NCBI RefSeq assembly: GCF_003367395.1
Contig: NZ_CP031417.1
Span: 3,038,001-3,102,000, forward strand
DNA length: 64,000 nt
Reading direction: 5' to 3'
DNA from: Pseudolabrys taiwanensis
Lineage (GTDB): Bacteria; Pseudomonadota; Alphaproteobacteria; Rhizobiales; Xanthobacteraceae
Part shown: positions 1 to 64,000 of the stretch, one piece after another
Position numbering within the stretch: position 1 is the stretch's first letter
Layout of the letters: the number at the start of each line of letters is the position of its first letter
Made by a program: the position numbers and the translations under genes
The notes under the pieces: generated by a model
Seen by the model: the letters and a program-made list of their open reading frames with translations, nothing else
Told to the model about the DNA's origin: nothing
Databases searched by the model: none

Positions 1-429
1 TTCGTCGTCCTCTACGTGCTGATGGCCAAGGTGACGCTGCCACGTCTCGGCGGCATCATCGAAGGCCGCCAGAAGCGGATCGAGGGCGACATTGCCGATG
101 CGGCTGCGATGAAAACGCAGTCCGACGCGGCGCTGGCGGCCTACGAGAAAGCGTTGGCGGATGCCCGCGCCAATGCGCAGGCGATCGCCAACGAGACGCG
201 TGAAAAGCAGGCGGCGGAAGCGGAAGCCCGCCGCAAGCAGCTCGAAGACGGTCTCAACGTGAAGCTCGCCGAAGCGGAAAAGACCATCACCGCCACCAAG
301 CAGGCGGCGATGGCCAATGTCCGCGGCATCGCCACGGACGCGACCAAGGCGATCGTCGAGCAGTTGATCGGCAAGGCGCCGGCGGATGCATCCGTCGATG
401 CCGCCGTCGGCGAAGCACTGAAAGGCTGA
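1..429 (+). CDS. atpF2: F0F1 ATP synthase subunit b' (5'-truncated by window edge)
   Basis: Peripheral stalk subunit of the proton-translocating ATP synthase. Together with subunit b it forms the b/b' heterodimer that holds the F1 head static against the rotating c-ring. The reading frame is open from base 1, so the true start and most of the N-terminal membrane anchor lie upstream; what remains starts with the end of a hydrophobic segment (FVVLYVLMAKVTLPRLGG) followed by a long Ala/Glu/Lys-rich coiled coil typical of b' (IIEGRQKRIEGDIADA). It ends 8 bases before the start of subunit b, as in the alphaproteobacterial atpB-atpE-atpF'-atpF order. The GTG at 16 is internal and should not be taken as the start. 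The separate b' subunit is typical of Alphaproteobacteria, cyanobacteria and plastids. Confidence 0.93.
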   Translation, partial: FVVLYVLMAKVTLPRLGGIIEGRQKRIEGDIADAAAMKTQSDAALAAYEKALADARANAQAIANETREKQAAEAEARRKQLEDGLNVKLAEAEKTITATKQAAMANVRGIATDATKAIVEQLIGKAPADASVDAAVGEALKG

Positions 430-437
430 GGTCGATC

Positions 438-941
438 GTGGAAAAGCTCGTCGAATTGTTGGGCGATGCCGAGTTCTGGGTTGCCGTTGCCTTCGTCCTC
501 TTCGTCATCGGCCTCGGTTATCTCGGCGTCTTCAAGATGGTCGGCAAGTCGCTCGACGACCGGGCGGCGCGGATCAAGGAAGAGCTCGAGGAAGCCCGCA
601 AGCTGAAGGACGAGGCGGCGCAGTTGCTCGCCGAGTATCAGCGCAAGCAGCACCAGGCCGAGTCCGAAGCGCAGGCGATCGTCACCGGCGCCAAGGAAGA
701 GGCGGCGCGGATGGCCGAGGAAGCCAAGGCGCGGATCGAGGAATTCGTCGCCCGCCGCACCAAGATGGCCGAGGCCAAGATCGCCCAGGCGGAAGCCCAG
801 GCGGCCGCCGACGTGCGCGCGGCTGCCGCGGAGGCCGCCGTGGCTGCAGCGGAAAGGATCCTGGTCCAGGAGACCAAGGGCCCCCTCGCCGCCGACCTGA
901 TCGCCAAGGGCATCGAGGACGTCCGCAAGAAGCTGAACTGA
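438..941 (+). CDS. atpF: F0F1 ATP synthase subunit b
   Basis: Second peripheral-stalk subunit of ATP synthase, 167 residues with a GTG start. An N-terminal membrane helix (residues about 10-32, FWVAVAFVLFVIGLGYLGVF) is followed by a long alpha-helical coiled coil rich in Ala, Glu and Lys, and the C-terminus (DLIAKGIEDVRKKLN) is typical of the part contacting delta/F1. The gene follows b' by 8 bases, so the two are co-transcribed and probably translationally linked. A strong hairpin lies 27 bases downstream, marking the end of the F0 operon; as in other Alphaproteobacteria the F1 genes must be elsewhere. Length is normal for the family. Confidence 0.95.
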   Translation: MEKLVELLGDAEFWVAVAFVLFVIGLGYLGVFKMVGKSLDDRAARIKEELEEARKLKDEAAQLLAEYQRKQHQAESEAQAIVTGAKEEAARMAEEAKARIEEFVARRTKMAEAKIAQAEAQAAADVRAAAAEAAVAAAERILVQETKGPLAADLIAKGIEDVRKKLN

Positions 942-967
942 CGGCTTAAACACACCGACAGACGTTC

Positions 968-994
968 ATGGCCGGGGCTCGCCCCGGCCATTTT
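968..994 (+). terminator. Hairpin after the ATP synthase F0 operon
   Basis: Perfect 11-bp inverted repeat: ATGGCCGGGGC (968-978), a 2-base gap, GCCCCGGCCAT (981-991), followed by a short T-run. It lies 27 bases past the atpF stop on the same strand, so it is read as an intrinsic terminator. The T-tract is short, so read-through is possible. Confidence 0.7.
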
Positions 995-1211
995 CGTTTG
1001 CGGCCGGGCCGACCGGCCGCCGGCGGTCGGCTTGCCTTACCCGCAAGACCCTTATCCGCGAATTTCCCCGCTATTTCTTTTGCTGTGGGCAACCCAAATT
1101 GTGACGGGTCTTTGACTACCGGGGGTGGGCGCCTATCCTCGTCGCATCTGATTCGTCCGCAGCGTTCGGGGCGGTGCCGGTTGTTCACCGGCTTAAGCTA
1201 TCGGGGGACCT

Positions 1212-1868
1212 GTGGTCATCTTTGACTGCAACGGCGTGCTTGTGGACAGCGAGCCGCTGGCGACTGCTGTCGTATCGAACGCGTTCATACGGGCGGGCTT
1301 CGCGCTCACGCCCGACCTGATCGCGCGCTATTTCACCGGCCGGCGTCCCGCTGACATGTTCACCGAGGTCGAGATCGCGGCCGGCCGTAAGCTGCCCGCC
1401 GACTTCGCCGCGACGGTCGCGAACGAGACGCTGCGGCGTTTTAAGGCCGAACTGCGCGCCACCAGCCACGCGATGCAGGCCCTGTCCTGGATCCGCGGGC
1501 CGAAATGCGTCGCCTCCTCCTCCTCGCTCGACCGCATCCGCACGAGCCTGGAGACGACCGACCTCCTGCGCTTCTTCGAGCCCTATCTGTTTTCGGCGAA
1601 CGAAGTGCCCCAGGGCAAGCCGGCGCCCGACCTGTTCCTCTATGCCGCGCAGAAGATGCACGTGCTGCCGCGCGAATGCATCGTCGTCGAGGACTCCGCC
1701 GTTGGCGTGGCCGCTGGTGTCGCGGCCGGCATGACCGTGATCGGTTTCGTCGGCGGCAGCCACGCCGGCAGCCATCTCGGCAACAATCTGCGCGCCGCCG
1801 GCGCCAAGACGGTGATCACCGACATGCGCGCGCTCAAGACGACGATCGTCGATCTCAGAGGCTGGTGA
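1212..1868 (+). CDS. HAD-superfamily hydrolase (subfamily IA, phosphatase-like) with Asp-x-Asn motif I
   Basis: A 218-residue HAD-like protein starting at GTG 1212, a few bases after a purine-rich GGGGGAC. Motif I is FDCNGVLVDSE at residues 4-14, giving the nucleophile Asp5; motif II Ser is in the CVASSSS stretch near residue 100; the Lys of motif III precedes APDLF (QGKPAPDLF); motif IV is VEDSAVGV. The cap domain lies between motifs I and II, as in phosphoglycolate phosphatase/beta-PGM-type subfamily IA enzymes. Unusually, the second Asp of the D-x-D pair, the general acid/base in phosphatases, is Asn7. Substrate unknown; a sugar-phosphate or phosphoglycolate-like phosphatase is the default guess. 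It stands alone, after the ATP synthase terminator. Confidence 0.8.
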   Translation: MVIFDCNGVLVDSEPLATAVVSNAFIRAGFALTPDLIARYFTGRRPADMFTEVEIAAGRKLPADFAATVANETLRRFKAELRATSHAMQALSWIRGPKCVASSSSLDRIRTSLETTDLLRFFEPYLFSANEVPQGKPAPDLFLYAAQKMHVLPRECIVVEDSAVGVAAGVAAGMTVIGFVGGSHAGSHLGNNLRAAGAKTVITDMRALKTTIVDLRGW

Positions 1869-1877
1869 GCCCCACCC

Positions 1878-2020
1878 GTCATGCCGGCCGAGCCAACGGG
1901 TCGGCGCGAAGCGCGGCCCGATGACAGGCTCCGCGAGAGCCGGAATCAAGGACGCCTTTTGCTCACGATGGGCTGCGGCGTACAGGATTCCCGCTTTCGC
2001 GGGAATGACAGAGAGTATGT
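1878..2020. repeat. Intergenic palindromic repeat element
   Basis: The 174 bp between the HAD gene and the lipoprotein gene hold a composite palindromic element. Its right half is a perfect hairpin ATTCCCGC-TTTC-GCGGGAAT (1987-2006); its left half carries GTCATGCCGG...CCGATGAC. The same 20-base palindrome recurs at 61471-61490. It sits between two genes that converge here, so it may also act as a bidirectional terminator. Confidence 0.75.
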
Positions 2021-2042
2021 GGCCGCGCCCAGAGCCGCCGGC

Positions 2043-2720
2043 TCAGCTCTGCTTCGGCTTGCGCCGCGCCGGCCGCCTCGGCTCGGGCTTGGCGCCGAGC
2101 GGATCGAAGCCGACATAGACGACGAACGAGTCGATCAGGCCGAGCGGCTGCGGCAGCGGAAACGTGAGGTCGTTGTCGATATGCGTGAAGGTCACGCGGT
2201 CGACCGCGCTCGAGATCGTCACTTGCTCGCGCGCGAATTTCGAGACGATAGGCTTCGGCGTCAGGCCTTCCTGCACGACCGCGATACGCAGCGGAACGTC
2301 CACCGTGCCTGGCGCGCCGGCTGGCCCGGTGATGATCCGGCCTTCGATGCCGACCTTCATCGTCATCATGCCGGCGTGCACATTGCACTCGCGCGCCATG
2401 CGGATGATCGTGCCTTGATAGCGCACGTCGAGCGCGGCCGGCTCGCCGTCACCCGGCTTGCTGCCGACCATCAAGGTCGACGCGCCGGTGCGGACCTTCA
2501 TCTCGGGGCATTCGATATCGCTTGCGCTGACGGTTTCCGTGCCGCTGGCCGCGGTATCGGTCTTGGTCGCTTTCGAGGACGAGCTGAACAGATCCAGGGG
2601 CGAGCCGCTCAGCAGGCTGCTGGTGCTCGTGCTGCCACACGCGCCGAGCGCCAACGCCACGCCCGCGAAGGCAACCGCGCGCAGCCCCGTCGTCCCCATT
2701 CGATATCGATCCCCGCGCAT
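2043..2720 (-). CDS. Putative lipoprotein, conserved in Alphaproteobacteria, unknown function
   Basis: 225 residues from ATG 2720, which is preceded by GAGCTGGGGACC as ribosome site. The reading frame is open far upstream (to 3296), but that part is an antisense shadow of the acetyltransferase gene. The N-terminus is a lipoprotein signal peptide with lipobox LGAC and modified Cys28, followed by a Ser/Thr-rich linker. The mature part contains one beta-rich domain with two further cysteines (IECPEM, RECNVH) and ends in a basic Arg/Lys/Pro tail (KPEPRRPARRKPKQS). It is probably anchored in the inner leaflet of the outer membrane or the periplasmic face of the inner membrane. No enzymatic motif is visible. 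ATG 2699 is an alternative start that would still leave a signal peptide. Confidence 0.75.
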   Translation of the reverse strand: MRGDRYRMGTTGLRAVAFAGVALALGACGSTSTSSLLSGSPLDLFSSSSKATKTDTAASGTETVSASDIECPEMKVRTGASTLMVGSKPGDGEPAALDVRYQGTIIRMARECNVHAGMMTMKVGIEGRIITGPAGAPGTVDVPLRIAVVQEGLTPKPIVSKFAREQVTISSAVDRVTFTHIDNDLTFPLPQPLGLIDSFVVYVGFDPLGAKPEPRRPARRKPKQS

Positions 2721-2803
2721 GGTCCCCAGCTCGCTCTTTTTCGTCACGTTTGTGTCCGCGTTATAGCAAGCCAAGCGTGGCAAGCCCAAGGCGGCAGGCC
2801 GTC

Positions 2804-3394
2804 TCAGCCCGGCTCCGGGTCGTCCTTGAGCCGCGCGTACAGCAGGTGGTCCTGCCACTGGCCGTTGATGCAGAGATAGCCCCGGGCATAACCCTCGCGC
2901 TGGAAGCCGGTCTTCTCCAGGAGGCGGATCGACGGAACGTTGGTCGGGATGCAGGCCGCCTCCAGACGGTGCAGCCGCAGCGTGCCGTAGCAGAACGGGA
3001 TCAGCGCCTTGACCGCGGCGGTCATGTAGCCGTTGCGGGCGTAGGGGTGGCCGATCCAGTAGCCGATGCTGCCGGCCTGCGCGACGCCGCGGCGGATATT
3101 GGCGAGGGTCAGGCCGCCGACCAGCGCGCCGTCGTCGCTGCGGAAGATCAGGAAGGCGTAGGCGATGTCGCTGCGCTGGTCCTCGGCGTAGCGCCGGAGG
3201 CGGCGGCGGAAGGCGCTGCGGCTGAGGTCGTCGGCCGGCCAGGTCGGCTCCCAGGGTACCAGGAAGTCGCGGCTCGCCTCGCGGACGGCCGCCCATTCCG
3301 GATAATCGCTCGCCACCGGCGTGCGCAGCATCACCCCGGCGCCAGGAATGGCCGGGATGAGTTCGCCGAAGCTGACGGTGCGAAAGAACGCCAT
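2804..3394 (-). CDS. GNAT-family N-acetyltransferase (RimJ/RimL type)
   Basis: 196 residues; acetyl-CoA-dependent N-acetyltransferase resembling RimJ, which acetylates the N-terminus of ribosomal protein S5. Visible features are the RDFLVPWEPTWP segment near the N-terminus, the beta-strand with IGYWIGHPYARNGYMTAAV (acetyl-CoA binding region, residues about 112-130), and the C-terminal block EKTGFQREGYARGYLCING that is characteristic of RimJ/RimL proteins. It lies 27 bases downstream of the M16 peptidase gene on the same strand, the usual neighbour in Hyphomicrobiales (thrC - M16 peptidase - GNAT). It is probably part of the same transcript. The actual substrate cannot be read from the sequence. 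Confidence 0.9.
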   Translation of the reverse strand: MAFFRTVSFGELIPAIPGAGVMLRTPVASDYPEWAAVREASRDFLVPWEPTWPADDLSRSAFRRRLRRYAEDQRSDIAYAFLIFRSDDGALVGGLTLANIRRGVAQAGSIGYWIGHPYARNGYMTAAVKALIPFCYGTLRLHRLEAACIPTNVPSIRLLEKTGFQREGYARGYLCINGQWQDHLLYARLKDDPEPG

Positions 3395-3421
3395 GCGCGA
3401 TTTGGGCCGAACGGAGCTCGG

Positions 3422-4693
3422 TTATGCCGCCCGGCGAACGAGACTTTCGGCGATCGCTGCGGTGCTTTCAAGGCCATGACCCGGGCCGAGCGCGGCGATC
3501 GCCGGACGGCCGCGGCTGATCAAGGCATGGCCGGCGGCGCGGGCGCTGGCGACGGTGACGGCGTCAACACGAGCAACGATCTCCTCCAGCGCGATCGGCC
3601 GACCGTAAGCGAGCATCTGCCGGGCGAGTTGCCCGACGCGCGCTTCCGAACTCTCGAGCGCCATCAGCAGGCCGGCCTTCATCTGCGCCTTGGCGCGGTT
3701 GACCTCGGCCTCGGTGATCGTGTCGGTGGCGCCGCCGATCTGATCGATAACGACGCGCATGAGCTCGGGCGCGTCCGCCTCGTCGGTGCCGGCGTAGAGC
3801 CCGAACAGCCCGGTGTCGCTGTAAGGCATGTGGAAGGCATGGATGGCGTAGCAGAGGCCGCGAATCTCGCGCACCTCCTGGAACAGCCGCGAGGACATGC
3901 CACCGCCCAAGATGCTGGTGAACACCTGCAGGCTGTAGAGCTGCTCGTCCTTCACCGGCACGCCTTGCAGCGCCATGGCGATATGCACCTGCTCGAGATC
4001 GCGGGTTTCGACCCGCGTGCCGCCGTGGAAGGTCGCGGGCTCCGGATCCGGGCCGGCCGGCCCGGCAAAGCCAGTGAAGCGCTTTTCAACCTCGGCCACG
4101 ATCTTGTCGTGCTCGACAGCGCCCGCAGCCGCGACCAGCATGTCCGGCGCGCGATAATTGCGCGTGAGATAAGCGCGCAGCTTGGCGGAGTTGAACGAGC
4201 GCACCGTATCGGGCGTGCCCAGAATAGAACGGCCGACCGGCTGCTTCGGGAACGCGGTCTCCTGCAAGCGATCGAACACCAGATCGTCGGGCGCGTCTTC
4301 GGTGGCGCCGATCTCCTGCACGATCACGTTCTGCTCGCGCCGGAGCTCTTCCGGATCGAAGGCCGGCTCCGACAGAATGTCCGACAGCACGTCGAGCGCC
4401 AGCGGCACATCCGCCTTCAAGACGCGCGCGAAGTAACCGGTCGACTCGACGCTCGTCGCGGCGTTGAGATCGCCGCCAACCGCCTCGATCGCTTCGGCGA
4501 TCTGGCGCGCCGTGCGGCGCTTGGTGCCCTTGAACGCCATGTGTTCGAGCAGATGCGAAATGCCGTGTTCGTCGGGCTTTTCGTCGCGGCTGCCGGCTCC
4601 GATCCAGACGCCGAGCGACGCCGACTCCAGATGCGGCATGCGGTCGGTGACGACCGCGAGGCCGGAGGGAAGACGGGTGACTTCGACACTCAT
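3422..4693 (-). CDS. M16-family zinc metallopeptidase (processing-peptidase-like)
   Basis: 423-residue pitrilysin-family peptidase related to the beta subunit of mitochondrial processing peptidase and bacterial PepR/YmxG. The inverted zinc motif HXXEH is present as HLLEH at residues 47-51, with the downstream Glu ligand in the NAATSVESTGYF region; the glycine-rich substrate-binding loop appears as SILGGGMSSRLFQEVR. The protein therefore looks active and of full length for the single-subunit bacterial type. Its start ATGA overlaps the stop of thrC by 4 bases, so translation is coupled. The pairing with thrC is conserved across Alphaproteobacteria, although no functional reason is known. Confidence 0.95.
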   Translation of the reverse strand: MSVEVTRLPSGLAVVTDRMPHLESASLGVWIGAGSRDEKPDEHGISHLLEHMAFKGTKRRTARQIAEAIEAVGGDLNAATSVESTGYFARVLKADVPLALDVLSDILSEPAFDPEELRREQNVIVQEIGATEDAPDDLVFDRLQETAFPKQPVGRSILGTPDTVRSFNSAKLRAYLTRNYRAPDMLVAAAGAVEHDKIVAEVEKRFTGFAGPAGPDPEPATFHGGTRVETRDLEQVHIAMALQGVPVKDEQLYSLQVFTSILGGGMSSRLFQEVREIRGLCYAIHAFHMPYSDTGLFGLYAGTDEADAPELMRVVIDQIGGATDTITEAEVNRAKAQMKAGLLMALESSEARVGQLARQMLAYGRPIALEEIVARVDAVTVASARAAGHALISRGRPAIAALGPGHGLESTAAIAESLVRRAA

Positions 4694-6105
4694 GCCGCTG
4701 CTCCTTCACGCGCCGCACGCGACGCCGACAACACAAAACGTTCGACCTGATGCTGATCGTTCGGCAGCACAGTGACGCGCTCTTCGCGCTTCGGCAGGTC
4801 GCTCAACCAATCCGGCAGGCCCGGATCGACGCCGCAGGCCGCCTTGACCGCATCGGGGAATTTCGCCGGATGCGCGGTCGACAGCACCACCATGGGCACC
4901 GACGGGTCGCGGGTCTCTTTCTCGGCCACGGCGAGCGCCACAGCCGTATGCGGATCGGCGCAATATTCGGCCTCGCGCATCCACGTCCGAATGGTCGCCG
5001 CGACTTCTTGCTCTTCGGCGCGCTCGGCCGAGAACAACGTCCGCAGCGCCTTCAGCGCCGGCGCCGACACCGAGAAGCGCCGCGACTGCGCCAGCGAGCC
5101 CATCAGCCCGCGCACCGCGTGCGCATCGCGGCCATAGGCATCGAACAACAGCCGCTCGAAATTCGAGGACACCTGGATGTCCATCGACGGCGACGTGGTC
5201 GCGACCACTTCCCGGATATCGTAGGTGCCGGTCGCAAAGGTGCGCGCCAGGATGTCGTTGACGTTGGTGGCCACCACCAGGCGGTCGATCGGCAGGCCCA
5301 TCTTGGAGGCGACATAGCCGGCATAGACGTCGCCGAAATTGCCGGTCGGCACCGTGAAGGCGACCTTACGATGCGGTGCGCCGAGCGCGACAGCCGCGGT
5401 GAAGTAATAGACCGCCTGCGCGACGATGCGCGCCCAGTTGATCGAATTGACGCCGGAGAGCCGTACCTGATCGCGGAAGGCATGGTGATTGAACATCGCC
5501 TTCACCAACGCCTGACAATCGTCGAAGGTGCCCTCGACGGCGACGGCATGCACGTTGGCATCGCCCGCCGTCGTCATCATGCGCCGCTGCACCTCGGAGA
5601 TGCGCCCCTGCGGGAACAGCACGACGAGATCGACCTGACTGCGGCCGCGGAACGCCTCGACCGCCGCGCCGCCGGTGTCGCCCGAGGTGGCGACGACGAT
5701 GGTGGTGCGCTCGCCGCGCTTCTCCAGCGCATAATCCATCAGGCGGGCGACAAGCTGCATCGCCAGATCCTTGAAGGCGAGCGTCGGTCCGTGAAACAGC
5801 TCCAGCACGAACAGGCCGGGATTGAGCTGCACCAGCGGTGTCGTCGCCGGATGGCGGAAGGTGCCGTAGGCTTCCTGCGCCATGCGGGCGAGGTCCGCCG
5901 CGGGGATGCTCGTGCCGACGAACGGCCGCATCACCTCAACCGCCACCTCGGCATAGGGCCGGCCGGCAAAGCCGGCCATGGCCGTGAAGTCGAGGGTGGG
6001 CCATTCCTGCGGAACATAAAGCCCGCCGTCGCGGGCCAAACCCGCGAGCATGACGTCGGTGAAATCCAGCGGGGTTCCCTCACCCCGTGTCGATATATAA
6101 CGCAT
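4690..6105 (-). CDS. thrC: Threonine synthase
   Basis: 471 residues; PLP enzyme that converts O-phospho-L-homoserine to L-threonine, last step of threonine biosynthesis. It begins with the family hallmark MRYISTRG, the PLP lysine is in LAFKDLAMQ, and the phosphate-binding region VATSGDTGGAAVEAF is present; this is the long E. coli/yeast-type form. The 3' end overlaps the M16 peptidase start by 4 bases. No Shine-Dalgarno-like sequence precedes the ATG; instead a TATAAA on the minus strand (6119-6124) is only 13 bases before the start codon, so the message may be nearly leaderless. A pyrimidine-rich 120-base gap separates it from the SDR gene downstream-numbered at 6227-6928. Confidence 0.97.
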   Translation of the reverse strand: MRYISTRGEGTPLDFTDVMLAGLARDGGLYVPQEWPTLDFTAMAGFAGRPYAEVAVEVMRPFVGTSIPAADLARMAQEAYGTFRHPATTPLVQLNPGLFVLELFHGPTLAFKDLAMQLVARLMDYALEKRGERTTIVVATSGDTGGAAVEAFRGRSQVDLVVLFPQGRISEVQRRMMTTAGDANVHAVAVEGTFDDCQALVKAMFNHHAFRDQVRLSGVNSINWARIVAQAVYYFTAAVALGAPHRKVAFTVPTGNFGDVYAGYVASKMGLPIDRLVVATNVNDILARTFATGTYDIREVVATTSPSMDIQVSSNFERLLFDAYGRDAHAVRGLMGSLAQSRRFSVSAPALKALRTLFSAERAEEQEVAATIRTWMREAEYCADPHTAVALAVAEKETRDPSVPMVVLSTAHPAKFPDAVKAACGVDPGLPDWLSDLPKREERVTVLPNDQHQVERFVLSASRAAREGAAA

Positions 6106-6118
6106 TGATTAGTCTAGG

Positions 6119-6124
6119 TTTATA
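6119..6124 (-). promoter_or_regulatory. Candidate -10 element just upstream of thrC
   Basis: Minus-strand TATAAA ending 13 bases before the thrC ATG. If used, transcription would start within about 10 bases of the start codon, consistent with the missing ribosome-binding site. No convincing -35 element is seen, so this remains tentative. Confidence 0.3.
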
Positions 6125-6226
6125 GTTCCGCTGCGGCGCATTCTCCGGGCACAGTAGCCCCGGCGGCACCCTTTCACAAGGAAAGCAGCGGCGCTCCACC
6201 CCGCCCTTTTGGGCAGGGGAAGAACA

Positions 6227-6928
6227 TCAAACCACCAAGCCACCGCCCTCGAGATAGACGATGGAGCCGGTGGCGAACCCGTTGCGCATGAAAGCGTGAA
6301 TCTGCAGCGCGATGTCCTCGGCGACGCCGACCCGGCCCACCGGCAGGCCGGCCCCCGTCTTCGCCAGCATGTCCTTGCGCGCAGCCTCCGGCATCGCCGC
6401 GCGGATCGGCGTGTCGACGATGCCGGGCGATACGCAGTTCACCCGCACCGGTGCAAGCTCGAGCGCCAGCGCACGCGTGAGCGATTCGAGCGCGCCATTG
6501 GCGCAGCTCACGATCGCCGAGCCAGGCCGCGGCCGAAGGCTGAGAAAACCCGAGACCAATGTGAGCGAGCCGCCGGAGCGAATATCGGCCGCCCGCGCGC
6601 AACGCCAGGCGCCCCAAAACTTGCCGTCGAAAGTTGCGCGCACGTCCTCCATCGCCACCGACTTGAACGGACCGGAGCGGAGTTGGGCCGCGGTCACCAC
6701 GACATGATCGACCGGACCGCAAGCGCGGAAAAGATTGGCAACGCTCTCGTCGCTCGAAACGTCGGCAGGAATTGCCGTTGCGCCGATCTTGTCGGCGGCG
6801 GCCTTTAAGCGCTCCGCATTGCGCGAGGCGATGACGACGTCGGCACCTTCACGCTTCGCCAACTCGGCTGTCGCGAAACCAATGCCCGAGGAGCCACCCA
6901 CGACAACGACCTTCTGACCCGCGAGCAT
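6227..6928 (-). CDS. SDR-family oxidoreductase lacking the YxxxK catalytic pair
   Basis: 233-residue Rossmann-fold short-chain dehydrogenase/reductase. The cofactor loop is clear (GGSSGIG, residues 11-17) and basic residues after beta-2 (ASRNAERLK) favour NADP(H). The NNAG-equivalent region reads VVTAAQLRSG and the PG motif reads CVSPGIVDTPI. However, the position that should read YxxxK is VSCAN (in IVSCANGALESLTRALALE), so both catalytic Tyr and Lys are absent. Such divergent SDRs occur as a subfamily in Hyphomicrobiales; enzymatic activity is uncertain. The gene sits between surf1 and thrC, breaking up an otherwise conserved cox-thrC block. Confidence 0.85.
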   Translation of the reverse strand: MLAGQKVVVVGGSSGIGFATAELAKREGADVVIASRNAERLKAAADKIGATAIPADVSSDESVANLFRACGPVDHVVVTAAQLRSGPFKSVAMEDVRATFDGKFWGAWRCARAADIRSGGSLTLVSGFLSLRPRPGSAIVSCANGALESLTRALALELAPVRVNCVSPGIVDTPIRAAMPEAARKDMLAKTGAGLPVGRVGVAEDIALQIHAFMRNGFATGSIVYLEGGGLVV

Positions 6929-7030
6929 TCGTTCTCTCCCTTGCGTATTGTTATGATGCTTTATGCGCGCACTTAATCATGCCGGCGTTATCGCGCCAAT
7001 GGCACGCGCTTTCATGAAATGAAATAGAGA

Positions 7031-7783
7031 TCAGCGCCGTCGCAGACGCGCGACCAACCAGAAGACGTAAACGCCGACGAGGGCCAGCGCGAGCCCGAAC
7101 CAAGTGATCGCATATTGCAGGTGGTTGTCGGGCAGATGCACTTCGAGCCTGCCGGGCAAGGGGAAACCGCCGGCAGGCACCGGCGCTTCCTGATCGATGT
7201 AGAAGGGCGCGGCGACGTTCCATTTCTTCGCGTCCGCCATTGCCTTGGTGTCGCGCAGATACCAGACGTTGCCCTTCACGTCGTCGGCTGGCGTGAACAT
7301 GCCGCGGCTCTCCGGCCAGCGCATCACGCCAACAATGTCGATCAAGCCTTGCGGCGTACTGTCCGCACGCGTCGACAGCTCCTTGCGGTCGAGCGGCACG
7401 AAGCCACGGTTGACGATGACAATGCTGCCGCCGGCCAGGCGCGCCGGTGCGAACACGAAGTAGCCGGGGCCCTTAATATCCTTCCGCAGCGCCGAGCCGG
7501 CGGCATAGACCAGCGCTTCCTCGCCCGGGATGAACTCAGCGGGAAACGTCACGCGGCGGAATTCATCGGCCTCGGCAGTCTGCCGTGGCCATTCTTCGCG
7601 CGGCGGCAAATCCTGCGGCGCCTTTGCCAACCGTTCGGTAAGGCTGGCGATCAGATTTTCCTTCCAGACCTTGCGCTCGAGCTGCCAGACGCCAAGCCCG
7701 ATCAGGATCGCGAGGCAGACGAGCGTGAAGACAGTCGCGCCGATGATGCTGCCGCCACGGCCTCGCCCGCGCTCCACCATCAC
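7031..7783 (-). CDS. surf1: SURF1 family cytochrome c oxidase assembly protein
   Basis: 250 residues with the SURF1 layout: N-terminal membrane helix (residues about 12-32, ATVFTLVCLAILIGLGVWQL), a large periplasmic domain, and a C-terminal helix (YAITWFGLALALVGVYVFWL). The family signature GVWQLERKVWKENL and the C-terminal PDNHLQYAITWFGLA are present. SURF1 (Shy1/Surf1) delivers heme a to subunit I of aa3-type oxidases. The start overlaps the stop of the DUF983 gene by 4 bases (ATGA), so it is the last cox-specific gene of the operon. A second Met directly after the first could also be the start. Confidence 0.95.
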   Translation of the reverse strand: MMVERGRGRGGSIIGATVFTLVCLAILIGLGVWQLERKVWKENLIASLTERLAKAPQDLPPREEWPRQTAEADEFRRVTFPAEFIPGEEALVYAAGSALRKDIKGPGYFVFAPARLAGGSIVIVNRGFVPLDRKELSTRADSTPQGLIDIVGVMRWPESRGMFTPADDVKGNVWYLRDTKAMADAKKWNVAAPFYIDQEAPVPAGGFPLPGRLEVHLPDNHLQYAITWFGLALALVGVYVFWLVARLRRR

Positions 7784-8166
7784 GACTCGCCCTTCTCATC
7801 GAGCCGGCCGGGCGCGGCCTTGTGATAATATTGCAGCGCGATCAGCACTCCCTTGATCAAGCGCAGAGGCAGCAAGGTAACCAGCAGAATCATCGGCAGC
7901 CACAACGCCGCATGCACCCAATAAGGCGGCTCATACACCACCTCCGTGATCAAGGCGGCGAACACCACCAGCGCGCCACCGATCAAAATGACGAACACCG
8001 CCGGGCCATCGCCGGCGTCGGCGAAGCTGTAATCGAGCCCGCAGCGATCGCACTTGCTGCGCAGATTGACGAGGCCGGAAAACAGCTTGCCCTCGCCGCA
8101 GCGCGGGCAGCGCCCGCGCAAACCACGCCCGATCGGCAAATAGGTGTTGGGCACGATGTCGGTCAT
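7780..8166 (-). CDS. DUF983 family zinc-ribbon membrane protein
   Basis: 128 residues from ATG 8166, preceded by GAGGGATGCAGTC; an in-frame Met 16 codons upstream lies within the terminator hairpin and is rejected. Two CxxC knuckles (CPRCGEGKLF and CDRCGLDY, residues about 18-42) form a zinc ribbon on the cytoplasmic side, followed by two membrane helices (VFVILIGGALVVFAALI and AALWLPMILLVTLLPLRL). DUF983 genes are a constant member of alphaproteobacterial cox operons, between coxC and surf1, which suggests a role in oxidase biogenesis, but the function is not established. Confidence 0.93.
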   Translation of the reverse strand: MTDIVPNTYLPIGRGLRGRCPRCGEGKLFSGLVNLRSKCDRCGLDYSFADAGDGPAVFVILIGGALVVFAALITEVVYEPPYWVHAALWLPMILLVTLLPLRLIKGVLIALQYYHKAAPGRLDEKGES

Positions 8167-8185
8167 GACTGCATCCCTCAAAGCA

Positions 8186-8211
8186 AAAGGGCGGCGTTGC
8201 CGCCGCCCTTT
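8186..8211 (-). terminator. Hairpin after coxC
   Basis: Perfect 11-bp stem AAAGGGCGGCG (8186-8196) / CGCCGCCCTTT (8201-8211) with a 4-base loop, 19 bases past the coxC stop on the minus strand and followed by T-rich sequence. It probably attenuates rather than fully ends transcription, since DUF983 and surf1 follow in the same direction. Confidence 0.65.
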
Positions 8212-8229
8212 CATGAATTTGCCGTCACA

Positions 8230-9081
8230 TCAGTGGCCGGCGGCAACGGTTGCGCCGTGGCCCCACACATAGATGCAGGCGAACAGGAACAGCCACACGA
8301 CGTCGACGAAGTGCCAGTACCAGGCGGCGAACTCGAAACCGAGATGCTGCGTCGGCGTGAAGTGACCGTTGAGCACGCGCACGAGGCAAACGATCAGGAA
8401 GATCGTGCCGATAATAACGTGTGCGCCGTGGAAGCCGGTCGCCATGAAGAAGGTGGCGCCGTAGATGTTGCCCGAGAAGCCGAAGGTCGCGTGCGAATAT
8501 TCGAAGGCCTGCACGCAGGTGAAGATGAGACCGAGGCAGACCGTGAGGATCAGGCCCCACTTCACGCCCTGACGGTCGTTCTCCAGAAGCGCATGGTGCG
8601 CCCAGGTCACCGTGGTGCCCGAGGTCAGAAGGATCAGCGTGTTCAGAAGCGGCAGATGCCAGGGATCGAAGGTCTCGATGCCCTTCGGCGGCCAGACGCC
8701 GCCGGTCGCCGCAACGCGTGCGATCTCATGCGCATCGCCGGGGAACAGCGCGGTGTTGAAGTAAGCCCAGAACCAGGCGACGAAGAACATCACCTCGGAA
8801 GCGATAAACAGGATCATGCCGTAGCGGTGCGAGATCTGCACCACGCGGGTATGGAAACCGCCATGCTCGGCTTCGCGGATGACGTCGCGCCACCAGCCGA
8901 TAAAGGTGTAGAGCACGCCCAGCGTGCCGAGACCGAACACCAGCGGTGCCGCCGCGTACAAGTGGTGCAGCCAGCTCACGGCGCCCACCGCCATGATGAA
9001 GGCGGACAGCGAACCGACGAACGGCCACGGCGACGGATCGACGAGGTGGTAGTCGTGATGCTTGGTGTGGGCCTCAGCCAT
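8230..9081 (-). CDS. coxC: Cytochrome c oxidase subunit III
   Basis: 283 residues; third core subunit of the aa3-type cytochrome c oxidase, seven membrane helices, stabilises proton uptake into subunit I. Typical features are the N-terminal [15 protein letters not shown], the helix with [20 protein letters not shown], and the C-terminal [18 protein letters not shown]. The conserved lipid/proton-path Glu region ([13 protein letters not shown]) is intact. It follows ctaG by 15 bases and is followed by a hairpin. Confidence 0.97.
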
Positions 9082-9096
9082 CGTTTCAGTCCCCGT

Positions 9097-9696
9097 TTAG
9101 AGCTTGTTCGACTTGTCCGGGACCTCCGCGACCGGCCGCGCGGCGTCCGGAAGCCGATAGAAGGTGTAGGACAAAGTAATGGTGTTGAGATCGTCCTGGT
9201 CGCGGTCTTTGACGATCGCCGGATCGACATAGAACACGACGGCCATTTCGCGGGTCTCGCCCGGCTTCATGGTCTGCTCGGTGAAGCAGAAGCAGTTGAT
9301 CTTGTTGAAGTAGATGCCCACCTGCGGCGGCGACACGTTGTAGGAGGCCTGCGCTGTGATTTCGCGCGCGGCCTGGTTCACCACCTTGTAGTTGACCGTC
9401 ACCACCTCGCCGATGCGCACATGGATCTCGTTCTGCTCCGGCACGAACTTCCAGGGCAGACCGGGCGTCACATTCGAATCGAAACGGATCGCCAGCGTGC
9501 GGTCGAGGACATGGTCGGGCGCCTTTTCGGCGACTTGGGTGGTCCCGCCGTAACCGGTGGTGCGGCAGAACCAGTTGTAGAACGGCACCGCCGCGTAGGA
9601 CGCCCCCACCATCAGCGCGACCACCGCGCCACAGACGCTCGCCACGATCATATCGCGGCTGAGCTTCTTCTTGGATCGGGGTTCGTCAGCGGCCAT
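9097..9696 (-). CDS. ctaG: Cytochrome c oxidase assembly protein CtaG (Cox11)
   Basis: 199 residues; copper chaperone that inserts CuB into subunit I. One N-terminal membrane helix (residues about 15-35) anchors an immunoglobulin-like periplasmic copper-binding domain. The copper motif CFCF is present in [12 protein letters not shown], and the preceding [14 protein letters not shown] block is diagnostic. It is located between coxF and coxC as in most Alphaproteobacteria, directly co-transcribed. Confidence 0.96.
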
Positions 9697-9709
9697 TATC
9701 GCCTCACAA

Positions 9710-9877
9710 TCAGATCGGCCTGATGAGGACGGCGGGGCCCTTCACCAGCGTCATGATGTAGAAGAGAATCACCAGCGCGCCGAGCGCCAGCGCGATAGCG
9801 ATCGAGCGCGACCGCCGGGCGCGCTTCTGCGCCTCGGTGAGCACGATACCCTCGTCTTCTTTGCGCGGCTCGTCCAT
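9710..9877 (-). CDS. coxF: CoxF, small single-helix protein of the cox operon
   Basis: 55 residues from ATG 9877: a charged N-terminus ([17 protein letters not shown]), one membrane helix ([18 protein letters not shown]) and a short tail ending in RPI. This matches the small CoxF proteins found between ctaB and ctaG in rhizobial cox operons; its function is unknown, presumably oxidase assembly or stability. An alternative GTG at 9895 overlaps the ctaB stop (GTGA) and would add six residues, coupling its translation to ctaB; neither start has a strong Shine-Dalgarno. Confidence 0.85.
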
Positions 9878-9891
9878 CGGAATACCGATAC

Positions 9892-10857
9892 TCACGCTGC
9901 CAACCGGGCCATCAGCCCGCCCCACCCGCGCTCAACCAGGAGCGTCGCGAACAGCAGGAACAGATAGAGGATCGAGAAGGCAAAAAGGTTGCGGGCGGCG
10001 CGGTCGGCCGGACGACTCTCGCGCAGAACCCGGAACGCCAGCGCCAGCATGATCGCGCCGGTCACGACCGAGACGACGCCATAAACGATGCCGGCGAAGC
10101 CGAGCGCCCAGGGCGCGATGCCAAGCGGCACCAGGATCAGCGTGTAGAGGAGAATCTGACGGCGCGTCGAGACATCGCCGGCAACGACCGGCAGCATCGG
10201 GATGCCGGCGCGGGCGTAGTCTTCGGTCTTGTAGAGCGCGAGCGCCCAGAAGTGCGGCGGCGTCCAGAAGAAGATGATGGCGAACAGCAGCACCGATTCC
10301 AACGATACCGAACCGGTTACGGCAGCCCAGCCGATCATGGGCGGGAAGGCACCGGCAGCGCCGCCGATAACGATGTTCTGCGGCGTCGAGCGCTTCAGCC
10401 ACATTGTGTAGACGACGGCGTAGAAGAAGATGGTGAAGGCGAGCAGCGCGCCGGCAACCCAGTTCACCAGAATGCCGAGCGTCACCACCGCGAAGCCGGA
10501 GAGCGTCAGGCCGAAGGCCAAGGCTTCGCCAGGCTTCACCTTGCCGGACGGCACGGGACGACGCGCGGTGCGCGTCATCACGGCGTCGATATCGGCGTCG
10601 TACCACATGTTCAGCGCGCCCGAGGCCCCCGCACCCACCGCGATGCAGAGCAGCGCGGTGAAAGCGGCGACCGGATGCAGGCTGCCCGGCGCGACCGCCA
10701 AGCCGACCAGGGCGGTGAACACGACAAGCGACATGACCCGCGGCTTGAGCAGCGCGATGTAGTCGCCCACGGTGGCGAGACTCGGCTCGGCAAGGCCGAG
10801 TTCCGATTCGGCGGCGACACGGCCGCGCAATTCTGCGCCTTCGGTGACGAACGACAT
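9892..10857 (-). CDS. ctaB: Protoheme IX farnesyltransferase (heme O synthase)
   Basis: 321 residues; UbiA-family polytopic membrane enzyme that farnesylates heme b to heme o, precursor of heme a for the oxidase. The aspartate-rich motif for the polyprenyl diphosphate is present as [15 protein letters not shown], with the second site in [15 protein letters not shown]; the segment [16 protein letters not shown] is the usual first helix. Located immediately after coxA, as expected for a heme a-type oxidase operon. Confidence 0.96.
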
Positions 10858-10880
10858 CGGTTACGCGGGTCCTCTCGCTC

Positions 10881-12533
<1,653 letters not shown>

Positions 12534-12559
12534 CTATTATATTCAAATCTCGATATGCG

Positions 12560-13408
12560 TCACTGGGCCGCGCCGATCGCAGCCACGGTCGTCGGACGGC
12601 TGTCGTCGGAAGCGAACTTCTTCTTCGCCTGGTCGACCCACGCGGCATAATCCTTGTCGCTCACCACCCGCACGGTGATCGGCATGAAGGCGTGGTCCTT
12701 GCCGCAGAGCTCGGAGCACTGGCCGTAATAAACGCCCTCGCGCTCGGCCTTGAACCACGTCTCGTTGACGCGGCCGGGGATGGCGTCGATCTTCACGCCG
12801 AAGGACGGGACCGCCCAGGAGTGGATGACGTCGGCGCCGGTGGTGAGCACGCGCACCACTTTATTGACCGGCACCACCATCTCGTTATCGACGGAGAGCA
12901 AGCGCGGCTGGCCAGGCTTGAGATCCTTTTCGGCCACCATCAGGGAGTCGAACTCGAATTTGTCGTCCGGGTAGCTGTAGCTCCAGAACCACTGCTTGCC
13001 GGTCGCCTTCACGGTGATGTCGGCCTTCGGCGTGTTGAGCTGCAGAAAGAGCAGACGGAACGACGGCACCGCGATCATCACCAGGACGAGCACCGGCACC
13101 ACGGTCCACACCACCTCGATGAGCGTGTTGTGCGTGGTGCGAGACGGTACCGGATTGCTGCGGGCGTTGAACTTCACAACGACGAGCACCAGCAAAATCA
13201 GCACGAACAAAACGATCGCGCCGATTATCCACAGCAATAGATTGTGGAACCAGATGATGTTGTCCATCACCGGCGTGGCACCCCCTTGCAGACCCAGCTG
13301 CCAGGGATGGGGCTGACCCGTCGCGCCATCGGCGGCCAAAGCGGCGCCTCCGGCAAGAACGGTCACGCTCGTGACCACAAAGGCGATCAACCGCTTGAGC
13401 ACCAGCAT
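12560..13408 (-). CDS. coxB: Cytochrome c oxidase subunit II
   Basis: 282 residues from ATG 13408, preceded by GAGGAGAG; the frame is open further upstream but that part is GC-rich noncoding sequence. A signal peptide (cleavage near ALAADG) is followed by two membrane helices and a cupredoxin domain with the CuA site YGQCSELCGKDHAFM (two Cys, His, Met). The helix region IEVVWTVVPVLVLVMIAVPS is typical. It accepts electrons from cytochrome c at CuA. It is the first gene of the operon; a 456-base gap separates it from the divergent ialB gene. Confidence 0.97.
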   Translation of the reverse strand: MLVLKRLIAFVVTSVTVLAGGAALAADGATGQPHPWQLGLQGGATPVMDNIIWFHNLLLWIIGAIVLFVLILLVLVVVKFNARSNPVPSRTTHNTLIEVVWTVVPVLVLVMIAVPSFRLLFLQLNTPKADITVKATGKQWFWSYSYPDDKFEFDSLMVAEKDLKPGQPRLLSVDNEMVVPVNKVVRVLTTGADVIHSWAVPSFGVKIDAIPGRVNETWFKAEREGVYYGQCSELCGKDHAFMPITVRVVSDKDYAAWVDQAKKKFASDDSRPTTVAAIGAAQ

Positions 13409-13864
13409 TGTCGAATGCTCTCCTCGACGAGACGTACGGCCTTGCGGTGCAAGGCTCTTTCTTTTGGCCCCGATCGAGCCGCCCATCGCAGGAAAGATGT
13501 TCGGCTCACTCCCGCCAAGCACGCCGTTTGGCCACGGGCGTGGCGGCTTTTGTGCGCAGCGGGACGGGAAATCCCGGCCTCTCAAACCACAATTCGGAAG
13601 CAGCCGCAATGCACCTTATAACCGCTCGCGTTTGCGGCCCGGCTTACCCCCAAGCGGAGGCGCCGGCGCGCGCTTCCGCCGCATTTGCGCCACGCCCGCA
13701 GGGCTTGGATGACCTTGAAATCCCGGCATTACCATACGCGGTGCCTCGCTTGACAGGAGCGGCCGCGCATGTGCCAACGGGGACGACTAGAATGCCGGCG
13801 GCGGCGATTCGAGGCAGGGGCGTACGCCTAAGGCGCCGCCGGTGGCATCCAAGGGACTGATGTG
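13409..13864. other. Divergent intergenic region between coxB and the ialB-like gene
   Basis: 456 bases without a supported gene. It must contain the cox operon promoter (minus strand) and the promoter of the IalB-family gene (plus strand). A TTGACA at 13750-13755 is a possible -35 for the latter but no matching -10 is evident at 17 bases. A TTATAA (13616-13621) is a possible minus-strand -10 without a good -35. Open frames here have no ribosome sites or recognisable products. Confidence 0.4.
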
Positions 13865-14395
13865 ATGGGCATTTTCAAGCATGGCGGACCGGCGGCGGTG
13901 CATTTTCTTTCCGCCGCAGCCTTGGCGCTGATTGCGGGCCTGATTTGCGCGGGCCCGGCGGCGGCGCAAGGCGCGGTCAAGTCGGTGCATAAGGACTGGC
14001 AGATTCGCTGCGATACGCCCCCCGGCGCCAAGGCGGAGCAATGCGCGCTGATCCAGAGCGTGACCGCGGAAGACCGCGCCAATGTCGGTCTCACGGTGAT
14101 CGTGCTGAAGACCGCCGATCAGAAGAGCCGGCTGATGCGCGTGGTGGCGCCGCTCGGGGTGTTGCTGCCGTCCGGGCTGGGCCTCAAGATCGATCAGGCT
14201 GACATCGGCCGCGCGGGATTTGTGCGCTGCCTGCCGAACGGCTGCATTGCCGAGGTCGTCATGGACGACGAGCTCATCAAGAAGCTGCGCACCGGCAAGA
14301 CGGCGACCTTCATTATTTTCCAGACGCCGGAGGAAGGCATCGGCTTCCCGATGAGCCTCAACGGCTTTGGCGAAGGTTACGACAAGCTGCCGTAG
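13865..14395 (+). CDS. Invasion-associated locus B (IalB) family exported protein
   Basis: 176 residues from ATG 13865, nine bases after AAGGGA; a GTG one codon earlier is possible. A signal peptide of about 33 residues (cleavage after GPAAAQ) precedes a domain of the IalB family: KDWQIRCDTPPGAKAEQCALIQ, then PLGVLLPSGLGLKID and GFVRCLPNGCIAEVVMDDE. The four cysteines likely form two disulfides. Named for a Bartonella factor needed for erythrocyte invasion, but the family is widespread in free-living Alphaproteobacteria, where its role is unknown. Single gene, divergent from the cox operon. Confidence 0.9.
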   Translation: MGIFKHGGPAAVHFLSAAALALIAGLICAGPAAAQGAVKSVHKDWQIRCDTPPGAKAEQCALIQSVTAEDRANVGLTVIVLKTADQKSRLMRVVAPLGVLLPSGLGLKIDQADIGRAGFVRCLPNGCIAEVVMDDELIKKLRTGKTATFIIFQTPEEGIGFPMSLNGFGEGYDKLP

Positions 14396-14453
14396 GAAAA
14401 ACGGCCTAGGCCGCATCCTCCCACATCAAAGGCAGCAAGCACGTCCAAAGATC

Positions 14454-14615
14454 TCAGCTTTGGGCGCCCGGATCGGCAATCGTGCCGATGCTCTGCTCTT
14501 TGGCTTCTTCTTCGGCCAGCAGCTTTATGAGCTGACGACGTTGTTCGACGTCGGTGGCCTGCGCCAGCAGACGCCGATAACGTTCGATGTTCTCACGGCA
14601 GATGAAACGGTCCAT
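14454..14615 (-). CDS. Small charged helical protein (53 aa), conserved hypothetical
   Basis: Short gene starting at ATG 14615 with a GGAGC ribosome site nine bases upstream. The product begins MDRFICRENIERYRRLL and continues with a Gln/Glu/Lys-rich helix containing RRQLIKLLAEEEAKE. From memory this pattern (MDRFICR.NIERYR..L, then a KLLAEEEAK block) belongs to a very common family of tiny proteins in Bradyrhizobium and relatives, often present in several copies and without known function. It is read toward the ialB-like gene, ending 58 bases from its 3' end. The CR pair near the N-terminus is the only cysteine. Confidence 0.75.
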   Translation of the reverse strand: MDRFICRENIERYRRLLAQATDVEQRRQLIKLLAEEEAKEQSIGTIADPGAQS

Positions 14616-14772
14616 GGCGATGCTCCATGGTTACGCGTTACGCAACATAGCTATCATAGTAGTCCGCGGCCCCGCAGGGAAGCACGTCCATACCGGCCGG
14701 AGGAGGTTCCGCTAAATTTATCAAGTGTTTATGCCAATTGTCCGGGCGCACAAGAGCGGCGGTCGTCGCGCA

Positions 14773-14993
14773 TCAACCCCCTTCGTCGCCAGCACGGGGC
14801 TGCCGGGGTTGTTGTTGCTGTTGGGAGGACTCTTCCGTCAGCCCGGTCGGCACGGACCTGCGCGGCACCCAGGTCGCCCGGCCGCAGCCATTACACTGAT
14901 AAATTGTATGGCGGGCATACCGACCATACCGGCATAGCCAGCTGCCCCGCCGCAATGCGGACAGGAAATGGTCCGGTCAGGATCGTCCGCCAT
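14773..14993 (-). pseudogene. Small zinc-ribbon protein gene with an apparent frameshift
   Basis: A strong ribosome site (GAGAGAGGTGAGGGCCC) precedes ATG 14993, which opens MADDPDRTISCPHCGGAAG with the first CxxC knuckle. That frame stops after 51 residues without a second knuckle. The next frame, ending at 14773, carries the expected second half: ARHTIYQCNGCGRATWVPR followed by a Gln/Pro-rich tail. Joining the two frames between about 14905 and 14945 would give a CxxC-x(18-20)-CxxC zinc-ribbon of about 73 residues. This indicates a one-base indel, either a genuine mutation or an assembly error; a programmed shift cannot be excluded. Confidence 0.6.
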
Positions 14994-15114
14994 GGGCCCT
15001 CACCTCTCTCCGCACTACTAATGTGCAAGACCCCGCTTTGGCTCCCCCCGGACCTAGGTCGTTGGCCGAATTGATGAACGGCATCCACCGTCGTACCGGT
15101 GGGAGTGGCCCTTT

Positions 15115-15140
15115 GGAACGAACCGCCCCTCGGGCGCGTT
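15115..15140 (+). promoter_or_regulatory. Candidate EcfG (general stress response sigma factor) promoter
   Basis: GGAAC (15115-15119), 17 bases, CGTT (15137-15140): an exact match to the GGAAC-N16/17-CGTT consensus of sigma-EcfG in Alphaproteobacteria. It lies 25 bases before the ATG of the hybrid histidine kinase, on the same strand. Confidence 0.6.
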
Positions 15141-15165
15141 TCGGGTTTTGTGGGGTAGGAAACTA

Positions 15166-17070
15166 ATGCAGGACAACGATCCGACGCAGGACACCGCGCA
15201 ACTGGACAGCGAACGCAACTTCCGGCTGTTGCTCGACGGACTGGTCGACTACGCCATCTGCATGCTCGACCCCAAGGGGTACGTGACCAATTGGAACACC
15301 GGGGCCGAGCGCATCAAAGGTTACGCAGCCTCGGAAATCATCGGGCGGCACTTCAGCGTCTTTTACACCGTGCGCGACCGCGAAGCCGGTTTGCCCGAGA
15401 CGGCGCTGCGTACGGCGCAGGAGAAGGGCAAGTTCGAAATCGAGGGCTGGCGTGTCCGCAAAGACGGCACAGAATTTCGCTCTTTCGTCGTCATCGACGC
15501 CCTATACGAAGACGGCGAGCTCATCGGTTTCGCCAAGATCACGCGCGACATCACCGAGCGTTACAAGGCGCAGCAAGCGCTGCTCGAGAGCGAGCGTCAA
15601 TTCCGGCTCCTGGTCAGCGGCGTCACCGACTACGCGCTCTACATGCTCGACCCTCAGGGGAATATCGTCAGTTGGAACGCCGGCGGCGAGCGCATCAAAG
15701 GTTACGCGCCGACCGAAATCATCGGCCAGCACTTCTCGCGCTTCTACACGCCGTCGGACCAAGCGGATGGCAAACCGAAGCGCGCGCTGGGCATAGCCCA
15801 AACCACCGGCCGCTACGAAGAAGAAGGCTGGCGCGTCCGCAAGGACGGCACGTTCTTCTGGGCAAGCGTCGTCATCGATCCGATCCGCGACGATACCGGC
15901 AAGCTGATCGGCTTCGCCAAGATCACGCGCGACATTACCGAGCGGCGCGAAGCGCAGATCAAGCTCGAGAAAATGCAGCGGCAGCTCGCCGAGTCGCAAA
16001 AGATGGATGCGCTCGGCCAGCTCACCGGCGGTATCGCGCACGACTTCAACAACATATTGATGATCGTCTCGGGCCATTTGCAGACGCTCAAGCGTTCGAT
16101 GGGAGCCGACCCGAGACTCGCCCGCGCCGTGCAGGCGATCGAGCACGCCACCGACCGCGGCGCGACGCTGACCAACCAATTGCTCACGTTCTCGCGTCGG
16201 CAGCAGGTCAATCCCGAACGCGTCGACGTCTCCACACTCGTTCGTTCGGTGCGCGAGGTGCTCGATAGCGGCCTCGGCCGCGACATAAAGCTCGAACTCG
16301 ATCTCGCGCCGCAAACATGGCCTGTCGTCGCCGATGTAAGCGAATTTGAAACCGCTCTCGTGAACCTCGTGATCAATGCCCGTGACGCGATGCCAATGGG
16401 TGGCCTCGTGCGTGTCACCGCTAAAAATATTCAGTGCAACGAGCCGAGCGGCGAGTTCGTGTCGATCAGCGTCGTCGACACCGGCGTCGGCATCGCCAAG
16501 GACGTGGTGGGAAAGATTTTCGATCCGTTCTTCACCACCAAGCCTGTCGGCAAGGGCACGGGTCTCGGGCTGTCGCAGGTACACGGCTTCGTGCACCAGG
16601 CTGGCGGCACCGTGACGGTAGAGAGCGAGATCGGCAAGGGCACGCAAATCACTATCTTGTTGCCGCGCGCCGGCACCGAGCGCGCGCAAACCGAAATGCA
16701 CATGCCTCAGATCACCTCGGGGAGCGGCACGGTGCTGCTTGTCGAGGACAATCCCGACGTGGCGAGCGCGAGCGCCGAACTGCTCACGCAACTGGGCTAC
16801 GCGGTGCGCTGGGTGGCGGACGCCGAAAGCGCGCTCAACGAACTCGAACGCAACGGCATCGACGTCGTGTTCAGCGATATCGTGATGCCGGGTCCCATGG
16901 ACGGATTTAGTCTTGCGGAAGCGATCAAGGCGAAGTTTCCTCAGTTGCCCATCCTGCTGACGACCGGCTACAGCCAGGCGGCGCAGGAAGCGCTGCGCAA
17001 ATATCCGATCCTGCGCAAGCCGTACCGTATTCACGAATTGAGCCGCGCGCTGGCCGAGCTCGCCCACTGA
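15166..17070 (+). CDS. Double-PAS hybrid sensor histidine kinase / response regulator
   Basis: 634 residues from ATG 15166 with GGGGTAGGA upstream; a TTG at 15148 in the same frame is less likely. Cytosolic protein without membrane helices. Order: PAS 1 (about 19-133), PAS 2 (146-262), dimerisation/phosphoacceptor with His292 in GIAHDFNN, ATPase domain with N-box VNLVINARDAM, G1 box DTGVGI and G2 box GKGTGLGL, then a receiver domain (about 523-632) with Asp571 in FSDIVMPG and Lys618 in LRKPYR. The two PAS domains are near-duplicates. The kinase belongs to the group with a GIAHDFNN box, often orphan. No cognate regulator or output gene is adjacent. A candidate EcfG promoter directly upstream points to a stress or starvation role. 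Confidence 0.92.
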   Translation: MQDNDPTQDTAQLDSERNFRLLLDGLVDYAICMLDPKGYVTNWNTGAERIKGYAASEIIGRHFSVFYTVRDREAGLPETALRTAQEKGKFEIEGWRVRKDGTEFRSFVVIDALYEDGELIGFAKITRDITERYKAQQALLESERQFRLLVSGVTDYALYMLDPQGNIVSWNAGGERIKGYAPTEIIGQHFSRFYTPSDQADGKPKRALGIAQTTGRYEEEGWRVRKDGTFFWASVVIDPIRDDTGKLIGFAKITRDITERREAQIKLEKMQRQLAESQKMDALGQLTGGIAHDFNNILMIVSGHLQTLKRSMGADPRLARAVQAIEHATDRGATLTNQLLTFSRRQQVNPERVDVSTLVRSVREVLDSGLGRDIKLELDLAPQTWPVVADVSEFETALVNLVINARDAMPMGGLVRVTAKNIQCNEPSGEFVSISVVDTGVGIAKDVVGKIFDPFFTTKPVGKGTGLGLSQVHGFVHQAGGTVTVESEIGKGTQITILLPRAGTERAQTEMHMPQITSGSGTVLLVEDNPDVASASAELLTQLGYAVRWVADAESALNELERNGIDVVFSDIVMPGPMDGFSLAEAIKAKFPQLPILLTTGYSQAAQEALRKYPILRKPYRIHELSRALAELAH

Positions 17071-17224
17071 CCGGCCTAGCCAAGCCTTCACACAGTGAAA
17101 AGCTGTGGGCAAAGGCACGCGCGCTTCTTCGTCACATCCGGGCTTGCCGCCGCCTGCCGCATCTTTACTCTCGCTTGCAAAGAAGACGCGTCGGCGTCCA
17201 GCTAGGCGCAATCGGGAGGCGACC

Positions 17225-18106
17225 GTGCAACTTGGATTTTGCGGCCTCGGGGCCATGGGACAATTGATCGTGCCGCGCTTGATGGAAGGCGGGCACACGG
17301 TGACCGGCTGGAACAGATCCCGCGACAAGGCCGACGCGCTGATCGCGCAAGGCATGAAATGGGCCGACACGCCGCGCGACGTCGCGGCGCAAAGCGACAT
17401 CGTGTTCTCCATCGTTACAGACGCCAAGGCCGTGAAGGCCTGCGCGCTCGGCGACGACGGCATCATCGCCGGCATCAAGCCCGGCGCGATCTATGTCGAC
17501 ATGAGCACGATCGAGCCGGACGAAAGCCGGGCGGTGGCGGCCGAGTTCAAGAAGCGCGGCGCGACGATGCTCGACGGGCCGATCTCGGGCTCGCCGGTGA
17601 CGGTGAAGGCCGGCAATGCGTCGGTGATGGTCGGGGGCGACGAGGAGGCTTTCGAGCGGGCTAAGCCCGTGCTGCTCGCCATCGGCCCCAAAGTGACGCG
17701 TATCGGCGGAAACGGCCTCGCGTGCCAGATGAAGATCGCCGTCAATCTGCTGCTGATGGTGGAGGTCATCGCCTTCGGCGAAGCGGTGGCGCTCGCCGAG
17801 AAGGGCGGCGTCGCGCGCGAGGCCGCCGTCGACGCCATTCTCAAGAGCGTCGCGGCCTCGCCGGTGCTCGGCTATCGCGGGCCTTTCATTCTCGACGGCA
17901 AGATGCCGGAGGTGCCGCTTGCCGACGTGACACTGCAACAGAAAGACATGATGCTTGCGCTCAATCTCGGCCGCACGCTCGGCTCGCCGGTGCCGCTCGC
18001 GGCCGCGGCCAATGAAATGATGAATGCCTGCCGCGGGCTCGGCATCGACGGCAACGATTTCGTGGTCGCGCACCGGGTCTACAGACAGCTCGGCGGACAG
18101 GAATAA
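17225..18106 (+). CDS. NAD(P)-dependent beta-hydroxyacid dehydrogenase (3-hydroxyisobutyrate dehydrogenase family)
   Basis: 293 residues from GTG 17225, preceded by GGGAGGCGACC. N-terminal Rossmann domain with GFCGLGAMGQL (residues 4-14) and the family signature DGPISGSPVTVKAGNASVMVG in the middle; the catalytic lysine region is QMKIAVNLLLMVEVIAFGEA (KxxxN, Lys then Asn). The C-terminal all-helical domain is complete. The family includes 3-hydroxyisobutyrate, tartronate semialdehyde and glyoxylate/succinic semialdehyde reductases, and the substrate cannot be decided. It is followed by a cupin after 12 bases and then a hydratase-like gene, suggesting a small catabolic operon for a hydroxy- or keto-acid. 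Confidence 0.9.
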   Translation: MQLGFCGLGAMGQLIVPRLMEGGHTVTGWNRSRDKADALIAQGMKWADTPRDVAAQSDIVFSIVTDAKAVKACALGDDGIIAGIKPGAIYVDMSTIEPDESRAVAAEFKKRGATMLDGPISGSPVTVKAGNASVMVGGDEEAFERAKPVLLAIGPKVTRIGGNGLACQMKIAVNLLLMVEVIAFGEAVALAEKGGVAREAAVDAILKSVAASPVLGYRGPFILDGKMPEVPLADVTLQQKDMMLALNLGRTLGSPVPLAAAANEMMNACRGLGIDGNDFVVAHRVYRQLGGQE

Positions 18107-18118
18107 CGGAGAAAGACG

Positions 18119-18598
18119 ATGACATCGCAAGGAGAGAAGTTCGGTTCGGCGCTCGCCAAGGCAATCAAGGGGACAACGGCCAAGATGAAGGAGGCGCCGG
18201 TCATGTACATCACCAACATCAACGATGTGCCGAAGGTCGAAGGCCTCAAGCGCGACGACGGCTGGGTCGACATGCAGGTGCAGTTCCTCATCGACAAGAA
18301 GTCTGCAGGCGCCAATCACGTCGTTGGCTGGACCGTGCTTAAACCCGGCGCGCGGCACGAGAACCACCGCCATCATAACTGCGACGAGTTCTTCATCGTG
18401 CTGAAGGGCTCGGGGCACATCTACACGGACCACGGCGACAAGCCGTCGAAGGAAGGCGACGTGGTCTATTCGCCGCGCGGCTGCTGGCACGGCTTCAACA
18501 ACACGTCGAATGAAGACGTGGTACTGGTCTGGGGCTGGATGGGCGCGGGCTCGATCGATGACTCCGGCTACGAGGTGCATGCGGAAAGTCATAAGTAG
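18119..18598 (+). CDS. Cupin-domain protein
   Basis: 159 residues starting 12 bases after the dehydrogenase, with CGGAGAAAG as ribosome site. A single conserved beta-barrel cupin: motif 1 is PGARHENHRHHNCDEFFIVL-like (several His and a Glu for metal), motif 2 is SPRGCWHGFNN. The N-terminal 60 residues contain an extra segment before the barrel. Cupins in such positions may be isomerases, decarboxylases or dioxygenase-like enzymes; the partner genes suggest processing of a keto or hydroxy acid. Substrate unknown. Confidence 0.85.
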   Translation: MTSQGEKFGSALAKAIKGTTAKMKEAPVMYITNINDVPKVEGLKRDDGWVDMQVQFLIDKKSAGANHVVGWTVLKPGARHENHRHHNCDEFFIVLKGSGHIYTDHGDKPSKEGDVVYSPRGCWHGFNNTSNEDVVLVWGWMGAGSIDDSGYEVHAESHK

Positions 18599-18637
18599 CG
18601 GCCATCAGCAATAGATACGCTGCGATAGCCCCACGCT

Positions 18638-18750
18638 CTCTTTACCCTCCCCAGCTGGCGAGGATCGCGAGCGAAAGCGAGCGGGAATAGGCAGCCCCAC
18701 CCCGACCGCCTTCGGCGGTCGACCCTCCCCACAAAGGGAAGGGTAAAGAG
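18638..18750. repeat. Palindromic repeat element with 10-bp terminal inverted repeats
   Basis: CTCTTTACCC (18638-18647) and GGGTAAAGAG (18741-18750) are exact inverted repeats flanking a C-rich core that contains the internal hairpin ACCGCCTTCGGCGGT. It fills the gap between the cupin and the hydratase-like gene. Mobile-like dispersed element without any coding capacity, similar to other small repeats of this genome type. Confidence 0.7.
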
Positions 18751-18763
18751 GAAGGAACAATCG

Positions 18764-19471
18764 ATGCCCGTGTGGGACAATCCCCTCATCAAGAAAGGCA
18801 TGACCGCACAGCTTACGACACGGCGCGCGCGCATCGCGGCGGGCGAGAAACCGTTTGGGTGGAAGGTCGGCTTCGGCGCGCCGGCGAGCATGAAGAAACT
18901 CGGATTGAGCGAACCGCTGATCGGTTATCTCATGGAAGGCGCGCGCCTGCCCTCTGGCGCGGCCGTATCGCTCAAGGATTACGTGCGGCCGGTAGCTGAG
19001 CCGGAAATCGCGGCTGTCATGGGAGGCGATCTCGCCGCGGGCGCGGCGCCCACTGATGTGCTTGCCGCGATCAAAGAGTTGCGTCCGGCGATCGAGATTG
19101 CCGACCTCGATCTGACGCCTGAGCCCGACAATCTCGATCAGGTGCTCGCCGGTGACATCTTCCAGCGCCACGTCCTGCTGGGCGAAAGCGCGCACCCGAG
19201 CGGCGTCGTGCGTGGGCTGACATCCCGCGTCATCCGTCGCGGTGCGGAGTTCAACCGTACTTCCGACCCCGAAGCACTGACCGGCCGGTTGGTCGATATC
19301 GTCGCCCACGTCGCGGATATGCTCGCCGCCTTCGGCGAAAATCTCAAAGCCGGCGACATCATCATCACTGGCTCGATCACGCCTCCGCTGATGATCGAGC
19401 GGGACGAAACCGTCCTCGCACACGCGATCGATCCGATCGGCGAGGTCGCGGTGAATTTCAACTGGAGCTGA
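18764..19471 (+). CDS. 2-keto-4-pentenoate hydratase / fumarylacetoacetate hydrolase-family protein
   Basis: 235 residues. The sequence follows the MhpD-type small hydratases: WKVGFGAPASMKKLGLSEPL near the N-terminus, the metal-binding acid cluster in AEPEIAAVMGGDL, EIADLDL in the middle and the C-terminal GDIIITGSITPP. Such enzymes add water to 2-hydroxypentadienoates or decarboxylate oxo-acids with Mg2+ in the lower part of aromatic meta-cleavage pathways. It follows the dehydrogenase and cupin on the same strand, separated by a repeat element, so it may belong to the same pathway. The exact reaction is not certain. Confidence 0.85.
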   Translation: MPVWDNPLIKKGMTAQLTTRRARIAAGEKPFGWKVGFGAPASMKKLGLSEPLIGYLMEGARLPSGAAVSLKDYVRPVAEPEIAAVMGGDLAAGAAPTDVLAAIKELRPAIEIADLDLTPEPDNLDQVLAGDIFQRHVLLGESAHPSGVVRGLTSRVIRRGAEFNRTSDPEALTGRLVDIVAHVADMLAAFGENLKAGDIIITGSITPPLMIERDETVLAHAIDPIGEVAVNFNWS

Positions 19472-19512
19472 ACCGGGTGCTTCCCGGGTGCGTTTTCTCC
19501 GAGAGGCCGCCC

Positions 19513-19725
19513 ATGAAAAGTACCTTCAAAGTCGGCGATCACGTCAGCTGGAACTCGGAGGCCGGGCACGTCAGCGGCCGGATCGTCAAGGTCCATACGC
19601 ATGACGTTGATTACAAAGGCTATACGCACCACGCCAGCAAGGACGAGCCGCAGTACGAGATCAAGAGCGACAAGACCGATCACGTCGCCCTGCACAAGGG
19701 TGCAGCACTCAGGCGGCTCTCCTGA
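19513..19725 (+). CDS. DUF2945 / HVA1 Tudor-like small protein
   Basis: 70 residues beginning MKSTFKVGDHVSWNSEAG and containing VSGRIVKVHT, YKGYTHHASKDEPQYEIKSDK and a hydrophobic ending (HVALHKGAALRRLS). This is the compact SH3/Tudor-like fold named after the fungal hypervirulence-associated protein HVA1 and annotated DUF2945 in bacteria. It is usually found in stress-related contexts; function is unknown. ATG 19513 is preferred; the open frame continues upstream to a TTG without ribosome site. Confidence 0.9.
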   Translation: MKSTFKVGDHVSWNSEAGHVSGRIVKVHTHDVDYKGYTHHASKDEPQYEIKSDKTDHVALHKGAALRRLS

Positions 19726-19855
19726 TCGGCGACAAAGGTCATAGCGCGTCCCCTCGCAGAGCAATCCGCAAGGCTCGCGACGTCCCGCCCGACACGCAGA
19801 CGTCGGGCCAGGTCGGCTTAAGCACAACGCGCGGCAGCCACGACCACCGCTCTCT

Positions 19856-19869
19856 TTGATCGAAATCAA
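19856..19869 (+). promoter_or_regulatory. Perfect FNR/FixK-type binding site
   Basis: TTGATCGAAATCAA, an exact match to the FNR/FixK consensus TTGAT-N4-ATCAA. A -10-like TATATG lies at 19890-19895, putting the box centre near -41 of a predicted start around 19902-19904: the arrangement of a class II FNR/CRP activator site. It would drive the downstream GTG-start gene at 19954 and implies low-oxygen induction. Confidence 0.65.
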
Positions 19870-19953
19870 CCACCGACCTCGCCTCGAGTTATATGCGTGA
19901 GTTTGAATATTACCGCGCCGCGAAGGTCGGCGTGCATCAGCGGAGGTGGCGTC

Positions 19954-20319
19954 GTGACGAACTGGCCCGAGCACACGAAAGACATGGCGGCGCACTTGCG
20001 CACGCTACGCGGCGGCGCGCCGGAGGTGATGAAAGCTTTCGCCGGGATCGCACAGGCGGCGCTTTCGCCGAAGGCGCTCGACGTCAAAACCAAAGAGCTC
20101 GTCGCACTCGGCATTGCGGTCGCCGTGCGGTGCGACGACTGCATCGGCTTTCACGTCAAGGCGGCGCTCGAACAGGGCGCGACCCGTGAAGAGGTGATGG
20201 AGACTTTGGGCATGGCGATCTACATGGGCGCGGGCCCTGCCGTCATGTACGCGAGTCACGCGATCGATGCTTTCGACCAGTTCAAAAATACAACGGCGGG
20301 TGCTGCCTCTGCGGCCTAG
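19954..20319 (+). CDS. Carboxymuconolactone decarboxylase (AhpD-like) family protein
   Basis: 121 residues from GTG 19954, eight bases after GGAGG; an earlier in-frame GTG at 19897 lies at the predicted transcription start and is rejected. All-helical CMD/AhpD fold with the redox motif CDDCIGFH (Cys60, Cys63, His67), typical of the AhpD-like thiol peroxidase-linked or gamma-CMD families. The CxxC suggests disulfide redox activity rather than lactone decarboxylation. The perfect FixK/FNR box upstream suggests it is needed under oxygen limitation or nitrosative/peroxide stress at the oxic-anoxic transition. No peroxiredoxin is next to it. Confidence 0.88.
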   Translation: MTNWPEHTKDMAAHLRTLRGGAPEVMKAFAGIAQAALSPKALDVKTKELVALGIAVAVRCDDCIGFHVKAALEQGATREEVMETLGMAIYMGAGPAVMYASHAIDAFDQFKNTTAGAASAA

Positions 20320-20509
20320 TTGTCTGCGACTTGACTCATAGGACGGGGGCAACTTCCGCGTCTCCCACATGTAGAATGATCCGGCGCGATCCTGTGTGTC
20401 GGACAAAGCGCTTTATTCTTTGGTCGCACTAAAAAAGTATACCGCTTGCGGCACGGTTGCATGGCACCTATGTCCGCGCCGGTACCAGATCCTCTTTCCG
20501 GAGACATGC

Positions 20510-21589
20510 ATGTCGCTCCTTTTTTCCCCTGCCAAGCTGGGATCGCTCACGCTGCAAAATCACCTCGTTATCGCCCCGATGACCCGCAGCCGAGCCATCG
20601 ACAATGTGCCCAATGATTTGATGGCGGAATATTATGCGCAGCGCGCGTCAGCCGGCCTGATCGTTACCGAAGGCACCTCGCCGTCCCCCAATGGTCTGGG
20701 CTACGCGCGCATCCCCGGCATCTTCTCCGATGCTCAAGTCGCCGGCTGGAAGAAGGTTACCGATGCCGTGCACGCGCGCGGCGCGAAAATCTTCGTACAG
20801 TTGATGCACACCGGCCGCATCAGCCACGCGCTCAATCTGCCCGCCGGCGCGGAGGTCGTGGCGCCGTCGGCCGTCGCCGCCAAGGGTGAGATGTATACCG
20901 ACGCCGAGGGCATGAAGCCGCATCCGGTGCCGAAGGCGATGACCAGCGCCGACCTCAAGCATGCGCTGGATGAGTTCGTGCAGGCCGCCAAGAACGCGGT
21001 CGCCGCCGGCTTCGATGGAATCGAGTTGCACGCCGCCAATGGCTATCTGCTGGAGCAATTCATCCGGCCGAACTCGAACACCCGCACCGACAACTATGGC
21101 GGCTCGATCGAGAACCGGGCGCGCTTCGTGCTGGAAGTGGTCGACGCCACCATCGCGGCCATCGGCAAGGATAAGGTCGGTATCCGCCTCTCACCCTACG
21201 GCGTGTTCAACGACATGCCCGATTATCCGGAGATGGAAGCCGATTACGCGTATCTCGCGCGGGCGCTCAATACGAAGGGCCTCGTCTACGTGCACCTCGT
21301 CGATCATTCCGCGATGGGCGCACCGGCCGTGCCGGCGAAGATCAAGTCCATCTACCGTGACGAGTTCAAAGGCACGCTGATCCTGTCGGGCGGCTATGAC
21401 GCCAAACGCGCCGAAGCGGACCTGACAACCGGCAAAGCCGATTTGATCGCCGTCGGCCGCGCCTTCCTCGCCAATCCGGATCTGGTCGAGCGTTGGAAGA
21501 AACAGGCCGCCGAGAACGCGCCCGACATGGCAACGTTCTATACGCCCGGCCCGAAGGGCTACACCGACTATCCCGCGCTTGCCGGTTGA
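20510..21589 (+). CDS. Old yellow enzyme family alkene reductase
   Basis: 359 residues from ATG 20510 with CCGGAGAC upstream. FMN-dependent TIM-barrel reductase that reduces activated C=C bonds (N-ethylmaleimide, nitro-esters, enones) using NAD(P)H. Family motifs: PMTRSRAIDNVPNDLMAEYY, QLMHTGRISH, the substrate-binding pair in ELHAANGYLLEQFIRP (His...Asn of OYE), the Tyr-bearing TDNYGGSIENRARF, and the C-terminal AVGRAFLANPDLVERW. This is the NemA/xenobiotic reductase subgroup. In other bacteria such genes are often controlled by electrophile-sensing TetR (NemR); no regulator lies adjacent here. Confidence 0.95.
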   Translation: MSLLFSPAKLGSLTLQNHLVIAPMTRSRAIDNVPNDLMAEYYAQRASAGLIVTEGTSPSPNGLGYARIPGIFSDAQVAGWKKVTDAVHARGAKIFVQLMHTGRISHALNLPAGAEVVAPSAVAAKGEMYTDAEGMKPHPVPKAMTSADLKHALDEFVQAAKNAVAAGFDGIELHAANGYLLEQFIRPNSNTRTDNYGGSIENRARFVLEVVDATIAAIGKDKVGIRLSPYGVFNDMPDYPEMEADYAYLARALNTKGLVYVHLVDHSAMGAPAVPAKIKSIYRDEFKGTLILSGGYDAKRAEADLTTGKADLIAVGRAFLANPDLVERWKKQAAENAPDMATFYTPGPKGYTDYPALAG

Positions 21590-21598
21590 TCGGCGTGC

Positions 21599-21628
21599 GC
21601 CGGGCGCGGGACGTTCCCCGCGCCCGGC
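21599..21628 (+). terminator. Hairpin after the alkene reductase gene
   Basis: Perfect 12-bp stem GCCGGGCGCGGG (21599-21610) / CCCGCGCCCGGC (21617-21628) with a 6-base loop, 10 bases past the stop. There is no T-tract downstream, so termination would be weak or Rho-assisted. Confidence 0.5.
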
Positions 21629-21782
21629 CAACGTCTCCGGATTTCGTCCACACGACTCGCACCACGCTATGCCGGTTCGACATTTTCCACGTTGCGCACA
21701 CGATAACGTGAGGCGGCGCCGATAAGCGGTGCGGATAAAAGCGCTTACGTCGCTATCTTATCCTAAAGACCTAGACGGCAAT

Positions 21783-21797
21783 TGCCGCAGTGCGGCA
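21783..21797. promoter_or_regulatory. Short perfect palindrome upstream of the efflux operon
   Basis: TGCCGC-AGT-GCGGCA, 6-bp arms with a 3-base centre, 150 bases before the adaptor start. It could be an operator for a repressor of the efflux pump, but no regulator gene is adjacent and chance occurrence in GC-rich DNA is possible. Confidence 0.25.
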
Positions 21798-21946
21798 TTA
21801 AAGTCCCGCAACGTCCTAATTCGCTACTCCTCCGCCCTTATTTGAGCCGTACGCGCCGCCGGGTTCGGCAGTTTCTCTCGTTAATTAGTTGGGAGCGACT
21901 GCCATACGCGAGCCGGGCGCCGAAAGCGGGCCAACGGAGCAGTTCT

Positions 21947-23158
21947 TTGTCGGAAATTCAGAATGCGAAGCGCCACGGCCGAACAGCTATGTGGGCGCTG
22001 ATCGGGCTTTTGATTGTGTTGGCCTACCCTGCCTGGCACTTCCTGCCGGCGCATGGCAGCGTGACACCGCAGGCGGGTCCGACAACCCGAACGCCAGCTG
22101 TTCCTGTGACGACGCAAGTCGTGCAGCAGTCCGATTTCCCCGTCTATCTCAACGGTCTCGGCACCGTGCAACCTTACGACACGGTCACCGTCCGCAGCCG
22201 CGTCGACGGTCAGGTAATCAAAGTCGCCTTTCGCCAAGGACAAATGGTGAAAGAAGGCGATCTCCTGGTGCAGATCGATCCCCGCCCCTATCAGGCCGCC
22301 CTCGATCAGGCGCAAGCGAAGAAGGCTCAGGACGAAGCCAACCTGCGCAATGCCGAGCTCGACCTCGAACGGTTCTCCACGCTTGCCAAAAGCGACTTCG
22401 CCTCGCGTCAGCAACTCGACACCCAGCAGGCGATGGTGAACCAGCTCACCGCGCAGATCAAAGGCGATCAGGCCGCAATCGATAACGCGCAAACGCAGCT
22501 CGACTATACGGCGATCCGCTCGCCGCTCTCCGGCAAGACCGGATTCCGGCAAGTCGACCCCGGCAACATCGTCCATGCCGCGGATACGACGGGCATCGTG
22601 TCGATCGTGAAGCTGCAGCCGATCTCGGTGGTGTTCACGGCGCCGGAGGAAGATCTGCAACGGATCAATCAGGCCCTTGCGGATGGCACCGTGCCGGTGA
22701 CCGCACTGTCCTCCGACAGCAGCCGCACCCTCGCGCAGGGACACTTGGCGCTCGTCAACAACCAGATCGATCAGGCGAGCGGCACCATCCAGATGAAGGC
22801 GACGTTCACCAACGAAAATAATGCGCTCTGGCCCGGGCTGTCGGTGGCGACGCGTCTGCTCATCAACACGCGCAAGAATGTCGTCGTCACGCCGAATGAC
22901 GCGATCCAGCACGGGCCAAATGGCCTTTACGCCTTTGTCGTCGGCGCGGACAACAAAGTGTCGGTGCGCAATATCACGGTCGGCGACGAGGGATCGACGC
23001 ACTCGGTCGTCACCAAAGGGCTCGCGGCCGGCGACCGTGTCGTCGTCGCCGGGCAGTACCGGCTCACGCCGGGCACATTGGTCGATGCACGGGCAGCGGG
23101 CGGCCAGACCGCGCCCGCCAATGAGCAGGCCGAGAACGGCGAACGTAAGGTGCACTGA
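21947..23158 (+). CDS. RND efflux system periplasmic adaptor (MdtA/AcrA type)
   Basis: 403 residues if started at TTG 21947, which has ACGGAGC 8-11 bases upstream and opens MSEIQNAKRHGRTAM; the frame stays open upstream to 21782 without a ribosome site. One N-terminal membrane anchor (WALIGLLIVLAYPAWHFLP), then the membrane-fusion-protein order: beta-barrel start, lipoyl half-motif (VDGQVIKVAFRQGQMVKEGD), long coiled-coil hairpin rich in Gln/Ala, second lipoyl half (DYTAIRSPLSGKTGFRQVDP), beta-barrel and membrane-proximal domain. It bridges the inner-membrane pump to an outer-membrane channel. It precedes the pump gene by 2 bases. Confidence 0.9.
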   Translation: MSEIQNAKRHGRTAMWALIGLLIVLAYPAWHFLPAHGSVTPQAGPTTRTPAVPVTTQVVQQSDFPVYLNGLGTVQPYDTVTVRSRVDGQVIKVAFRQGQMVKEGDLLVQIDPRPYQAALDQAQAKKAQDEANLRNAELDLERFSTLAKSDFASRQQLDTQQAMVNQLTAQIKGDQAAIDNAQTQLDYTAIRSPLSGKTGFRQVDPGNIVHAADTTGIVSIVKLQPISVVFTAPEEDLQRINQALADGTVPVTALSSDSSRTLAQGHLALVNNQIDQASGTIQMKATFTNENNALWPGLSVATRLLINTRKNVVVTPNDAIQHGPNGLYAFVVGADNKVSVRNITVGDEGSTHSVVTKGLAAGDRVVVAGQYRLTPGTLVDARAAGGQTAPANEQAENGERKVH

Positions 23159-23160
23159 TC

Positions 23161-26100
23161 ATGCAAGGTGGCATCTCAGCGCCCTTTATCCGCCAGCCGA
23201 TCGCAACGTCACTGTTGATGGTCGGTTTGTTGTTCGTCGGTCTCGTCGCCTATCCGCAGTTGCCCGTTGCGCCGCTGCCGCAGATCGACTTTCCCACCAT
23301 CCAGGTTTCGGCCAGCCTGCCCGGAGCCAGCCCCGACACCATGGCCTCGGCGGTCGCTCAGCCGCTGGAAACGCAGTTCGCCCAGATCCCCGGCGTCGCG
23401 CAGATGACCTCGACCAGCGTCGTTGGTTCCAGCGCGATCACCATCCAGTTCGACCTCAACCGCAACATCGACGCGGCCGCCAACGACGTCCAGTCGGCGA
23501 TCAATGCCGCCGGCGGCCAATTGCCCAAGAACCTTCCCAGCCCGCCAACCTATCGCAAAGTGAACCCGGCCGATTCGCCGATCCTGCTGCTCGGCGCGAC
23601 ATCCGATACGCTGCCGCTGACCGAGGTCGACGACAACGTCGAGACCAAGCTCGCCCAGCAGATCAGCCAGATCTCCGGCGTGGCGCAGGTGCTTATCGGC
23701 GGCCAGCAGAAGCCGGCGATCCGCATCCAGCTCGACCCAGCAAAGCTGGTGGCCAAGGGCCTGTCGCTCGAAGACGTGCGCACGCCGCTGTCGGTCACCA
23801 CCGTCGACGGCCCGAAAGGCACCGTGCGCGGCGACACGCGCTCCTACACGATCTACACCAACGACCAGCTCACCCAGGCCAAGAACTGGAACGACGTCAT
23901 CGTTGCCTATCGCAACGGCGCGCCGTTACGCGTGCGCGACATCGGCCAAGCTGTCACCGGACCGCAGGATACGACACAGGCCGGCTGGGCCGACGGCAAG
24001 CGCGGCGTCATCCTGGTGATCTTCAAGCAACCCGGCGCGAACGTCATCGACACAGTCGACAAGATCAACGCGGCCCTGCCCAAGCTGCGCGCGGCCATGC
24101 CGCCGTCGATCAACGTCTTCACCCTGAGCGATCGCACCCAGACGATCCGCGCCGCCGTCGACGACGTGCAGTTCACGCTGCTTCTGACCATCGCTCTGGT
24201 GGTGATGGTCATCTTCGTTTTCCTGCGCAGCGTCTGGGCGACCATCATCCCGAGCATCACCGTGCCGCTGGCGCTGCTCGGCGCGTGTGCGCTGATGTGG
24301 ATCTTCGGCTACAGCCTCGACAATCTGTCGCTGATGGCGCTCACCATCGCCGTGGGATTCGTCGTCGACGACGCCATCGTGATGCTCGAGAACATCTCGC
24401 GCTACGTCGAAGAGGGCGAGTCGCCGTTCCAGGCCGCGCTGCGCGGCTCCAAGGAAATTGCCTTCACCATCGTCTCCATCAGCATCTCCTTGATCGCCGT
24501 CTTGATACCGCTTCTGATGATGGGCGGCATCATCGGTCGTCTGTTCCGTGAGTTTGCGGTGACCCTGGCCATGACCATCGTGGTCTCGGCGGCCGTGTCG
24601 CTCACCCTCACCCCGATGATGGCCTCGCGTTTCTTGAAACCGCCGAAGGAAGCGCACCACGGCCGCTTCTATGCCATAAGCGAGCGCGCCTTCGACGCGC
24701 TGCTACATGCCTACGAGCGCGGGCTCGACGTGTGCCTGCGCCACCGGTTCGTGACGTTGTGCGTTTTCTTCGCCACGCTCGGCCTCTCGGCCTATCTCTT
24801 CATCGTTATCCCGAAAGGCTTCTTCCCGCAGCAGGACATCGGCCTGCTCACCGGCATCGCCGAAGCCTCGCAAGACGTCTCGCCGCGGCAGATGATGCAG
24901 CACCTGCAGGAGCTCGGCGATGTGGTGCGCAGCGATCCTGCTGTCGATCACGTGGCCATGTTCATGGGCGGCTCCGGCAATCCGCCGAACACCGGCCGCA
25001 TATTCACCACGCTGAAGCCGCGCAACGAGCGAGACGTCACGGCCGACCAAGTCATCGCCCGGCTGCGCACGCGGCTCGATAAGGTTCAAGGGGCAAGGCT
25101 GTTCCTACAGGCGGCACAGGACGTGCGCGTCGGCGGCCGCGCCTCGCGCACCCAGTTCCAATACACGCTACAAGGCTCCGACATCGCGCAACTGAACGAG
25201 TGGGCGCCGAAAATCCTCGACAAGCTCAAGGGCCTGCCCGAACTACGCGACGTCGCCAGCGATCAGCAGACGAACGGTACGACACTCACTTTGCAGATCG
25301 ACCGCGATCAGGCTTCGCACTACGGCTTCACGCCGCAGGTGATCGACGACACGCTCTACGACGCCTTCGGCCAGCGGCAGATTTCCCAGTACTTCACGCA
25401 GCTCTCGAGCTATTACGTCATCATGGAGGTGACGCCGGCGCTGCAAGGCGACCCGTCATCGCTCGACCGGATATTCCTTCGCTCGCCCACCACCGGCGGC
25501 GAAGTGCCGTTGTCGGCGATCGCTAAGTGGACAACGCGTCCGATCCAGCCGCTCTCGATCAGCCACCAAGGCCAGTTCCCGGCCATCACGATCAGCTTCA
25601 ACCTCGCGCAGGGTGCCGCCCTCGGGCAGGCGACGGAGGCGATCGGCCGCGCCATGGCCGAACTCAATCCGCCGGCGACGATCAACACGACCTTCCAAGG
25701 CAACGCGCAAGCCTTCCAGGATTCGCTGTCCACTGTGCCGATGCTGATCATCGCCGCCCTGATCGTGGTCTATCTGATCCTCGGCGTCCTGTACGAAAGC
25801 TACATCCACCCAATCACGATTCTCTCGACCTTGCCGTCGGCGGGAGTCGGCGCACTGATGATGCTGATGCTGTTTCACTTCGATTTCAGCCTTATCGCCC
25901 TGATCGGCATCATCCTGCTGATCGGCATCGTAAAGAAGAACGGCATCATGCTGGTCGACTTCGCCATCGTGGCGGAGCGCGACGACAAGCTGTCGCCGGT
26001 GGAAGCGATCCGGCGGGCCGCGCTGCTCCGCTTCCGGCCGATCATGATGACGACGATGGCCGCGTTGCTGGGCGGCGTGCCGCTGATGCTCGGCCACGGC

Positions 26101-26292
26101 ACCGGCTCGGAGATCCGCCAGCCGCTGGGCTACGCCATGGTCGGCGGCTTGATCGTCAGCCAGGCGCTGACGTTGTTCACGACGCCCGTCATCTACATCT
26201 ACCTCGACCAGTTCTCGCACTGGCTGACGCGCCGTCGGCCGCGAGAGCATGGGGCGGCGGAGGAGCAGCTTGGGACCCAACCGGCCGAATGA
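23161..26292 (+). CDS. RND efflux transporter permease (MdtB/MdtC/AcrB type)
   Basis: 1043-residue trimeric inner-membrane drug/proton antiporter with 12 membrane helices and two large periplasmic loops. N-terminal FIRQPIATSLLMVGLLFVG and PLPQIDFPTIQVSASLPGA are the HAE-1 hallmarks; the proton-relay aspartates in helix 4 are in VGFVVDDAIVMLENI, and the helix 10-11 block GIVKKNGIMLVDFAI carries the conserved Lys. The closest type is MdtB/MdtC, which export bile salts, novobiocin and similar compounds. No outer-membrane channel gene follows, so a TolC-like protein elsewhere must complete the pump. Confidence 0.95.
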   Translation: MQGGISAPFIRQPIATSLLMVGLLFVGLVAYPQLPVAPLPQIDFPTIQVSASLPGASPDTMASAVAQPLETQFAQIPGVAQMTSTSVVGSSAITIQFDLNRNIDAAANDVQSAINAAGGQLPKNLPSPPTYRKVNPADSPILLLGATSDTLPLTEVDDNVETKLAQQISQISGVAQVLIGGQQKPAIRIQLDPAKLVAKGLSLEDVRTPLSVTTVDGPKGTVRGDTRSYTIYTNDQLTQAKNWNDVIVAYRNGAPLRVRDIGQAVTGPQDTTQAGWADGKRGVILVIFKQPGANVIDTVDKINAALPKLRAAMPPSINVFTLSDRTQTIRAAVDDVQFTLLLTIALVVMVIFVFLRSVWATIIPSITVPLALLGACALMWIFGYSLDNLSLMALTIAVGFVVDDAIVMLENISRYVEEGESPFQAALRGSKEIAFTIVSISISLIAVLIPLLMMGGIIGRLFREFAVTLAMTIVVSAAVSLTLTPMMASRFLKPPKEAHHGRFYAISERAFDALLHAYERGLDVCLRHRFVTLCVFFATLGLSAYLFIVIPKGFFPQQDIGLLTGIAEASQDVSPRQMMQHLQELGDVVRSDPAVDHVAMFMGGSGNPPNTGRIFTTLKPRNERDVTADQVIARLRTRLDKVQGARLFLQAAQDVRVGGRASRTQFQYTLQGSDIAQLNEWAPKILDKLKGLPELRDVASDQQTNGTTLTLQIDRDQASHYGFTPQVIDDTLYDAFGQRQISQYFTQLSSYYVIMEVTPALQGDPSSLDRIFLRSPTTGGEVPLSAIAKWTTRPIQPLSISHQGQFPAITISFNLAQGAALGQATEAIGRAMAELNPPATINTTFQGNAQAFQDSLSTVPMLIIAALIVVYLILGVLYESYIHPITILSTLPSAGVGALMMLMLFHFDFSLIALIGIILLIGIVKKNGIMLVDFAIVAERDDKLSPVEAIRRAALLRFRPIMMTTMAALLGGVPLMLGHGTGSEIRQPLGYAMVGGLIVSQALTLFTTPVIYIYLDQFSHWLTRRRPREHGAAEEQLGTQPAE

Positions 26293-26372
26293 GCCTCCGG
26301 GTTCCGGCCCTCGCTAAATCGCCGTAAAGTGCCTATCTGAGTTGCGCAGGGCACTACCCGGAGAGATTACCC

Positions 26373-27797
26373 ATGGATCCAGCCATTTCCTCGCTTATCG
26401 ACCGCGCCGGCCTCGACCGGACCAAAGTGCGGCAGCTCATCGGACGCGGGCTGGAGCGCGCCGACGATGGCGAGCTGTTCCTGGAATACAAGCAATCCGA
26501 GGGCCTCGTGTTCGACAACGGGCGCCTGAAGCAGGCGACCTACGATACCTCGCAAGGCTTTGGCCTGCGCGCGGTAAAGGGTGAGGCCGTCGGCTACGCC
26601 CACGCTTCGGACGTGTCGGAAGCGGCGCTCGCGCGCGCGGCGGAAGCGGTGCGCGCGGTCAACAGCGGCCACACCGGCACCTACGCCGACGCCCCCGGCC
26701 GCACTAACCGCAAGCTCTATGGCGACGAGAACCCGCTCGGCGAACCCTCGTTCGAAACCAAGGTCAAACTGCTCGAGCAGATCGACGCTTATGCGCGGGC
26801 CAAGGATCCGCGCGTGCGGCAGGTGTCCGCCAGCATTGCCGCAACCTGGCAGGTGGTCGAGATCCTGCGTGCCGATGGCGAGATCTACCGCGACATTCGT
26901 CCTCTGGTGCGCCTCAACGTCTCAGTGGTGACCGGCGACGGCGACCGTCAAGAAACCGGCTCGTTCGGTTTCGGCGGCCGTGAAGGTTACGGCCAGTTCA
27001 TCGCCACGCACGCGTGGCAGACGGCGGTCGACGAGGCGGTGCGGCAGGCGCTGGTCAATCTCGATGCGGTGCCCGCGCCCGCCGGCGAGATGGACGTCGT
27101 CCTCGGCGCCGGCTGGCCCGGTGTGATGCTGCACGAGGCCGTGGGTCACGGGCTCGAGGGCGATTTCAACCGCAAGAAGACCTCGGCCTTCGCCGGTCTG
27201 ATGGGCAAGCAGGTCGCCGCCAAGGGCGTTACCGTGGTCGACGACGGCACCATGCAGTCGCGTCGCGGTTCATTGTCGATCGACGACGAGGGCACGCCGA
27301 CCAACCGTACCGTACTGATCGAGGACGGCATTCTTGTCGGCTACATGCAGGACCGGCAGAACGCCCGCCTCATGGGCATGAAGCCGACCGGCAACGGCCG
27401 GCGCGAAAGCCACGCGCACGTGCCGATGCCGCGCATGACCAATACGTATATGCTCGGCGGCGACAAGCCGCGTGAGGAGATCATCGCTTCCGTGAAGAAC
27501 GGCCTCTATGCCGTGAACTTCGGCGGCGGCCAGGTCGACATCACCTCGGGCAAATACGTCTTCCAGTGCACCGAGGCGTACAAGATCGAGAACGGCAAGG
27601 TGACGGTGCCGGTGAAGGGCGCCATGCTGATCGGCAACGGACCGACCGATCTCCATCGCATTTCGATGATCGGCAATGACTTCGCGCTCGACCCCGGCAT
27701 CGGAACCTGCGGCAAGAACGGCCAGGGCGTACCGGTCGGCGTCGGCCAGCCGTCGCTGCGCATGGACAAGATCACCGTCGGCGGGACTGCATCATGA
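26373..27797 (+). CDS. tldD: Metalloprotease TldD
   Basis: 474 residues; with its partner TldE/PmbA this zinc protease degrades unfolded or modified peptides (microcin and PqqA/CcdA processing are known in Enterobacteria). The TldD/PmbA motif HEXXXH is present as HEAVGH at residues 254-259 followed by GLEGDFNRKKTSAFAG, and the final zinc ligand region is LDPGIGTCGKNGQGVPVGVGQ (Cys). Start ATG 26373 has CGGAGAG upstream. The last base triplet overlaps the lepB start by 4 bases (ATGA). Interestingly E. coli TldD is linked to CcdA degradation and a CcdA/CcdB pair lies just two genes downstream here. Confidence 0.96.
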   Translation: MDPAISSLIDRAGLDRTKVRQLIGRGLERADDGELFLEYKQSEGLVFDNGRLKQATYDTSQGFGLRAVKGEAVGYAHASDVSEAALARAAEAVRAVNSGHTGTYADAPGRTNRKLYGDENPLGEPSFETKVKLLEQIDAYARAKDPRVRQVSASIAATWQVVEILRADGEIYRDIRPLVRLNVSVVTGDGDRQETGSFGFGGREGYGQFIATHAWQTAVDEAVRQALVNLDAVPAPAGEMDVVLGAGWPGVMLHEAVGHGLEGDFNRKKTSAFAGLMGKQVAAKGVTVVDDGTMQSRRGSLSIDDEGTPTNRTVLIEDGILVGYMQDRQNARLMGMKPTGNGRRESHAHVPMPRMTNTYMLGGDKPREEIIASVKNGLYAVNFGGGQVDITSGKYVFQCTEAYKIENGKVTVPVKGAMLIGNGPTDLHRISMIGNDFALDPGIGTCGKNGQGVPVGVGQPSLRMDKITVGGTAS

Positions 27798-28573
27798 CGA
27801 CAACCGAGCAAAAAAGCGCTGCGGACAAGCCGCGCACACAAAGCTGGCTCCGAAGCATCGGCGACATTGTCGCGATCGTGCTCCTGGTGATGGCGGCGAA
27901 GACCGCCATTGCCGAGCCGTTCTACGTGCCGTCCGGCTCGATGGAGCCGACCTTGCAGATCGGCGACGAACTGCTCGCGACCAAGTATCCTTATGGCTAC
28001 AACGCCGCGTCGCTGCCATCCTTCATCACGCTGCCGGAGGGCAAACGCGTCCTCGGCGCACTGCCGCAACGCGGCGACGTCGTCGTGTTCCGCTGGCCGG
28101 GCGATCGCTCGCAGGTCTGGGTTAAGCGCGTGATCGGCCTACCGGGCGATCATGTGGCCCTGCGTGACGGCCGGGTCTTCATCAACGGCGAGCCTGTCGG
28201 CATCGCACCGAACGGCGATGGCCAATCGGAACGCGAAGACGGCAGCGAGATCGCCGCGGCGCGCTTCACGGAGACGCTGCCGGGCGGACGCGCGCATACG
28301 ATCTTCAAGCTCACCAACGACAATCCCCTCGACAACATGGCCGAGACCGTGGTGCCGCCGGATCACCTGTTCGTCATGGGCGACAACCGCGACAACTCGG
28401 CCGACAGCCGCGTGCCGGTCCGCATGGGCGGCGTCGGCATGCTGCCGGTCGACAATCTCGTCGGCCGCGTCGACGCAATCGTCGGCTCGTGGGATCTCGG
28501 GATGAAGGATCAACCGATCTGGACTTGGCCCGCGGGCCTGCGCCTGTCGCGTTTCTTCAGCGCGGTGCATTGA
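27794..28573 (+). CDS. lepB: Signal peptidase I
   Basis: 259 residues; membrane-bound Ser-Lys protease that removes signal peptides from exported proteins. One N-terminal membrane helix (IVAIVLLVMAAKTAIAEPF) is followed by the catalytic Ser49 in PSGSMEPTLQIGD and Lys111 in VWVKRVIGLPGDHV; the C-terminal family boxes appear as FVMGDNRDNSADSR. Overlaps tldD by 4 bases. It is probably an additional copy beside the canonical lepB of the lepB-rnc-era cluster, since the usual neighbours are absent. Confidence 0.93.
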   Translation: MTTTEQKSAADKPRTQSWLRSIGDIVAIVLLVMAAKTAIAEPFYVPSGSMEPTLQIGDELLATKYPYGYNAASLPSFITLPEGKRVLGALPQRGDVVVFRWPGDRSQVWVKRVIGLPGDHVALRDGRVFINGEPVGIAPNGDGQSEREDGSEIAAARFTETLPGGRAHTIFKLTNDNPLDNMAETVVPPDHLFVMGDNRDNSADSRVPVRMGGVGMLPVDNLVGRVDAIVGSWDLGMKDQPIWTWPAGLRLSRFFSAVH

Positions 28574-28638
28574 GGGACGGGCGCGGCAACTTGCCTGGGT
28601 CGGACGCCCGCATTAATCTTCCTTAGGGAGGCGGTCCG

Positions 28639-28878
28639 ATGGGCAAGCAGTCCGATAAACGCGCGGTCAATTTGTTCGTCGAGGCCGATCTCCTCGACGA
28701 AGCGAGCCGCATGAAAATTGATCTCGCCCTGGCGCTTGAACAGCAGCTGCGGTCCCTACTCAAGACCGAAGACGAGAAGCGTTGGCTCGAAGAGAATAAG
28801 TCCGCGATTTCTTCGATCAATGAATTCATCGAGCAGAATGGATTGTTAGCAAGCCGGTTGCGCTATCGCGGCAACTGA
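28639..28878 (+). CDS. ccdA: CcdA-family antitoxin
   Basis: 79 residues with AGGGAGGCGGTCCG as ribosome site. N-terminal ribbon-helix-helix DNA-binding part (KRAVNLFVEADLLDEASRMKIDLALALEQQLR) and C-terminal toxin-binding tail typical of CcdA (EKRWLEENKSAISSINEFIEQNGLLASRLR). It neutralises CcdB and represses the operon cooperatively. The stop overlaps the toxin start by one base (TGATG), ensuring coupled translation. Chromosomal CcdAB modules of this type are common in Proteobacteria. Confidence 0.92.
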   Translation: MGKQSDKRAVNLFVEADLLDEASRMKIDLALALEQQLRSLLKTEDEKRWLEENKSAISSINEFIEQNGLLASRLRYRGN

Positions 28879-29192
28879 TGCTCAGGCAATTCGACATTGT
28901 CGTTAATCCTGACGCGCAGGAAGCGCAGATCCGACCATACCTCGTCATCCTCCAATCCAATCTATTATCTGGCCTCGCGTCGATCATTGTCGCTCCGCTC
29001 ATCGCACGAGAGCGGATGGCCGGCGCCCAGCGGCTAAATCCGATCGTGACGGTGGCCGGCAGAGAGTATTGGCTTGCAACGCACGAACTGTTTGCCGTGG
29101 ACCGCCGCGTCCTACGCGCGGCAGTTGGCAGCATTTCGGAACGACGCGACTCTATTATCGCCGCAATCGACTTGATCTTCCTGGGTTTTTAA
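28878..29192 (+). CDS. ccdB: CcdB-family gyrase-poisoning toxin
   Basis: 104 residues, CcdB fold (starts MLRQFDIVVNPD, continues PYLVILQSNLLSGLASIIVAPL and NPIVTVAGREYWLATHELFAVDR). CcdB of plasmid F traps DNA gyrase with its C-terminal Trp-Gly-Ile; here the C-terminus is LIFLGF, so the key Trp is replaced by Leu and the end is Gly-Phe. Toxicity toward gyrase may therefore be altered or lost. Coupled to ccdA by 1-base overlap. The gene pair has a somewhat lower GC content than its surroundings, consistent with acquisition. Confidence 0.9.
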   Translation: MLRQFDIVVNPDAQEAQIRPYLVILQSNLLSGLASIIVAPLIARERMAGAQRLNPIVTVAGREYWLATHELFAVDRRVLRAAVGSISERRDSIIAAIDLIFLGF

Positions 29193-29199
29193 CGGGTTT

Positions 29200-29760
29200 C
29201 TACCGCACTACGCCGGAAATGCAGCACGGCTTGTGGCGCGGCCGCGTGATCCTGTCCTTCAGATAGCAGCGCGGCGCAGCGGAGATGTAGCCCGCCCGCA
29301 CGAAGGTGAAGGCACGACAGCGCTTCTCGCCGTCGCAGATCGCCTTGCAATTATCCGCCGTCCCATCGGCCGGCAGGTCGACGAAACGGTAGTCGCCGCC
29401 TTGTCGATCGATGGAGTATTCGGTTTCGCCCTGGCGCGGTTCGACCACGCCGGCGCCGCGCACGCCCGACACGCAGCATGAATTTTCGGCGCGCGGCGGC
29501 ACTTGGTTCTTCAGCCAGCACGTCGCCGCGCCCGCGGCGGTTTTCGGATAAGAGAAGCTCCAGGCCCGGCACCGCGCGTCGCGCTCACAGCGGGCGGCGC
29601 AGACGTCGGGATCGCCGGTGCGCACTTCGAAATGGGCGTAATCGCCACCGAAGCGATCGTAGCCGGTCTGCGCCGAGGCAGCGCCGAACGGCAGGGCAAG
29701 CGCCAATAGCGCGCAGGCCAAGGCAAGCAGCCCGCCGCATAACCTCGTCAACAGCCGCAT
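29200..29760 (-). CDS. Exported PAN/Apple-domain protein
   Basis: 186 residues from ATG 29760; a Met 11 codons upstream lacks a ribosome site. A signal peptide (cleavage near ASAQTG) is followed by two tandem PAN/Apple modules: the first with GDPDVCAARCERDARCRAW and CCVSGV, the second with TADNCKAICDGEKRCRAFTF and CCISGVV. The cysteine spacing (C-x3-C-x5-C and a later CC) is repeated in both, so the protein is an internal duplication held by disulfides. PAN modules bind proteins or carbohydrates; bacterial members often attach to cell-surface structures. It converges with ccdB, 7 bases apart. Confidence 0.85.
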   Translation of the reverse strand: MRLLTRLCGGLLALACALLALALPFGAASAQTGYDRFGGDYAHFEVRTGDPDVCAARCERDARCRAWSFSYPKTAAGAATCWLKNQVPPRAENSCCVSGVRGAGVVEPRQGETEYSIDRQGGDYRFVDLPADGTADNCKAICDGEKRCRAFTFVRAGYISAAPRCYLKDRITRPRHKPCCISGVVR

Positions 29761-29864
29761 GCACCCGCGCTCAACCTGCACCTTCCCTGGCACGGACTGT
29801 AACGCGATCGCAGCGAATTGGGCAGGTGTAGCTTTTTGCCCGAAGCGCTCATGCCGAAAAAGTG

Positions 29865-29893
29865 AGCGCCCGCTGGAGGGGCCAGCGGGCGCT
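29865..29893 (-). terminator. Intrinsic terminator of the DUF1127 gene
   Basis: Perfect 12-bp stem AGCGCCCGCTGG (29865-29876) / CCAGCGGGCGCT (29882-29893) with a 5-base loop; on the minus strand it is followed by CACTTTTTC. It lies 83 bases past the stop of the DUF1127 gene. Confidence 0.75.
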
Positions 29894-29975
29894 AGATCCG
29901 GCCGCGAGAGGGGATTTTCGCGGGTGTCGGATCGGCGGCCGATGAGAGGGATCGGCCGTTTGGCTTAAGGCGTCG

Positions 29976-30341
29976 TCACACAGCCTCTCGGGCCGGGCGA
30001 TCCGTCGGCGGCCGCCGGAAGCCGTTTTGGGGCTCGGCGCGGCGCGCGATCTCATCGCGCAGCAGCGCCTTATTCCAACGCCGCTCCAGCGCCCGCTCGC
30101 GCAAGAGTGCGGTCGGGTCTTCCCAGAACGGCTCGGAGAAAGCGTCCTGCACATCGCTGCGGGTGATGCCGATGTCGGCGAGCATGCGACGGTCGAGACC
30201 GGCCAGGACCGTCGCGTTGCGACGGTTGCGGTGCGCGCGGGCAATCTGCCGGACCCAGTAGGCCATAACGCCAACAGCCGCCGCGCAGGCACGCAGCGAG
30301 GCGCCGGCGGCAATCGGCAGAACGGGGTAATGCGCAGTCAT
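29976..30341 (-). CDS. DUF1127 domain small protein
   Basis: 121 residues with AGGAGATTGATCG as ribosome site. A DUF1127 (YjiS-like) core, RRNATVLAGLDRRMLADIGITRSDV (residues about 39-64), is preceded by a hydrophobic N-terminus and followed by a charged tail (FWEDPTALLRERAL and NKALLRDEIARRAEP). DUF1127 proteins are small, stress-linked, and some bind RNA (CcaF1 in Rhodobacter) or affect phosphate/carbon metabolism. It is transcribed divergently from a LysR regulator, which may control it. Confidence 0.88.
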   Translation of the reverse strand: MTAHYPVLPIAAGASLRACAAAVGVMAYWVRQIARAHRNRRNATVLAGLDRRMLADIGITRSDVQDAFSEPFWEDPTALLRERALERRWNKALLRDEIARRAEPQNGFRRPPTDRPAREAV

Positions 30342-30491
30342 CGATCAATCTCCTGCGGTTCGCAGCCTCGAGGCGCCACACCGCCTCAAATCCGGCACCG
30401 AAACCACCCGAAAGCCCCACCCGATTCCTCGGCTCGGCTTGGACCTTGAATATGCTCGCGCGGTATTGATTAGTGAAACGAATGTTTTTAA

Positions 30492-30505
30492 TCTGACCGA
30501 TCAGA
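30492..30505. promoter_or_regulatory. Candidate LysR operator between DUF1127 gene and LysR gene
   Basis: Inverted repeat TCTGA-CCGA-TCAGA in the 220-base divergent gap, 57 bases before the LysR start; the only AT-rich portion of the gap lies just to its left. LysR-type proteins bind such short dyads to autoregulate and activate the divergent gene. Confidence 0.4.
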
Positions 30506-30561
30506 ACTGGTGATGTTACCCCTGCCGGGAAAATGACGCCGGCCGCTCAGGACGTTGCACC

Positions 30562-31440
30562 ATGACCGCGCTCCTCGACGTCGATCAATTGCGCACTTTC
30601 ATCGCCATCGCCGAAACGGGCAGCTTCACCAAAGCGGCGGAGGTGGTGAACAAGACGCAATCGGCGGTTTCGATGCAGATGAAGCGGCTGGAGGAGCGAC
30701 TGGAACGGGCGATCTTCCTGCGCGACGGCCGCGCCTCGAAGCTCACCGAGGACGGCCAGCGGCTGCTCGACTACGCGCGCCGCATCGTCAAATTGAACGT
30801 CGAAACGATCGCCGCCTTCTCCGATGCGCAGCTGTCCGGCCGCGTGCGGCTCGGTGTGCCGGACGATTATGCCGATCGTTATCTCCCCGAAATCATGGCG
30901 CGCTTCTCGCGCGCTTATCCGAGCGTCGAGCTCACGGTGATCTGCGAGCCGTCGATCGATCTTCTCGAGCGCATCGACGCCAACCAGCTCGACCTCGTCA
31001 TTGTCACCAATTGCGAATCCAAGCGCGCGTCGGAGACATTCCGCCGTGAGCGGCTGTTATGGGTGACGTCGAACCGGCATCCGACGCATACGGAGCAACC
31101 GGTGCCGTTGGCGCTCGGGCGGCCGAGCTGCTCCTGGCGGCGCACGGCCATCGACAAGTTGGAAGCGCTCGGCCGGCCGTATCGCGTGCTGTACTCGAGC
31201 TCGAATGCGGGCGCGGTCGCCGCGGCGGTGCTGTCCGGCCTTGCCGTGTCGGTGCTGGCCGAATCCGGCCTGCGTCCCGGCATGCGCGTGCTCACCGCCG
31301 CCGACGGCTTCCCGGAGCTGCCGCCTTGCCATGTCGGCTTGGTGCGCAACGCGCATGAAACATCGGCACTGGCCGATGCGCTGGCCGAGCACATCGTGTC
31401 CTCGCTCGACAACCTGTCGGAAGCGCAGGCCGCGGAGTAA
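30562..31440 (+). CDS. LysR-family transcriptional regulator
   Basis: 292 residues. N-terminal winged helix (residues about 8-66) with FIAIAETGSFTKAAEVVNKTQSAVSMQMKRLEERL, then a periplasmic-binding-protein-like effector domain beginning RVRLGVPDDYADRYLPEI. The effector domain and the preceding sequence match regulators found next to DUF1127 genes in Bradyrhizobium, where the target is unknown. The divergent gene and the intergenic dyad suggest autoregulation and control of the DUF1127 protein. Confidence 0.93.
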   Translation: MTALLDVDQLRTFIAIAETGSFTKAAEVVNKTQSAVSMQMKRLEERLERAIFLRDGRASKLTEDGQRLLDYARRIVKLNVETIAAFSDAQLSGRVRLGVPDDYADRYLPEIMARFSRAYPSVELTVICEPSIDLLERIDANQLDLVIVTNCESKRASETFRRERLLWVTSNRHPTHTEQPVPLALGRPSCSWRRTAIDKLEALGRPYRVLYSSSNAGAVAAAVLSGLAVSVLAESGLRPGMRVLTAADGFPELPPCHVGLVRNAHETSALADALAEHIVSSLDNLSEAQAAE

Positions 31441-31446
31441 TTTATC

Positions 31447-31472
31447 GTCGTCCCCGCGAAAGCGGGAACGAC
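31447..31472. repeat. Palindromic repeat (cgtccccgcgaaagcgg type)
   Basis: GTCGTCCCCGC, GAAA loop, GCGGGAACGAC with one mismatch, directly after the LysR stop and before the YbaK gene end. It belongs to the dispersed family seen at 39561, 44021 and 61427, and probably terminates both convergent genes. Confidence 0.7.
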
Positions 31473-31484
31473 AGCGATAACCGC

Positions 31485-31955
31485 TCAGCAAATCTCCGCC
31501 GCCTTCGCGTCCAGCACCCGCACCAGATCCGCCGGCGCAAGCTCCACCTGCAAGCCGCGGCGGCCGCCATTGCACACAACCTTGGGAAACGCCAGCGCCG
31601 TCTGCTCGACGAACGCGCGCACACGCTTCTTCTGGCCGAAGGGTGAAATGCCGCCGACGTAATAGCCGGTGATGCGCTCGGCATCGGCCGCCGCCAGCAT
31701 CGCCGCATGTTTGGCGCCGGCCACGGCGGCAAGCTTCTTCAAGTTCACCTCGCGATCCGAGGGCGCCAGCACGCAGACGATCTCGTCACCGGCCTTGGCC
31801 ATCAGCGTTTTCAAAAGCCGCGCCGGCTCGATGCCGAGCGCTTCCGCCGCCTGCATGCCGATGCGTTCGGCATTCGGATCGTAGTCGTATTCGTGCAGAT
31901 CGAAGGCGACCTTGGCTTTCTGCAGCGCAAGCGTGGCGGGTGTGGATTTGGCCAT
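31485..31955 (-). CDS. ybaK: Cys-tRNA(Pro) deacylase, YbaK/EbsC family
   Basis: 156 residues from ATG 31955; GGTGAG 11-16 bases upstream. Trans-editing enzyme that hydrolyses Cys-tRNA(Pro) mischarged by prolyl-tRNA synthetase. Family motifs: HEYDYDPNAERIGMQAAEALGI, catalytic Lys and Asp context KTLMAKAGDEIVCVLAPSDREVNLKKLA, GYYVGGISPFGQKK (the conserved GGI/V-SPFG) and C-terminal VCNGGRRGLQVEL. Single gene. Confidence 0.95.
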   Translation of the reverse strand: MAKSTPATLALQKAKVAFDLHEYDYDPNAERIGMQAAEALGIEPARLLKTLMAKAGDEIVCVLAPSDREVNLKKLAAVAGAKHAAMLAAADAERITGYYVGGISPFGQKKRVRAFVEQTALAFPKVVCNGGRRGLQVELAPADLVRVLDAKAAEIC

Positions 31956-32005
31956 GACCGTTAATCTCACCAAGCAACCGCGAACCTTGGAGCAACCCTC
32001 GGACC

Positions 32006-32109
32006 CGTCACCCTGAGGTGCTCGGCGCGCTTGCGTCGAGCCGCGAAGGGCGACGGCCTCGGCCGTTCATCCTTCGAGGGCCGCGCTACGCGGCCACCTC
32101 AGGATGACG
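32006..32109. repeat. Palindromic repeat ('cgtcatcctgaggtg' family)
   Basis: CGTCACCCTGAGGTG (32006-32020) and CACCTCAGGATGACG (32095-32109) form imperfect inverted termini of a 104-base element in the gap between YbaK and gshA. The same ends recur at 42079-42183 and, diverged, at 42678-42771. Confidence 0.8.
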
Positions 32110-32136
32110 TCAAAATCGGCACGTCGCTCACGAGTC

Positions 32137-33507
32137 CTAATACGCGTACTCGTCGAATATCGGATCGATCGAGCCGTTCCATTCGTTGAAGTACTTCTCC
32201 AGCAGCTCTTCCGCCGGCGTGATGCCGCGCGCGACCGACTCTTCCAGCGGCCGCAGATAGCGCGTCTCGTCGCGTCCATTGCGGTCGAGCCGCTGACGCT
32301 TCTGCAGGCCACGCCGGCACATGCGCAACGTTTCCTGCGCCAAAGTCAGCACGTTGGTGTTGCCGATTTCCGCACGGAAGCCGCGCCGCGGCACGTCATC
32401 GCGCAGCTTCTGACGCTCTTCGGCGGTCCAGTCCTTGACCATGTCCCAGCAGGCGTCGAGTGCCTCGTCGTCGTAGAGCAGCCCGACCCAATAAGCGGCC
32501 AGCGACGGCAACCGCCGCCACGGTCCGCCGTCGGCACCGCGCATTTCGAGATAGCGCTTGAGGCGCACCTCCGGGAAGATCGTCGACAGATGGTTCGCCC
32601 AGTCGGAAATCGTCGGGCGCTCGCCAGGCAACACATCGAGCTTGCCGGCGAAGAAATCGCGGAACGACTTGCCGGAAACGTCGATATATTTGTCGCCGCG
32701 TTTGACAAAATACATCGGCACGTCGAGCGCATAGTCGACCCACCGCTCGAAGCCCATACCGTCCTCGAAGGCCCAGGGCAGCATGCCGGCGCGGTTGTTG
32801 TCGGTGTCGGTCCAGATTTGCGAGCGCATCGACAGGAAGCCGTTCGGCTTGCACTCGGTGAAGGGAGAATTGGCGAACAAGGCGGTCGCCAACGGCTGCA
32901 GCGCAAGCGACACGCGCAGCTTCTTGACCATGTCGGCTTCGGAGAAGAAGTCGAGGTTCGCCTGCACGGTGCAAGTGCGGTACATCATGTCGAGGCCGTA
33001 TTGGCCGACCTTCGGCATGTAAGCCGTCATGATGCGATACCGCCCCTTCGGCATCACCGGCATGTCGGCGCGGCTCCAGTTCGGCGTCATGCCGAGGCCG
33101 AGGAAGCCGATCCCCAATGGCTTGGCCACTTCGCGCACCTGCGCCAGATGCGCGAACAGCTCGGACGCGGTCTGATGCACGTTGTCGACCGGCGCGCCGG
33201 ACAGTTCGAACTGGCCGCCCGGCTCCAGCGAAATCGCGCCGCCGCCGGTGACGTCGAACATGCCGATGATGTTCTCGCCCTCCATGATCGGATCCCAGCC
33301 GAGCAGATGCTGCATGCCATCGAGCAAGGAACGGATCGAGCGGCGCCCGTCATAGGGCACCGGCCGATGGTCTTCGATCAGAAAGGCGAATTTCTCGTGT
33401 TCGGTGCCGACGCGGAATTGCGATTTCGGCTTGCACCCTTGTTCGAGCCAAGCGACGAGTTCGTCGCGCGTCTCGATGGGTGTCATGTCGATTTGGTCAC
33501 GCGCCAT
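32137..33507 (-). CDS. gshA: Glutamate-cysteine ligase (class 2/plant-type)
   Basis: 456 residues; first enzyme of glutathione synthesis, joins L-Glu and L-Cys using ATP. This is the alphaproteobacterial/plant-type GCS2 fold: KSQFRVGTEHEKFAFLIED at the N-terminus (conserved GxExE-like Glu cluster), GAISLEPGGQFELSGAPV (ExGGQFE signature, substrate Glu), YRIMTAYMPKVGQYGLDMMYRTCTVQANLDF and RAGMLPWAFEDGMGFERWVDYAL. Complete length for the family. It stands alone between two repeats, without gshB nearby. Confidence 0.95.
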   Translation of the reverse strand: MARDQIDMTPIETRDELVAWLEQGCKPKSQFRVGTEHEKFAFLIEDHRPVPYDGRRSIRSLLDGMQHLLGWDPIMEGENIIGMFDVTGGGAISLEPGGQFELSGAPVDNVHQTASELFAHLAQVREVAKPLGIGFLGLGMTPNWSRADMPVMPKGRYRIMTAYMPKVGQYGLDMMYRTCTVQANLDFFSEADMVKKLRVSLALQPLATALFANSPFTECKPNGFLSMRSQIWTDTDNNRAGMLPWAFEDGMGFERWVDYALDVPMYFVKRGDKYIDVSGKSFRDFFAGKLDVLPGERPTISDWANHLSTIFPEVRLKRYLEMRGADGGPWRRLPSLAAYWVGLLYDDEALDACWDMVKDWTAEERQKLRDDVPRRGFRAEIGNTNVLTLAQETLRMCRRGLQKRQRLDRNGRDETRYLRPLEESVARGITPAEELLEKYFNEWNGSIDPIFDEYAY

Positions 33508-33721
33508 GAAGGGATCCGCAGAAAAAGGGTCGCGACCTTAAACATGCGGCGAAGCAAAGGGCAATGCATCGTCTGAAACCAAGCAATGCCCGAGGGGGAC
33601 TTGATTTTTTGACCTGTCCGACGGGCTAACCGGATCGGGACCACGGACCGGGCACCGATTGTCTCGCCTGCCGCCGTTCTATTTGTGTTCTTTCATCCCG
33701 TCGCGACGCTGTGAAAATAGA

Positions 33722-33737
33722 CCGCTGACCTCAGCGG
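33722..33737 (-). terminator. Hairpin overlapping the stop of the hypothetical exported protein gene
   Basis: CCGCTGA-CC-TCAGCGG (33722-33737): 7-bp perfect stem that includes the TGA stop of the minus-strand gene, followed on that strand by TCTATTTTC. A compact intrinsic terminator with part of the stem inside the coding region. Confidence 0.55.
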
Positions 33738-34366
33738 GTTTTCCAGAGGCGAATTGTGGCGATCGAGGCCTGGGTATAGCCGGGCGGCTTGGTATCGCCA
33801 CCAAAGGCCGCCTGGCTGGTCATCGTATTCGTCGTCAGAAGGCCGCCGACATAAGGCGCCGGTAGCCCGCTCAGGACGAGTTGGCAGCGCACCGGAAAAA
33901 GGCCTGGTGCCGGGAAATTGATGTTGAGCGCGAGGCACTCGCCACGGCCTCGGAAGGAAATCGCACCGAGTTGGACCTCGGCGTAGAAGTTCTGTCGCGC
34001 GCGTTCGCTGGTGTCACCGAAGCAGGCGCGCAGTTCCGCGACGCGCGTATCTTTCATTTGGATGACTTGGCCGTTGTCCGGCCGCACCCGAAGACTCCAG
34101 AACGAATAGAAGCGTTCCGCGTCCGTCTTGAACGGCTCGAATCCCGAACGCGTGGACGAGCACCAATTGTCGGCCGGCGTATGCGGCTCCCGGATGCTGC
34201 GGAGAATGTAGATTTCTTCCAGCGCTTCCGCCGGCTCAGCGCCCGCAGGCCCCGGCAACACCGGCCAGACGCACAGTGCCGCGACAATGGCGGCAGATGC
34301 CGCGCCGATGAACGCAATACATCGCCGCACTGCGACACCTACCCGATGGCCAACCGAAAGCCTCAT
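33731..34366 (-). CDS. Hypothetical exported protein
   Basis: 211 residues from ATG 34366; the start overlaps the stop of the upstream 2TM gene by 4 bases (TCAT/ATGA), so translation is coupled. A basic N-terminus and hydrophobic segment (AFIGAASAAIVAALCVW) act as signal peptide or anchor. The mature part contains ALEEIYILRSIREPHTPADNWC, GFEPFKTDAERFYSFWSLR, a Cys in VAELRACFGD, and ends in a segment with PAPYVGGLLTTNTMTSQAAFGG. I do not recognise the family; the hydrophilic, cysteine-containing periplasmic region suggests a folded exported domain of unknown role. Confidence 0.7.
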   Translation of the reverse strand: MRLSVGHRVGVAVRRCIAFIGAASAAIVAALCVWPVLPGPAGAEPAEALEEIYILRSIREPHTPADNWCSSTRSGFEPFKTDAERFYSFWSLRVRPDNGQVIQMKDTRVAELRACFGDTSERARQNFYAEVQLGAISFRGRGECLALNINFPAPGLFPVRCQLVLSGLPAPYVGGLLTTNTMTSQAAFGGDTKPPGYTQASIATIRLWKTR

Positions 34367-34575
34367 TGCGTGCTCTGGGTTTTGGGGGCTCCGGGCCCTA
34401 GAACAAAGAACCAATGACAGAAGAGTCCGATGCCCCATCCCAATGCGGCCCATAGGCTCCAATAGGGGGCGCCAGTAAGCGCATTGATGATCAACATCAC
34501 CACGACCGCCGGTACGAAGACCATGGCGTGGATACGAAACCCCAGCTTCTTCTGCTCCGGTGTCGAGTTTATCAT
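34363..34575 (-). CDS. 2TM domain membrane protein
   Basis: 70 residues: a short cytoplasmic start (INSTPEQKKLGFRIHAM), helix 1 (VFVPAVVVMLIINALTG) and helix 2 (WSLWAALGWGIGLFCHWFFV), matching the 2TM family (PF13239-type) also fused to some histidine kinases. Coupled to the downstream hypothetical exported protein by a 4-base overlap, so the two probably work together at the membrane. Function unknown. Confidence 0.8.
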   Translation of the reverse strand: MINSTPEQKKLGFRIHAMVFVPAVVVMLIINALTGAPYWSLWAALGWGIGLFCHWFFVLGPGAPKTQSTQ

Positions 34576-34647
34576 CGCGCTCTCCCAACCCGTGTTGCCC
34601 CATTTGCCTTGGCGGAGCCTTCTCCGACGCCGCGAAGACCCGTCATT

Positions 34648-35796
34648 CTATTTTGCACCATCCGGCCGCTCAGCGAACGAATTGCGCGGCAGCCAACCGA
34701 GGCCATGCGCATGCAGACTGTGGATGTAAAGGCGATCCGCTGTCTCGGTCGCGCCAGTTGTCTCGGGATAGGCGCCGCTTGGGTCCTGCAAGTCGATCGT
34801 GACGTGGCCTTCCTCGTCGGTCGCGAAGACGTGTCCGTAGGACTGTCCCAACGGCACGAACGACCGCGGCAGTCTCAAGAGGACCTTCCTGAGAAATGGC
34901 TTTTCAGCGAGCGAGTCCGCCGCCGGATTGCGGGGCTTGAACAACCCGACCCAGATGCGCCCGTCGCGACCACGCATGAGATTGTCCGGATAGCCCGGGA
35001 GGTTGTCGAGAAGCACGCGCGCTTGCGGCGAACCACTCTGTACGTCGAGATTGTCTGCCCGGCTGTCGACTTTCCAGACACGGTAGCGGCCAGTCTCATT
35101 CACGAACAGGCTGAGCCCGTCCGACGACAATGCGATGCCATTGGCGAAAGACAAGCCGTGGGCGACGACCCGCGTGTTGCCGGTCGCCGGGTCGAAGGCA
35201 AGCACCCGGCCGGTCGCGGATTGCTCGATGATGTCGAGCAGGCTCGCCGCATAGGTGCCGCCCCACTGCGCCGGCAGGAAGCGCGTCGATGACTGCGTGA
35301 AGTAGATCGCTCCGTCCGACGCCGTGGCAACGGCGTTCGCGTAGCCGATCGGATCGTCGACACTTACACGATCGGTCAGCACCGTCACGCGCCGATCAGG
35401 GCCGATGGCCAGCAACCCCTTCAGGGCATCCGCGGCAATCATGCGGCCCTGCGCGTCGAAATCGAAGCCGAGGACACGGCCACCGGTGTTGGCAAAGACC
35501 TCCCGGTTGCCGCCGTCCCGATCCATGCGGATGAGATTGCCGCTTAACATCGCCGCATAGAGCTTCCCGTCACGTCCTATCGCGATGTGCTCCGGCCCAA
35601 CTTCGTCCCCGAGATCGATCACGCGCAGGCCGGCCAAACGTGTGTTCGGCGCATAAGCGCCGGTAAAGCCCGGCGGCGTCTGCGCCGACCAGGCGACCGG
35701 TTCGGCGGGAACGGGCCAGAAGCATAGATAGAGCCCGAGACCGACGATCATCAGCAGCACGACTGCGCCGAGTCTCAATAGCGCCCGACGAAACAT
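34648..35796 (-). CDS. SMP-30/strictosidine-synthase-like beta-propeller protein
   Basis: 382 residues from ATG 35796 with GGAGGGGCG as ribosome site. N-terminal membrane anchor (residues about 8-26, LRLGAVVLLMIVGLGLYLCF) and a six-bladed beta-propeller of the SMP-30/gluconolactonase/strictosidine synthase group: blade strands GPEHIAIGRDGKLYAAMLSG, VLGFDFDAQGRMIAADA, GYANAVATASDGAIYFTQSS, LSFANGIALSSDGLSLFVNET. Such proteins hydrolyse lactones or esters outside the cytoplasm. The family pattern for the lactone-site Asp/Asn is visible in NGIALSSDG. Substrate unknown. Confidence 0.88.
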   Translation of the reverse strand: MFRRALLRLGAVVLLMIVGLGLYLCFWPVPAEPVAWSAQTPPGFTGAYAPNTRLAGLRVIDLGDEVGPEHIAIGRDGKLYAAMLSGNLIRMDRDGGNREVFANTGGRVLGFDFDAQGRMIAADALKGLLAIGPDRRVTVLTDRVSVDDPIGYANAVATASDGAIYFTQSSTRFLPAQWGGTYAASLLDIIEQSATGRVLAFDPATGNTRVVAHGLSFANGIALSSDGLSLFVNETGRYRVWKVDSRADNLDVQSGSPQARVLLDNLPGYPDNLMRGRDGRIWVGLFKPRNPAADSLAEKPFLRKVLLRLPRSFVPLGQSYGHVFATDEEGHVTIDLQDPSGAYPETTGATETADRLYIHSLHAHGLGWLPRNSFAERPDGAK

Positions 35797-35945
35797 ACCG
35801 ACGCCCCTCCGGTCCGTTTTCCCGGTGGGAAAGAGATTCCACAATTCCCTCCCCCAACTGCGGTACCGATGTACGGAATCGCCCGGGCGCGGTATTTCAA
35901 AATCTTGCTATTTTTACCGGACGCCGGGCCGGAAGCGCGCGCGCA

Positions 35946-36884
35946 TCACAGCGATATGGCGCGCCGGTACTGCCCCGGCGTGACGCCGAGATCGTGCTGA
36001 AACGCCATGGTAAAGTGCGCCTGGCTGGCGAAGCCGCAGGCTGTGGCCACGAAGGCAAGGCTGGTTTCGCCGTGATTGAGCATGTCGCGCGCGCGGCGAA
36101 TCCGCCGGGAAAGCACATAAGCGTGCGGGCTGATGCCGACCGTTTCCTTGAAGCGGCGAGCGAAATGGTAGACGCTCATCGCCGCGACGCCGGAGAGAGA
36201 CGCCAAATCGAGATCGCGATCGATATTCGCCTCGATGTAATCGACCACGTGGGCGATGCCCCGGCCGGGAATTTTTCCGAACGAGGTTCGCACATGTTTG
36301 CCGGTGTGGCTGGAGAAGTGCCGCACCATGACATCGGCGAGCATCAAGGCCCAACTGTCGAGCATGAGATTGGTCGGGTCGGTCACCGCAAGACGGTTCG
36401 CAACAATGTTGGCGGTGCGGCACAGCTTGTCGTCGCGGAGAGCGGACGGCATTTGCAGCGCCGCCTGCGTTATCTCACGTTCGAAAAGACTTTCACTGAC
36501 GGCGCCGATCAGCTTGAAGGGCACATAGAGCTGAACAAAACCGCAAGGGCCGTCGAAACGCCAGCGCGCGCCCTCGAAAGGCATCATGGAAAGCCCGCCG
36601 GCGTGATTGGCCTTAGCCTCACTGTTGCGCCAGGCGCGGCCGCGAGTCATGAGCGCGATGCCGGCAAAGTCGGGGTCGCCAAGTCCGACCGTTTCCGCAA
36701 GCGTACAGTCCCAGAACGTCGCCTTCAGTGTCGTGTTCCGGTCGAGGCCGACGCTGCGTATCGGAAAAAGGACGTTGCTTTCCATATAGCGCGGCGCGGC
36801 CCGTGACGCCGCGACGCGGCTGTAGGCGAGTCCACGCTCGTCGCCGGGCCGGTCATCTCGATAGGCCGACTCGTCCGTCGACAT
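35946..36884 (-). CDS. AraC-family transcriptional regulator
   Basis: 312 residues. A C-terminal double helix-turn-helix of AraC/XylS type covers residues about 205-305: RDLDLASLSGVAAMSVYHFARRFKE and SLAFVATACGFASQAHFTMAF, closing with LGVTPGQYRRA. The N-terminal domain (about 45-180) should sense the ligand; it has no recognisable cupin signature here. No strong ribosome site precedes ATG 36884. Divergent from the RecD-like helicase, with 126 bases between; the target is not evident, although the beta-propeller gene downstream in the same direction is a possibility. Confidence 0.9.
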   Translation of the reverse strand: MSTDESAYRDDRPGDERGLAYSRVAASRAAPRYMESNVLFPIRSVGLDRNTTLKATFWDCTLAETVGLGDPDFAGIALMTRGRAWRNSEAKANHAGGLSMMPFEGARWRFDGPCGFVQLYVPFKLIGAVSESLFEREITQAALQMPSALRDDKLCRTANIVANRLAVTDPTNLMLDSWALMLADVMVRHFSSHTGKHVRTSFGKIPGRGIAHVVDYIEANIDRDLDLASLSGVAAMSVYHFARRFKETVGISPHAYVLSRRIRRARDMLNHGETSLAFVATACGFASQAHFTMAFQHDLGVTPGQYRRAISL

Positions 36885-37010
36885 GGCGGTGAACCAAAGG
36901 ATGGAGAGAGCCCGGACCCGCCGAGTGTAACCGGGAAAAGGTACTTTTCAATCGCCCGGTTCATATTTCGTTCTTTTCCAGGGCCAGCGGATGCTTTATT
37001 GGTTCGCGCA

Positions 37011-38129
37011 ATGACGCAATTTACCCCCCATCAGGACGACGCCCTTTCAGCCGTGGCCGACTGGCTGAAGGCCAAGCCCGGGTCCGGCGGCACGCCGCAG
37101 ATTTTCAGGCTTTTCGGCTTTGCCGGCACGGGCAAGACGACGCTCGCGAGGCACATCGCCGACGGCGTCGATGGCGACGTGAAATACGCCGCCTTCACCG
37201 GCAAGGCCGCCTCGGTCATGCGCGGCAAGGGCTGCTACGGCGCCTCGACCATTCATTCGCTGATCTACCGGACGCGCGAAAGCGGCGACGAAATCCCGAG
37301 CTTCGACTTGTGGGACGAGGCCCCCGCCTCCAAGGCTTCGCTCATCATCATCGACGAATGCTCGATGGTGGATGCCGAGCTGGGCAAGGATCTGTTGTCG
37401 TTCGGCGTGCCGCTTCTCGTGCTGGGCGATCCGGCGCAGCTGCCGCCAATCCAGGGCGGCGGCTTCTTCACCGACGTCGAACCCGACGCGATGCTGACCG
37501 AGGTGCACCGGCAGGCCCAAGACGATCCGATCGTCCGCCTGTCGATGGACGTGCGCGCCGGCGAATATCTCGAACCCGGCCGCTACGGCGAGACCGAGGT
37601 CGTGCCGAAAAAGGAGCTCGATCCGCAGCGCGTGCTCGATGCCGACCAAGTGCTGGTCGGCCGCAATGCGACGCGGCGCGCCTACAACAACCGGATGCGC
37701 GAGCGTCGCGGCTTCGAAGGCGAGATGCCGCAGGCCGACGACAAGCTGGTGTGCCTGCGCAACAACCGCAAGAAGGGCCTGTTCAACGGCGGCCTGTGGA
37801 CGGTCAAGGACCGCGGCAGCCGCGGCAAGAGCAAATCCGGCATCATGACCATGCACCTGTTGCCGGACGACGAAACGGCGCGGCGCGGCGTCAAGGTATC
37901 GGTGAGGCCGGAGTGCTTCACCGGCGGCATCGAACAGCTCGACTGGACGATGCGCAAACCGTACGACGAATTCGACTACGGCTATGTGCTCACCGTGCAC
38001 AAGGCGCAGGGCTCGCAATGGGACGACGTCGTATTGTTCGACGAGTCCTATGCGTTTCAGGAGAGCCGCGCGCGCTGGCTTTATACCGGCATCACGCGTG
38101 CGGCGAAGCGGCTGACCATCGTCGTCTAG
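37011..38129 (+). CDS. RecD-like ATP-dependent DNA helicase (superfamily 1)
   Basis: 372 residues from ATG 37011 (an upstream TTG in frame at 36999 lacks evidence). Walker A GFAGTGKT at residues 36-43, Walker B LIIIDECSMVD, motif III GDPAQLPPI, the arginine-containing EVHRQAQDDPIVRLS and the C-terminal motif VHKAQGSQWDDVVLFDES followed by LYTGITRAAKRL. This is a compact RecD2/Dda-type helicase without the N-terminal extension. Probably a stand-alone 5'-3' DNA helicase in repair or recombination. The convergent small gene at 38148 starts 18 bases downstream. Confidence 0.92.
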   Translation: MTQFTPHQDDALSAVADWLKAKPGSGGTPQIFRLFGFAGTGKTTLARHIADGVDGDVKYAAFTGKAASVMRGKGCYGASTIHSLIYRTRESGDEIPSFDLWDEAPASKASLIIIDECSMVDAELGKDLLSFGVPLLVLGDPAQLPPIQGGGFFTDVEPDAMLTEVHRQAQDDPIVRLSMDVRAGEYLEPGRYGETEVVPKKELDPQRVLDADQVLVGRNATRRAYNNRMRERRGFEGEMPQADDKLVCLRNNRKKGLFNGGLWTVKDRGSRGKSKSGIMTMHLLPDDETARRGVKVSVRPECFTGGIEQLDWTMRKPYDEFDYGYVLTVHKAQGSQWDDVVLFDESYAFQESRARWLYTGITRAAKRLTIVV

Positions 38130-38147
38130 ACGGACAAGGCGCTCCTG

Positions 38148-38363
38148 CTACGGCGAGAACTGTCTGACGAACGGCCTCGGCCGTGGCGTGTCGCCAAAGC
38201 GCTCGATCTGCGCCAGGCGTGCAATGCACAGATCGTCCGGCGGCATGCCGCAGTGATCGTGGCGCTCGCAGTCGGCGCAGGTAAAGCGCGCCAGCCGGCG
38301 CCGCAGCGCAATCCGATCGGCCAGTGCATGAAACGGCCACATGATGATGTCGAGAACACGCAT
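38148..38363 (-). CDS. Small cysteine-motif protein, unknown
   Basis: 71 residues from ATG 38363. The sequence starts MRVLDIIMWPFHALADRIAL, then has four cysteines in ARFTCADCERHDHCGMPPDDLC (C-x2-C-x5-C-x8-C), which could bind a metal, and a basic Pro/Arg-rich end. I recall similar short proteins in Bradyrhizobium, but no function is known. A longer open frame continues upstream to 38489 without a ribosome site, through the 3' end of the FUSC gene region. Confidence 0.6.
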   Translation of the reverse strand: MRVLDIIMWPFHALADRIALRRRLARFTCADCERHDHCGMPPDDLCIARLAQIERFGDTPRPRPFVRQFSP

Positions 38364-38446
38364 CGAATCCACCCTTGCGAAACACGGCGATTTTCTCAGG
38401 GCGGGACGGCGCTGCGTTTGATCCAGGTCAACGAAACTGCCGCCGA

Positions 38447-39547
38447 TCAGGACTTTGCGCGCGCCACGGCGGCGTCCGCTTCGACCCATTCGGACACGCA
38501 GCGGTGGAGGTCGTTCAAATTGCCGCGCATCTGCTCGAGCGCGAATCCGAGGGCGAAGAACTGCTCGGCGGCATGGCCCGAAAGATTGAGCGTGAGCCCG
38601 TCGCGCCGCAGCGTGCTAACGGCGCTGTCATAGGACTCGAGCGCCGACAGTACGGCATTGAGCGACGGCGGGCCGCGACGCGCCAGCAGCGAGCTTCCGC
38701 AACCGTGCAGATAACTCGCCAAGGCCGTGCGCACATCGGTGAGGGGACGCTGGAGCCGCTTTGCGATATCGGCGGGCAGCGGCTGGTTGACCGCCCTCCC
38801 CAGCATCACAAGGTCATGACGCAAGCGCGTGATGGTGCGCAACATCGGTCCGGTGCCGGGACCAGCCGATAAACGTGCCGCGCGCTCGTGCTCCGCTTCG
38901 GCGCCGACGACCGACAATTGCGCGGCCGCTTGCGCGATACCGTCCTGGAGCCGGTTATGCGCGTCCGTATCGAGACCGTCGGATGCGCTGCCGAGCGATT
39001 CGTCGAGCGCCTGCGCGATCTGCGCGAGAACCTGCGCGGCCGCCGTCACGAAAAGACGGTGCGCGCTTGCGGGGAAGATCAAAAGCGAGACCGCGAGCCC
39101 GACAGCGCCGCCGACGCCGACCTCGATCACGCGGTCGACCGCCGAGGCCAGCGGACTGATGTGCGCAATTGTCGGGATGAAGAGGACGAGCACGCCGGTG
39201 ATCGGCGCGGCCGAAAAGCTTGGCCTGATGGACGCGATATAAGCGAGCGGCGCCACCGTCAGCGCGACCGCGCCGAGCATCGCATATTCATTCGCATGCG
39301 GGACAAAGATGCCGATCGCGCCGCCATAGATGGCGCCGCCGATGGTGCCGATGAAGTAGTCGACCGTGGCCTTGAGCGATCGCCCGACACTCAGCTGCGT
39401 GACGATCACGGCGGTCAGGGCGGCCCAAAGCGGCAGCGGCTGCTTCAGCATCTGCGCGAGCGCGAGCGCCGCGACGGCGGAGATCACGATCCTGAGCGCC
39501 AGATACAGCTGCGGCCGCTGGCGAAGGATGATGGCGCGGATATCCAT
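38447..39547 (-). CDS. FUSC-family (aromatic acid exporter-like) membrane protein
   Basis: 366 residues from ATG 39547, preceded by GAGAGGCTGCC; the frame is open upstream through a repeat and that part is rejected. Start MDIRAIILRQRPQLYLALRIVI is followed by paired helices (ALALAQMLKQPLPLWAALTAVIV, YAMLGAVALTVAPLAYIASIR, and others) and the family signature QLSVGRSLKATVDYFIGTIGGAIYGG (the region around Arg/Thr typical of FUSC/YccS/AaeB). The C-terminal third is cytosolic. AaeB relatives export hydroxylated aromatic acids; substrate is not known here. Confidence 0.88.
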   Translation of the reverse strand: MDIRAIILRQRPQLYLALRIVISAVAALALAQMLKQPLPLWAALTAVIVTQLSVGRSLKATVDYFIGTIGGAIYGGAIGIFVPHANEYAMLGAVALTVAPLAYIASIRPSFSAAPITGVLVLFIPTIAHISPLASAVDRVIEVGVGGAVGLAVSLLIFPASAHRLFVTAAAQVLAQIAQALDESLGSASDGLDTDAHNRLQDGIAQAAAQLSVVGAEAEHERAARLSAGPGTGPMLRTITRLRHDLVMLGRAVNQPLPADIAKRLQRPLTDVRTALASYLHGCGSSLLARRGPPSLNAVLSALESYDSAVSTLRRDGLTLNLSGHAAEQFFALGFALEQMRGNLNDLHRCVSEWVEADAAVARAKS

Positions 39548-39560
39548 GGCAGCCTCTCGT

Positions 39561-39829
39561 CTGTCGTCCCCGCGAAAGCGAGACCTCTGCAAATCCGTCA
39601 TTCCGGGACGCGCGTGAAACGCGCGGACCCGGAATCCAGCCGAATCGACCGCATTCGCCGCTGGATTCCGGGTTCGCTCGCAAGTGCTCGCGCCCCGGAA
39701 TGACAGAGGAGAGTCTTTCGCAGAAGTCTCGCAAAAGCGGAGACCCATACGCCTCGGACTAACGAGAAGCTGCGGCGCGCGGGTCCCGGTCCTCCCCCCG
39801 ACCAAGTCGGGGGTCGGCCGGGACGACAG
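39561..39829. repeat. Nested palindromic repeat (one element inserted into another)
   Basis: Outer inverted ends CTGTCGTCCC (39561-39570) and GGGACGACAG (39820-39829) match the ends of the element at 44021-44121. Inside it, a second element with its own ends CGTCATTCCGGG (39596 onward) and CCGGAATGAC (39695-39704) interrupts it. The right part of the outer element keeps the GGAGACCCATACGCC and GGGTCCCGG blocks also seen at 44040-44090. Sits in the 285-base gap upstream of the FUSC gene. Confidence 0.8.
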
Positions 39830-39832
39830 ACA

Positions 39833-42049
39833 TCACGCCGCCTCTTTCTTCTTCGCCGGGGCGAAGCGACCGTAGAACGTCTCGCCCTTTTCGGCCATCT
39901 CGACCAGCAGCTTGGGCGGCGTGAAGCGTGTGCCGTATTTCTTCTCGAATTTGCGGCACAGCGCGACGAACGTCTTCGTCCCCATCATGTCGATGTAAGA
40001 CAAGGTGCCGCCGGTGAACGGCGCGAAACCGAAGCCGAGTATCGAGCCGACATCGGCCTCGCGCACGTCGGTGACGACCTTCTCCTCGAAGGTACGCGCG
40101 GCTTCCACCGCCTGCACCACCAGGAAACGCTGCTTGAGTTCCTCGACGTCGATCGCCTCGACTTCTTCGCGCGTGAGCTTCTTCGGCAGGAGATCGGCCA
40201 GGCCCGGCCACAGTTTCTTCGGCTGGCCCGGCGTGTAGTCGTAGAAGCCCTTGCCGTTCTTGCGGCCGAAGCGCTGCTGCTTCTCGACCATGTCTTCGAG
40301 CAGCTTCTTCATGCCCGGATCGACCGCCTCGGGCCCGAGGTCGGCCTCGGTGGCGCGAACGATCTTGAGCCCGAGGTCGACGCCGGTTTCATCGTTCAGC
40401 GACAGCGGCCCGACCGGCATGCCGGCCATGCGCGCGGAGTTCTCGATCAGCGCCGGCGGGGCGCCCTCGAGCAGCATGAGATGGCCTTCGCGGATGTAAG
40501 CGAGCACGCAGCGGTTGGCGTAGAAGCCGCGGCTGTCGTTCACCACGATCGGCGTCTTCTTGATCATGCGCACGTAATCGAGCGCGACCGCCAGCGCCTT
40601 GTCGCCGGTCTCCTTGCCCATGATGATCTCGGTCAGCATCATCAATGCCACCGGCGAGAAGAAATGGATGCCGATGAAGCGCGCCGGCTCCTTGAACTCG
40701 GACGCGAGCGACGAAATCGGCAGTGTCGACGTATTGGAGGCGAACACCGCGTCGTCGCGGATCACCGCCTGGATCTTCGCGATCACGTCGGCCTTGACCT
40801 TGCGATCCTCGAACACGGCCTCGATGACGAGGTCGCAGTCCTTGAGCGCGTTGTAGTCCGGCGTCGGCGTGATCTTCTCCAGAATGGCGTCGCGCTCGGC
40901 GCCCTTCATGCGGCCCTTCATCACCCGGTCGCTGAGCGCCTTGTGCAGGCCGGCTTTGCCCTTGTCGGCCGTCTCCTGGTCGCGGTCGATCAACACGACG
41001 TCGAGGCCGGCGGCGGCACTCACCTGCGCGATGCCCGCGCCCATGAAGCCGGCGCCGACGATGCCGAGCTTCTTCAAGTTCGAAGCCGGCACGCCCGCCG
41101 GCCGGCGCGCGCCCTTGTTGAGGTCCTGCATCGACACGAACAGCGACCGGATCATCGCCGCCGCTTCCTTCGAGCGCAGGATATGCGCGAACCACCGCGA
41201 CTCGACGCGCAGCGCCGTGTCCATCGGCAATTGCAGGCCTTCGTAGACGACCTGCATGATGGCGCGCGCGGCCGGGTAGTTGTCGTAGGTCTCGCGGCGG
41301 TAGATGGCGTTGGCCGGCGGGAAGGTCATCATGCCGGCCTTGGAATAGACCGGGCCGCCCGGCAGCTTGAAGCCCTTCTCGTCCCACGGCTTCACCGCCT
41401 TGCCGCCGGCCCTGATCCACTCCTTGGCGGCCGCGACGAGTTGATCGGCCGGCACCACGGCATCGATCAGCTTCATCGCCTTGGCGCGATCGGTCTTGAG
41501 CTGGTCGCCCTTGAGCAGGAACTGCAAGGCATCGGCCGGCGCGATCATGCGCGCGACGCGCTGCGTGCCGCCGGCGCCCGGAAACAGACCGATCTTGATC
41601 TCCGGCAGGCCCATGCGTGTCTTCGGGTTCTCCGACGCGACGCGATAATGGCAGGCGAGCGCCAGTTCGAAGCCGCCGCCGACGCAGGTGCCGTTGATCG
41701 CACACACCCACGGTTTGCCCGACGTCTCGAGCTTCCGGTAGAGCAGCGACAGCTTGCGGCTTTCCTCATAGACCATGGCGTTGGCGGCCGTCTCGCCCTT
41801 CGCCTTGGCGATATCGGCGAACAAGGCGCCGAAGCGCTCGAGCATGGTGAGGTCGGCGCCGCCGCAGAACGCCTCCTTGGCCGAGGTGATGACCGCGCCC
41901 TTGATCGCGGCGTCGTTCGTCACCTTGTCGACGAGACCGGAGAGCTCTTCGATCACCTCCATGGTGATGACATTCATCGAGCGCCCGGGCATGTCCCAGG
42001 TGATGAGCGCGATGCCGTCGCCGTCGATGTCGAATTTGAAATCGGTCAT
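39833..42049 (-). CDS. fadB: Fatty-acid oxidation multifunctional enzyme (enoyl-CoA hydratase / 3-hydroxyacyl-CoA dehydrogenase)
   Basis: 738 residues with an N-terminal crotonase half and a C-terminal HAD half. Crotonase: AFCGGADLTMLERFGA (oxyanion-hole region) and CVGGGFELALACHYRVASE with GLPEIKIGLFPGAGGTQR (the catalytic Glu pair). Dehydrogenase: NAD loop GIVGAGFMGAGIAQ (about residue 326), the catalytic His block FIGIHFFSPVALMMLTEII, and NDSRGFYANRCVLAYIRE. This is the FadB/FadJ-type enzyme for steps 2 and 3 of beta-oxidation. It is the last gene of a minus-strand cluster with cupin, thiolase and acyl-CoA dehydrogenase. Confidence 0.96.
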   Translation of the reverse strand: MTDFKFDIDGDGIALITWDMPGRSMNVITMEVIEELSGLVDKVTNDAAIKGAVITSAKEAFCGGADLTMLERFGALFADIAKAKGETAANAMVYEESRKLSLLYRKLETSGKPWVCAINGTCVGGGFELALACHYRVASENPKTRMGLPEIKIGLFPGAGGTQRVARMIAPADALQFLLKGDQLKTDRAKAMKLIDAVVPADQLVAAAKEWIRAGGKAVKPWDEKGFKLPGGPVYSKAGMMTFPPANAIYRRETYDNYPAARAIMQVVYEGLQLPMDTALRVESRWFAHILRSKEAAAMIRSLFVSMQDLNKGARRPAGVPASNLKKLGIVGAGFMGAGIAQVSAAAGLDVVLIDRDQETADKGKAGLHKALSDRVMKGRMKGAERDAILEKITPTPDYNALKDCDLVIEAVFEDRKVKADVIAKIQAVIRDDAVFASNTSTLPISSLASEFKEPARFIGIHFFSPVALMMLTEIIMGKETGDKALAVALDYVRMIKKTPIVVNDSRGFYANRCVLAYIREGHLMLLEGAPPALIENSARMAGMPVGPLSLNDETGVDLGLKIVRATEADLGPEAVDPGMKKLLEDMVEKQQRFGRKNGKGFYDYTPGQPKKLWPGLADLLPKKLTREEVEAIDVEELKQRFLVVQAVEAARTFEEKVVTDVREADVGSILGFGFAPFTGGTLSYIDMMGTKTFVALCRKFEKKYGTRFTPPKLLVEMAEKGETFYGRFAPAKKKEAA

Positions 42050-42078
42050 AGTCTGGCCCTTTGTTCTGCTCCTGGTCG

Positions 42079-42183
42079 CGTCATCCTGAGGTGCGAGCGC
42101 GGAGCGCGAGCCTCGAAGGATGACGCGGCATTGTCGGGGCCGCCATCCTTCGAGGGCCGCTGCGCGGCCACCTCAGGATGACG
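42079..42183. repeat. Palindromic repeat ('cgtcatcctgaggtg' family), second copy
   Basis: CGTCATCCTGAGGTG (42079-42093) and CACCTCAGGATGACG (42169-42183) are exact inverted termini of a 105-base element. It separates fadB from the cupin gene. Same family as 32006-32109. Confidence 0.85.
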
Positions 42184-42190
42184 GGTAAAC

Positions 42191-42652
42191 TCAGTACGGC
42201 TCGCCGGACTTGCGCGTATAAACACGCGTTGTCGCGGTGCGTTCAAACAGCATATCGATGTCGGGATAAGTGACCGTGTCGCCGACCGGATCGCGCGTGC
42301 CGACTTCGAGCACGAGCGCGTCACGGTCGCCGCGGTTGACGATGGTGTGGCCGTCCGGCGCGCCGGCCTTCCAGCCGGCCGCGTCACCTTGCTTCAGAAC
42401 GGTCTCGCCGCCGTCCTCGATCAGCACCACCTCGCCGTCGAGCACATAGACGAACTCGTCCTCGTTACGATGCCAATGGCGCTGCGAGGACTGCGCACCG
42501 GGTTTAAGCGTGCAGATGTTGACGCCGAACTGCGTGAGGCCGATCGCATTGCCGATCCGCTTGCGCGACCGGCCCGCGATCACGTCGCGGAATTGGACCG
42601 GATACCCGGTCGCGACGTCGTCCGGCACCTTGTCGATGTCGATCTTGGGCAT
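42191..42652 (-). CDS. Cupin-domain protein within the beta-oxidation cluster
   Basis: 153 residues from ATG 42652 with ACGGAAAAGCG upstream; the upstream in-frame TTG is disfavoured. A single cupin barrel with metal motif 1 SSQRHWHRNEDEFVYVLDGE (two His, Glu) and motif 2 GAPDGHTIVNRG (His). The C-terminus adds a YPDIDMLFE extension. It lies between fadB and the thiolase gene on the same strand, but with repeat elements on both sides, so its link to fatty-acid breakdown is not certain. Function unknown; similar cupins are annotated as transcription-factor-like or isomerase. Confidence 0.85.
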   Translation of the reverse strand: MPKIDIDKVPDDVATGYPVQFRDVIAGRSRKRIGNAIGLTQFGVNICTLKPGAQSSQRHWHRNEDEFVYVLDGEVVLIEDGGETVLKQGDAAGWKAGAPDGHTIVNRGDRDALVLEVGTRDPVGDTVTYPDIDMLFERTATTRVYTRKSGEPY

Positions 42653-42677
42653 CGCTTTTCCGTTCAACCTTTCTCGG

Positions 42678-42771
42678 CCTCATGCTGAGGAGGCGCGAAG
42701 CGCCGTTTCAAAGCATGGGGCCGCCCATCCTTCGAGACGCCCTCGCTTCGCTCGGGCTCCTCAGGATGAGG
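42678..42771. repeat. Palindromic repeat (diverged third copy)
   Basis: CCTCATGCTGAGGAG (42678-42692) and CTCCTCAGGATGAGG (42757-42771) form imperfect inverted ends of a 94-base element between the cupin and thiolase genes, related to the copies at 32006 and 42079 but with altered terminal bases. Confidence 0.75.
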
Positions 42772-42790
42772 CAGAACTGGTGCATCGTGA

Positions 42791-43999
<1,209 letters not shown>

Positions 44000-44020
44000 G
44001 GAGCCTCCGTGTTTTCTCCG

Positions 44021-44121
44021 CTGTCGTCCCCGCGAAGGCGGAGACCCATACGCCGCAGCCTATCGAGACGCTGCGGAGTATGGGTCCCGGGTCTCGCGCT
44101 ATGCGCTCGCCCGGGACGACG
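44021..44121. repeat. Palindromic repeat (cgtccccgcgaaggcgg type)
   Basis: CTGTCGTCCC at 44021-44030 and GGGACGAC ending at 44120, 100-base element between the thiolase and acyl-CoA dehydrogenase genes with internal blocks GAGACCCATACGCCGC and GAGTATGGGTCCCGGG. It is the intact form of the outer element nested at 39561-39829. Confidence 0.85.
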
Positions 44122-44126
44122 GAAAC

Positions 44127-45284
44127 TTACAAACTTCTCGCGATCAATAGCTTCATGATCTCGTTCGTTCCCGCATAGATACGCAGCACCCGGGCATCGC
44201 GGTAGAGGCGGGAGATAGGATATTCGTCCATGAACCCGTAGCCGCCGAACAGCTGCAGGCAACGGTCGATCACCCGCGCCTGGATATCGGTGAGCCGGTA
44301 CTTGGCCATGGAGGCAGTCACGGTGTCGAGTTCGCCTTTGACGTGGCGGCCGATGCAGTGATCGAGGAATACCTTGGCCATTGTGACATCGGTTTTACAC
44401 TCGGCCAGTTCGAACTGCGTATTTTGGAACTCGATGATCTTTTTACCGAAGGCGGCGCGCTGCTTCACGTAGTCGACAGTGAGCGCCAGCGCCCGTTCCA
44501 TCATCGCGACCGCGTGCAGCGCGACGATCAGACGCTCCTGCGGCAGTTCCTGCATGAGCTGGTAGAAGCCCTGCCCCTCCTCGGTGCCGAGCAGGTTTTC
44601 CGCCGGCAGCCGCACGTCCTCGAAAAATAATTCGGACGTGTCGGCCGAATCCATGCCGAGCTTCTTGAGCTTGCGGCCGCGGCGGAAGCCGGGCGCGTCA
44701 TCGGTCTCGACCACCAGCAGCGACACGCCCTTGGCCCCGGCTTTCGCATCGGTCTTGGCGACGACGATGACCAGGTTGGCGTGCTGGCCGTTGGTGATGA
44801 AGGTCTTGGAGCCGCTCAGCACATAGCCGTTGCCGGACTTCTCGGCCTTGGTGCGCACGCCCTGCAGGTCGGAGCCGGTGCCGGGCTCGGTCATGGCAAT
44901 GGCGCCGACGAGTTCGCCGGTTGCCAGCTTGGGCAGCCAGCGCTGCTTCTGCTCCTCGGTACCGTAGTGCAGGATGTAGGGCGCAACGATGCCCGAATGC
45001 AGCGGCGCGCCGAAACTATCGAAGCCGGCCAGCGAATACGCGCGATTGATGATGGCCTCGTGCGCGAAGGTGCCGCCGGCGCCGCCGTATTCCTCCGGCA
45101 TCGAAGCACAGAGGAGACCCGCCTGCCCGGCCTTGGTCCAAACCTCGCGCTCGTACATGCCCTGCTCGTGCCAGCGGTCGACATGCGGGGCGAATTCGTC
45201 GTCGATGAAGCGCCGCGCCTGCTCTTCCAGCAGCACGAGATCTTCGGTCATCCAATCGGGACGAGGCAGATTGAGAACGTCCAT
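44127..45284 (-). CDS. Acyl-CoA dehydrogenase
   Basis: 385 residues, FAD-dependent; introduces the alpha-beta double bond in acyl-CoA (first step of beta-oxidation), electrons passing to ETF. Domain order: N-terminal helices, beta-barrel with IAMTEPGTGSDLQGVRT, C-terminal helices with RAAFGKKIIEFQNTQFELAE and the end block RDARVLRIYAGTNEIMKLL, where the catalytic Glu of the family is usually in the YxGTNEI-type segment. First gene of the beta-oxidation cluster. Confidence 0.95.
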   Translation of the reverse strand: MDVLNLPRPDWMTEDLVLLEEQARRFIDDEFAPHVDRWHEQGMYEREVWTKAGQAGLLCASMPEEYGGAGGTFAHEAIINRAYSLAGFDSFGAPLHSGIVAPYILHYGTEEQKQRWLPKLATGELVGAIAMTEPGTGSDLQGVRTKAEKSGNGYVLSGSKTFITNGQHANLVIVVAKTDAKAGAKGVSLLVVETDDAPGFRRGRKLKKLGMDSADTSELFFEDVRLPAENLLGTEEGQGFYQLMQELPQERLIVALHAVAMMERALALTVDYVKQRAAFGKKIIEFQNTQFELAECKTDVTMAKVFLDHCIGRHVKGELDTVTASMAKYRLTDIQARVIDRCLQLFGGYGFMDEYPISRLYRDARVLRIYAGTNEIMKLLIARSL

Positions 45285-45415
45285 GGGTCCGGCGGGTCCA
45301 GGAGACTCAGGAAGGTCCGCTCACAATAGAGGGCGCGGACCGCGAGCGCGAGGCCCTCCTACTCCTCCTTAAGGGGGCGAAAAACGCGATTCCGCCCGCC
45401 CCTCCCCGGCCGGCG

Positions 45416-46177
45416 TCATTGCGCGAGATATGCGTCGTTGATCTTCTGCCAGGTGCCGTCGGCGCGGATCGCGGCGATGCCGCCATTCAGCTTGTCGACC
45501 AGATCGGCGCGCCTGCCCTTCGGCACGGCCACGGCCAACGGCAACTCCCAAAACAACGTCTTCGGCTCGGTCACCTTGCCGGGCACCACCATGCGGGCGA
45601 TGCGCGCGCCGGCCTGGAAATTCAGGGCCGCTGCATCCGCCTGACCGCTCACGAGCTGATTGAGGCTCTCGTCGTAGTTGGCGGTGACAAGAAGCTTCAC
45701 ATCCGGATAGCGCTTGGCGATGTATTCGGCGAGCGGTCCGGTCTTCGGCGTCGTAACTGTCTTGCCGGTGAGCGCGGCGAAATCGGGCGTCGGCGCGCCG
45801 GAGCGAACGAACAGCGCCCCGCCCGTCACGACGAGCGGCGCCGAGAAGTCGAACAGCTTCACACGCTCCGGATTGATCGCCAGCGGGAAGATCGCATCGG
45901 CGCGGCCGTCCTCGAGCGTCTTCTGCACCTCGACGAAGGGCACCGGCACGAGAACGAGTTCAAGCCCTGCCTGCGTAGCCGCCGCTTTGAGAACGTCGAC
46001 GGCAAGACCCGCCGAGTGGCCGTCCACCACTTCGGCGAAAGGCGGAAACCGTTGATCGTGCGCAACGCGGACGGTCTCCGCGGCCGCAACAGATGCCGCA
46101 CCGAGTGGGCTCCGCGTGAACGAAAGTGCCGCCAACAAGGCCACAGCCAAAAGTTTGATCGCTTGCTTCACTTGCAT
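45416..46177 (-). CDS. Solitary family-3 periplasmic substrate-binding protein
   Basis: 253 residues from ATG 46177; a GTG two codons later (46171) is spaced better from the GGGGGG upstream and is an alternative. A signal peptide (cleavage near AAETVRV) precedes a class-3 (amino-acid type) binding fold: TVRVAHDQRFPPFAEVVDGHSAGLAVDVL, RVKLFDFSAPLVVTGGALFVR, TGPLAEYIAKRYPDVKL and NFQAGARIARM. Typically delivers polar amino acids to an ABC importer, but no permease or ATPase gene lies nearby. It may use an importer elsewhere or act as a sensor. Confidence 0.9.
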   Translation of the reverse strand: MQVKQAIKLLAVALLAALSFTRSPLGAASVAAAETVRVAHDQRFPPFAEVVDGHSAGLAVDVLKAAATQAGLELVLVPVPFVEVQKTLEDGRADAIFPLAINPERVKLFDFSAPLVVTGGALFVRSGAPTPDFAALTGKTVTTPKTGPLAEYIAKRYPDVKLLVTANYDESLNQLVSGQADAAALNFQAGARIARMVVPGKVTEPKTLFWELPLAVAVPKGRRADLVDKLNGGIAAIRADGTWQKINDAYLAQ

Positions 46178-46283
46178 CCCCCCCAAATTGCCGTGCGAGG
46201 TTAGCAAGGGCACATGCCGGCCACTATGGCGCGTCGCGCGAGCCCGCGTTGGCGCGCATCCGCGCGTGCCGCGACGGCGCGAG

Positions 46284-46308
46284 CCGGCCTCCCCACGGGG
46301 GAGGCCGG
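46284..46308 (-). terminator. Intrinsic terminator after the LivK-type gene
   Basis: Perfect 11-bp stem CCGGCCTCCCC (46284-46294) / GGGGAGGCCGG (46298-46308) with a 3-base loop, 20 bases past the stop of the minus-strand binding protein gene. No long T-tract. Confidence 0.6.
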
Positions 46309-46327
46309 TGCATTGAGGGCAAAGCTG

Positions 46328-47500
46328 CTATTTCGCCTTCGCGGGGTCCTTCACCGCGTCGATCTTGTCGAACTCGACGTTCTGGTTCGTGCCGCCGACC
46401 TTCTCGACGCGGCGGATATAGACCGTCTGCACGATGTCACGCGTTTCGGGATCGATGGAGATCGGCCCGCGCGGGCTCTCCCACTTCATGCCCTTGGCCG
46501 CGGCGATGAGACTGTCGCCATCGGCCTTGCCGCCGGTCTTCTTCAGCGCCTCGTAGATCAGATGCATGCCGTCCCAGCCGCCGATGGAGAACACATCGGG
46601 GTTGCGCTTGAACTCGGCGTTATAGGCCTTCACGAAGTCCTGGTTCATCTTCGACTTGTGTTCCCAGCCATAGTGAAACACGGTGCGGATGCCCACGGCC
46701 GCATCGCCCATGCTCTTGAGCGCGTTGTCGTCCATGGTGATCTCGCCCTGGCCGAGGATCTTGTTGCCCGGGAAGCCGCGCTCCTGCATCGCCTTGGTGA
46801 TGGCGATCGGCTGCGCGCCGCCCGGGATAAAGATGAAGATGGCGTCGGGGTTGATGTCCTTGGCACGCTGCACGAAGGCGGAGAAGTCGGGATTGGCGAC
46901 CGGCATGCGCACGGAGCCGACGATCTCGCCGCCCGCGTCCTTGAAGCCCTTCACGAACCAGGTCTCGGCATCGATGCCGGGGCCGTAGTCCGAGACCATG
47001 GTGTAGATCTTCTTCAGGCCATTCTTGAACGCCCACTGCCCGAACGGATGCTCGAGCTGCGGAATGGTCAGCGAGGTGCGCGCGATGTAGGGCGACTTGG
47101 TGGTGATCGCCGAGGTTGCGGCGTTCATGACCACCATGAACTTCTTGCCCTCCGCCGACACGTCGCCCGCGCCGAAGGCCTCCGGCGTCAGCGTGAAGCC
47201 GGCCAGGATGTCGACCTTGTCACGCACGACGAGTTCCTGCGCCAGGCGCTTGGCGACGTCCGGGTTGGGGCCGCCGGTGTCCTTGCGGACGAACTCGATC
47301 TTCTTGCCGGCGACGGTGTCGCCGTGCTGCTTCACATAGAGCTTGATGGCATTGTCCATCTGCGCCGCGGTGTCGGCGAACTGGCCGGAATAGGCCATGA
47401 TCAGGCCGACCTTGACGGTCTGTTGGGCGCTGGCCGCGCTCGCCGTGAGCAATGCCGCGGCCAGGACAAGCACGGATTGTCGTGTGAACGTGATCATCAA
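46328..47500 (-). CDS. Branched-chain-type periplasmic binding protein (LivK family), solitary
   Basis: 390 residues with a signal peptide (cleavage near ASAAQQ). Periplasmic-binding-protein class I fold: TVKVGLIMAYSGQFADTAAQM, NPDVAKRLAQELVVRDKVDIL, KKIYTMVSDYGPGIDAETWFVKGF and FIFIPGGAQPIAITKAM. LivK relatives bind Leu/Ile/Val, aromatic acids, amides or urea for ABC import. The gene is isolated: no livHMGF genes are adjacent, so the cognate transporter lies elsewhere. Terminator-like stem follows. Confidence 0.92.
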   Translation of the reverse strand: MMITFTRQSVLVLAAALLTASAASAQQTVKVGLIMAYSGQFADTAAQMDNAIKLYVKQHGDTVAGKKIEFVRKDTGGPNPDVAKRLAQELVVRDKVDILAGFTLTPEAFGAGDVSAEGKKFMVVMNAATSAITTKSPYIARTSLTIPQLEHPFGQWAFKNGLKKIYTMVSDYGPGIDAETWFVKGFKDAGGEIVGSVRMPVANPDFSAFVQRAKDINPDAIFIFIPGGAQPIAITKAMQERGFPGNKILGQGEITMDDNALKSMGDAAVGIRTVFHYGWEHKSKMNQDFVKAYNAEFKRNPDVFSIGGWDGMHLIYEALKKTGGKADGDSLIAAAKGMKWESPRGPISIDPETRDIVQTVYIRRVEKVGGTNQNVEFDKIDAVKDPAKAK

Positions 47501-47695
47501 CTCCTCCCTGAAGCCGTTTCTTTGCGCGACGGCATACCCGGCAGGTTAGCGGCAATCCCGCACAGCGTCACGATCACGTGGCGACGTTCGGCCCTCCAAA
47601 CCCGGACGGGACCGCGCCGGCACGACGATAGCCCAATACCACCTCCCCAAACCGACTCACCTTTACGATGGGCAGATCGGGCGGGGCTGCGACGG

Positions 47696-48253
47696 ATGGA
47701 ATTCTCGATTGGGCGCCCGGACGTCGTCCGGGCAGTCAATCAGCGCTGGCTTTTGAAGTTTTGGCAGGCTCACCGCGGTCCACATCCCGTACCGCGGTGG
47801 CAAGGCGTCGTGGTGGAAAAGCTGTCCGACCGCTCGGCCAATCTGAGCATGCTGACCGTGACCGGCGACGGGGAGGCCCCCCGGTTTCAGATTCGGTTCA
47901 ACGGCAGCATCATCGACAAGGCCTACGGCTCCCCCGACCACCGCGGAAAGCACCTCGACGAGGTCATGCCGGCGCTTATGCGCCCCGACGGCCTGCCGCC
48001 TTTCACGCGAGCGGCCAGGGACGGCTGTCCGATTTACACGATCCACACCATCAGGGACCGCGACGGCCGCGTCGTCCAGTACGAACGGCTGCTGCTGCCG
48101 TTCTCCGGCGACGGGCTCCGCGTCGATCGCGTGCTGGTGTCCTCCGAGTTCGTCTGTCTCGACGGCGCGTTCGACGGCGACAACATCATGCACGTACAAA
48201 CCGCGCCGCCCGTACTGGAGCTGGCGGCGAAGATCGAGATGGCGGCGGCCTAG
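47696..48253 (+). CDS. PAS_5-type domain protein
   Basis: 185 residues from ATG 47696. Near the start the residues NQRWLLKFWQAHRG and VPRWQGVVVEKLSDRSANLSML match the single-PAS (PAS_5) proteins of Alphaproteobacteria; the barrel continues with FQIRFNGSIIDKAYGSPDHRGKHLDEVM and ends in a strand with VVQYERLLLPFSGDGLRVDRVL. No other domain is attached, so it is a free PAS sensor or binder of unknown partner. Convergent with the DUF2189 gene; start sequence has a weak ribosome site. Confidence 0.8.
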   Translation: MEFSIGRPDVVRAVNQRWLLKFWQAHRGPHPVPRWQGVVVEKLSDRSANLSMLTVTGDGEAPRFQIRFNGSIIDKAYGSPDHRGKHLDEVMPALMRPDGLPPFTRAARDGCPIYTIHTIRDRDGRVVQYERLLLPFSGDGLRVDRVLVSSEFVCLDGAFDGDNIMHVQTAPPVLELAAKIEMAAA

Positions 48254-49030
48254 CTATGGCGCCGGCGCGACGACGCGCCGATAGAGATGCCAAGTGGCGT
48301 GGCCGAGCACCGGCAGCGTCACCAGCAGGCCGACGAAGAACGGCAGCACCGACACGATCAGCACGACCACGATCACCAGCGCCCAGCCGATCATGGGCAA
48401 GGGGCTCATCACCACCGCGCGCACGCTGGTGATCATCGCGGTGACGAAGTCGACGTCGCGGTCGAGCAGCAATGGAAACGACACCACGGTCAACGAGAAC
48501 AGGATCAGCGACAGGACGGCGCCCTCGACATTGCCGACGACGAGGAACGCCAGCCCCTCGTTGGTCGTGAGCACGGCGCCGATGAACCCGTGGATGTCGC
48601 TGAACGAGGCATGGAGGCCGAGGAACAGCGCCATCAGGAAGCGCACCTGATACATCCACATGATGAAGATGAAGAGCGTCACGAAGGCCATCCAGCCGAG
48701 TTCGCCGCGCGTGCGGATCGCGCGCCAGATGTCGCGCGCCGACGGCGCTTCGCCCCTTTCGCGGCGCCGGCTCACCTCGTAGAGCGCGATGGCGGCGAAC
48801 GGCCCGATCAGCGCAAAGCCCGCCGCCAGCGGGTAAGCGAGATAGGTCATGCCGAGCGCGGTGACCGACAGCACGATGAGATTGCCTCCGGCCGCGTACA
48901 GCGCGCCGACGGCGAGACCGTAAAGCGGCATGGCCTGAAAATCGCGCAGGCCCTTGCCGAGCGCATCGATCACGTCGGCCGCGGCGATCGGGCGCACGAC
49001 GGGATCGACCTTCCCCGAAATGACAGACAT
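48254..49030 (-). CDS. DUF2189 membrane protein
   Basis: 258 residues from ATG 49030 (GGGGTGGAAACG upstream). The sequence matches DUF2189/YciC-like polytopic membrane proteins: IAAADVIDALGKGLRDFQAMP, then about six helices including LAYPLAAGFALIGPFAAIALYEVSRRRERGE and FPLLLDRDVDFVTAMITSVRAV. Function unknown; the family is found in many Proteobacteria, often near oxidase or stress genes. It is the last gene of the small minus-strand cluster behind the microprotein. Confidence 0.88.
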   Translation of the reverse strand: MSVISGKVDPVVRPIAAADVIDALGKGLRDFQAMPLYGLAVGALYAAGGNLIVLSVTALGMTYLAYPLAAGFALIGPFAAIALYEVSRRRERGEAPSARDIWRAIRTRGELGWMAFVTLFIFIMWMYQVRFLMALFLGLHASFSDIHGFIGAVLTTNEGLAFLVVGNVEGAVLSLILFSLTVVSFPLLLDRDVDFVTAMITSVRAVVMSPLPMIGWALVIVVVLIVSVLPFFVGLLVTLPVLGHATWHLYRRVVAPAP

Positions 49031-49147
49031 CGTTTCCACCCCACTTTTTTTCATTGTTGGGCGAAACTCTGCGCCAGCGCTTTGCTCTTCGTCAAAACGA
49101 AAGCGCCGCGCAAAGCGCGGCGCTTCTGCATCGAATCGGCTCGACCG

Positions 49148-49993
49148 CTAAGGCCGGACGGCCGGGCGGCCCCAATCCCACAGCGGACTCAGGGCCTCGC
49201 GACCGTCGCGATGCCGGCCGGCCGCGCAGGCCGCATACCAGGCGCAAACCGCTCCGATCAGCGCGGCAGCCCCGGCCATGAACCCGAGCACGATACCGCT
49301 GCGCCGGGCGCGATTGAGATTCTCCTGCGCGCTGGCAATGACAGTGTCGACGCGGCGCTCGGCATCGGCCGGCGCGAGACCGGTCATGGCCGCGGTCAGC
49401 CGCACGAGATAAGCGCGGTCATCGCTTTGCATGCCGCGATGGCTGGGCGCCGTGAGCAGGATGCGCGCGGCCTCGGCCCGCGGATAATCCATGTTGCCAG
49501 GCGGACGCCGCTCGCTGCGGAACAGCCGGTCGAGATCGAAAGCGATGATGTTCTCGCCGGCGACCGAGGTCGACGCTGCGCCTGCGGAGGGCGCGGCGAG
49601 ACGCGGCACCGCTTGCGCCGCCGCGATCACCATGATGCCCGTGAGCAACGTTGCCAGCCCCCACACGAGGAGACCATGCATGCCGTCGCGAAATTCCGCA
49701 TCGCTGCTGACGCCCGCCAACGGCGTCTGCAGCCGCGCCGTAACGTAAGCGCCGAACGAATAGGACACGATCGCCAGCAGCACCAGATAAAGCCCGGCCA
49801 GAAACACCAAGGCAAAGGACGTATCGCGCCACGTCGGCGCGGTCGACGATAGCGACAGCCCGAGCGCCGCTGCAAAGCTATGCAGCACAAACGCAAGCGC
49901 GGATGCAGCGATCGCTCCGGCGATCACGGCACCCCACGAAACATTCGACGTTCGATCGGTTGCGATGGTCGCAACCTGCGTTTCCATGGCCAT
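49148..49993 (-). CDS. Membrane protein of unknown function
   Basis: 281 residues with GGGAGACACCCT before ATG 49993. Starts with a cytosolic stretch and helix (SWGAVIAGAIAASALAFVLHSFAAALG), then a second helix (ALVFLAGLYLVLLAIVSYSFGAYVTARLQTP), a third (GLLVWGLATLLTGIMVIAAAQ), a long loop with ENIIAFDLDRLFRSERRPPGNMDY and a final helix (GIVLGFMAGAAALIGAVCAWYA). I recall this architecture from Bradyrhizobium 'hypothetical membrane' proteins that follow the 24-residue microprotein. Probably co-transcribed with it from the candidate EcfG promoter. Confidence 0.75.
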   Translation of the reverse strand: MAMETQVATIATDRTSNVSWGAVIAGAIAASALAFVLHSFAAALGLSLSSTAPTWRDTSFALVFLAGLYLVLLAIVSYSFGAYVTARLQTPLAGVSSDAEFRDGMHGLLVWGLATLLTGIMVIAAAQAVPRLAAPSAGAASTSVAGENIIAFDLDRLFRSERRPPGNMDYPRAEAARILLTAPSHRGMQSDDRAYLVRLTAAMTGLAPADAERRVDTVIASAQENLNRARRSGIVLGFMAGAAALIGAVCAWYAACAAGRHRDGREALSPLWDWGRPAVRP

Positions 49994-50014
49994 AGGGTGT
50001 CTCCCGTCCCGTTC

Positions 50015-50089
50015 TCAGCGCAAGCCGAGGAACGAAAGAATGGCCATGATCACGACAATCAAACCGACCAGATAGATAAGCCCGTTCAT
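50015..50089 (-). CDS. 24-residue hydrophobic microprotein
   Basis: Very short gene from ATG 50089 with an excellent ribosome site GGAGGGCAGGG. The product consists of one membrane helix, MNGLIYLVGLIVVIMAI-LSFLGLR (split only for length), ending in a basic residue. Microproteins of this pattern are recurrent in Hyphomicrobiales. Behind it, 21 bases away, lies the 281-residue membrane protein gene. A candidate EcfG promoter is centred 57 bases before the ATG, so it is likely expressed in the general stress response. Too short for most annotation pipelines. Confidence 0.75.
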   Translation of the reverse strand: MNGLIYLVGLIVVIMAILSFLGLR

Positions 50090-50133
50090 CCCTGCCCTCC
50101 TCTTCGTGTACCGCCGCGGCCACGCGCGTGAGA

Positions 50134-50158
50134 AACGGAAAGCGAGAGGGTTTGTTCC
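50134..50158 (-). promoter_or_regulatory. Candidate EcfG promoter of the microprotein operon
   Basis: On the minus strand GGAAC (50158-50154), 16 bases, CGTT (50137-50134): a perfect match to the EcfG consensus. The predicted start would leave a leader of about 40 bases before the microprotein ATG at 50089. Confidence 0.65.
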
Positions 50159-50254
50159 CTCTTGCGCTTCATTGCAGCAAGATTCCCGTGGCGATCTATC
50201 GAGAAGACGAGGGAAGTCGGTTATACTGACGGCATTCCGCTCAGGAGAAGACCG

Positions 50255-51241
<987 letters not shown>

Positions 51242-51285
51242 GCGGAGACGCAGACACCGTACTGCTTGTCCCGGCTTCGAAGCGC

Positions 51286-51373
51286 GTCATGCCCGGCCTT
51301 GGGCCGGGCATCCACGTTTCCAACGATCGCAACAAAGAGAAGCGTGGATGGCCGGGACAAGCCCGGCCATGAC
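51286..51373. repeat. Palindromic repeat between two convergent genes
   Basis: GTCATGCCCGGCCTTGGGCC and its inverse ending GGCCGGGACAAGCCCGGCCATGAC form an 88-base element with two hairpins, between the aldo/keto reductase and the FadE5-like gene. Probably a bidirectional terminator as well as a dispersed repeat. Confidence 0.75.
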
Positions 51374-51430
51374 CGGCGAAGAGGCCCTCTTAAAGCGCCA
51401 AAGAAGATCCGCTTCGTTTCCGCTCGACGA

Positions 51431-53206
51431 TCAAAACGCCTCGGCCGGCAATTCCATCGTGCTCGCCGCGCCGGTTTCGATGCGCGAGAGCCGCGTCGCG
51501 GTTTCCGGCAGCATGCGCTCCATGAAGAAGCGGCCGAGCACCAGCTTGGTGTTGTACTGCTGCGCATCGCCCTCCTTGGCGGCGAGCTTGGCCTGCGCCG
51601 CTTCGGCGATACGGCACCACATGTAACCGAGCGCGACCAGGCCGAACAGGTGCATGTAGTCGTATGAACCCGCGCCGGCATTATCGGGCTTGGCCATGGC
51701 GTTGTTCATGAACCACATGGTCGCCTGCTGCAGATGCGCCAGCGACTTCTCCAGCGGCTTGACGTAGGGGCCCATCGCCTCGTTGGCGGCGCGGTCCTTC
51801 ACATAGCCCTGCGCCTCGTTGAAGAAGGCCATGATGGCGCGGCCGCCATTGCGCGCGAGCTTGCGGCCGACGAGATCCAGCGCCTGGATGCCGTTCGCGC
51901 CCTCGTAGATCATGGCGATGCGCGCATCGCGCACGAACTGCTCCATGCCGTGCTCGGCGATGTAGCCATGACCGCCGAACACCTGCTGCGCCAGCACCGT
52001 GTTGGCAAAGCCCATGTCCGTGAGCACACCCTTCACCACCGGCGTCAACAGACCCATGGCGTCGTCGGCCGATTCGCGCTGCTTGGTGTCGGGCGAGCGA
52101 TGCGAGATGTCGCCGTTGAGCGCGGTCCAGATCACCAGCGCGCGGGCCGCCTCGTTGAAGGCACGCATGGTCATCAGCACGCGGCGGACGTCGGGATGCA
52201 CGATGATCGGGTCGGCCGGTTTGTCGGGCGCTTTCGCGCCGGTGAGCGCGCGGCCCTGCAAACGCTCCTTCGCGTAGACGACCGCGTTCTGGTAGGCGAC
52301 CTCCGACAGCGCAAGGCCCTGCAGGCCGACGCCCAAACGCGCCTCGTTCATCATCGTGAACATGGCGTTGAGGCCGCGGTTTTCTTCGCCGACCAGCCAA
52401 CCGGTCGCGCCGTCATAATTCATGACGCAGGTCGAGTTGCCGTGAATGCCCATCTTCTCTTCGATCGAGCCGCAGGACACGCCGTTCGGTGCGCCGTCCA
52501 GGAGTTTCGGCACGACGAACAGCGAAATGCCCTTGGTGCCCTCGGGCGCGCCTTCAATGCGCGCGAGCACGAGATGGACGATGTTTTCGGTGAGATCCTG
52601 TTCGCCGCCGGAGATGAAGATCTTGGTGCCGGAGATCTTGTACGAGCCGTTGCCCTGCTTCACCGCCTTGGTGCGCAACAGACCGAGATCGGTGCCGCAA
52701 TGCGGTTCGGTGAGATTCATCGTGCCGGCCCACTCGCCGGAGATGAGGTGCGGCAGATACTTCTGTTTCAATTCGTCGTTGCCGTGCTGAACCAGCGCGG
52801 CGACCGCACCCTGCACCAAGCCCGGATACATCGAGAAAGCAAGATTGGCGGAAGCGAGATATTCGTTGACGATCACCGTCAGCGTGCTCGGCAGCCCCTG
52901 GCCGCCGTATTCGCCCGGCGCCGACATGCCGATCCAGCCGCCGTCGCGCAGTTGACGATAGGCATCCTTGAAGCCGGTCGGCGTCGTGACGCGTCCATCC
53001 GGGTGACGCGTGCAGCCTTCCTTGTCGCCGACACGGTTGAGCGGGGCGAGCACCTCTTCGGTGAACTTGCCGGCTTCGCGCAACACGGCCTCGACCACGT
53101 CCGGGGAGGCGTCGGCAAATCCGGGCAGGTTGTTGTAGCGATCGATGTGGAAGACGTCGTTCAGCAAAAACAAGGTGTCGTCGACGGGCGCTTTGTAGGT
53201 CGGCAT
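51431..53206 (-). CDS. FadE5-like long acyl-CoA dehydrogenase
   Basis: 591 residues from ATG 53206 with GAAGAGGAAAC upstream; the frame is open further upstream into noncoding sequence. Acyl-CoA dehydrogenase of the long form (about 600 residues) with an added C-terminal helical domain: APVDDTLFLLNDVFHIDRYNN at the N-terminus, MNLTEPHCGTDLGLLRTKAV in the FAD-binding region, and the catalytic Glu context MIYEGANGIQALDLVGRKL. This type (FadE5 of Mycobacterium, AcdA in Pseudomonas) accepts medium to long chains. Not clustered with other fad genes here. Confidence 0.94.
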   Translation of the reverse strand: MPTYKAPVDDTLFLLNDVFHIDRYNNLPGFADASPDVVEAVLREAGKFTEEVLAPLNRVGDKEGCTRHPDGRVTTPTGFKDAYRQLRDGGWIGMSAPGEYGGQGLPSTLTVIVNEYLASANLAFSMYPGLVQGAVAALVQHGNDELKQKYLPHLISGEWAGTMNLTEPHCGTDLGLLRTKAVKQGNGSYKISGTKIFISGGEQDLTENIVHLVLARIEGAPEGTKGISLFVVPKLLDGAPNGVSCGSIEEKMGIHGNSTCVMNYDGATGWLVGEENRGLNAMFTMMNEARLGVGLQGLALSEVAYQNAVVYAKERLQGRALTGAKAPDKPADPIIVHPDVRRVLMTMRAFNEAARALVIWTALNGDISHRSPDTKQRESADDAMGLLTPVVKGVLTDMGFANTVLAQQVFGGHGYIAEHGMEQFVRDARIAMIYEGANGIQALDLVGRKLARNGGRAIMAFFNEAQGYVKDRAANEAMGPYVKPLEKSLAHLQQATMWFMNNAMAKPDNAGAGSYDYMHLFGLVALGYMWCRIAEAAQAKLAAKEGDAQQYNTKLVLGRFFMERMLPETATRLSRIETGAASTMELPAEAF

Positions 53207-53576
53207 GTTTCCTCTTCCCGCCGGCATCGTTGAGGCCGGCCGCTGAGCCGTTAACAACTCGTTACGTATTGAACGGTTGCAACCGATTTGCGACCGGCCG
53301 GCTTCCGTTCGAAGGACGCCGCAACCCCCGGCAGCGCCCGCCAAGAGTGCCGGACCGGGGCTTTCAGCGGCGTTAAGCCCGGCTTCGGCCACAGTGCCGC
53401 GAAAAGTGCCGGTCAAATCCGACACTTCGGTCCAGCATTAACGTGTTGTTTACCGCAAACGTCAAAAGTCGGCGAGTGGACGAAAGGACCGAGCTTGTAT
53501 CCACCTGCCGTTAACGAGCACCGGTTCCACGAGGGCTGATCCTGGCCCTTACGCCTCCACCTAACTGGGTGTGAGA
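53207..53576. other. Intergenic region upstream of the PodJ-like gene
   Basis: 370 bases with no supported gene. It includes the near-consensus CtrA site at 53438-53453 (listed separately) and further TTAAC motifs at 53262 and 53509. The AT-richer stretch from 53430 to 53470 is the likely promoter. The frame running from the FadE5-like gene on the minus strand and the short plus-strand frames have no ribosome sites. Confidence 0.45.
53438..53453 (+). promoter_or_regulatory. Near-consensus CtrA binding site
   Basis: TTAA-N7-TTTAC (one mismatch to the alphaproteobacterial CtrA site TTAA-N7-TTAAC) 124 bases before the PodJ-like start. CtrA is the cell-cycle master regulator, and polarity genes such as podJ are in its network in Caulobacter and rhizobia. 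Confidence 0.4.
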
Positions 53577-56500
53577 ATGAAGCTTGGCGTGCCGTGGAGT
53601 GTCAAAGGCATCCGACCGGAAGCGCGCGAAAGCGCGCGCGAGGCAGCGCGTCGGTCCGGTATGTCTTTGGGCGATTGGCTGAACTCGGTCATCCTGCAGC
53701 AGGCCGCCACGAACGGCACACAGCCCGGCGCCGACGAGGATGAAGACTTCTACGGCGAAGACCTCACGAGCGTGCATCAGCGCCTCGACGAGCTCACCCG
53801 CAAGATCGATCACTTCGCGCGTACGGGCCCGCAGGCCTACGCGCCCAAGCGCCAGCGCGAATCGCGCGAGGATAACGACCAGCTCGCCGCGCTGATCTCG
53901 CGCCTCGACCACCGCATCGACCAGTTCGTCACGACCGCGCGCACCTTGCCGCAGGTCGCGCCGCCGATGGCGCCGGCAATAGCGCCCGCCATGGCGCCCT
54001 ACGTCCCGCAACAGGCCCCCGCTCCGGCGCACATGCCGCCGCCCGCGCACCATATGCCGCCGCCGCAGCATATGACCCCGCCGCAGCATATCCAGATGCC
54101 GCAGCCGATGCCGCCGGTGCAGATGCCGCCGGCCCTCGACCGCGCGATCGCCGAGATCAGCGCCCGTCAGCGTGCGCTCAACGGCGCCGCAACGCAGCCT
54201 GCGATTCGGCAGCCGGCGCCGCCGCCGGCCGAGCCGCAACCCCGGCCGCAACCGCAGCCGCCACTGCCAATGGTGCTGCAGCCGGTGCCGACGCAGGATC
54301 TCTCGGGCCTCGAAGATCAGCTCCGCCGCATCACCGACCAGATCGAGACCCTGCGCAAGCCGGGCGTGGAAGAGGCGATCAACGCCCTGCGTGGCGAGCT
54401 CGGCGAAATCGGCCGCGCGCTCAACGAGGCCATGCCGCGCCGCGCCATCGACACCATCGAGCGGCAGATTCAGGGCCTGAACCAGCGCATTGCCGAAGGC
54501 CGCCACAACGGCATCGACGGCGGCGCCCTTGCCGGCGTCGAAAGCGCGCTCGCGGAAGTGCGCGATGCCTTGCGCGGCCTGACGCCCGCCGAAAACCTGG
54601 TCGGCTTCAACGAGGCGGTGCACGGTCTCGCGCACAAAATCGATCTCATCGTCGCGCAGAAGGACCCCGCGACGCTGAACCAGCTCGAGCACGCCATCAC
54701 CACGCTGCGGGACATGTCGCAGCACGTCGCCTCGAACGAGGCGGTGGGCGAACTGGCGGCCCAGGTCCATGCCTTGAGCGAACGCGTCGAGCATCTGTCC
54801 GCGGCCGGCCCCGGCAGCGACGCGCTCAATCACCTCGAACACCGCATCGATGCGCTGGCCCGCGCGCTCGCCGAGCGCGCCCAGAACGGCAATGTCGTCC
54901 CGCCGCGACTCGAAGCGCTGGTACAGTCGCTGACCGACAAGATCGAGCTGATCCAGCAGCGCCGCGGCGACAACGTCGCGGTCGACCATCTCGAAGACCG
55001 CATCGTCAAGCTGGTCGAGCGGCTGGACGCGTCCGATTCGCGGCTCGGCCACCTCGAGACGATCGAGCGCGGCCTGGCCGATCTGCTCGTGCATATCGAG
55101 GATATGCGCACCAACAGGCAGTCCGAGGCGCTGCGCGCCGAAGGCGGGCCTGCTGTCGACGCGCTGAAGCAGGATATCGCCCGCACCCAGAACGTGCTGG
55201 AGGCGGTGAACGGCACGCTCGGCCATGTGGTCGACCGGCTGGCGATGATCGAGAAGGACATCCGCGGCGAGAAGCGCAGCGGCCCGGCCTTCCACAGCGA
55301 CACGCTCGAACTGACGCAGCCGATGCCCGGCAAGGTCGCCGTGCGCATGGTTGAGGAAGCGCCGCCGACCGTGCCGCACATGCCGCCGGCCCCGCAGCTC
55401 GACATACAGCGGGCGCCCGCGCCGCAACCGCAGCCGCCGATGCAATTTGCGCGGCCACCGGCACCGCCGATGATGGCGCCGCAAGCGCCGCCGCACGCGG
55501 CGCCGCAGGCGGCCGGACCGCATCCGGCACAGCGCCGCATGCCGCCGGCGGGCCATGGGCCCATCAATCCCGATCTGCCGCCCGATCAGCCGCTCGAGCC
55601 GGGTTCCGGCCCGCCGCGCGTGCGGCCCGGCGCGCGCATTGCCATGTCAGAAGCGGCGCTGGGGCCGGCGCGGCCCACGGCGGCGGCGCCCGCGGACAGC
55701 AAGTCGAACTTCATTGCCGCGGCACGCCGCGCCGCGCGTGCGGCCGTGGATGAGGCGGCATCTCATCTGCCGCGTCAGGGCGCCGAGCAGCCGGACGACG
55801 CGTCGCCGAAGTCGCGCGCCGGTCTGATCAAGCGCGTGAAGTCGCTGATCGTCGCCGCGAGCATCGTCGCGGGCGTCGTCGGCGCCGTGCAGATCATGGG
55901 CAACATGGTGCACCGGCCGCTGCCGCTGACGACCAAGAGCATCAAGAGCTCGGACGCGGACGCCGCCAAGGCCGACGCGCTCGACGCGGCCGATGACGAT
56001 GCCGTGGCGGACGGGCCGGCGGCCAATCCGCTCGCGACACCGGCCGACCGCGCTACGCCGTCCGACCGCGCTGCTGCACCGATAGCGCCGACTGCGCCAG
56101 CTGCGCCAAGCGCACCGTCGCTTGTGCCCGCCCCGCTCAATTTCAATCAGAACATGCCGTCGCTGCTTGCCCCGCCGGCGATGAACCCGCCGGCGGCCAA
56201 TGACATCACCGGCTCGATCCCGAAACCGGCGAAGCCGCTGCCGACGGCGCGGCAGCAGGAGACGAGCGCCGGCGTCTACAATGACCGTCTGCCGATCGCG
56301 ATCGGCGGAACGAAGCTCCGCGAGGCCGCGCTCGCCGGCAGTGGCGCTGCCGCCTACGAGGTTGCGACCCGCTATGCCGAAGGCCGTGGCGTGCCGGCGA
56401 GCCTCGACGACGCCGCGCGCTGGTACGAGCGCGCCGCGGCCAAGGGCCTTGCGCCAGCGCAATTCCGCTACGCAAGCCTGCTGGAGAAGGGCCAGGGCGT

Positions 56501-57005
56501 GAAGAAGGACCTCACCCAGGCCCGCAAGCTCTATCTTGCAGCCGCGGCCAAGGGCAACGCGAAGGCGATGCATAACCTCGCGGTGCTTTATGCCGAAGGG
56601 GTCGACGGCAAGCCCGATTACGCCGCCGCGGCGCAGTGGTTCACCAAGGCGGCGCAGCACGGCGTGCCCGACAGCCAGTACAATCTCGGTGTGCTGGCGG
56701 CGCGTGGCCTTGGCACGCCCAAGAGCCTCACCGACTCCTACAAGTGGTTCGCCCTCGCCGCCGCGCAGGGCGACAAGGAAGCCACTCGCAAGCGCGATGA
56801 AGTCGCGGGGCAACTCGCGCCCGCCGCGCTCTCCGCCGCGCAACAGGCGGTCGCGGCCTTCGTGCCGGAAAAGCAACCCAACGATGCGGTCAACGTGCCT
56901 GAACCGGCCGGCGGCTGGGACAACGGCAGCGCCGCGCCGACACAGGGCAAAATGCGCTCGGCCACGCCGATGTCGCTCGGCGCCCTCACGGTCGGAAAAC
57001 GGTGA
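53577..57005 (+). CDS. PodJ-like polarity protein with SEL1 repeats
   Basis: 1142 residues from ATG 53577; a GTG two codons earlier is possible. N-terminus MKLGVPWSVKGIRPEARESA and SGMSLGDWLNSVI are the family hallmark of PodJL/localisation factors. Residues about 150-210 are Pro/Met/His/Gln-rich (for example MPPPAHHMPPPQHM), then a long coiled coil follows (about 240-580), a second Pro-rich stretch, one membrane helix near 757-778 (IVAASIVAGVVGAVQIM) and a periplasmic part with four SEL1/TPR-type repeats at about 915-1085 (AAYEVATRYAEGRGVP, AQFRYASLLEKGQGVK, AMHNLAVLYAEGVDG, SQYNLGVLAARGLGTP). In Caulobacter PodJ recruits stalk and pilus factors to the new pole. Confidence 0.9.
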   Translation: MKLGVPWSVKGIRPEARESAREAARRSGMSLGDWLNSVILQQAATNGTQPGADEDEDFYGEDLTSVHQRLDELTRKIDHFARTGPQAYAPKRQRESREDNDQLAALISRLDHRIDQFVTTARTLPQVAPPMAPAIAPAMAPYVPQQAPAPAHMPPPAHHMPPPQHMTPPQHIQMPQPMPPVQMPPALDRAIAEISARQRALNGAATQPAIRQPAPPPAEPQPRPQPQPPLPMVLQPVPTQDLSGLEDQLRRITDQIETLRKPGVEEAINALRGELGEIGRALNEAMPRRAIDTIERQIQGLNQRIAEGRHNGIDGGALAGVESALAEVRDALRGLTPAENLVGFNEAVHGLAHKIDLIVAQKDPATLNQLEHAITTLRDMSQHVASNEAVGELAAQVHALSERVEHLSAAGPGSDALNHLEHRIDALARALAERAQNGNVVPPRLEALVQSLTDKIELIQQRRGDNVAVDHLEDRIVKLVERLDASDSRLGHLETIERGLADLLVHIEDMRTNRQSEALRAEGGPAVDALKQDIARTQNVLEAVNGTLGHVVDRLAMIEKDIRGEKRSGPAFHSDTLELTQPMPGKVAVRMVEEAPPTVPHMPPAPQLDIQRAPAPQPQPPMQFARPPAPPMMAPQAPPHAAPQAAGPHPAQRRMPPAGHGPINPDLPPDQPLEPGSGPPRVRPGARIAMSEAALGPARPTAAAPADSKSNFIAAARRAARAAVDEAASHLPRQGAEQPDDASPKSRAGLIKRVKSLIVAASIVAGVVGAVQIMGNMVHRPLPLTTKSIKSSDADAAKADALDAADDDAVADGPAANPLATPADRATPSDRAAAPIAPTAPAAPSAPSLVPAPLNFNQNMPSLLAPPAMNPPAANDITGSIPKPAKPLPTARQQETSAGVYNDRLPIAIGGTKLREAALAGSGAAAYEVATRYAEGRGVPASLDDAARWYERAAAKGLAPAQFRYASLLEKGQGVKKDLTQARKLYLAAAAKGNAKAMHNLAVLYAEGVDGKPDYAAAAQWFTKAAQHGVPDSQYNLGVLAARGLGTPKSLTDSYKWFALAAAQGDKEATRKRDEVAGQLAPAALSAAQQAVAAFVPEKQPNDAVNVPEPAGGWDNGSAAPTQGKMRSATPMSLGALTVGKR

Positions 57006-57183
57006 ACAAGTGCGGTCGCTCGTTTGAGTTCGTGATCGCTAAAGCATTCCCCGCTAAGATCGACGAAATTCGAGTTGAGTTTGCGCGAGACCGGAAGGTG
57101 GCGGCGTCGCACGCCTTGTTTCCGGCCTCGCGGCGTTAGCCTTTTTCCAGTACCGGCCGACCTTAAAAAACCGGACACGACGC

Positions 57184-58107
57184 GTGCAGATCTATCTCCC
57201 GATCGCCGACATGCCCGTGAACATCTTCCTGGTGCTGGGGATGGGGCTGGCGGTCGGTTTCATTTCCGGCATGTTCGGCATCGGCGGCGGCTTCCTCATG
57301 ACGCCGCTGCTGATCTTCATCGGCATCTCACCCGCCGTGGCCGTCGCCAGCGTCGCGAGCCACATCTCGGCTTCGTCATTCACCGGAGCGATCACCTATT
57401 GGCGCAAGCGCGCCATCGACGTCGCGCTGGCGATGATGCTGCTGGCCGCCGGCATTCTCGGCACGGCGACGGGCGTGTGGCTGTTCACCGTGCTGCGGAC
57501 CATGGACCAGCTCGACCTGGTGATCGGCCTCTCCTACGTGACGCTGCTGACGTCGGTCGGCGGCATGATGATTTGGGAAAGCGTGCGCGCCGAGTTGCGG
57601 GCCCGCAAAGGCATGCCGGCCACCCTGCGCCGGCCCGGCAGCCATAGCTGGGTGCATGGCCTGCCGTTGAAGATGCGCTTCAAGCGCTCGAAGATCTACG
57701 TGTCGGCCATTCCGGTCTGGGCGATCGGCTTCTCGATCGGCTTCGTCGGCGCCATTCTCGGCATCGGTGGCGGCTTTTTGCTCGTACCGATGCTCATCTA
57801 TTTCCTGCGCGTGCCGACGGCGACCGTGATCGGCACCTCCATGGTCCTGACGCTAATCACCATGGCTTCGGCAACGGTGATGCACGCCGTCACCAATCAT
57901 CTGGTGGATGCGCTGCTGGCGCTGATCCTGATGGTCGGCGGCGTGATCGGCGCGCAATTCGGCGTCCGCACCGGCCAGCGCATGCGCGGCGAACGCCTGC
58001 GGCTCCTGCTCGGCCTTCTAGTGTTCGCGGTCGGCCTGCGCTTCGCGTTCGAGCTGGTCGTCAAGCCGGAGGATCTCTATTCGCTGCGCCATGTGAGGAG
58101 CGAGTGA
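57184..58107 (+). CDS. Sulfite exporter TauE/SafE family protein
   Basis: 307 residues from GTG 57184. Polytopic permease with two homologous halves, each starting with the family signature: VGFISGMFGIGGGFLMTPLL and SIGFVGAILGIGGGFLLVPML. The N-terminus QIYLPIADMPVNIFLVLGMG is usual for the alphaproteobacterial branch. It overlaps the start of the TIGR02186 gene by one base (TGATG). TauE/SafE proteins export sulfite, sulfoacetate or related anions; the exact anion here is unknown. Confidence 0.93.
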   Translation: MQIYLPIADMPVNIFLVLGMGLAVGFISGMFGIGGGFLMTPLLIFIGISPAVAVASVASHISASSFTGAITYWRKRAIDVALAMMLLAAGILGTATGVWLFTVLRTMDQLDLVIGLSYVTLLTSVGGMMIWESVRAELRARKGMPATLRRPGSHSWVHGLPLKMRFKRSKIYVSAIPVWAIGFSIGFVGAILGIGGGFLLVPMLIYFLRVPTATVIGTSMVLTLITMASATVMHAVTNHLVDALLALILMVGGVIGAQFGVRTGQRMRGERLRLLLGLLVFAVGLRFAFELVVKPEDLYSLRHVRSE

Positions 58108-58877
58108 TGCGCCGGCTCGCATTCACGCTCGTCTTGCTTGTCGCCGGCGCAGCCCCCGCCGCGGCCGAAAAGCTCGTGGTCTCGCTCTCCAACCACCGTG
58201 TCGCTGTGACCTCGAGCTTTACCGGCGAGGAGCTGGTGCTGTTCGGCACCATCGAGCCCGACCGGCCGCGCGCAGCCTTGCGCTCCGCATACGATCTCGT
58301 CGTAACCGTGACGGGTCCCAAGCAGACATTACGCACACGCCGCAAAGAGCGCGTGCTTGGCATCTGGGTCAACACCGACACGCGCGAGTTCGTGAGCGTA
58401 CCGGCTTATCTGGCCGTGCTGAGCAACCAGCCGGTCAATACCGTCGCGAATGCCGAGACGCTGCGCCGGCTGCAAGTCGGCATCGATAACTTTCTCCTGC
58501 CGCAGCGCATCGGACCGGATGTCGCCGATACGGTGCCCAACGATCCGTTCCGCACCGCCTTCGTACGCCTGCAGACGCAATACGGGCTTTACCGGCAATC
58601 CGGCACGGCAGTGACCTTCCTGACCCCGACCGTATTCCGCGCCACCATCCCGCTGCCATCCAATGCCCCGACCGGCAGTTACCCGATCGACGTCAAACTG
58701 TTCGCGGACGGTGAGATGGTGGCGCGCACCAGCTCGGCGTTGGAAGTGATCAAGGCCGGCTTCGAACAGTTTGTCGCGGAGTCGGCGCGCGACCATGGAC
58801 TGCTCTACGGCCTTGCCACCGCGATGATGGCGTTGCTCACTGGCTGGTTCGCCAGCGTGGTGTTCAGGCGCGACTGA
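58107..58877 (+). CDS. TIGR02186-family exported protein
   Basis: 256 residues from ATG 58107, directly coupled to the TauE/SafE gene (TGATG). Signal peptide (cleavage near PAAAEKL), then a conserved domain with EKLVVSLSNHRVAVTSSFTGEELVLFG and TKEGFVSVPAYLAVLSNQPV-like segments, and a single C-terminal membrane helix (LLYGLATAMMALLTGWFASVVF) that probably anchors it on the periplasmic face. TIGR02186 proteins always accompany TauE/SafE permeases, suggesting an anion-export partner; no biochemical role is known. It converges with the EamA transporter gene, whose end it overlaps by 14 bases. Confidence 0.88.
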   Translation: MRRLAFTLVLLVAGAAPAAAEKLVVSLSNHRVAVTSSFTGEELVLFGTIEPDRPRAALRSAYDLVVTVTGPKQTLRTRRKERVLGIWVNTDTREFVSVPAYLAVLSNQPVNTVANAETLRRLQVGIDNFLLPQRIGPDVADTVPNDPFRTAFVRLQTQYGLYRQSGTAVTFLTPTVFRATIPLPSNAPTGSYPIDVKLFADGEMVARTSSALEVIKAGFEQFVAESARDHGLLYGLATAMMALLTGWFASVVFRRD

Positions 58878-59784
58878 CCGGCCGCGTCACCAGATAGATG
58901 CCGAACACCACCGGCACGATGCCGAGCATGTCCGCGAAGGCGACCTGTTCCCCCAGCAGCAGCCAGCCGAACAGCATGCCGAGCGGCGGCATCAGGAAGT
59001 AATAGGAACTGGCCGCCGTCGCGCCGGACACTGCGAGGATCCGGAACCAGAGCAAATAAGCGAAGACCGACACGATGAAGACGAGATAGGCGAAGGCCAC
59101 GACCAATCGCCACGTCACGACGACATCGCCGACGCTCTCGAAGCTCAGCGCGAAAGGCATCGTGGCGATGCCGGCGGCGAGACTTTGAACGCCGTTGCCG
59201 AGCCAGAGCCCATCCTTCGGCGCGAAGCGCTTGAACAGGATCGTGCCGGCGACGAGCGACAGCATCGCCGCGACCGACAGCAGAATGCCGCGCAGATGAT
59301 CCCCGCCGCCCATCGAAAGCCGACTTTCGACGATGTAGGCGACGCCGCCGATACCGAGCAGCAGGCCGAGGCTCTTGCCCCAGGTCATGCGCTCGCCCAG
59401 CGCCAGATAGGCGAACACCGCAGTCGCGATCGGCGCCGTGCTGACGATGATCACCGACAGGCCGGAGGAGACCTCGCGCAGGCCGAGGTAACCGAGGCCG
59501 AGGTAAATCGCCTGGTTGGCGATGCCGAGCACGGCGAACAGGACGACGTCGCGGCGGCCGAGCGTCCAGCGCGCGCCCTGCAGCTTGGCCGCTCCCAACA
59601 TGAGGACACCCGCCATCAGAAAACGCGTGCCGAGCAACAAGAGCGGCGGGCAGTCGGCGATGGCGATCTTGGCGGCACCGAAAGCGGAGCTCCAGAGCAC
59701 GCAGAAGATGCCGACCATGAGCGGCAGCGGGATACCGGGCGAGACCGCGGATGGAACCGAGGGCGAGAGGGCGACTGGGCGCAT
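58864..59784 (-). CDS. EamA/DMT-family transporter
   Basis: 306 residues, ten membrane helices in two EamA repeats. Helix 1 contains MVGIFCVLWSSAFGAAKIAI; the first repeat ends at VFAYLALGERMTWGKSLGLLLGIGGVAYIV (the typical E-R-x-x-x-x-x-x-x-G block), the second at FGWLLLGEQVAFADMLGIVPVVFGIYL. DMT exporters of this type export amino acids, nucleotide precursors or drugs. Transcribed divergently from a LysR regulator that probably controls it. Confidence 0.9.
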   Translation of the reverse strand: MRPVALSPSVPSAVSPGIPLPLMVGIFCVLWSSAFGAAKIAIADCPPLLLLGTRFLMAGVLMLGAAKLQGARWTLGRRDVVLFAVLGIANQAIYLGLGYLGLREVSSGLSVIIVSTAPIATAVFAYLALGERMTWGKSLGLLLGIGGVAYIVESRLSMGGGDHLRGILLSVAAMLSLVAGTILFKRFAPKDGLWLGNGVQSLAAGIATMPFALSFESVGDVVVTWRLVVAFAYLVFIVSVFAYLLWFRILAVSGATAASSYYFLMPPLGMLFGWLLLGEQVAFADMLGIVPVVFGIYLVTRPVSRA

Positions 59785-59810
59785 GAGAAAATCCTTTCTG
59801 CACCGAGGCA

Positions 59811-59828
59811 GATAGGCCGGCCCCTATC
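59811..59828. promoter_or_regulatory. Candidate LysR operator between the transporter and the regulator
   Basis: GATAGG-CCGGCC-CCTATC, 6-bp arms in an 88-base divergent gap, just upstream of the AT-rich promoter region of the LysR gene. The dyad has the length and T...A spacing expected for LysR binding. Confidence 0.45.
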
Positions 59829-59872
59829 CATTTGGAAATTAAATGATAGAATTAGAGCTAGTGGTTTTGTGA

Positions 59873-60787
59873 ATGGAAATGACTATGCTCGATATCGAGC
59901 TCCTGCGCAGCTTCGTCTCGGTGGTCGATGCCGGCGGCTTCACCCGCGCCGGCGAGCGCGTCCACCGCACGCAGTCGACTGTCAGCCAGCAGATCAAACG
60001 GCTCGAGGAATCCGTCGGCCGGCCGCTCCTGGTCCGCAACGGCAAGCAGGCAACGCCCACCGAGGAAGGCGAACGGCTTCTCACCTACGCCCGGCGCATC
60101 CTCGCGCTCGAGCGCGAGGCGCGCGATGTGGTGGCGCGGCCGGCCGCCGACGGCATCGTGCGGCTCGGTCTCCCGGAAGACTTCGCCGCATATCGACTGA
60201 CCGAAGTGCTGTCGGATTTCGCGCGGTCGCGACCGACCTTGCGGCTCGACGTGCGTTGCGGATTGAGCGTGTCGCTCAGACAAGCACTCGAACGCGGCGA
60301 GCTCGACCTTGCGCTGTTCAAACGCGAGGCGGGTGGTCGCAGCGGCATCGCGGCGTGGCCGGAAAAACTGCATTGGGTGACGAGCCGCACGCACCCCGTC
60401 GATTTATCGCGCGACCCGGTACCGCTGGCGATGTCGGAACAAGGGTGCCTTTATCGCGAACGAATGATCCATGCTTTGGAAGCCTCCGGCCGCGCGTGGC
60501 ATATCGCTTATACGAGTCCGAACCTGCCGGGCATTCAGGCCGCCGTGTCGGTCGGGCTTGGCATCAGCATTCTGCCCGAGGTCGCCATCCTCGCGGAGCA
60601 TCAGACCCTCGGCGCCGAGGCGCTTCCGCCGATCACCAACACGGAAATCGCGCTGGTCGCCACGGATCATCCGAGCCTGGCAACACGGCAATTGGCCGAG
60701 CGGCTGGTCGATTTCTGCTCGAGCACCGATCCGCGCGCGCCTGTTGCGCCTCAGCCTGGAAGGCAACGCCTGGCGGCGAACGCATAA
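59873..60787 (+). CDS. LysR-family regulator of the divergent EamA transporter
   Basis: 304 residues; Mets at 59879 and 59885 are alternative starts. N-terminal winged helix at residues about 5-65 (LLRSFVSVVDAGGFTRAGERVHRTQSTVSQQIKRLEESV) and a LysR effector domain starting GIVRLGLPEDFAAYRLTEVLS. Divergent transcription from the EamA transporter with an intergenic dyad is the standard arrangement for autoregulated LysR control of an exporter. The C-terminal 12 codons overlap the end of the convergent pdeM gene. Confidence 0.93.
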   Translation: MEMTMLDIELLRSFVSVVDAGGFTRAGERVHRTQSTVSQQIKRLEESVGRPLLVRNGKQATPTEEGERLLTYARRILALEREARDVVARPAADGIVRLGLPEDFAAYRLTEVLSDFARSRPTLRLDVRCGLSVSLRQALERGELDLALFKREAGGRSGIAAWPEKLHWVTSRTHPVDLSRDPVPLAMSEQGCLYRERMIHALEASGRAWHIAYTSPNLPGIQAAVSVGLGISILPEVAILAEHQTLGAEALPPITNTEIALVATDHPSLATRQLAERLVDFCSSTDPRAPVAPQPGRQRLAANA

Positions 60788-61509
60788 AGCCGGTCTTCGC
60801 CGAGCATATGCGCCGTGAAGGCAAGCGTGCCGAACACATCGGCGAAGGCGGCGTCGCGCACATTGAGGCCGCCGGTGAAGGCGCCGAAGGCCGGCATCAC
60901 GAGGCGTGTCGGATCCGCGGCGAAGCAGGCGCGGCTGATGGCACGGCCGCGATGCGATATACGCGCGACCGGATGCAGATGGCCGCAGATGTCGCCCGAG
61001 GCGCCCGTCGGCAGATGGCGGAAGGTGAGCGGCCCGCGCCTCAGCGTTTCCTGAAACACGCCGCCGATGTTGTCCGCCGGCTCCGGATCGTGGTTGCCGG
61101 TGATCCATATCCAATCGCGCCCGCGCTGCAATGCCACGAGCTGTGCGCGATCGCCATCGCCGAGACGCGCCGCTCCACCCCCGTCATGGAAATTGTCGCC
61201 CAACGCAACGACCACGCGTGGCGCGTAATGCGTGACGAGGCGCGCAAGTCGCGCCAACGTCGCCGCCGTGTCGTAAGGCGGCAGCAACACGCCGCGACGG
61301 GCAAAGCTCGAGCCTTTCTCCAGATGCAGATCGGACACGACGAGCACGCCTTCGTCGGCCCAGTACAAAGCGCCGGCTGGATCGGCGACGAGGGCAATAT
61401 CGCAGAGGGCGACAACATGCTCCGCTCGTCCCCGCAAAAGCGAGGACCCAGCTGGGCGGCTCAGCGCTGGATTCCCGCTTTCGCGGGAATGGACGGAAGA
61501 AAAGGTCAC
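60751..61509 (-). CDS. pdeM: Ligase-associated metallophosphoesterase PdeM
   Basis: 252 residues if started at GTG 61509, which overlaps the helicase stop by four bases (GTGA). The nuclease-type metallophosphoesterase motifs are all present: VVSDLHLEKGSSFA (DxH), ALGDNFHDGG (GDxxHD), ITGNHDPEPA (GNHE/D) and CGHLHPVARISHRG (GHLH). The N-terminal 32 residues are an in-frame translation of a palindromic repeat (VHSRESGNPALSRPAG), and no other start lies close to the conserved core. PdeM is an endonuclease/phosphodiesterase of the predicted repair operon that also contains a DEXH helicase, a ligase and an exonuclease. Convergent with the LysR gene (37-base overlap). Confidence 0.9.
   Translation of the reverse strand: MTFSSVHSRESGNPALSRPAGSSLLRGRAEHVVALCDIALVADPAGALYWADEGVLVVSDLHLEKGSSFARRGVLLPPYDTAATLARLARLVTHYAPRVVVALGDNFHDGGGAARLGDGDRAQLVALQRGRDWIWITGNHDPEPADNIGGVFQETLRRGPLTFRHLPTGASGDICGHLHPVARISHRGRAISRACFAADPTRLVMPAFGAFTGGLNVRDAAFADVFGTLAFTAHMLGEDRLYAFAARRCLPG
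61425..61494. repeat. Palindromic repeat inside the pdeM coding region
   Basis: CGTCCCCGCAAAAGCGAGGAC (about 61427-61447) and the perfect hairpin ATTCCCGCTTTCGCGGGAAT (61471-61490, identical to 1987-2006). On the minus strand it is read in frame as VHSRESGNPALSRPA at the pdeM N-terminus. Confidence 0.8.
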
Positions 61510-64000
61510 TGCATCGCTTCCTTGATCAGTTCGTCCGCGGCTTCCGCCAGCAACGCGTCCGACGCCTCACCATAGACCGTCTCCCGCCCGATCTCGAGCA
61601 GCACCGGAACCGACAACGGCGACACGTGGTCCAGCGGCTTATGCACGATTCTGCCCTTGATGCGCGACAGCATCTCGCCGAGCCGCTTGATGTCGAGCAG
61701 CCCAGTCGCGGCATCTCCCCGGGCCGCGCGCAAGAGAAGGTGATCGGGTTGATGCTTGCGCAGCACGTCATAGACGAGGTCGGTCGAGATCGTCATCTGC
61801 CGGCGCGACTTCTCTTCCCCAGGGAACCGGCGTTCGATCAGCCCGGAGATGATGGCGCAATTGCGGAAGGTGCGTTTCATCAGCGCCGATTCGGCGAGCC
61901 ACTCTTCCAGGTCGTCGCCGAGCATGTCCTCGTCGAACAGCTTGGCGAGCGACACATCGCCGCGCTCGATGCGCAAGCCGAGATCGCCGAGGCCCCACAC
62001 CGCCAGCGCATACTCGTTGGCGACGAAGCCCATCGGCTTGAGGCGCGCGCGCTCCAAGCGCCGCGTCAGCAGCATACCGAGCGTCTGGTGCGCGAGACGG
62101 CCCTCGAAGGGATAGCAGACGAGGTAATACTTGGCGGCGCGTGGAAAGGTCTCGACCAGGAGATCGCCGGCTTTGGGCAAGAGCGACCGCCACTCCTGGA
62201 TCTCCAGCCATTCGCGCACTTGGTCGGGCAGCGCGCGCCAGGCGTCATGTGAGGCCAGGATCGCGCGCACACGCGCGGCGAGATAAGTCGACAGCGGGAA
62301 CTTGCCGCCCTCATAGGCCGGTACTTTGGGATCGGCGCCGGTTGCGCGCGAGACGTAGACCTCATCCTCGACCAGGGTCTCGTATTTGAGAACCTCGCCG
62401 GCGAACACGAAGGTGTCGCCGGGCGTCAACGTCTCGATGAAGTATTCCTCCACTTGTCCGAGAATGCGCCCGCCCCGCGCGACGACGGCGCCGGATCCGC
62501 GCGAGCGCACGAGGCGCACCTTGATCATGTCGGCCTCGACGATGGTGCCGACATTCATGCGATAGCGCTGTGCGATGTTCGGATGGGTGATGCGCCACTT
62601 GCCGTCCGCGCCCTGCCGGATCTTGGCAAAGCGCTCGTAAGCCTTTAGCGCGTAGCCGCCGGTGGCGACGAAATCGATCGCATCGTCGAAATCGCGCCGC
62701 GTCAGCGATGCGTAAGGCGCGGCGGCGCGCACCTCCGCGAACAGATCGTCGGCGAGAAACGGCTCGCCGCAGGCGCGGCCGAGAATATGCTGCGCCAGCA
62801 CATCGAGCGCACCCGTGCGCGCCGGCGGCGTGTCCTGCGCGTTCTCGGCGACCGCATCGATCGCCGCACGGCATTCCAAAACTTCGAAGCGGTTGGCCGG
62901 CACGAGCACGGCTTGCGACGGCTCGTCGAGCCGGTGATTGGAGCGGCCGACCCGTTGCAGTAAGCGCGATGAGCCCTTCGGCGCGCCGACATTGACGACG
63001 AGATCGACGTCGCCCCAGTCGACGCCGAGATCGAGCGAGGAGGTGCACACCACCGCGCGCAATTTGCCTTGCGTCATCGCATCCTCGACTCGGCGCCGTT
63101 GCGCGACGTCGAGCGAACCGTGATGCAGGGCGATGGCGAGATTGTCGTCGTTGATGCCCCAAAGCTCTTGAAACAAGAACTCGGCCTGGCTGCGCGTATT
63201 GACGAAGATGAGCGTGGTCTTGTGCGTCCTGATCAGGTCGTAGATCTCAGGCAGCGCATGGCGCGCCGAATGCCCCGCCCAGGGCAGATGCGCCGCCGTG
63301 TCGAGCATCGTGACCTGTGGCTGCGCGCCGGCCTGCCCGAGCACCAGGTCGGCCATCGCTGCGCCATCGAGCGGTTGGGGCACCAGGAAACGGCGCAGAT
63401 CGTCAGGCTCGGCGACGGTCGCCGACAGACCGATGGTCGTGAGCTGCGGCGCCAGCACGAACAGGCGCGCCAGATCCAGCGACAACAGATCGCCTCGCTT
63501 CGACAGCACCAGCGAATGCAATTCGTCGAGGATGACACGCTTCAAGCTGCCGAACAGATAAGGCGCATCGGCGCTCGCCAACAAAAGCGCAAGCTGTTCG
63601 GGCGTGGTAAGCAGGATGTCGGGCGGATCGCGTCGCTGCCGCTGACGCTTCGAGGCGGGCGTATCGCCGGTGCGCGTCTCGAGCCGGATCGGCAGCTTCA
63701 TCTCGCGCACGGGCGTTTCGAGGTTGCGCGCGATGTCGACGGCAAGCGCCTTGAGCGGTGAGATGTAGAGCGTGTGCAGCCCGCCTTCGCGACGGATCGA
63801 GCGGCCGGTGGAAACGAGTTTCTTCTTCTCCCCTCCGCTGCGCGGGGGGAGGGGAACGCGCTCCGCCCGTGGCGTATTTTGTTCGTACAACTCCACCAGG
63901 GTCGGCAGAAAACCCGCCAAGGTCTTGCCGCCGCCCGTCGGCGCGATCAACAGCGCTGAACGTCCCGCCCGTGCCTTCTCCAACAATGCAAGCTGATGCG
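61506..64000 (-). CDS. Ligase-associated DEXH-box DNA helicase (truncated at window end)
   Basis: Minus-strand gene whose N-terminus lies beyond 64000; at least 830 residues visible. Large superfamily-2 helicase of the Lhr-like/ligase-associated type: APTGGGKTLAGF (Walker A), VILDELHSLVLSKRGD (DEXH), LSATVAEPDDLRRFL, then RAVVCTSSLDLGVDWGDVDLVV and RVGRSNHRLDEPSQAVLV in RecA domain 2, followed by the family-specific winged and C-terminal domains. It should process branched DNA in a repair complex with PdeM, an exonuclease and a DNA ligase; the latter two are probably upstream. Residues encoded by 63822-63872 (including VPLPPRSGGEKKK) look like an in-frame palindromic repeat. Confidence 0.94.
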   Translation of the reverse strand, partial: HQLALLEKARAGRSALLIAPTGGGKTLAGFLPTLVELYEQNTPRAERVPLPPRSGGEKKKLVSTGRSIRREGGLHTLYISPLKALAVDIARNLETPVREMKLPIRLETRTGDTPASKRQRQRRDPPDILLTTPEQLALLLASADAPYLFGSLKRVILDELHSLVLSKRGDLLSLDLARLFVLAPQLTTIGLSATVAEPDDLRRFLVPQPLDGAAMADLVLGQAGAQPQVTMLDTAAHLPWAGHSARHALPEIYDLIRTHKTTLIFVNTRSQAEFLFQELWGINDDNLAIALHHGSLDVAQRRRVEDAMTQGKLRAVVCTSSLDLGVDWGDVDLVVNVGAPKGSSRLLQRVGRSNHRLDEPSQAVLVPANRFEVLECRAAIDAVAENAQDTPPARTGALDVLAQHILGRACGEPFLADDLFAEVRAAAPYASLTRRDFDDAIDFVATGGYALKAYERFAKIRQGADGKWRITHPNIAQRYRMNVGTIVEADMIKVRLVRSRGSGAVVARGGRILGQVEEYFIETLTPGDTFVFAGEVLKYETLVEDEVYVSRATGADPKVPAYEGGKFPLSTYLAARVRAILASHDAWRALPDQVREWLEIQEWRSLLPKAGDLLVETFPRAAKYYLVCYPFEGRLAHQTLGMLLTRRLERARLKPMGFVANEYALAVWGLGDLGLRIERGDVSLAKLFDEDMLGDDLEEWLAESALMKRTFRNCAIISGLIERRFPGEEKSRRQMTISTDLVYDVLRKHQPDHLLLRAARGDAATGLLDIKRLGEMLSRIKGRIVHKPLDHVSPLSVPVLLEIGRETVYGEASDALLAEAADELIKEAMQ
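63822..63872. repeat. Palindromic repeat embedded in the helicase coding sequence
   Basis: TTCTCCCCTCC and GGGGAGGGGAA arms around GCTGCGCG (63826-63855), the typical 'ctccccccgcgcagcggagggg' repeat. It is translated in frame as about 15-17 residues (AERVPLPPRSGGEKKK) between LVELYEQ and LVSTGRSIRREGGLHT. Both flanks match the conserved helicase sequence, so it is an insertion that keeps the reading frame. Confidence 0.65.

Follow-up and report, generated by a model that had tools for sequence, protein, structure and literature searches.

KdpF is encoded by the first gene of kdpFABC and CydX by the last gene of cydABX; acrZ is not known to lie next to the gene of its partner. The common lower limit of gene finders is about 30 codons, and the two peptides treated here, microproteins A and B, lie below the length that is usually reported. 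The EcfG response protects alphaproteobacteria, including rhizobia, yet for many of the genes that it targets no function is known. In Sinorhizobium meliloti, according to one study, 150 of 202 rpoE2-dependent genes lacked a predicted function and RpoE2 motifs lay upstream of 23 sRNAs (PMC3616915), some of which might be microprotein mRNAs. Ribo-seq in the same species, as described in a further study, revealed SEP6, a protein of fewer than 30 amino acids with one predicted helix that was found mainly in the membrane pellet and is conserved in Hyphomicrobiales (PMC10117765). The accessible portion of PMC10903887 makes no mention of rhizobia or alphaproteobacteria.

We examined a locus within a window (the whole stretch of 64,000 nucleotides that was analysed) from a genome of 5.59 Mb held on a single contig. 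A preliminary description of this DNA had seen, in a row on the minus strand, a perfect EcfG motif with N16 spacing, a strong ribosome site, a 24-residue ORF with a single helix (microprotein A) and a 281-residue membrane protein (here MP), followed by a DUF2189 protein. The sequence confirmed the order from promoter to MP, and for A both coordinates and description were right. The features are as follows.

50134..50158, minus strand: EcfG-type promoter site GGAAC-N16-CGTT, 44 nt ahead of the start codon of A; a motif match whose placement is kept in relatives
50096..50101, minus strand: ribosome site AGGAGG, 6 nt ahead of the ATG at 50089
50015..50089, minus strand: gene of microprotein A, with 24 codons and a stop, encoding a single hydrophobic helix; supported by its family and coding signature
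50000..50005, minus strand: probable ribosome site GGGAGA of MP, 6 nt ahead of the MP ATG; identified by eye
49148..49993, minus strand: MP gene, a 281-aa membrane protein of no named family; from ORF, family searches and model
49103..49118, minus strand: terminator-like hairpin with a T-rich tail, 3' of MP; a consensus match with a weak z-score
48254..49054, minus strand: DUF2189 membrane protein gene (PF09955, 131.6 bits); a neighbour, probably outside the conserved unit

The A ORF encodes MNGLIYLVGLIVVIMAILSFLGLR and ends in a TGA at 50017-50015, leaving a gap of 21 bases before the MP ORF (49993-49148). MP is separated from the DUF2189 gene by the hairpin at 49118-49103; terminator-like sites numbered 4 in the stretch versus 1.5 expected, and the hairpin's folded 91 nt had a z-score of -1.1.

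Members of family A share the consensus MNxIIYLVGLVVVVxAILSFLGLR. Searching with the single sequence gave matches in 20 of 100 relatives, a count that includes the host genome itself, and the match in G015 (E 1) is apparently no family member. A 20-row profile at E up to 0.01 located A in 118 of the order's 397 genomes, again including its own; a 30-row profile detected it in 34 of 387 genomes drawn from the class and in 24 of 199 drawn from the phylum, 8 of these lying outside the class. From at least 150 places 100 were fetched and joined with the loci that the single-sequence and 20-row searches had brought, which gave 135 distinct copies, the weak match L143 (score 21) being left out. The ORF is 24 codons long in 132 of these copies and 25 codons long in the other 3, and 134 begin with ATG or GTG (for one copy, L024, the profile start lies one codon ahead of the ATG). 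Differences per site at the three codon positions were 0.36/0.11/0.56 over the 135 copies, the median dN/dS was 0.21 (912 sampled pairs), G9 and G22 were invariant, and Y6, L18 and S19 nearly so. The conserved length and start, the codon-position differences, the low dN/dS and the two invariant glycines together indicate that A is a gene under protein-level selection, a real ORF rather than a chance one. A Shine-Dalgarno-like four-base word precedes A in 130 of 135 relatives. Pfam yielded no family for A or B up to E 10, which is a weak test for queries of 24 residues; no Pfam or NCBIfam family passed the cut-off for A, B or MP, including the MP of the window, and the A profile matched no PDB chain at E 1. 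In L018, L136, L137, L146 and L084 there are A genes in tandem, with some 130-210 nt separating them. At the seven A loci inspected outside the alphaproteobacteria (L185, L187, L191-L195), neither MP nor an EcfG site was found.

The EcfG motif by itself was rejected as evidence, as it shows no genome-wide excess: exact GGAAC-N16/17-CGTT occurs 124 times in the genome versus 146 times for the pattern read backward. Within the window, the looser GGAAC-N16/17-GTT was found 3 times versus 2.4 expected. The window's promoter match rises above chance because both the ORF and the placement of the site are conserved in relatives. An exact site lay within 150 nt upstream of A in 42 of 135 copies. Shuffles led us to expect 0.11; the opposite strand had a site in 1 of 135 cases, and control ORFs of the same loci in 8 of 625. 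When exact or GGAAC-N16/17-GTT sites were accepted the count rose to 65 of 135, versus 10 of 135 reverse complements of the upstream regions and 21 of 625 control ORFs. With at most one mismatch in nine, 15-130 nt upstream, a site was present at 90 of 135 copies but in only 1-2% of shuffles; this held for A copies directly ahead of MP (40/59, versus 1.3% of shuffles) and for the others (50/76, versus 2.4%), while in 18 of the 59 coupled copies (19 counting all) the best site had two or more mismatches. Joint conservation of the EcfG site and the A ORF, the point on which the earlier reading could have failed, was found. Among plasmid copies inspected by eye, S. meliloti L361 and Ensifer L360 carry an exact site, L362 has one mismatch, and Beijerinckia L359 shows no site. 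NepR, a marker of the EcfG partner switch, is present in the host genome (G000) at 398512-398607. It was found in 26 of 34 A-positive alphaproteobacteria (23 over the cut-off), in 3 of 17 A-negative ones and in none of 8 A-positive genomes outside the class; this correlation was set aside as an argument, the A-negative genomes being the first ones listed and many of them small. Overall, A is very probably a genuine EcfG-linked microprotein.

MP was located directly downstream of A, on the same strand, at 59 of the 135 copies and elsewhere in the locus at one. In 75 of the 135 A loci MP was not seen, with L005, L073 and L092 covering less than 520 nt from the A start. As two thirds of the 76 copies not coupled to MP moreover have an EcfG-like site of their own, A is not a mere accessory of MP. 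Seen from the other side, MP occupies 118 places, spread over 111 of the order's 397 genomes, a count that leaves out three second fragments of split matches. A was initially found upstream at 57 of these places, and inspection of all other 61 (51 fetched, 10 via B loci) added one more. The search for the microprotein upstream of the 49148-49993 gene that the preliminary description had proposed thus places A ahead of MP at 58 of 118 places; the unrelated microprotein B is upstream at 39 and solely downstream at 4, and neither is found at 17, nine of which belong to one genus (g115) and one of which is the second MP of the host genome. In all, MP has A or B as its immediate neighbour at 101 of 118 places. 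The spacing from microprotein to MP ranges from a 4-nt overlap to about 50 nt. Across the fetched loci, 206 of 244 MP ORFs had A or B upstream, as did 49 of the remaining 917 ORFs, a comparison inflated on both sides since loci were picked for A, B or MP. Between coupled and solo A peptides (39 versus 70 distinct peptides), residues 2, 6, 10 and 15 are not alike; M15, for instance, is carried by 28 of the 39 coupled ones but by no more than 5 of the 70 others. These differences would fit contact with a partner but may reflect ancestry. Where the two genes are coupled, we consider the chances even that A is a functional partner of MP. Among the matches listed, two MP relatives bearing the name Pseudolabrys showed 64-65% identity. 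The host genome has a second MP (L327, G000:C1:5361000-5365000) of 34% identity that is without a microprotein; GGAAC-N16-TGTT was noted by eye upstream of it.

The DUF2189 protein had been included in the putative unit, and this part did not stand up. In the fetched loci DUF2189 was not found beside any other A-MP pair, where loci with 1.5-kb flanks would show it only in part, and it is absent from L234 and L257, longer loci near the window's MP on the tree; it was for this absence that we rejected it as a third member. Elsewhere DUF2189 lies directly upstream of a few solo A genes on the same strand (L235, L277, L302 and L033; L065 is the same place). Of the proposed stress-induced membrane module, what remains is A and MP, for which protein-level selection, the conserved EcfG-type site and the repeated linkage to MP speak.

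Microprotein B (MGRGILLWLLGVPIPIIILLALFFR) is unrelated to A and 23-27 aa long, and with a length of 23-25 aa it fills the same slot upstream of MP. Its motif GILLWLLGVPIPIIILL was found in L310-L315, L319, L320, L323-L325, L329-L358, L369-L372 and others, and B was detected in 66 of 199 genomes from the order, with weak matches towards the end of that list. B stands ahead of MP, behind MP or solo, and 15 of 30 B loci had it ahead of MP and 15 did not. An EcfG-like site with at most one mismatch was present at 27 of these 30 loci, 15 of them exact, as raw counts with no shuffle baseline. The coding signature resembles that of A (codon-position differences 0.32/0.10/0.54), and L7, W8, G11 and P13 are invariant in 84 B versions picked by profile. 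Operons with both microproteins also occur: of 167 MP loci, 27 have the order A-MP-b and 4 the order A-B-MP. These loci were gathered mostly via A and so are biased to A, and L165 and L287, scored among them as lacking A, are cases of misplaced starts. On an MP tree of 109 rows built by a quick method, the B-upstream label changes 3 times and marks essentially one clade with few exceptions, while the A/b label changes 4 times and the AB label 2 times. These label changes suggest that the exchange of A for B ahead of MP may have been a single event and that B joined or left A-MP operons several times.

Further B-like genes were seen. The host genome carries one, MGRYMLLWLLGVPLPLLLLIWVFGGLH, at about 313070-313150 on the minus strand (L363, G000:C1:311500-315000; E 3.5e-4), with GGAAC-N16-TGTT upstream as judged by eye; the opposite strand has an exact EcfG site at 313248. 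Sequence search gave no B match in plasmids, yet a B-like ORF lies behind MP in the Beijerinckia plasmid pBIND01, so the plasmid search is insensitive to queries this short. The MP locus L326 has a B-like ORF downstream and, upstream, a hydrophobic ORF of 50-58 aa that is preceded by an exact EcfG site and presumably resembles DUF3309.

Attempts to name MP through its relatives gave only weak matches among 109 alignment members, a set that includes 11 A peptides and one fused chain. An NCBIfam anti-sigma factor model matched 5 members and Pfam TerB 2 (best E 0.00077 each), and the lowest E, 0.00045, belonged to DUF6069 in one member; all three were taken as chance and rejected as the identity of MP. 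A single-sequence fold was poor (pLDDT 55). In a fused model, in which A was read through to MP with the 109-row alignment, residues 101-160 and 181-300 reached 84-97 (block means), whereas A was of low confidence (56-71), as was the first MP helix, and the model carries no interface score; as a prediction it speaks neither for nor against contact between A and MP. Comparison of this aligned model with solved structures gave no convincing match.

We propose that A and MP would form an operon of two genes belonging to the general stress response of alphaproteobacteria. Judging from the site, its conservation and the presence of NepR in the genome, sigmaEcfG would transcribe A-MP under stress. 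A would be a 24-residue single-span microprotein of the inner membrane, its insertion being predicted from sequence, and the second gene would yield MP, which has some four long helices in the membrane. A would most likely pack against it by way of the small residues G9 and G22, which never vary, and, as a small subunit, stabilise MP or set its activity. In other lineages the unrelated B would replace A in this slot or be added behind MP. We infer EcfG dependence, translation, inner-membrane insertion and packing against MP from sequence. As a whole, the reading of a two-gene EcfG stress operon with A as small subunit or modulator of MP, and B in the same place elsewhere, is in our judgement about as likely to be right as wrong. 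The broader proposal falls a little short of that: A and B, two unrelated families of fewer than 30 residues, would act as interchangeable or joint subunits of MP within a largely unannotated layer of EcfG membrane microproteins, in permuted operons (A-MP, B-MP, A-MP-B, A-B-MP and MP-B), and would act solo elsewhere. Further roles for A and B outside the MP pair are suggested by the many solo copies, most of which have their own EcfG-like site.

The same solo copies are the main strength of the leading rival, in which A needs no partner and, as a stress peptide, works directly on the membrane (its packing, fluidity or potential), while MP is merely a co-regulated neighbour. Here belong the 76 of 135 A copies not directly ahead of MP, 50 of them with an EcfG-like site, the tandem pairs in several genomes and the occurrence of A outside the alphaproteobacteria in the absence of MP, together with the precedent of YohP, which reportedly lowers membrane fluidity and potential and is protective under stress (PMC12719787). 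However, A or B beside MP at 101 of 118 places is far above random for genes present about once per genome, and coupled and solo A sequences differ. We regard this rival as plausible but less likely than not. That A belongs to a type I toxin-antitoxin system, as its small hydrophobic toxin, is improbable: size, hydrophobicity and tandem copies would suit it, but the conserved operon placement behind a stress promoter would not, A had no Pfam match at E 10, and there was no Rfam match at E 0.1 in 47500-51500, a search that an undescribed antisense RNA would escape. Slightly less probable still is that the A ORF is a leader whose translation couples or tunes that of MP. The short distance to MP would allow this, but amino acids are conserved while synonymous positions change, 76 A copies are not ahead of MP, and the same slot is occupied by the unrelated B with a conserved sequence of its own. 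A chance ORF beside a chance promoter match, for which only the lack of excess of exact EcfG sites over the backward control speaks, is contradicted by codon-level conservation and by a peptide whose sequence and length, start codon, ribosome site and promoter position are all kept in relatives, and can practically be dismissed.

With tblastn, A was found in 68 plasmid records. Among the 60 listed, 55 had no annotated feature at A, 4 were unannotated and 1 carried a longer overlapping hypothetical protein, so that A is missing from nearly all plasmid annotations among the matches listed. Plasmid matches of MP (40 records, among the matches listed) were labelled 'hypothetical protein', had no feature or came from an unannotated record. 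In PLSDB, whose gene table is incomplete, the MP gene of the Beijerinckia plasmid is listed and A is not. Sequence fragments of A and B were absent from the main texts of the literature searched, supplements lying outside that search, and novelty of A and B in print is not proven. The exchange of A and B in one operon slot offers a testable lead both to the role of an uncharacterised stress membrane protein and to the way in which so short a peptide, of 24 residues, can serve a specific partner.

Several described proteins invite comparison. AcrZ is a small transmembrane modulator of a large membrane protein (PMC7267776), as A may be. Unlike acrZ, A is often encoded beside its putative partner. 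SEP6 resembles A in size, single helix and conservation in Hyphomicrobiales, as given in PMC10117765; in one S. meliloti record A is present, preceded by an exact EcfG site, and SEP6 could be A, B or something else. YohP of E. coli is a membrane peptide of 27 residues that is made under stress and has no catalytic activity (PMC12719787), a description that A would share; unlike YohP, A is often coupled to MP. KdpF and CydX (for CydX, PMC4325964) are similar in arrangement, each a tiny single-span subunit encoded beside a larger membrane partner. Their partners are an ion pump or an oxidase, whereas that of A is an unnamed protein, and A and B differ further in having no Pfam match, a stress promoter and common solo copies. 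Conserved gene adjacency to a partner, as in KdpF, is what this locus displays, at 59 of 135 A copies and 101 of 118 MP places.
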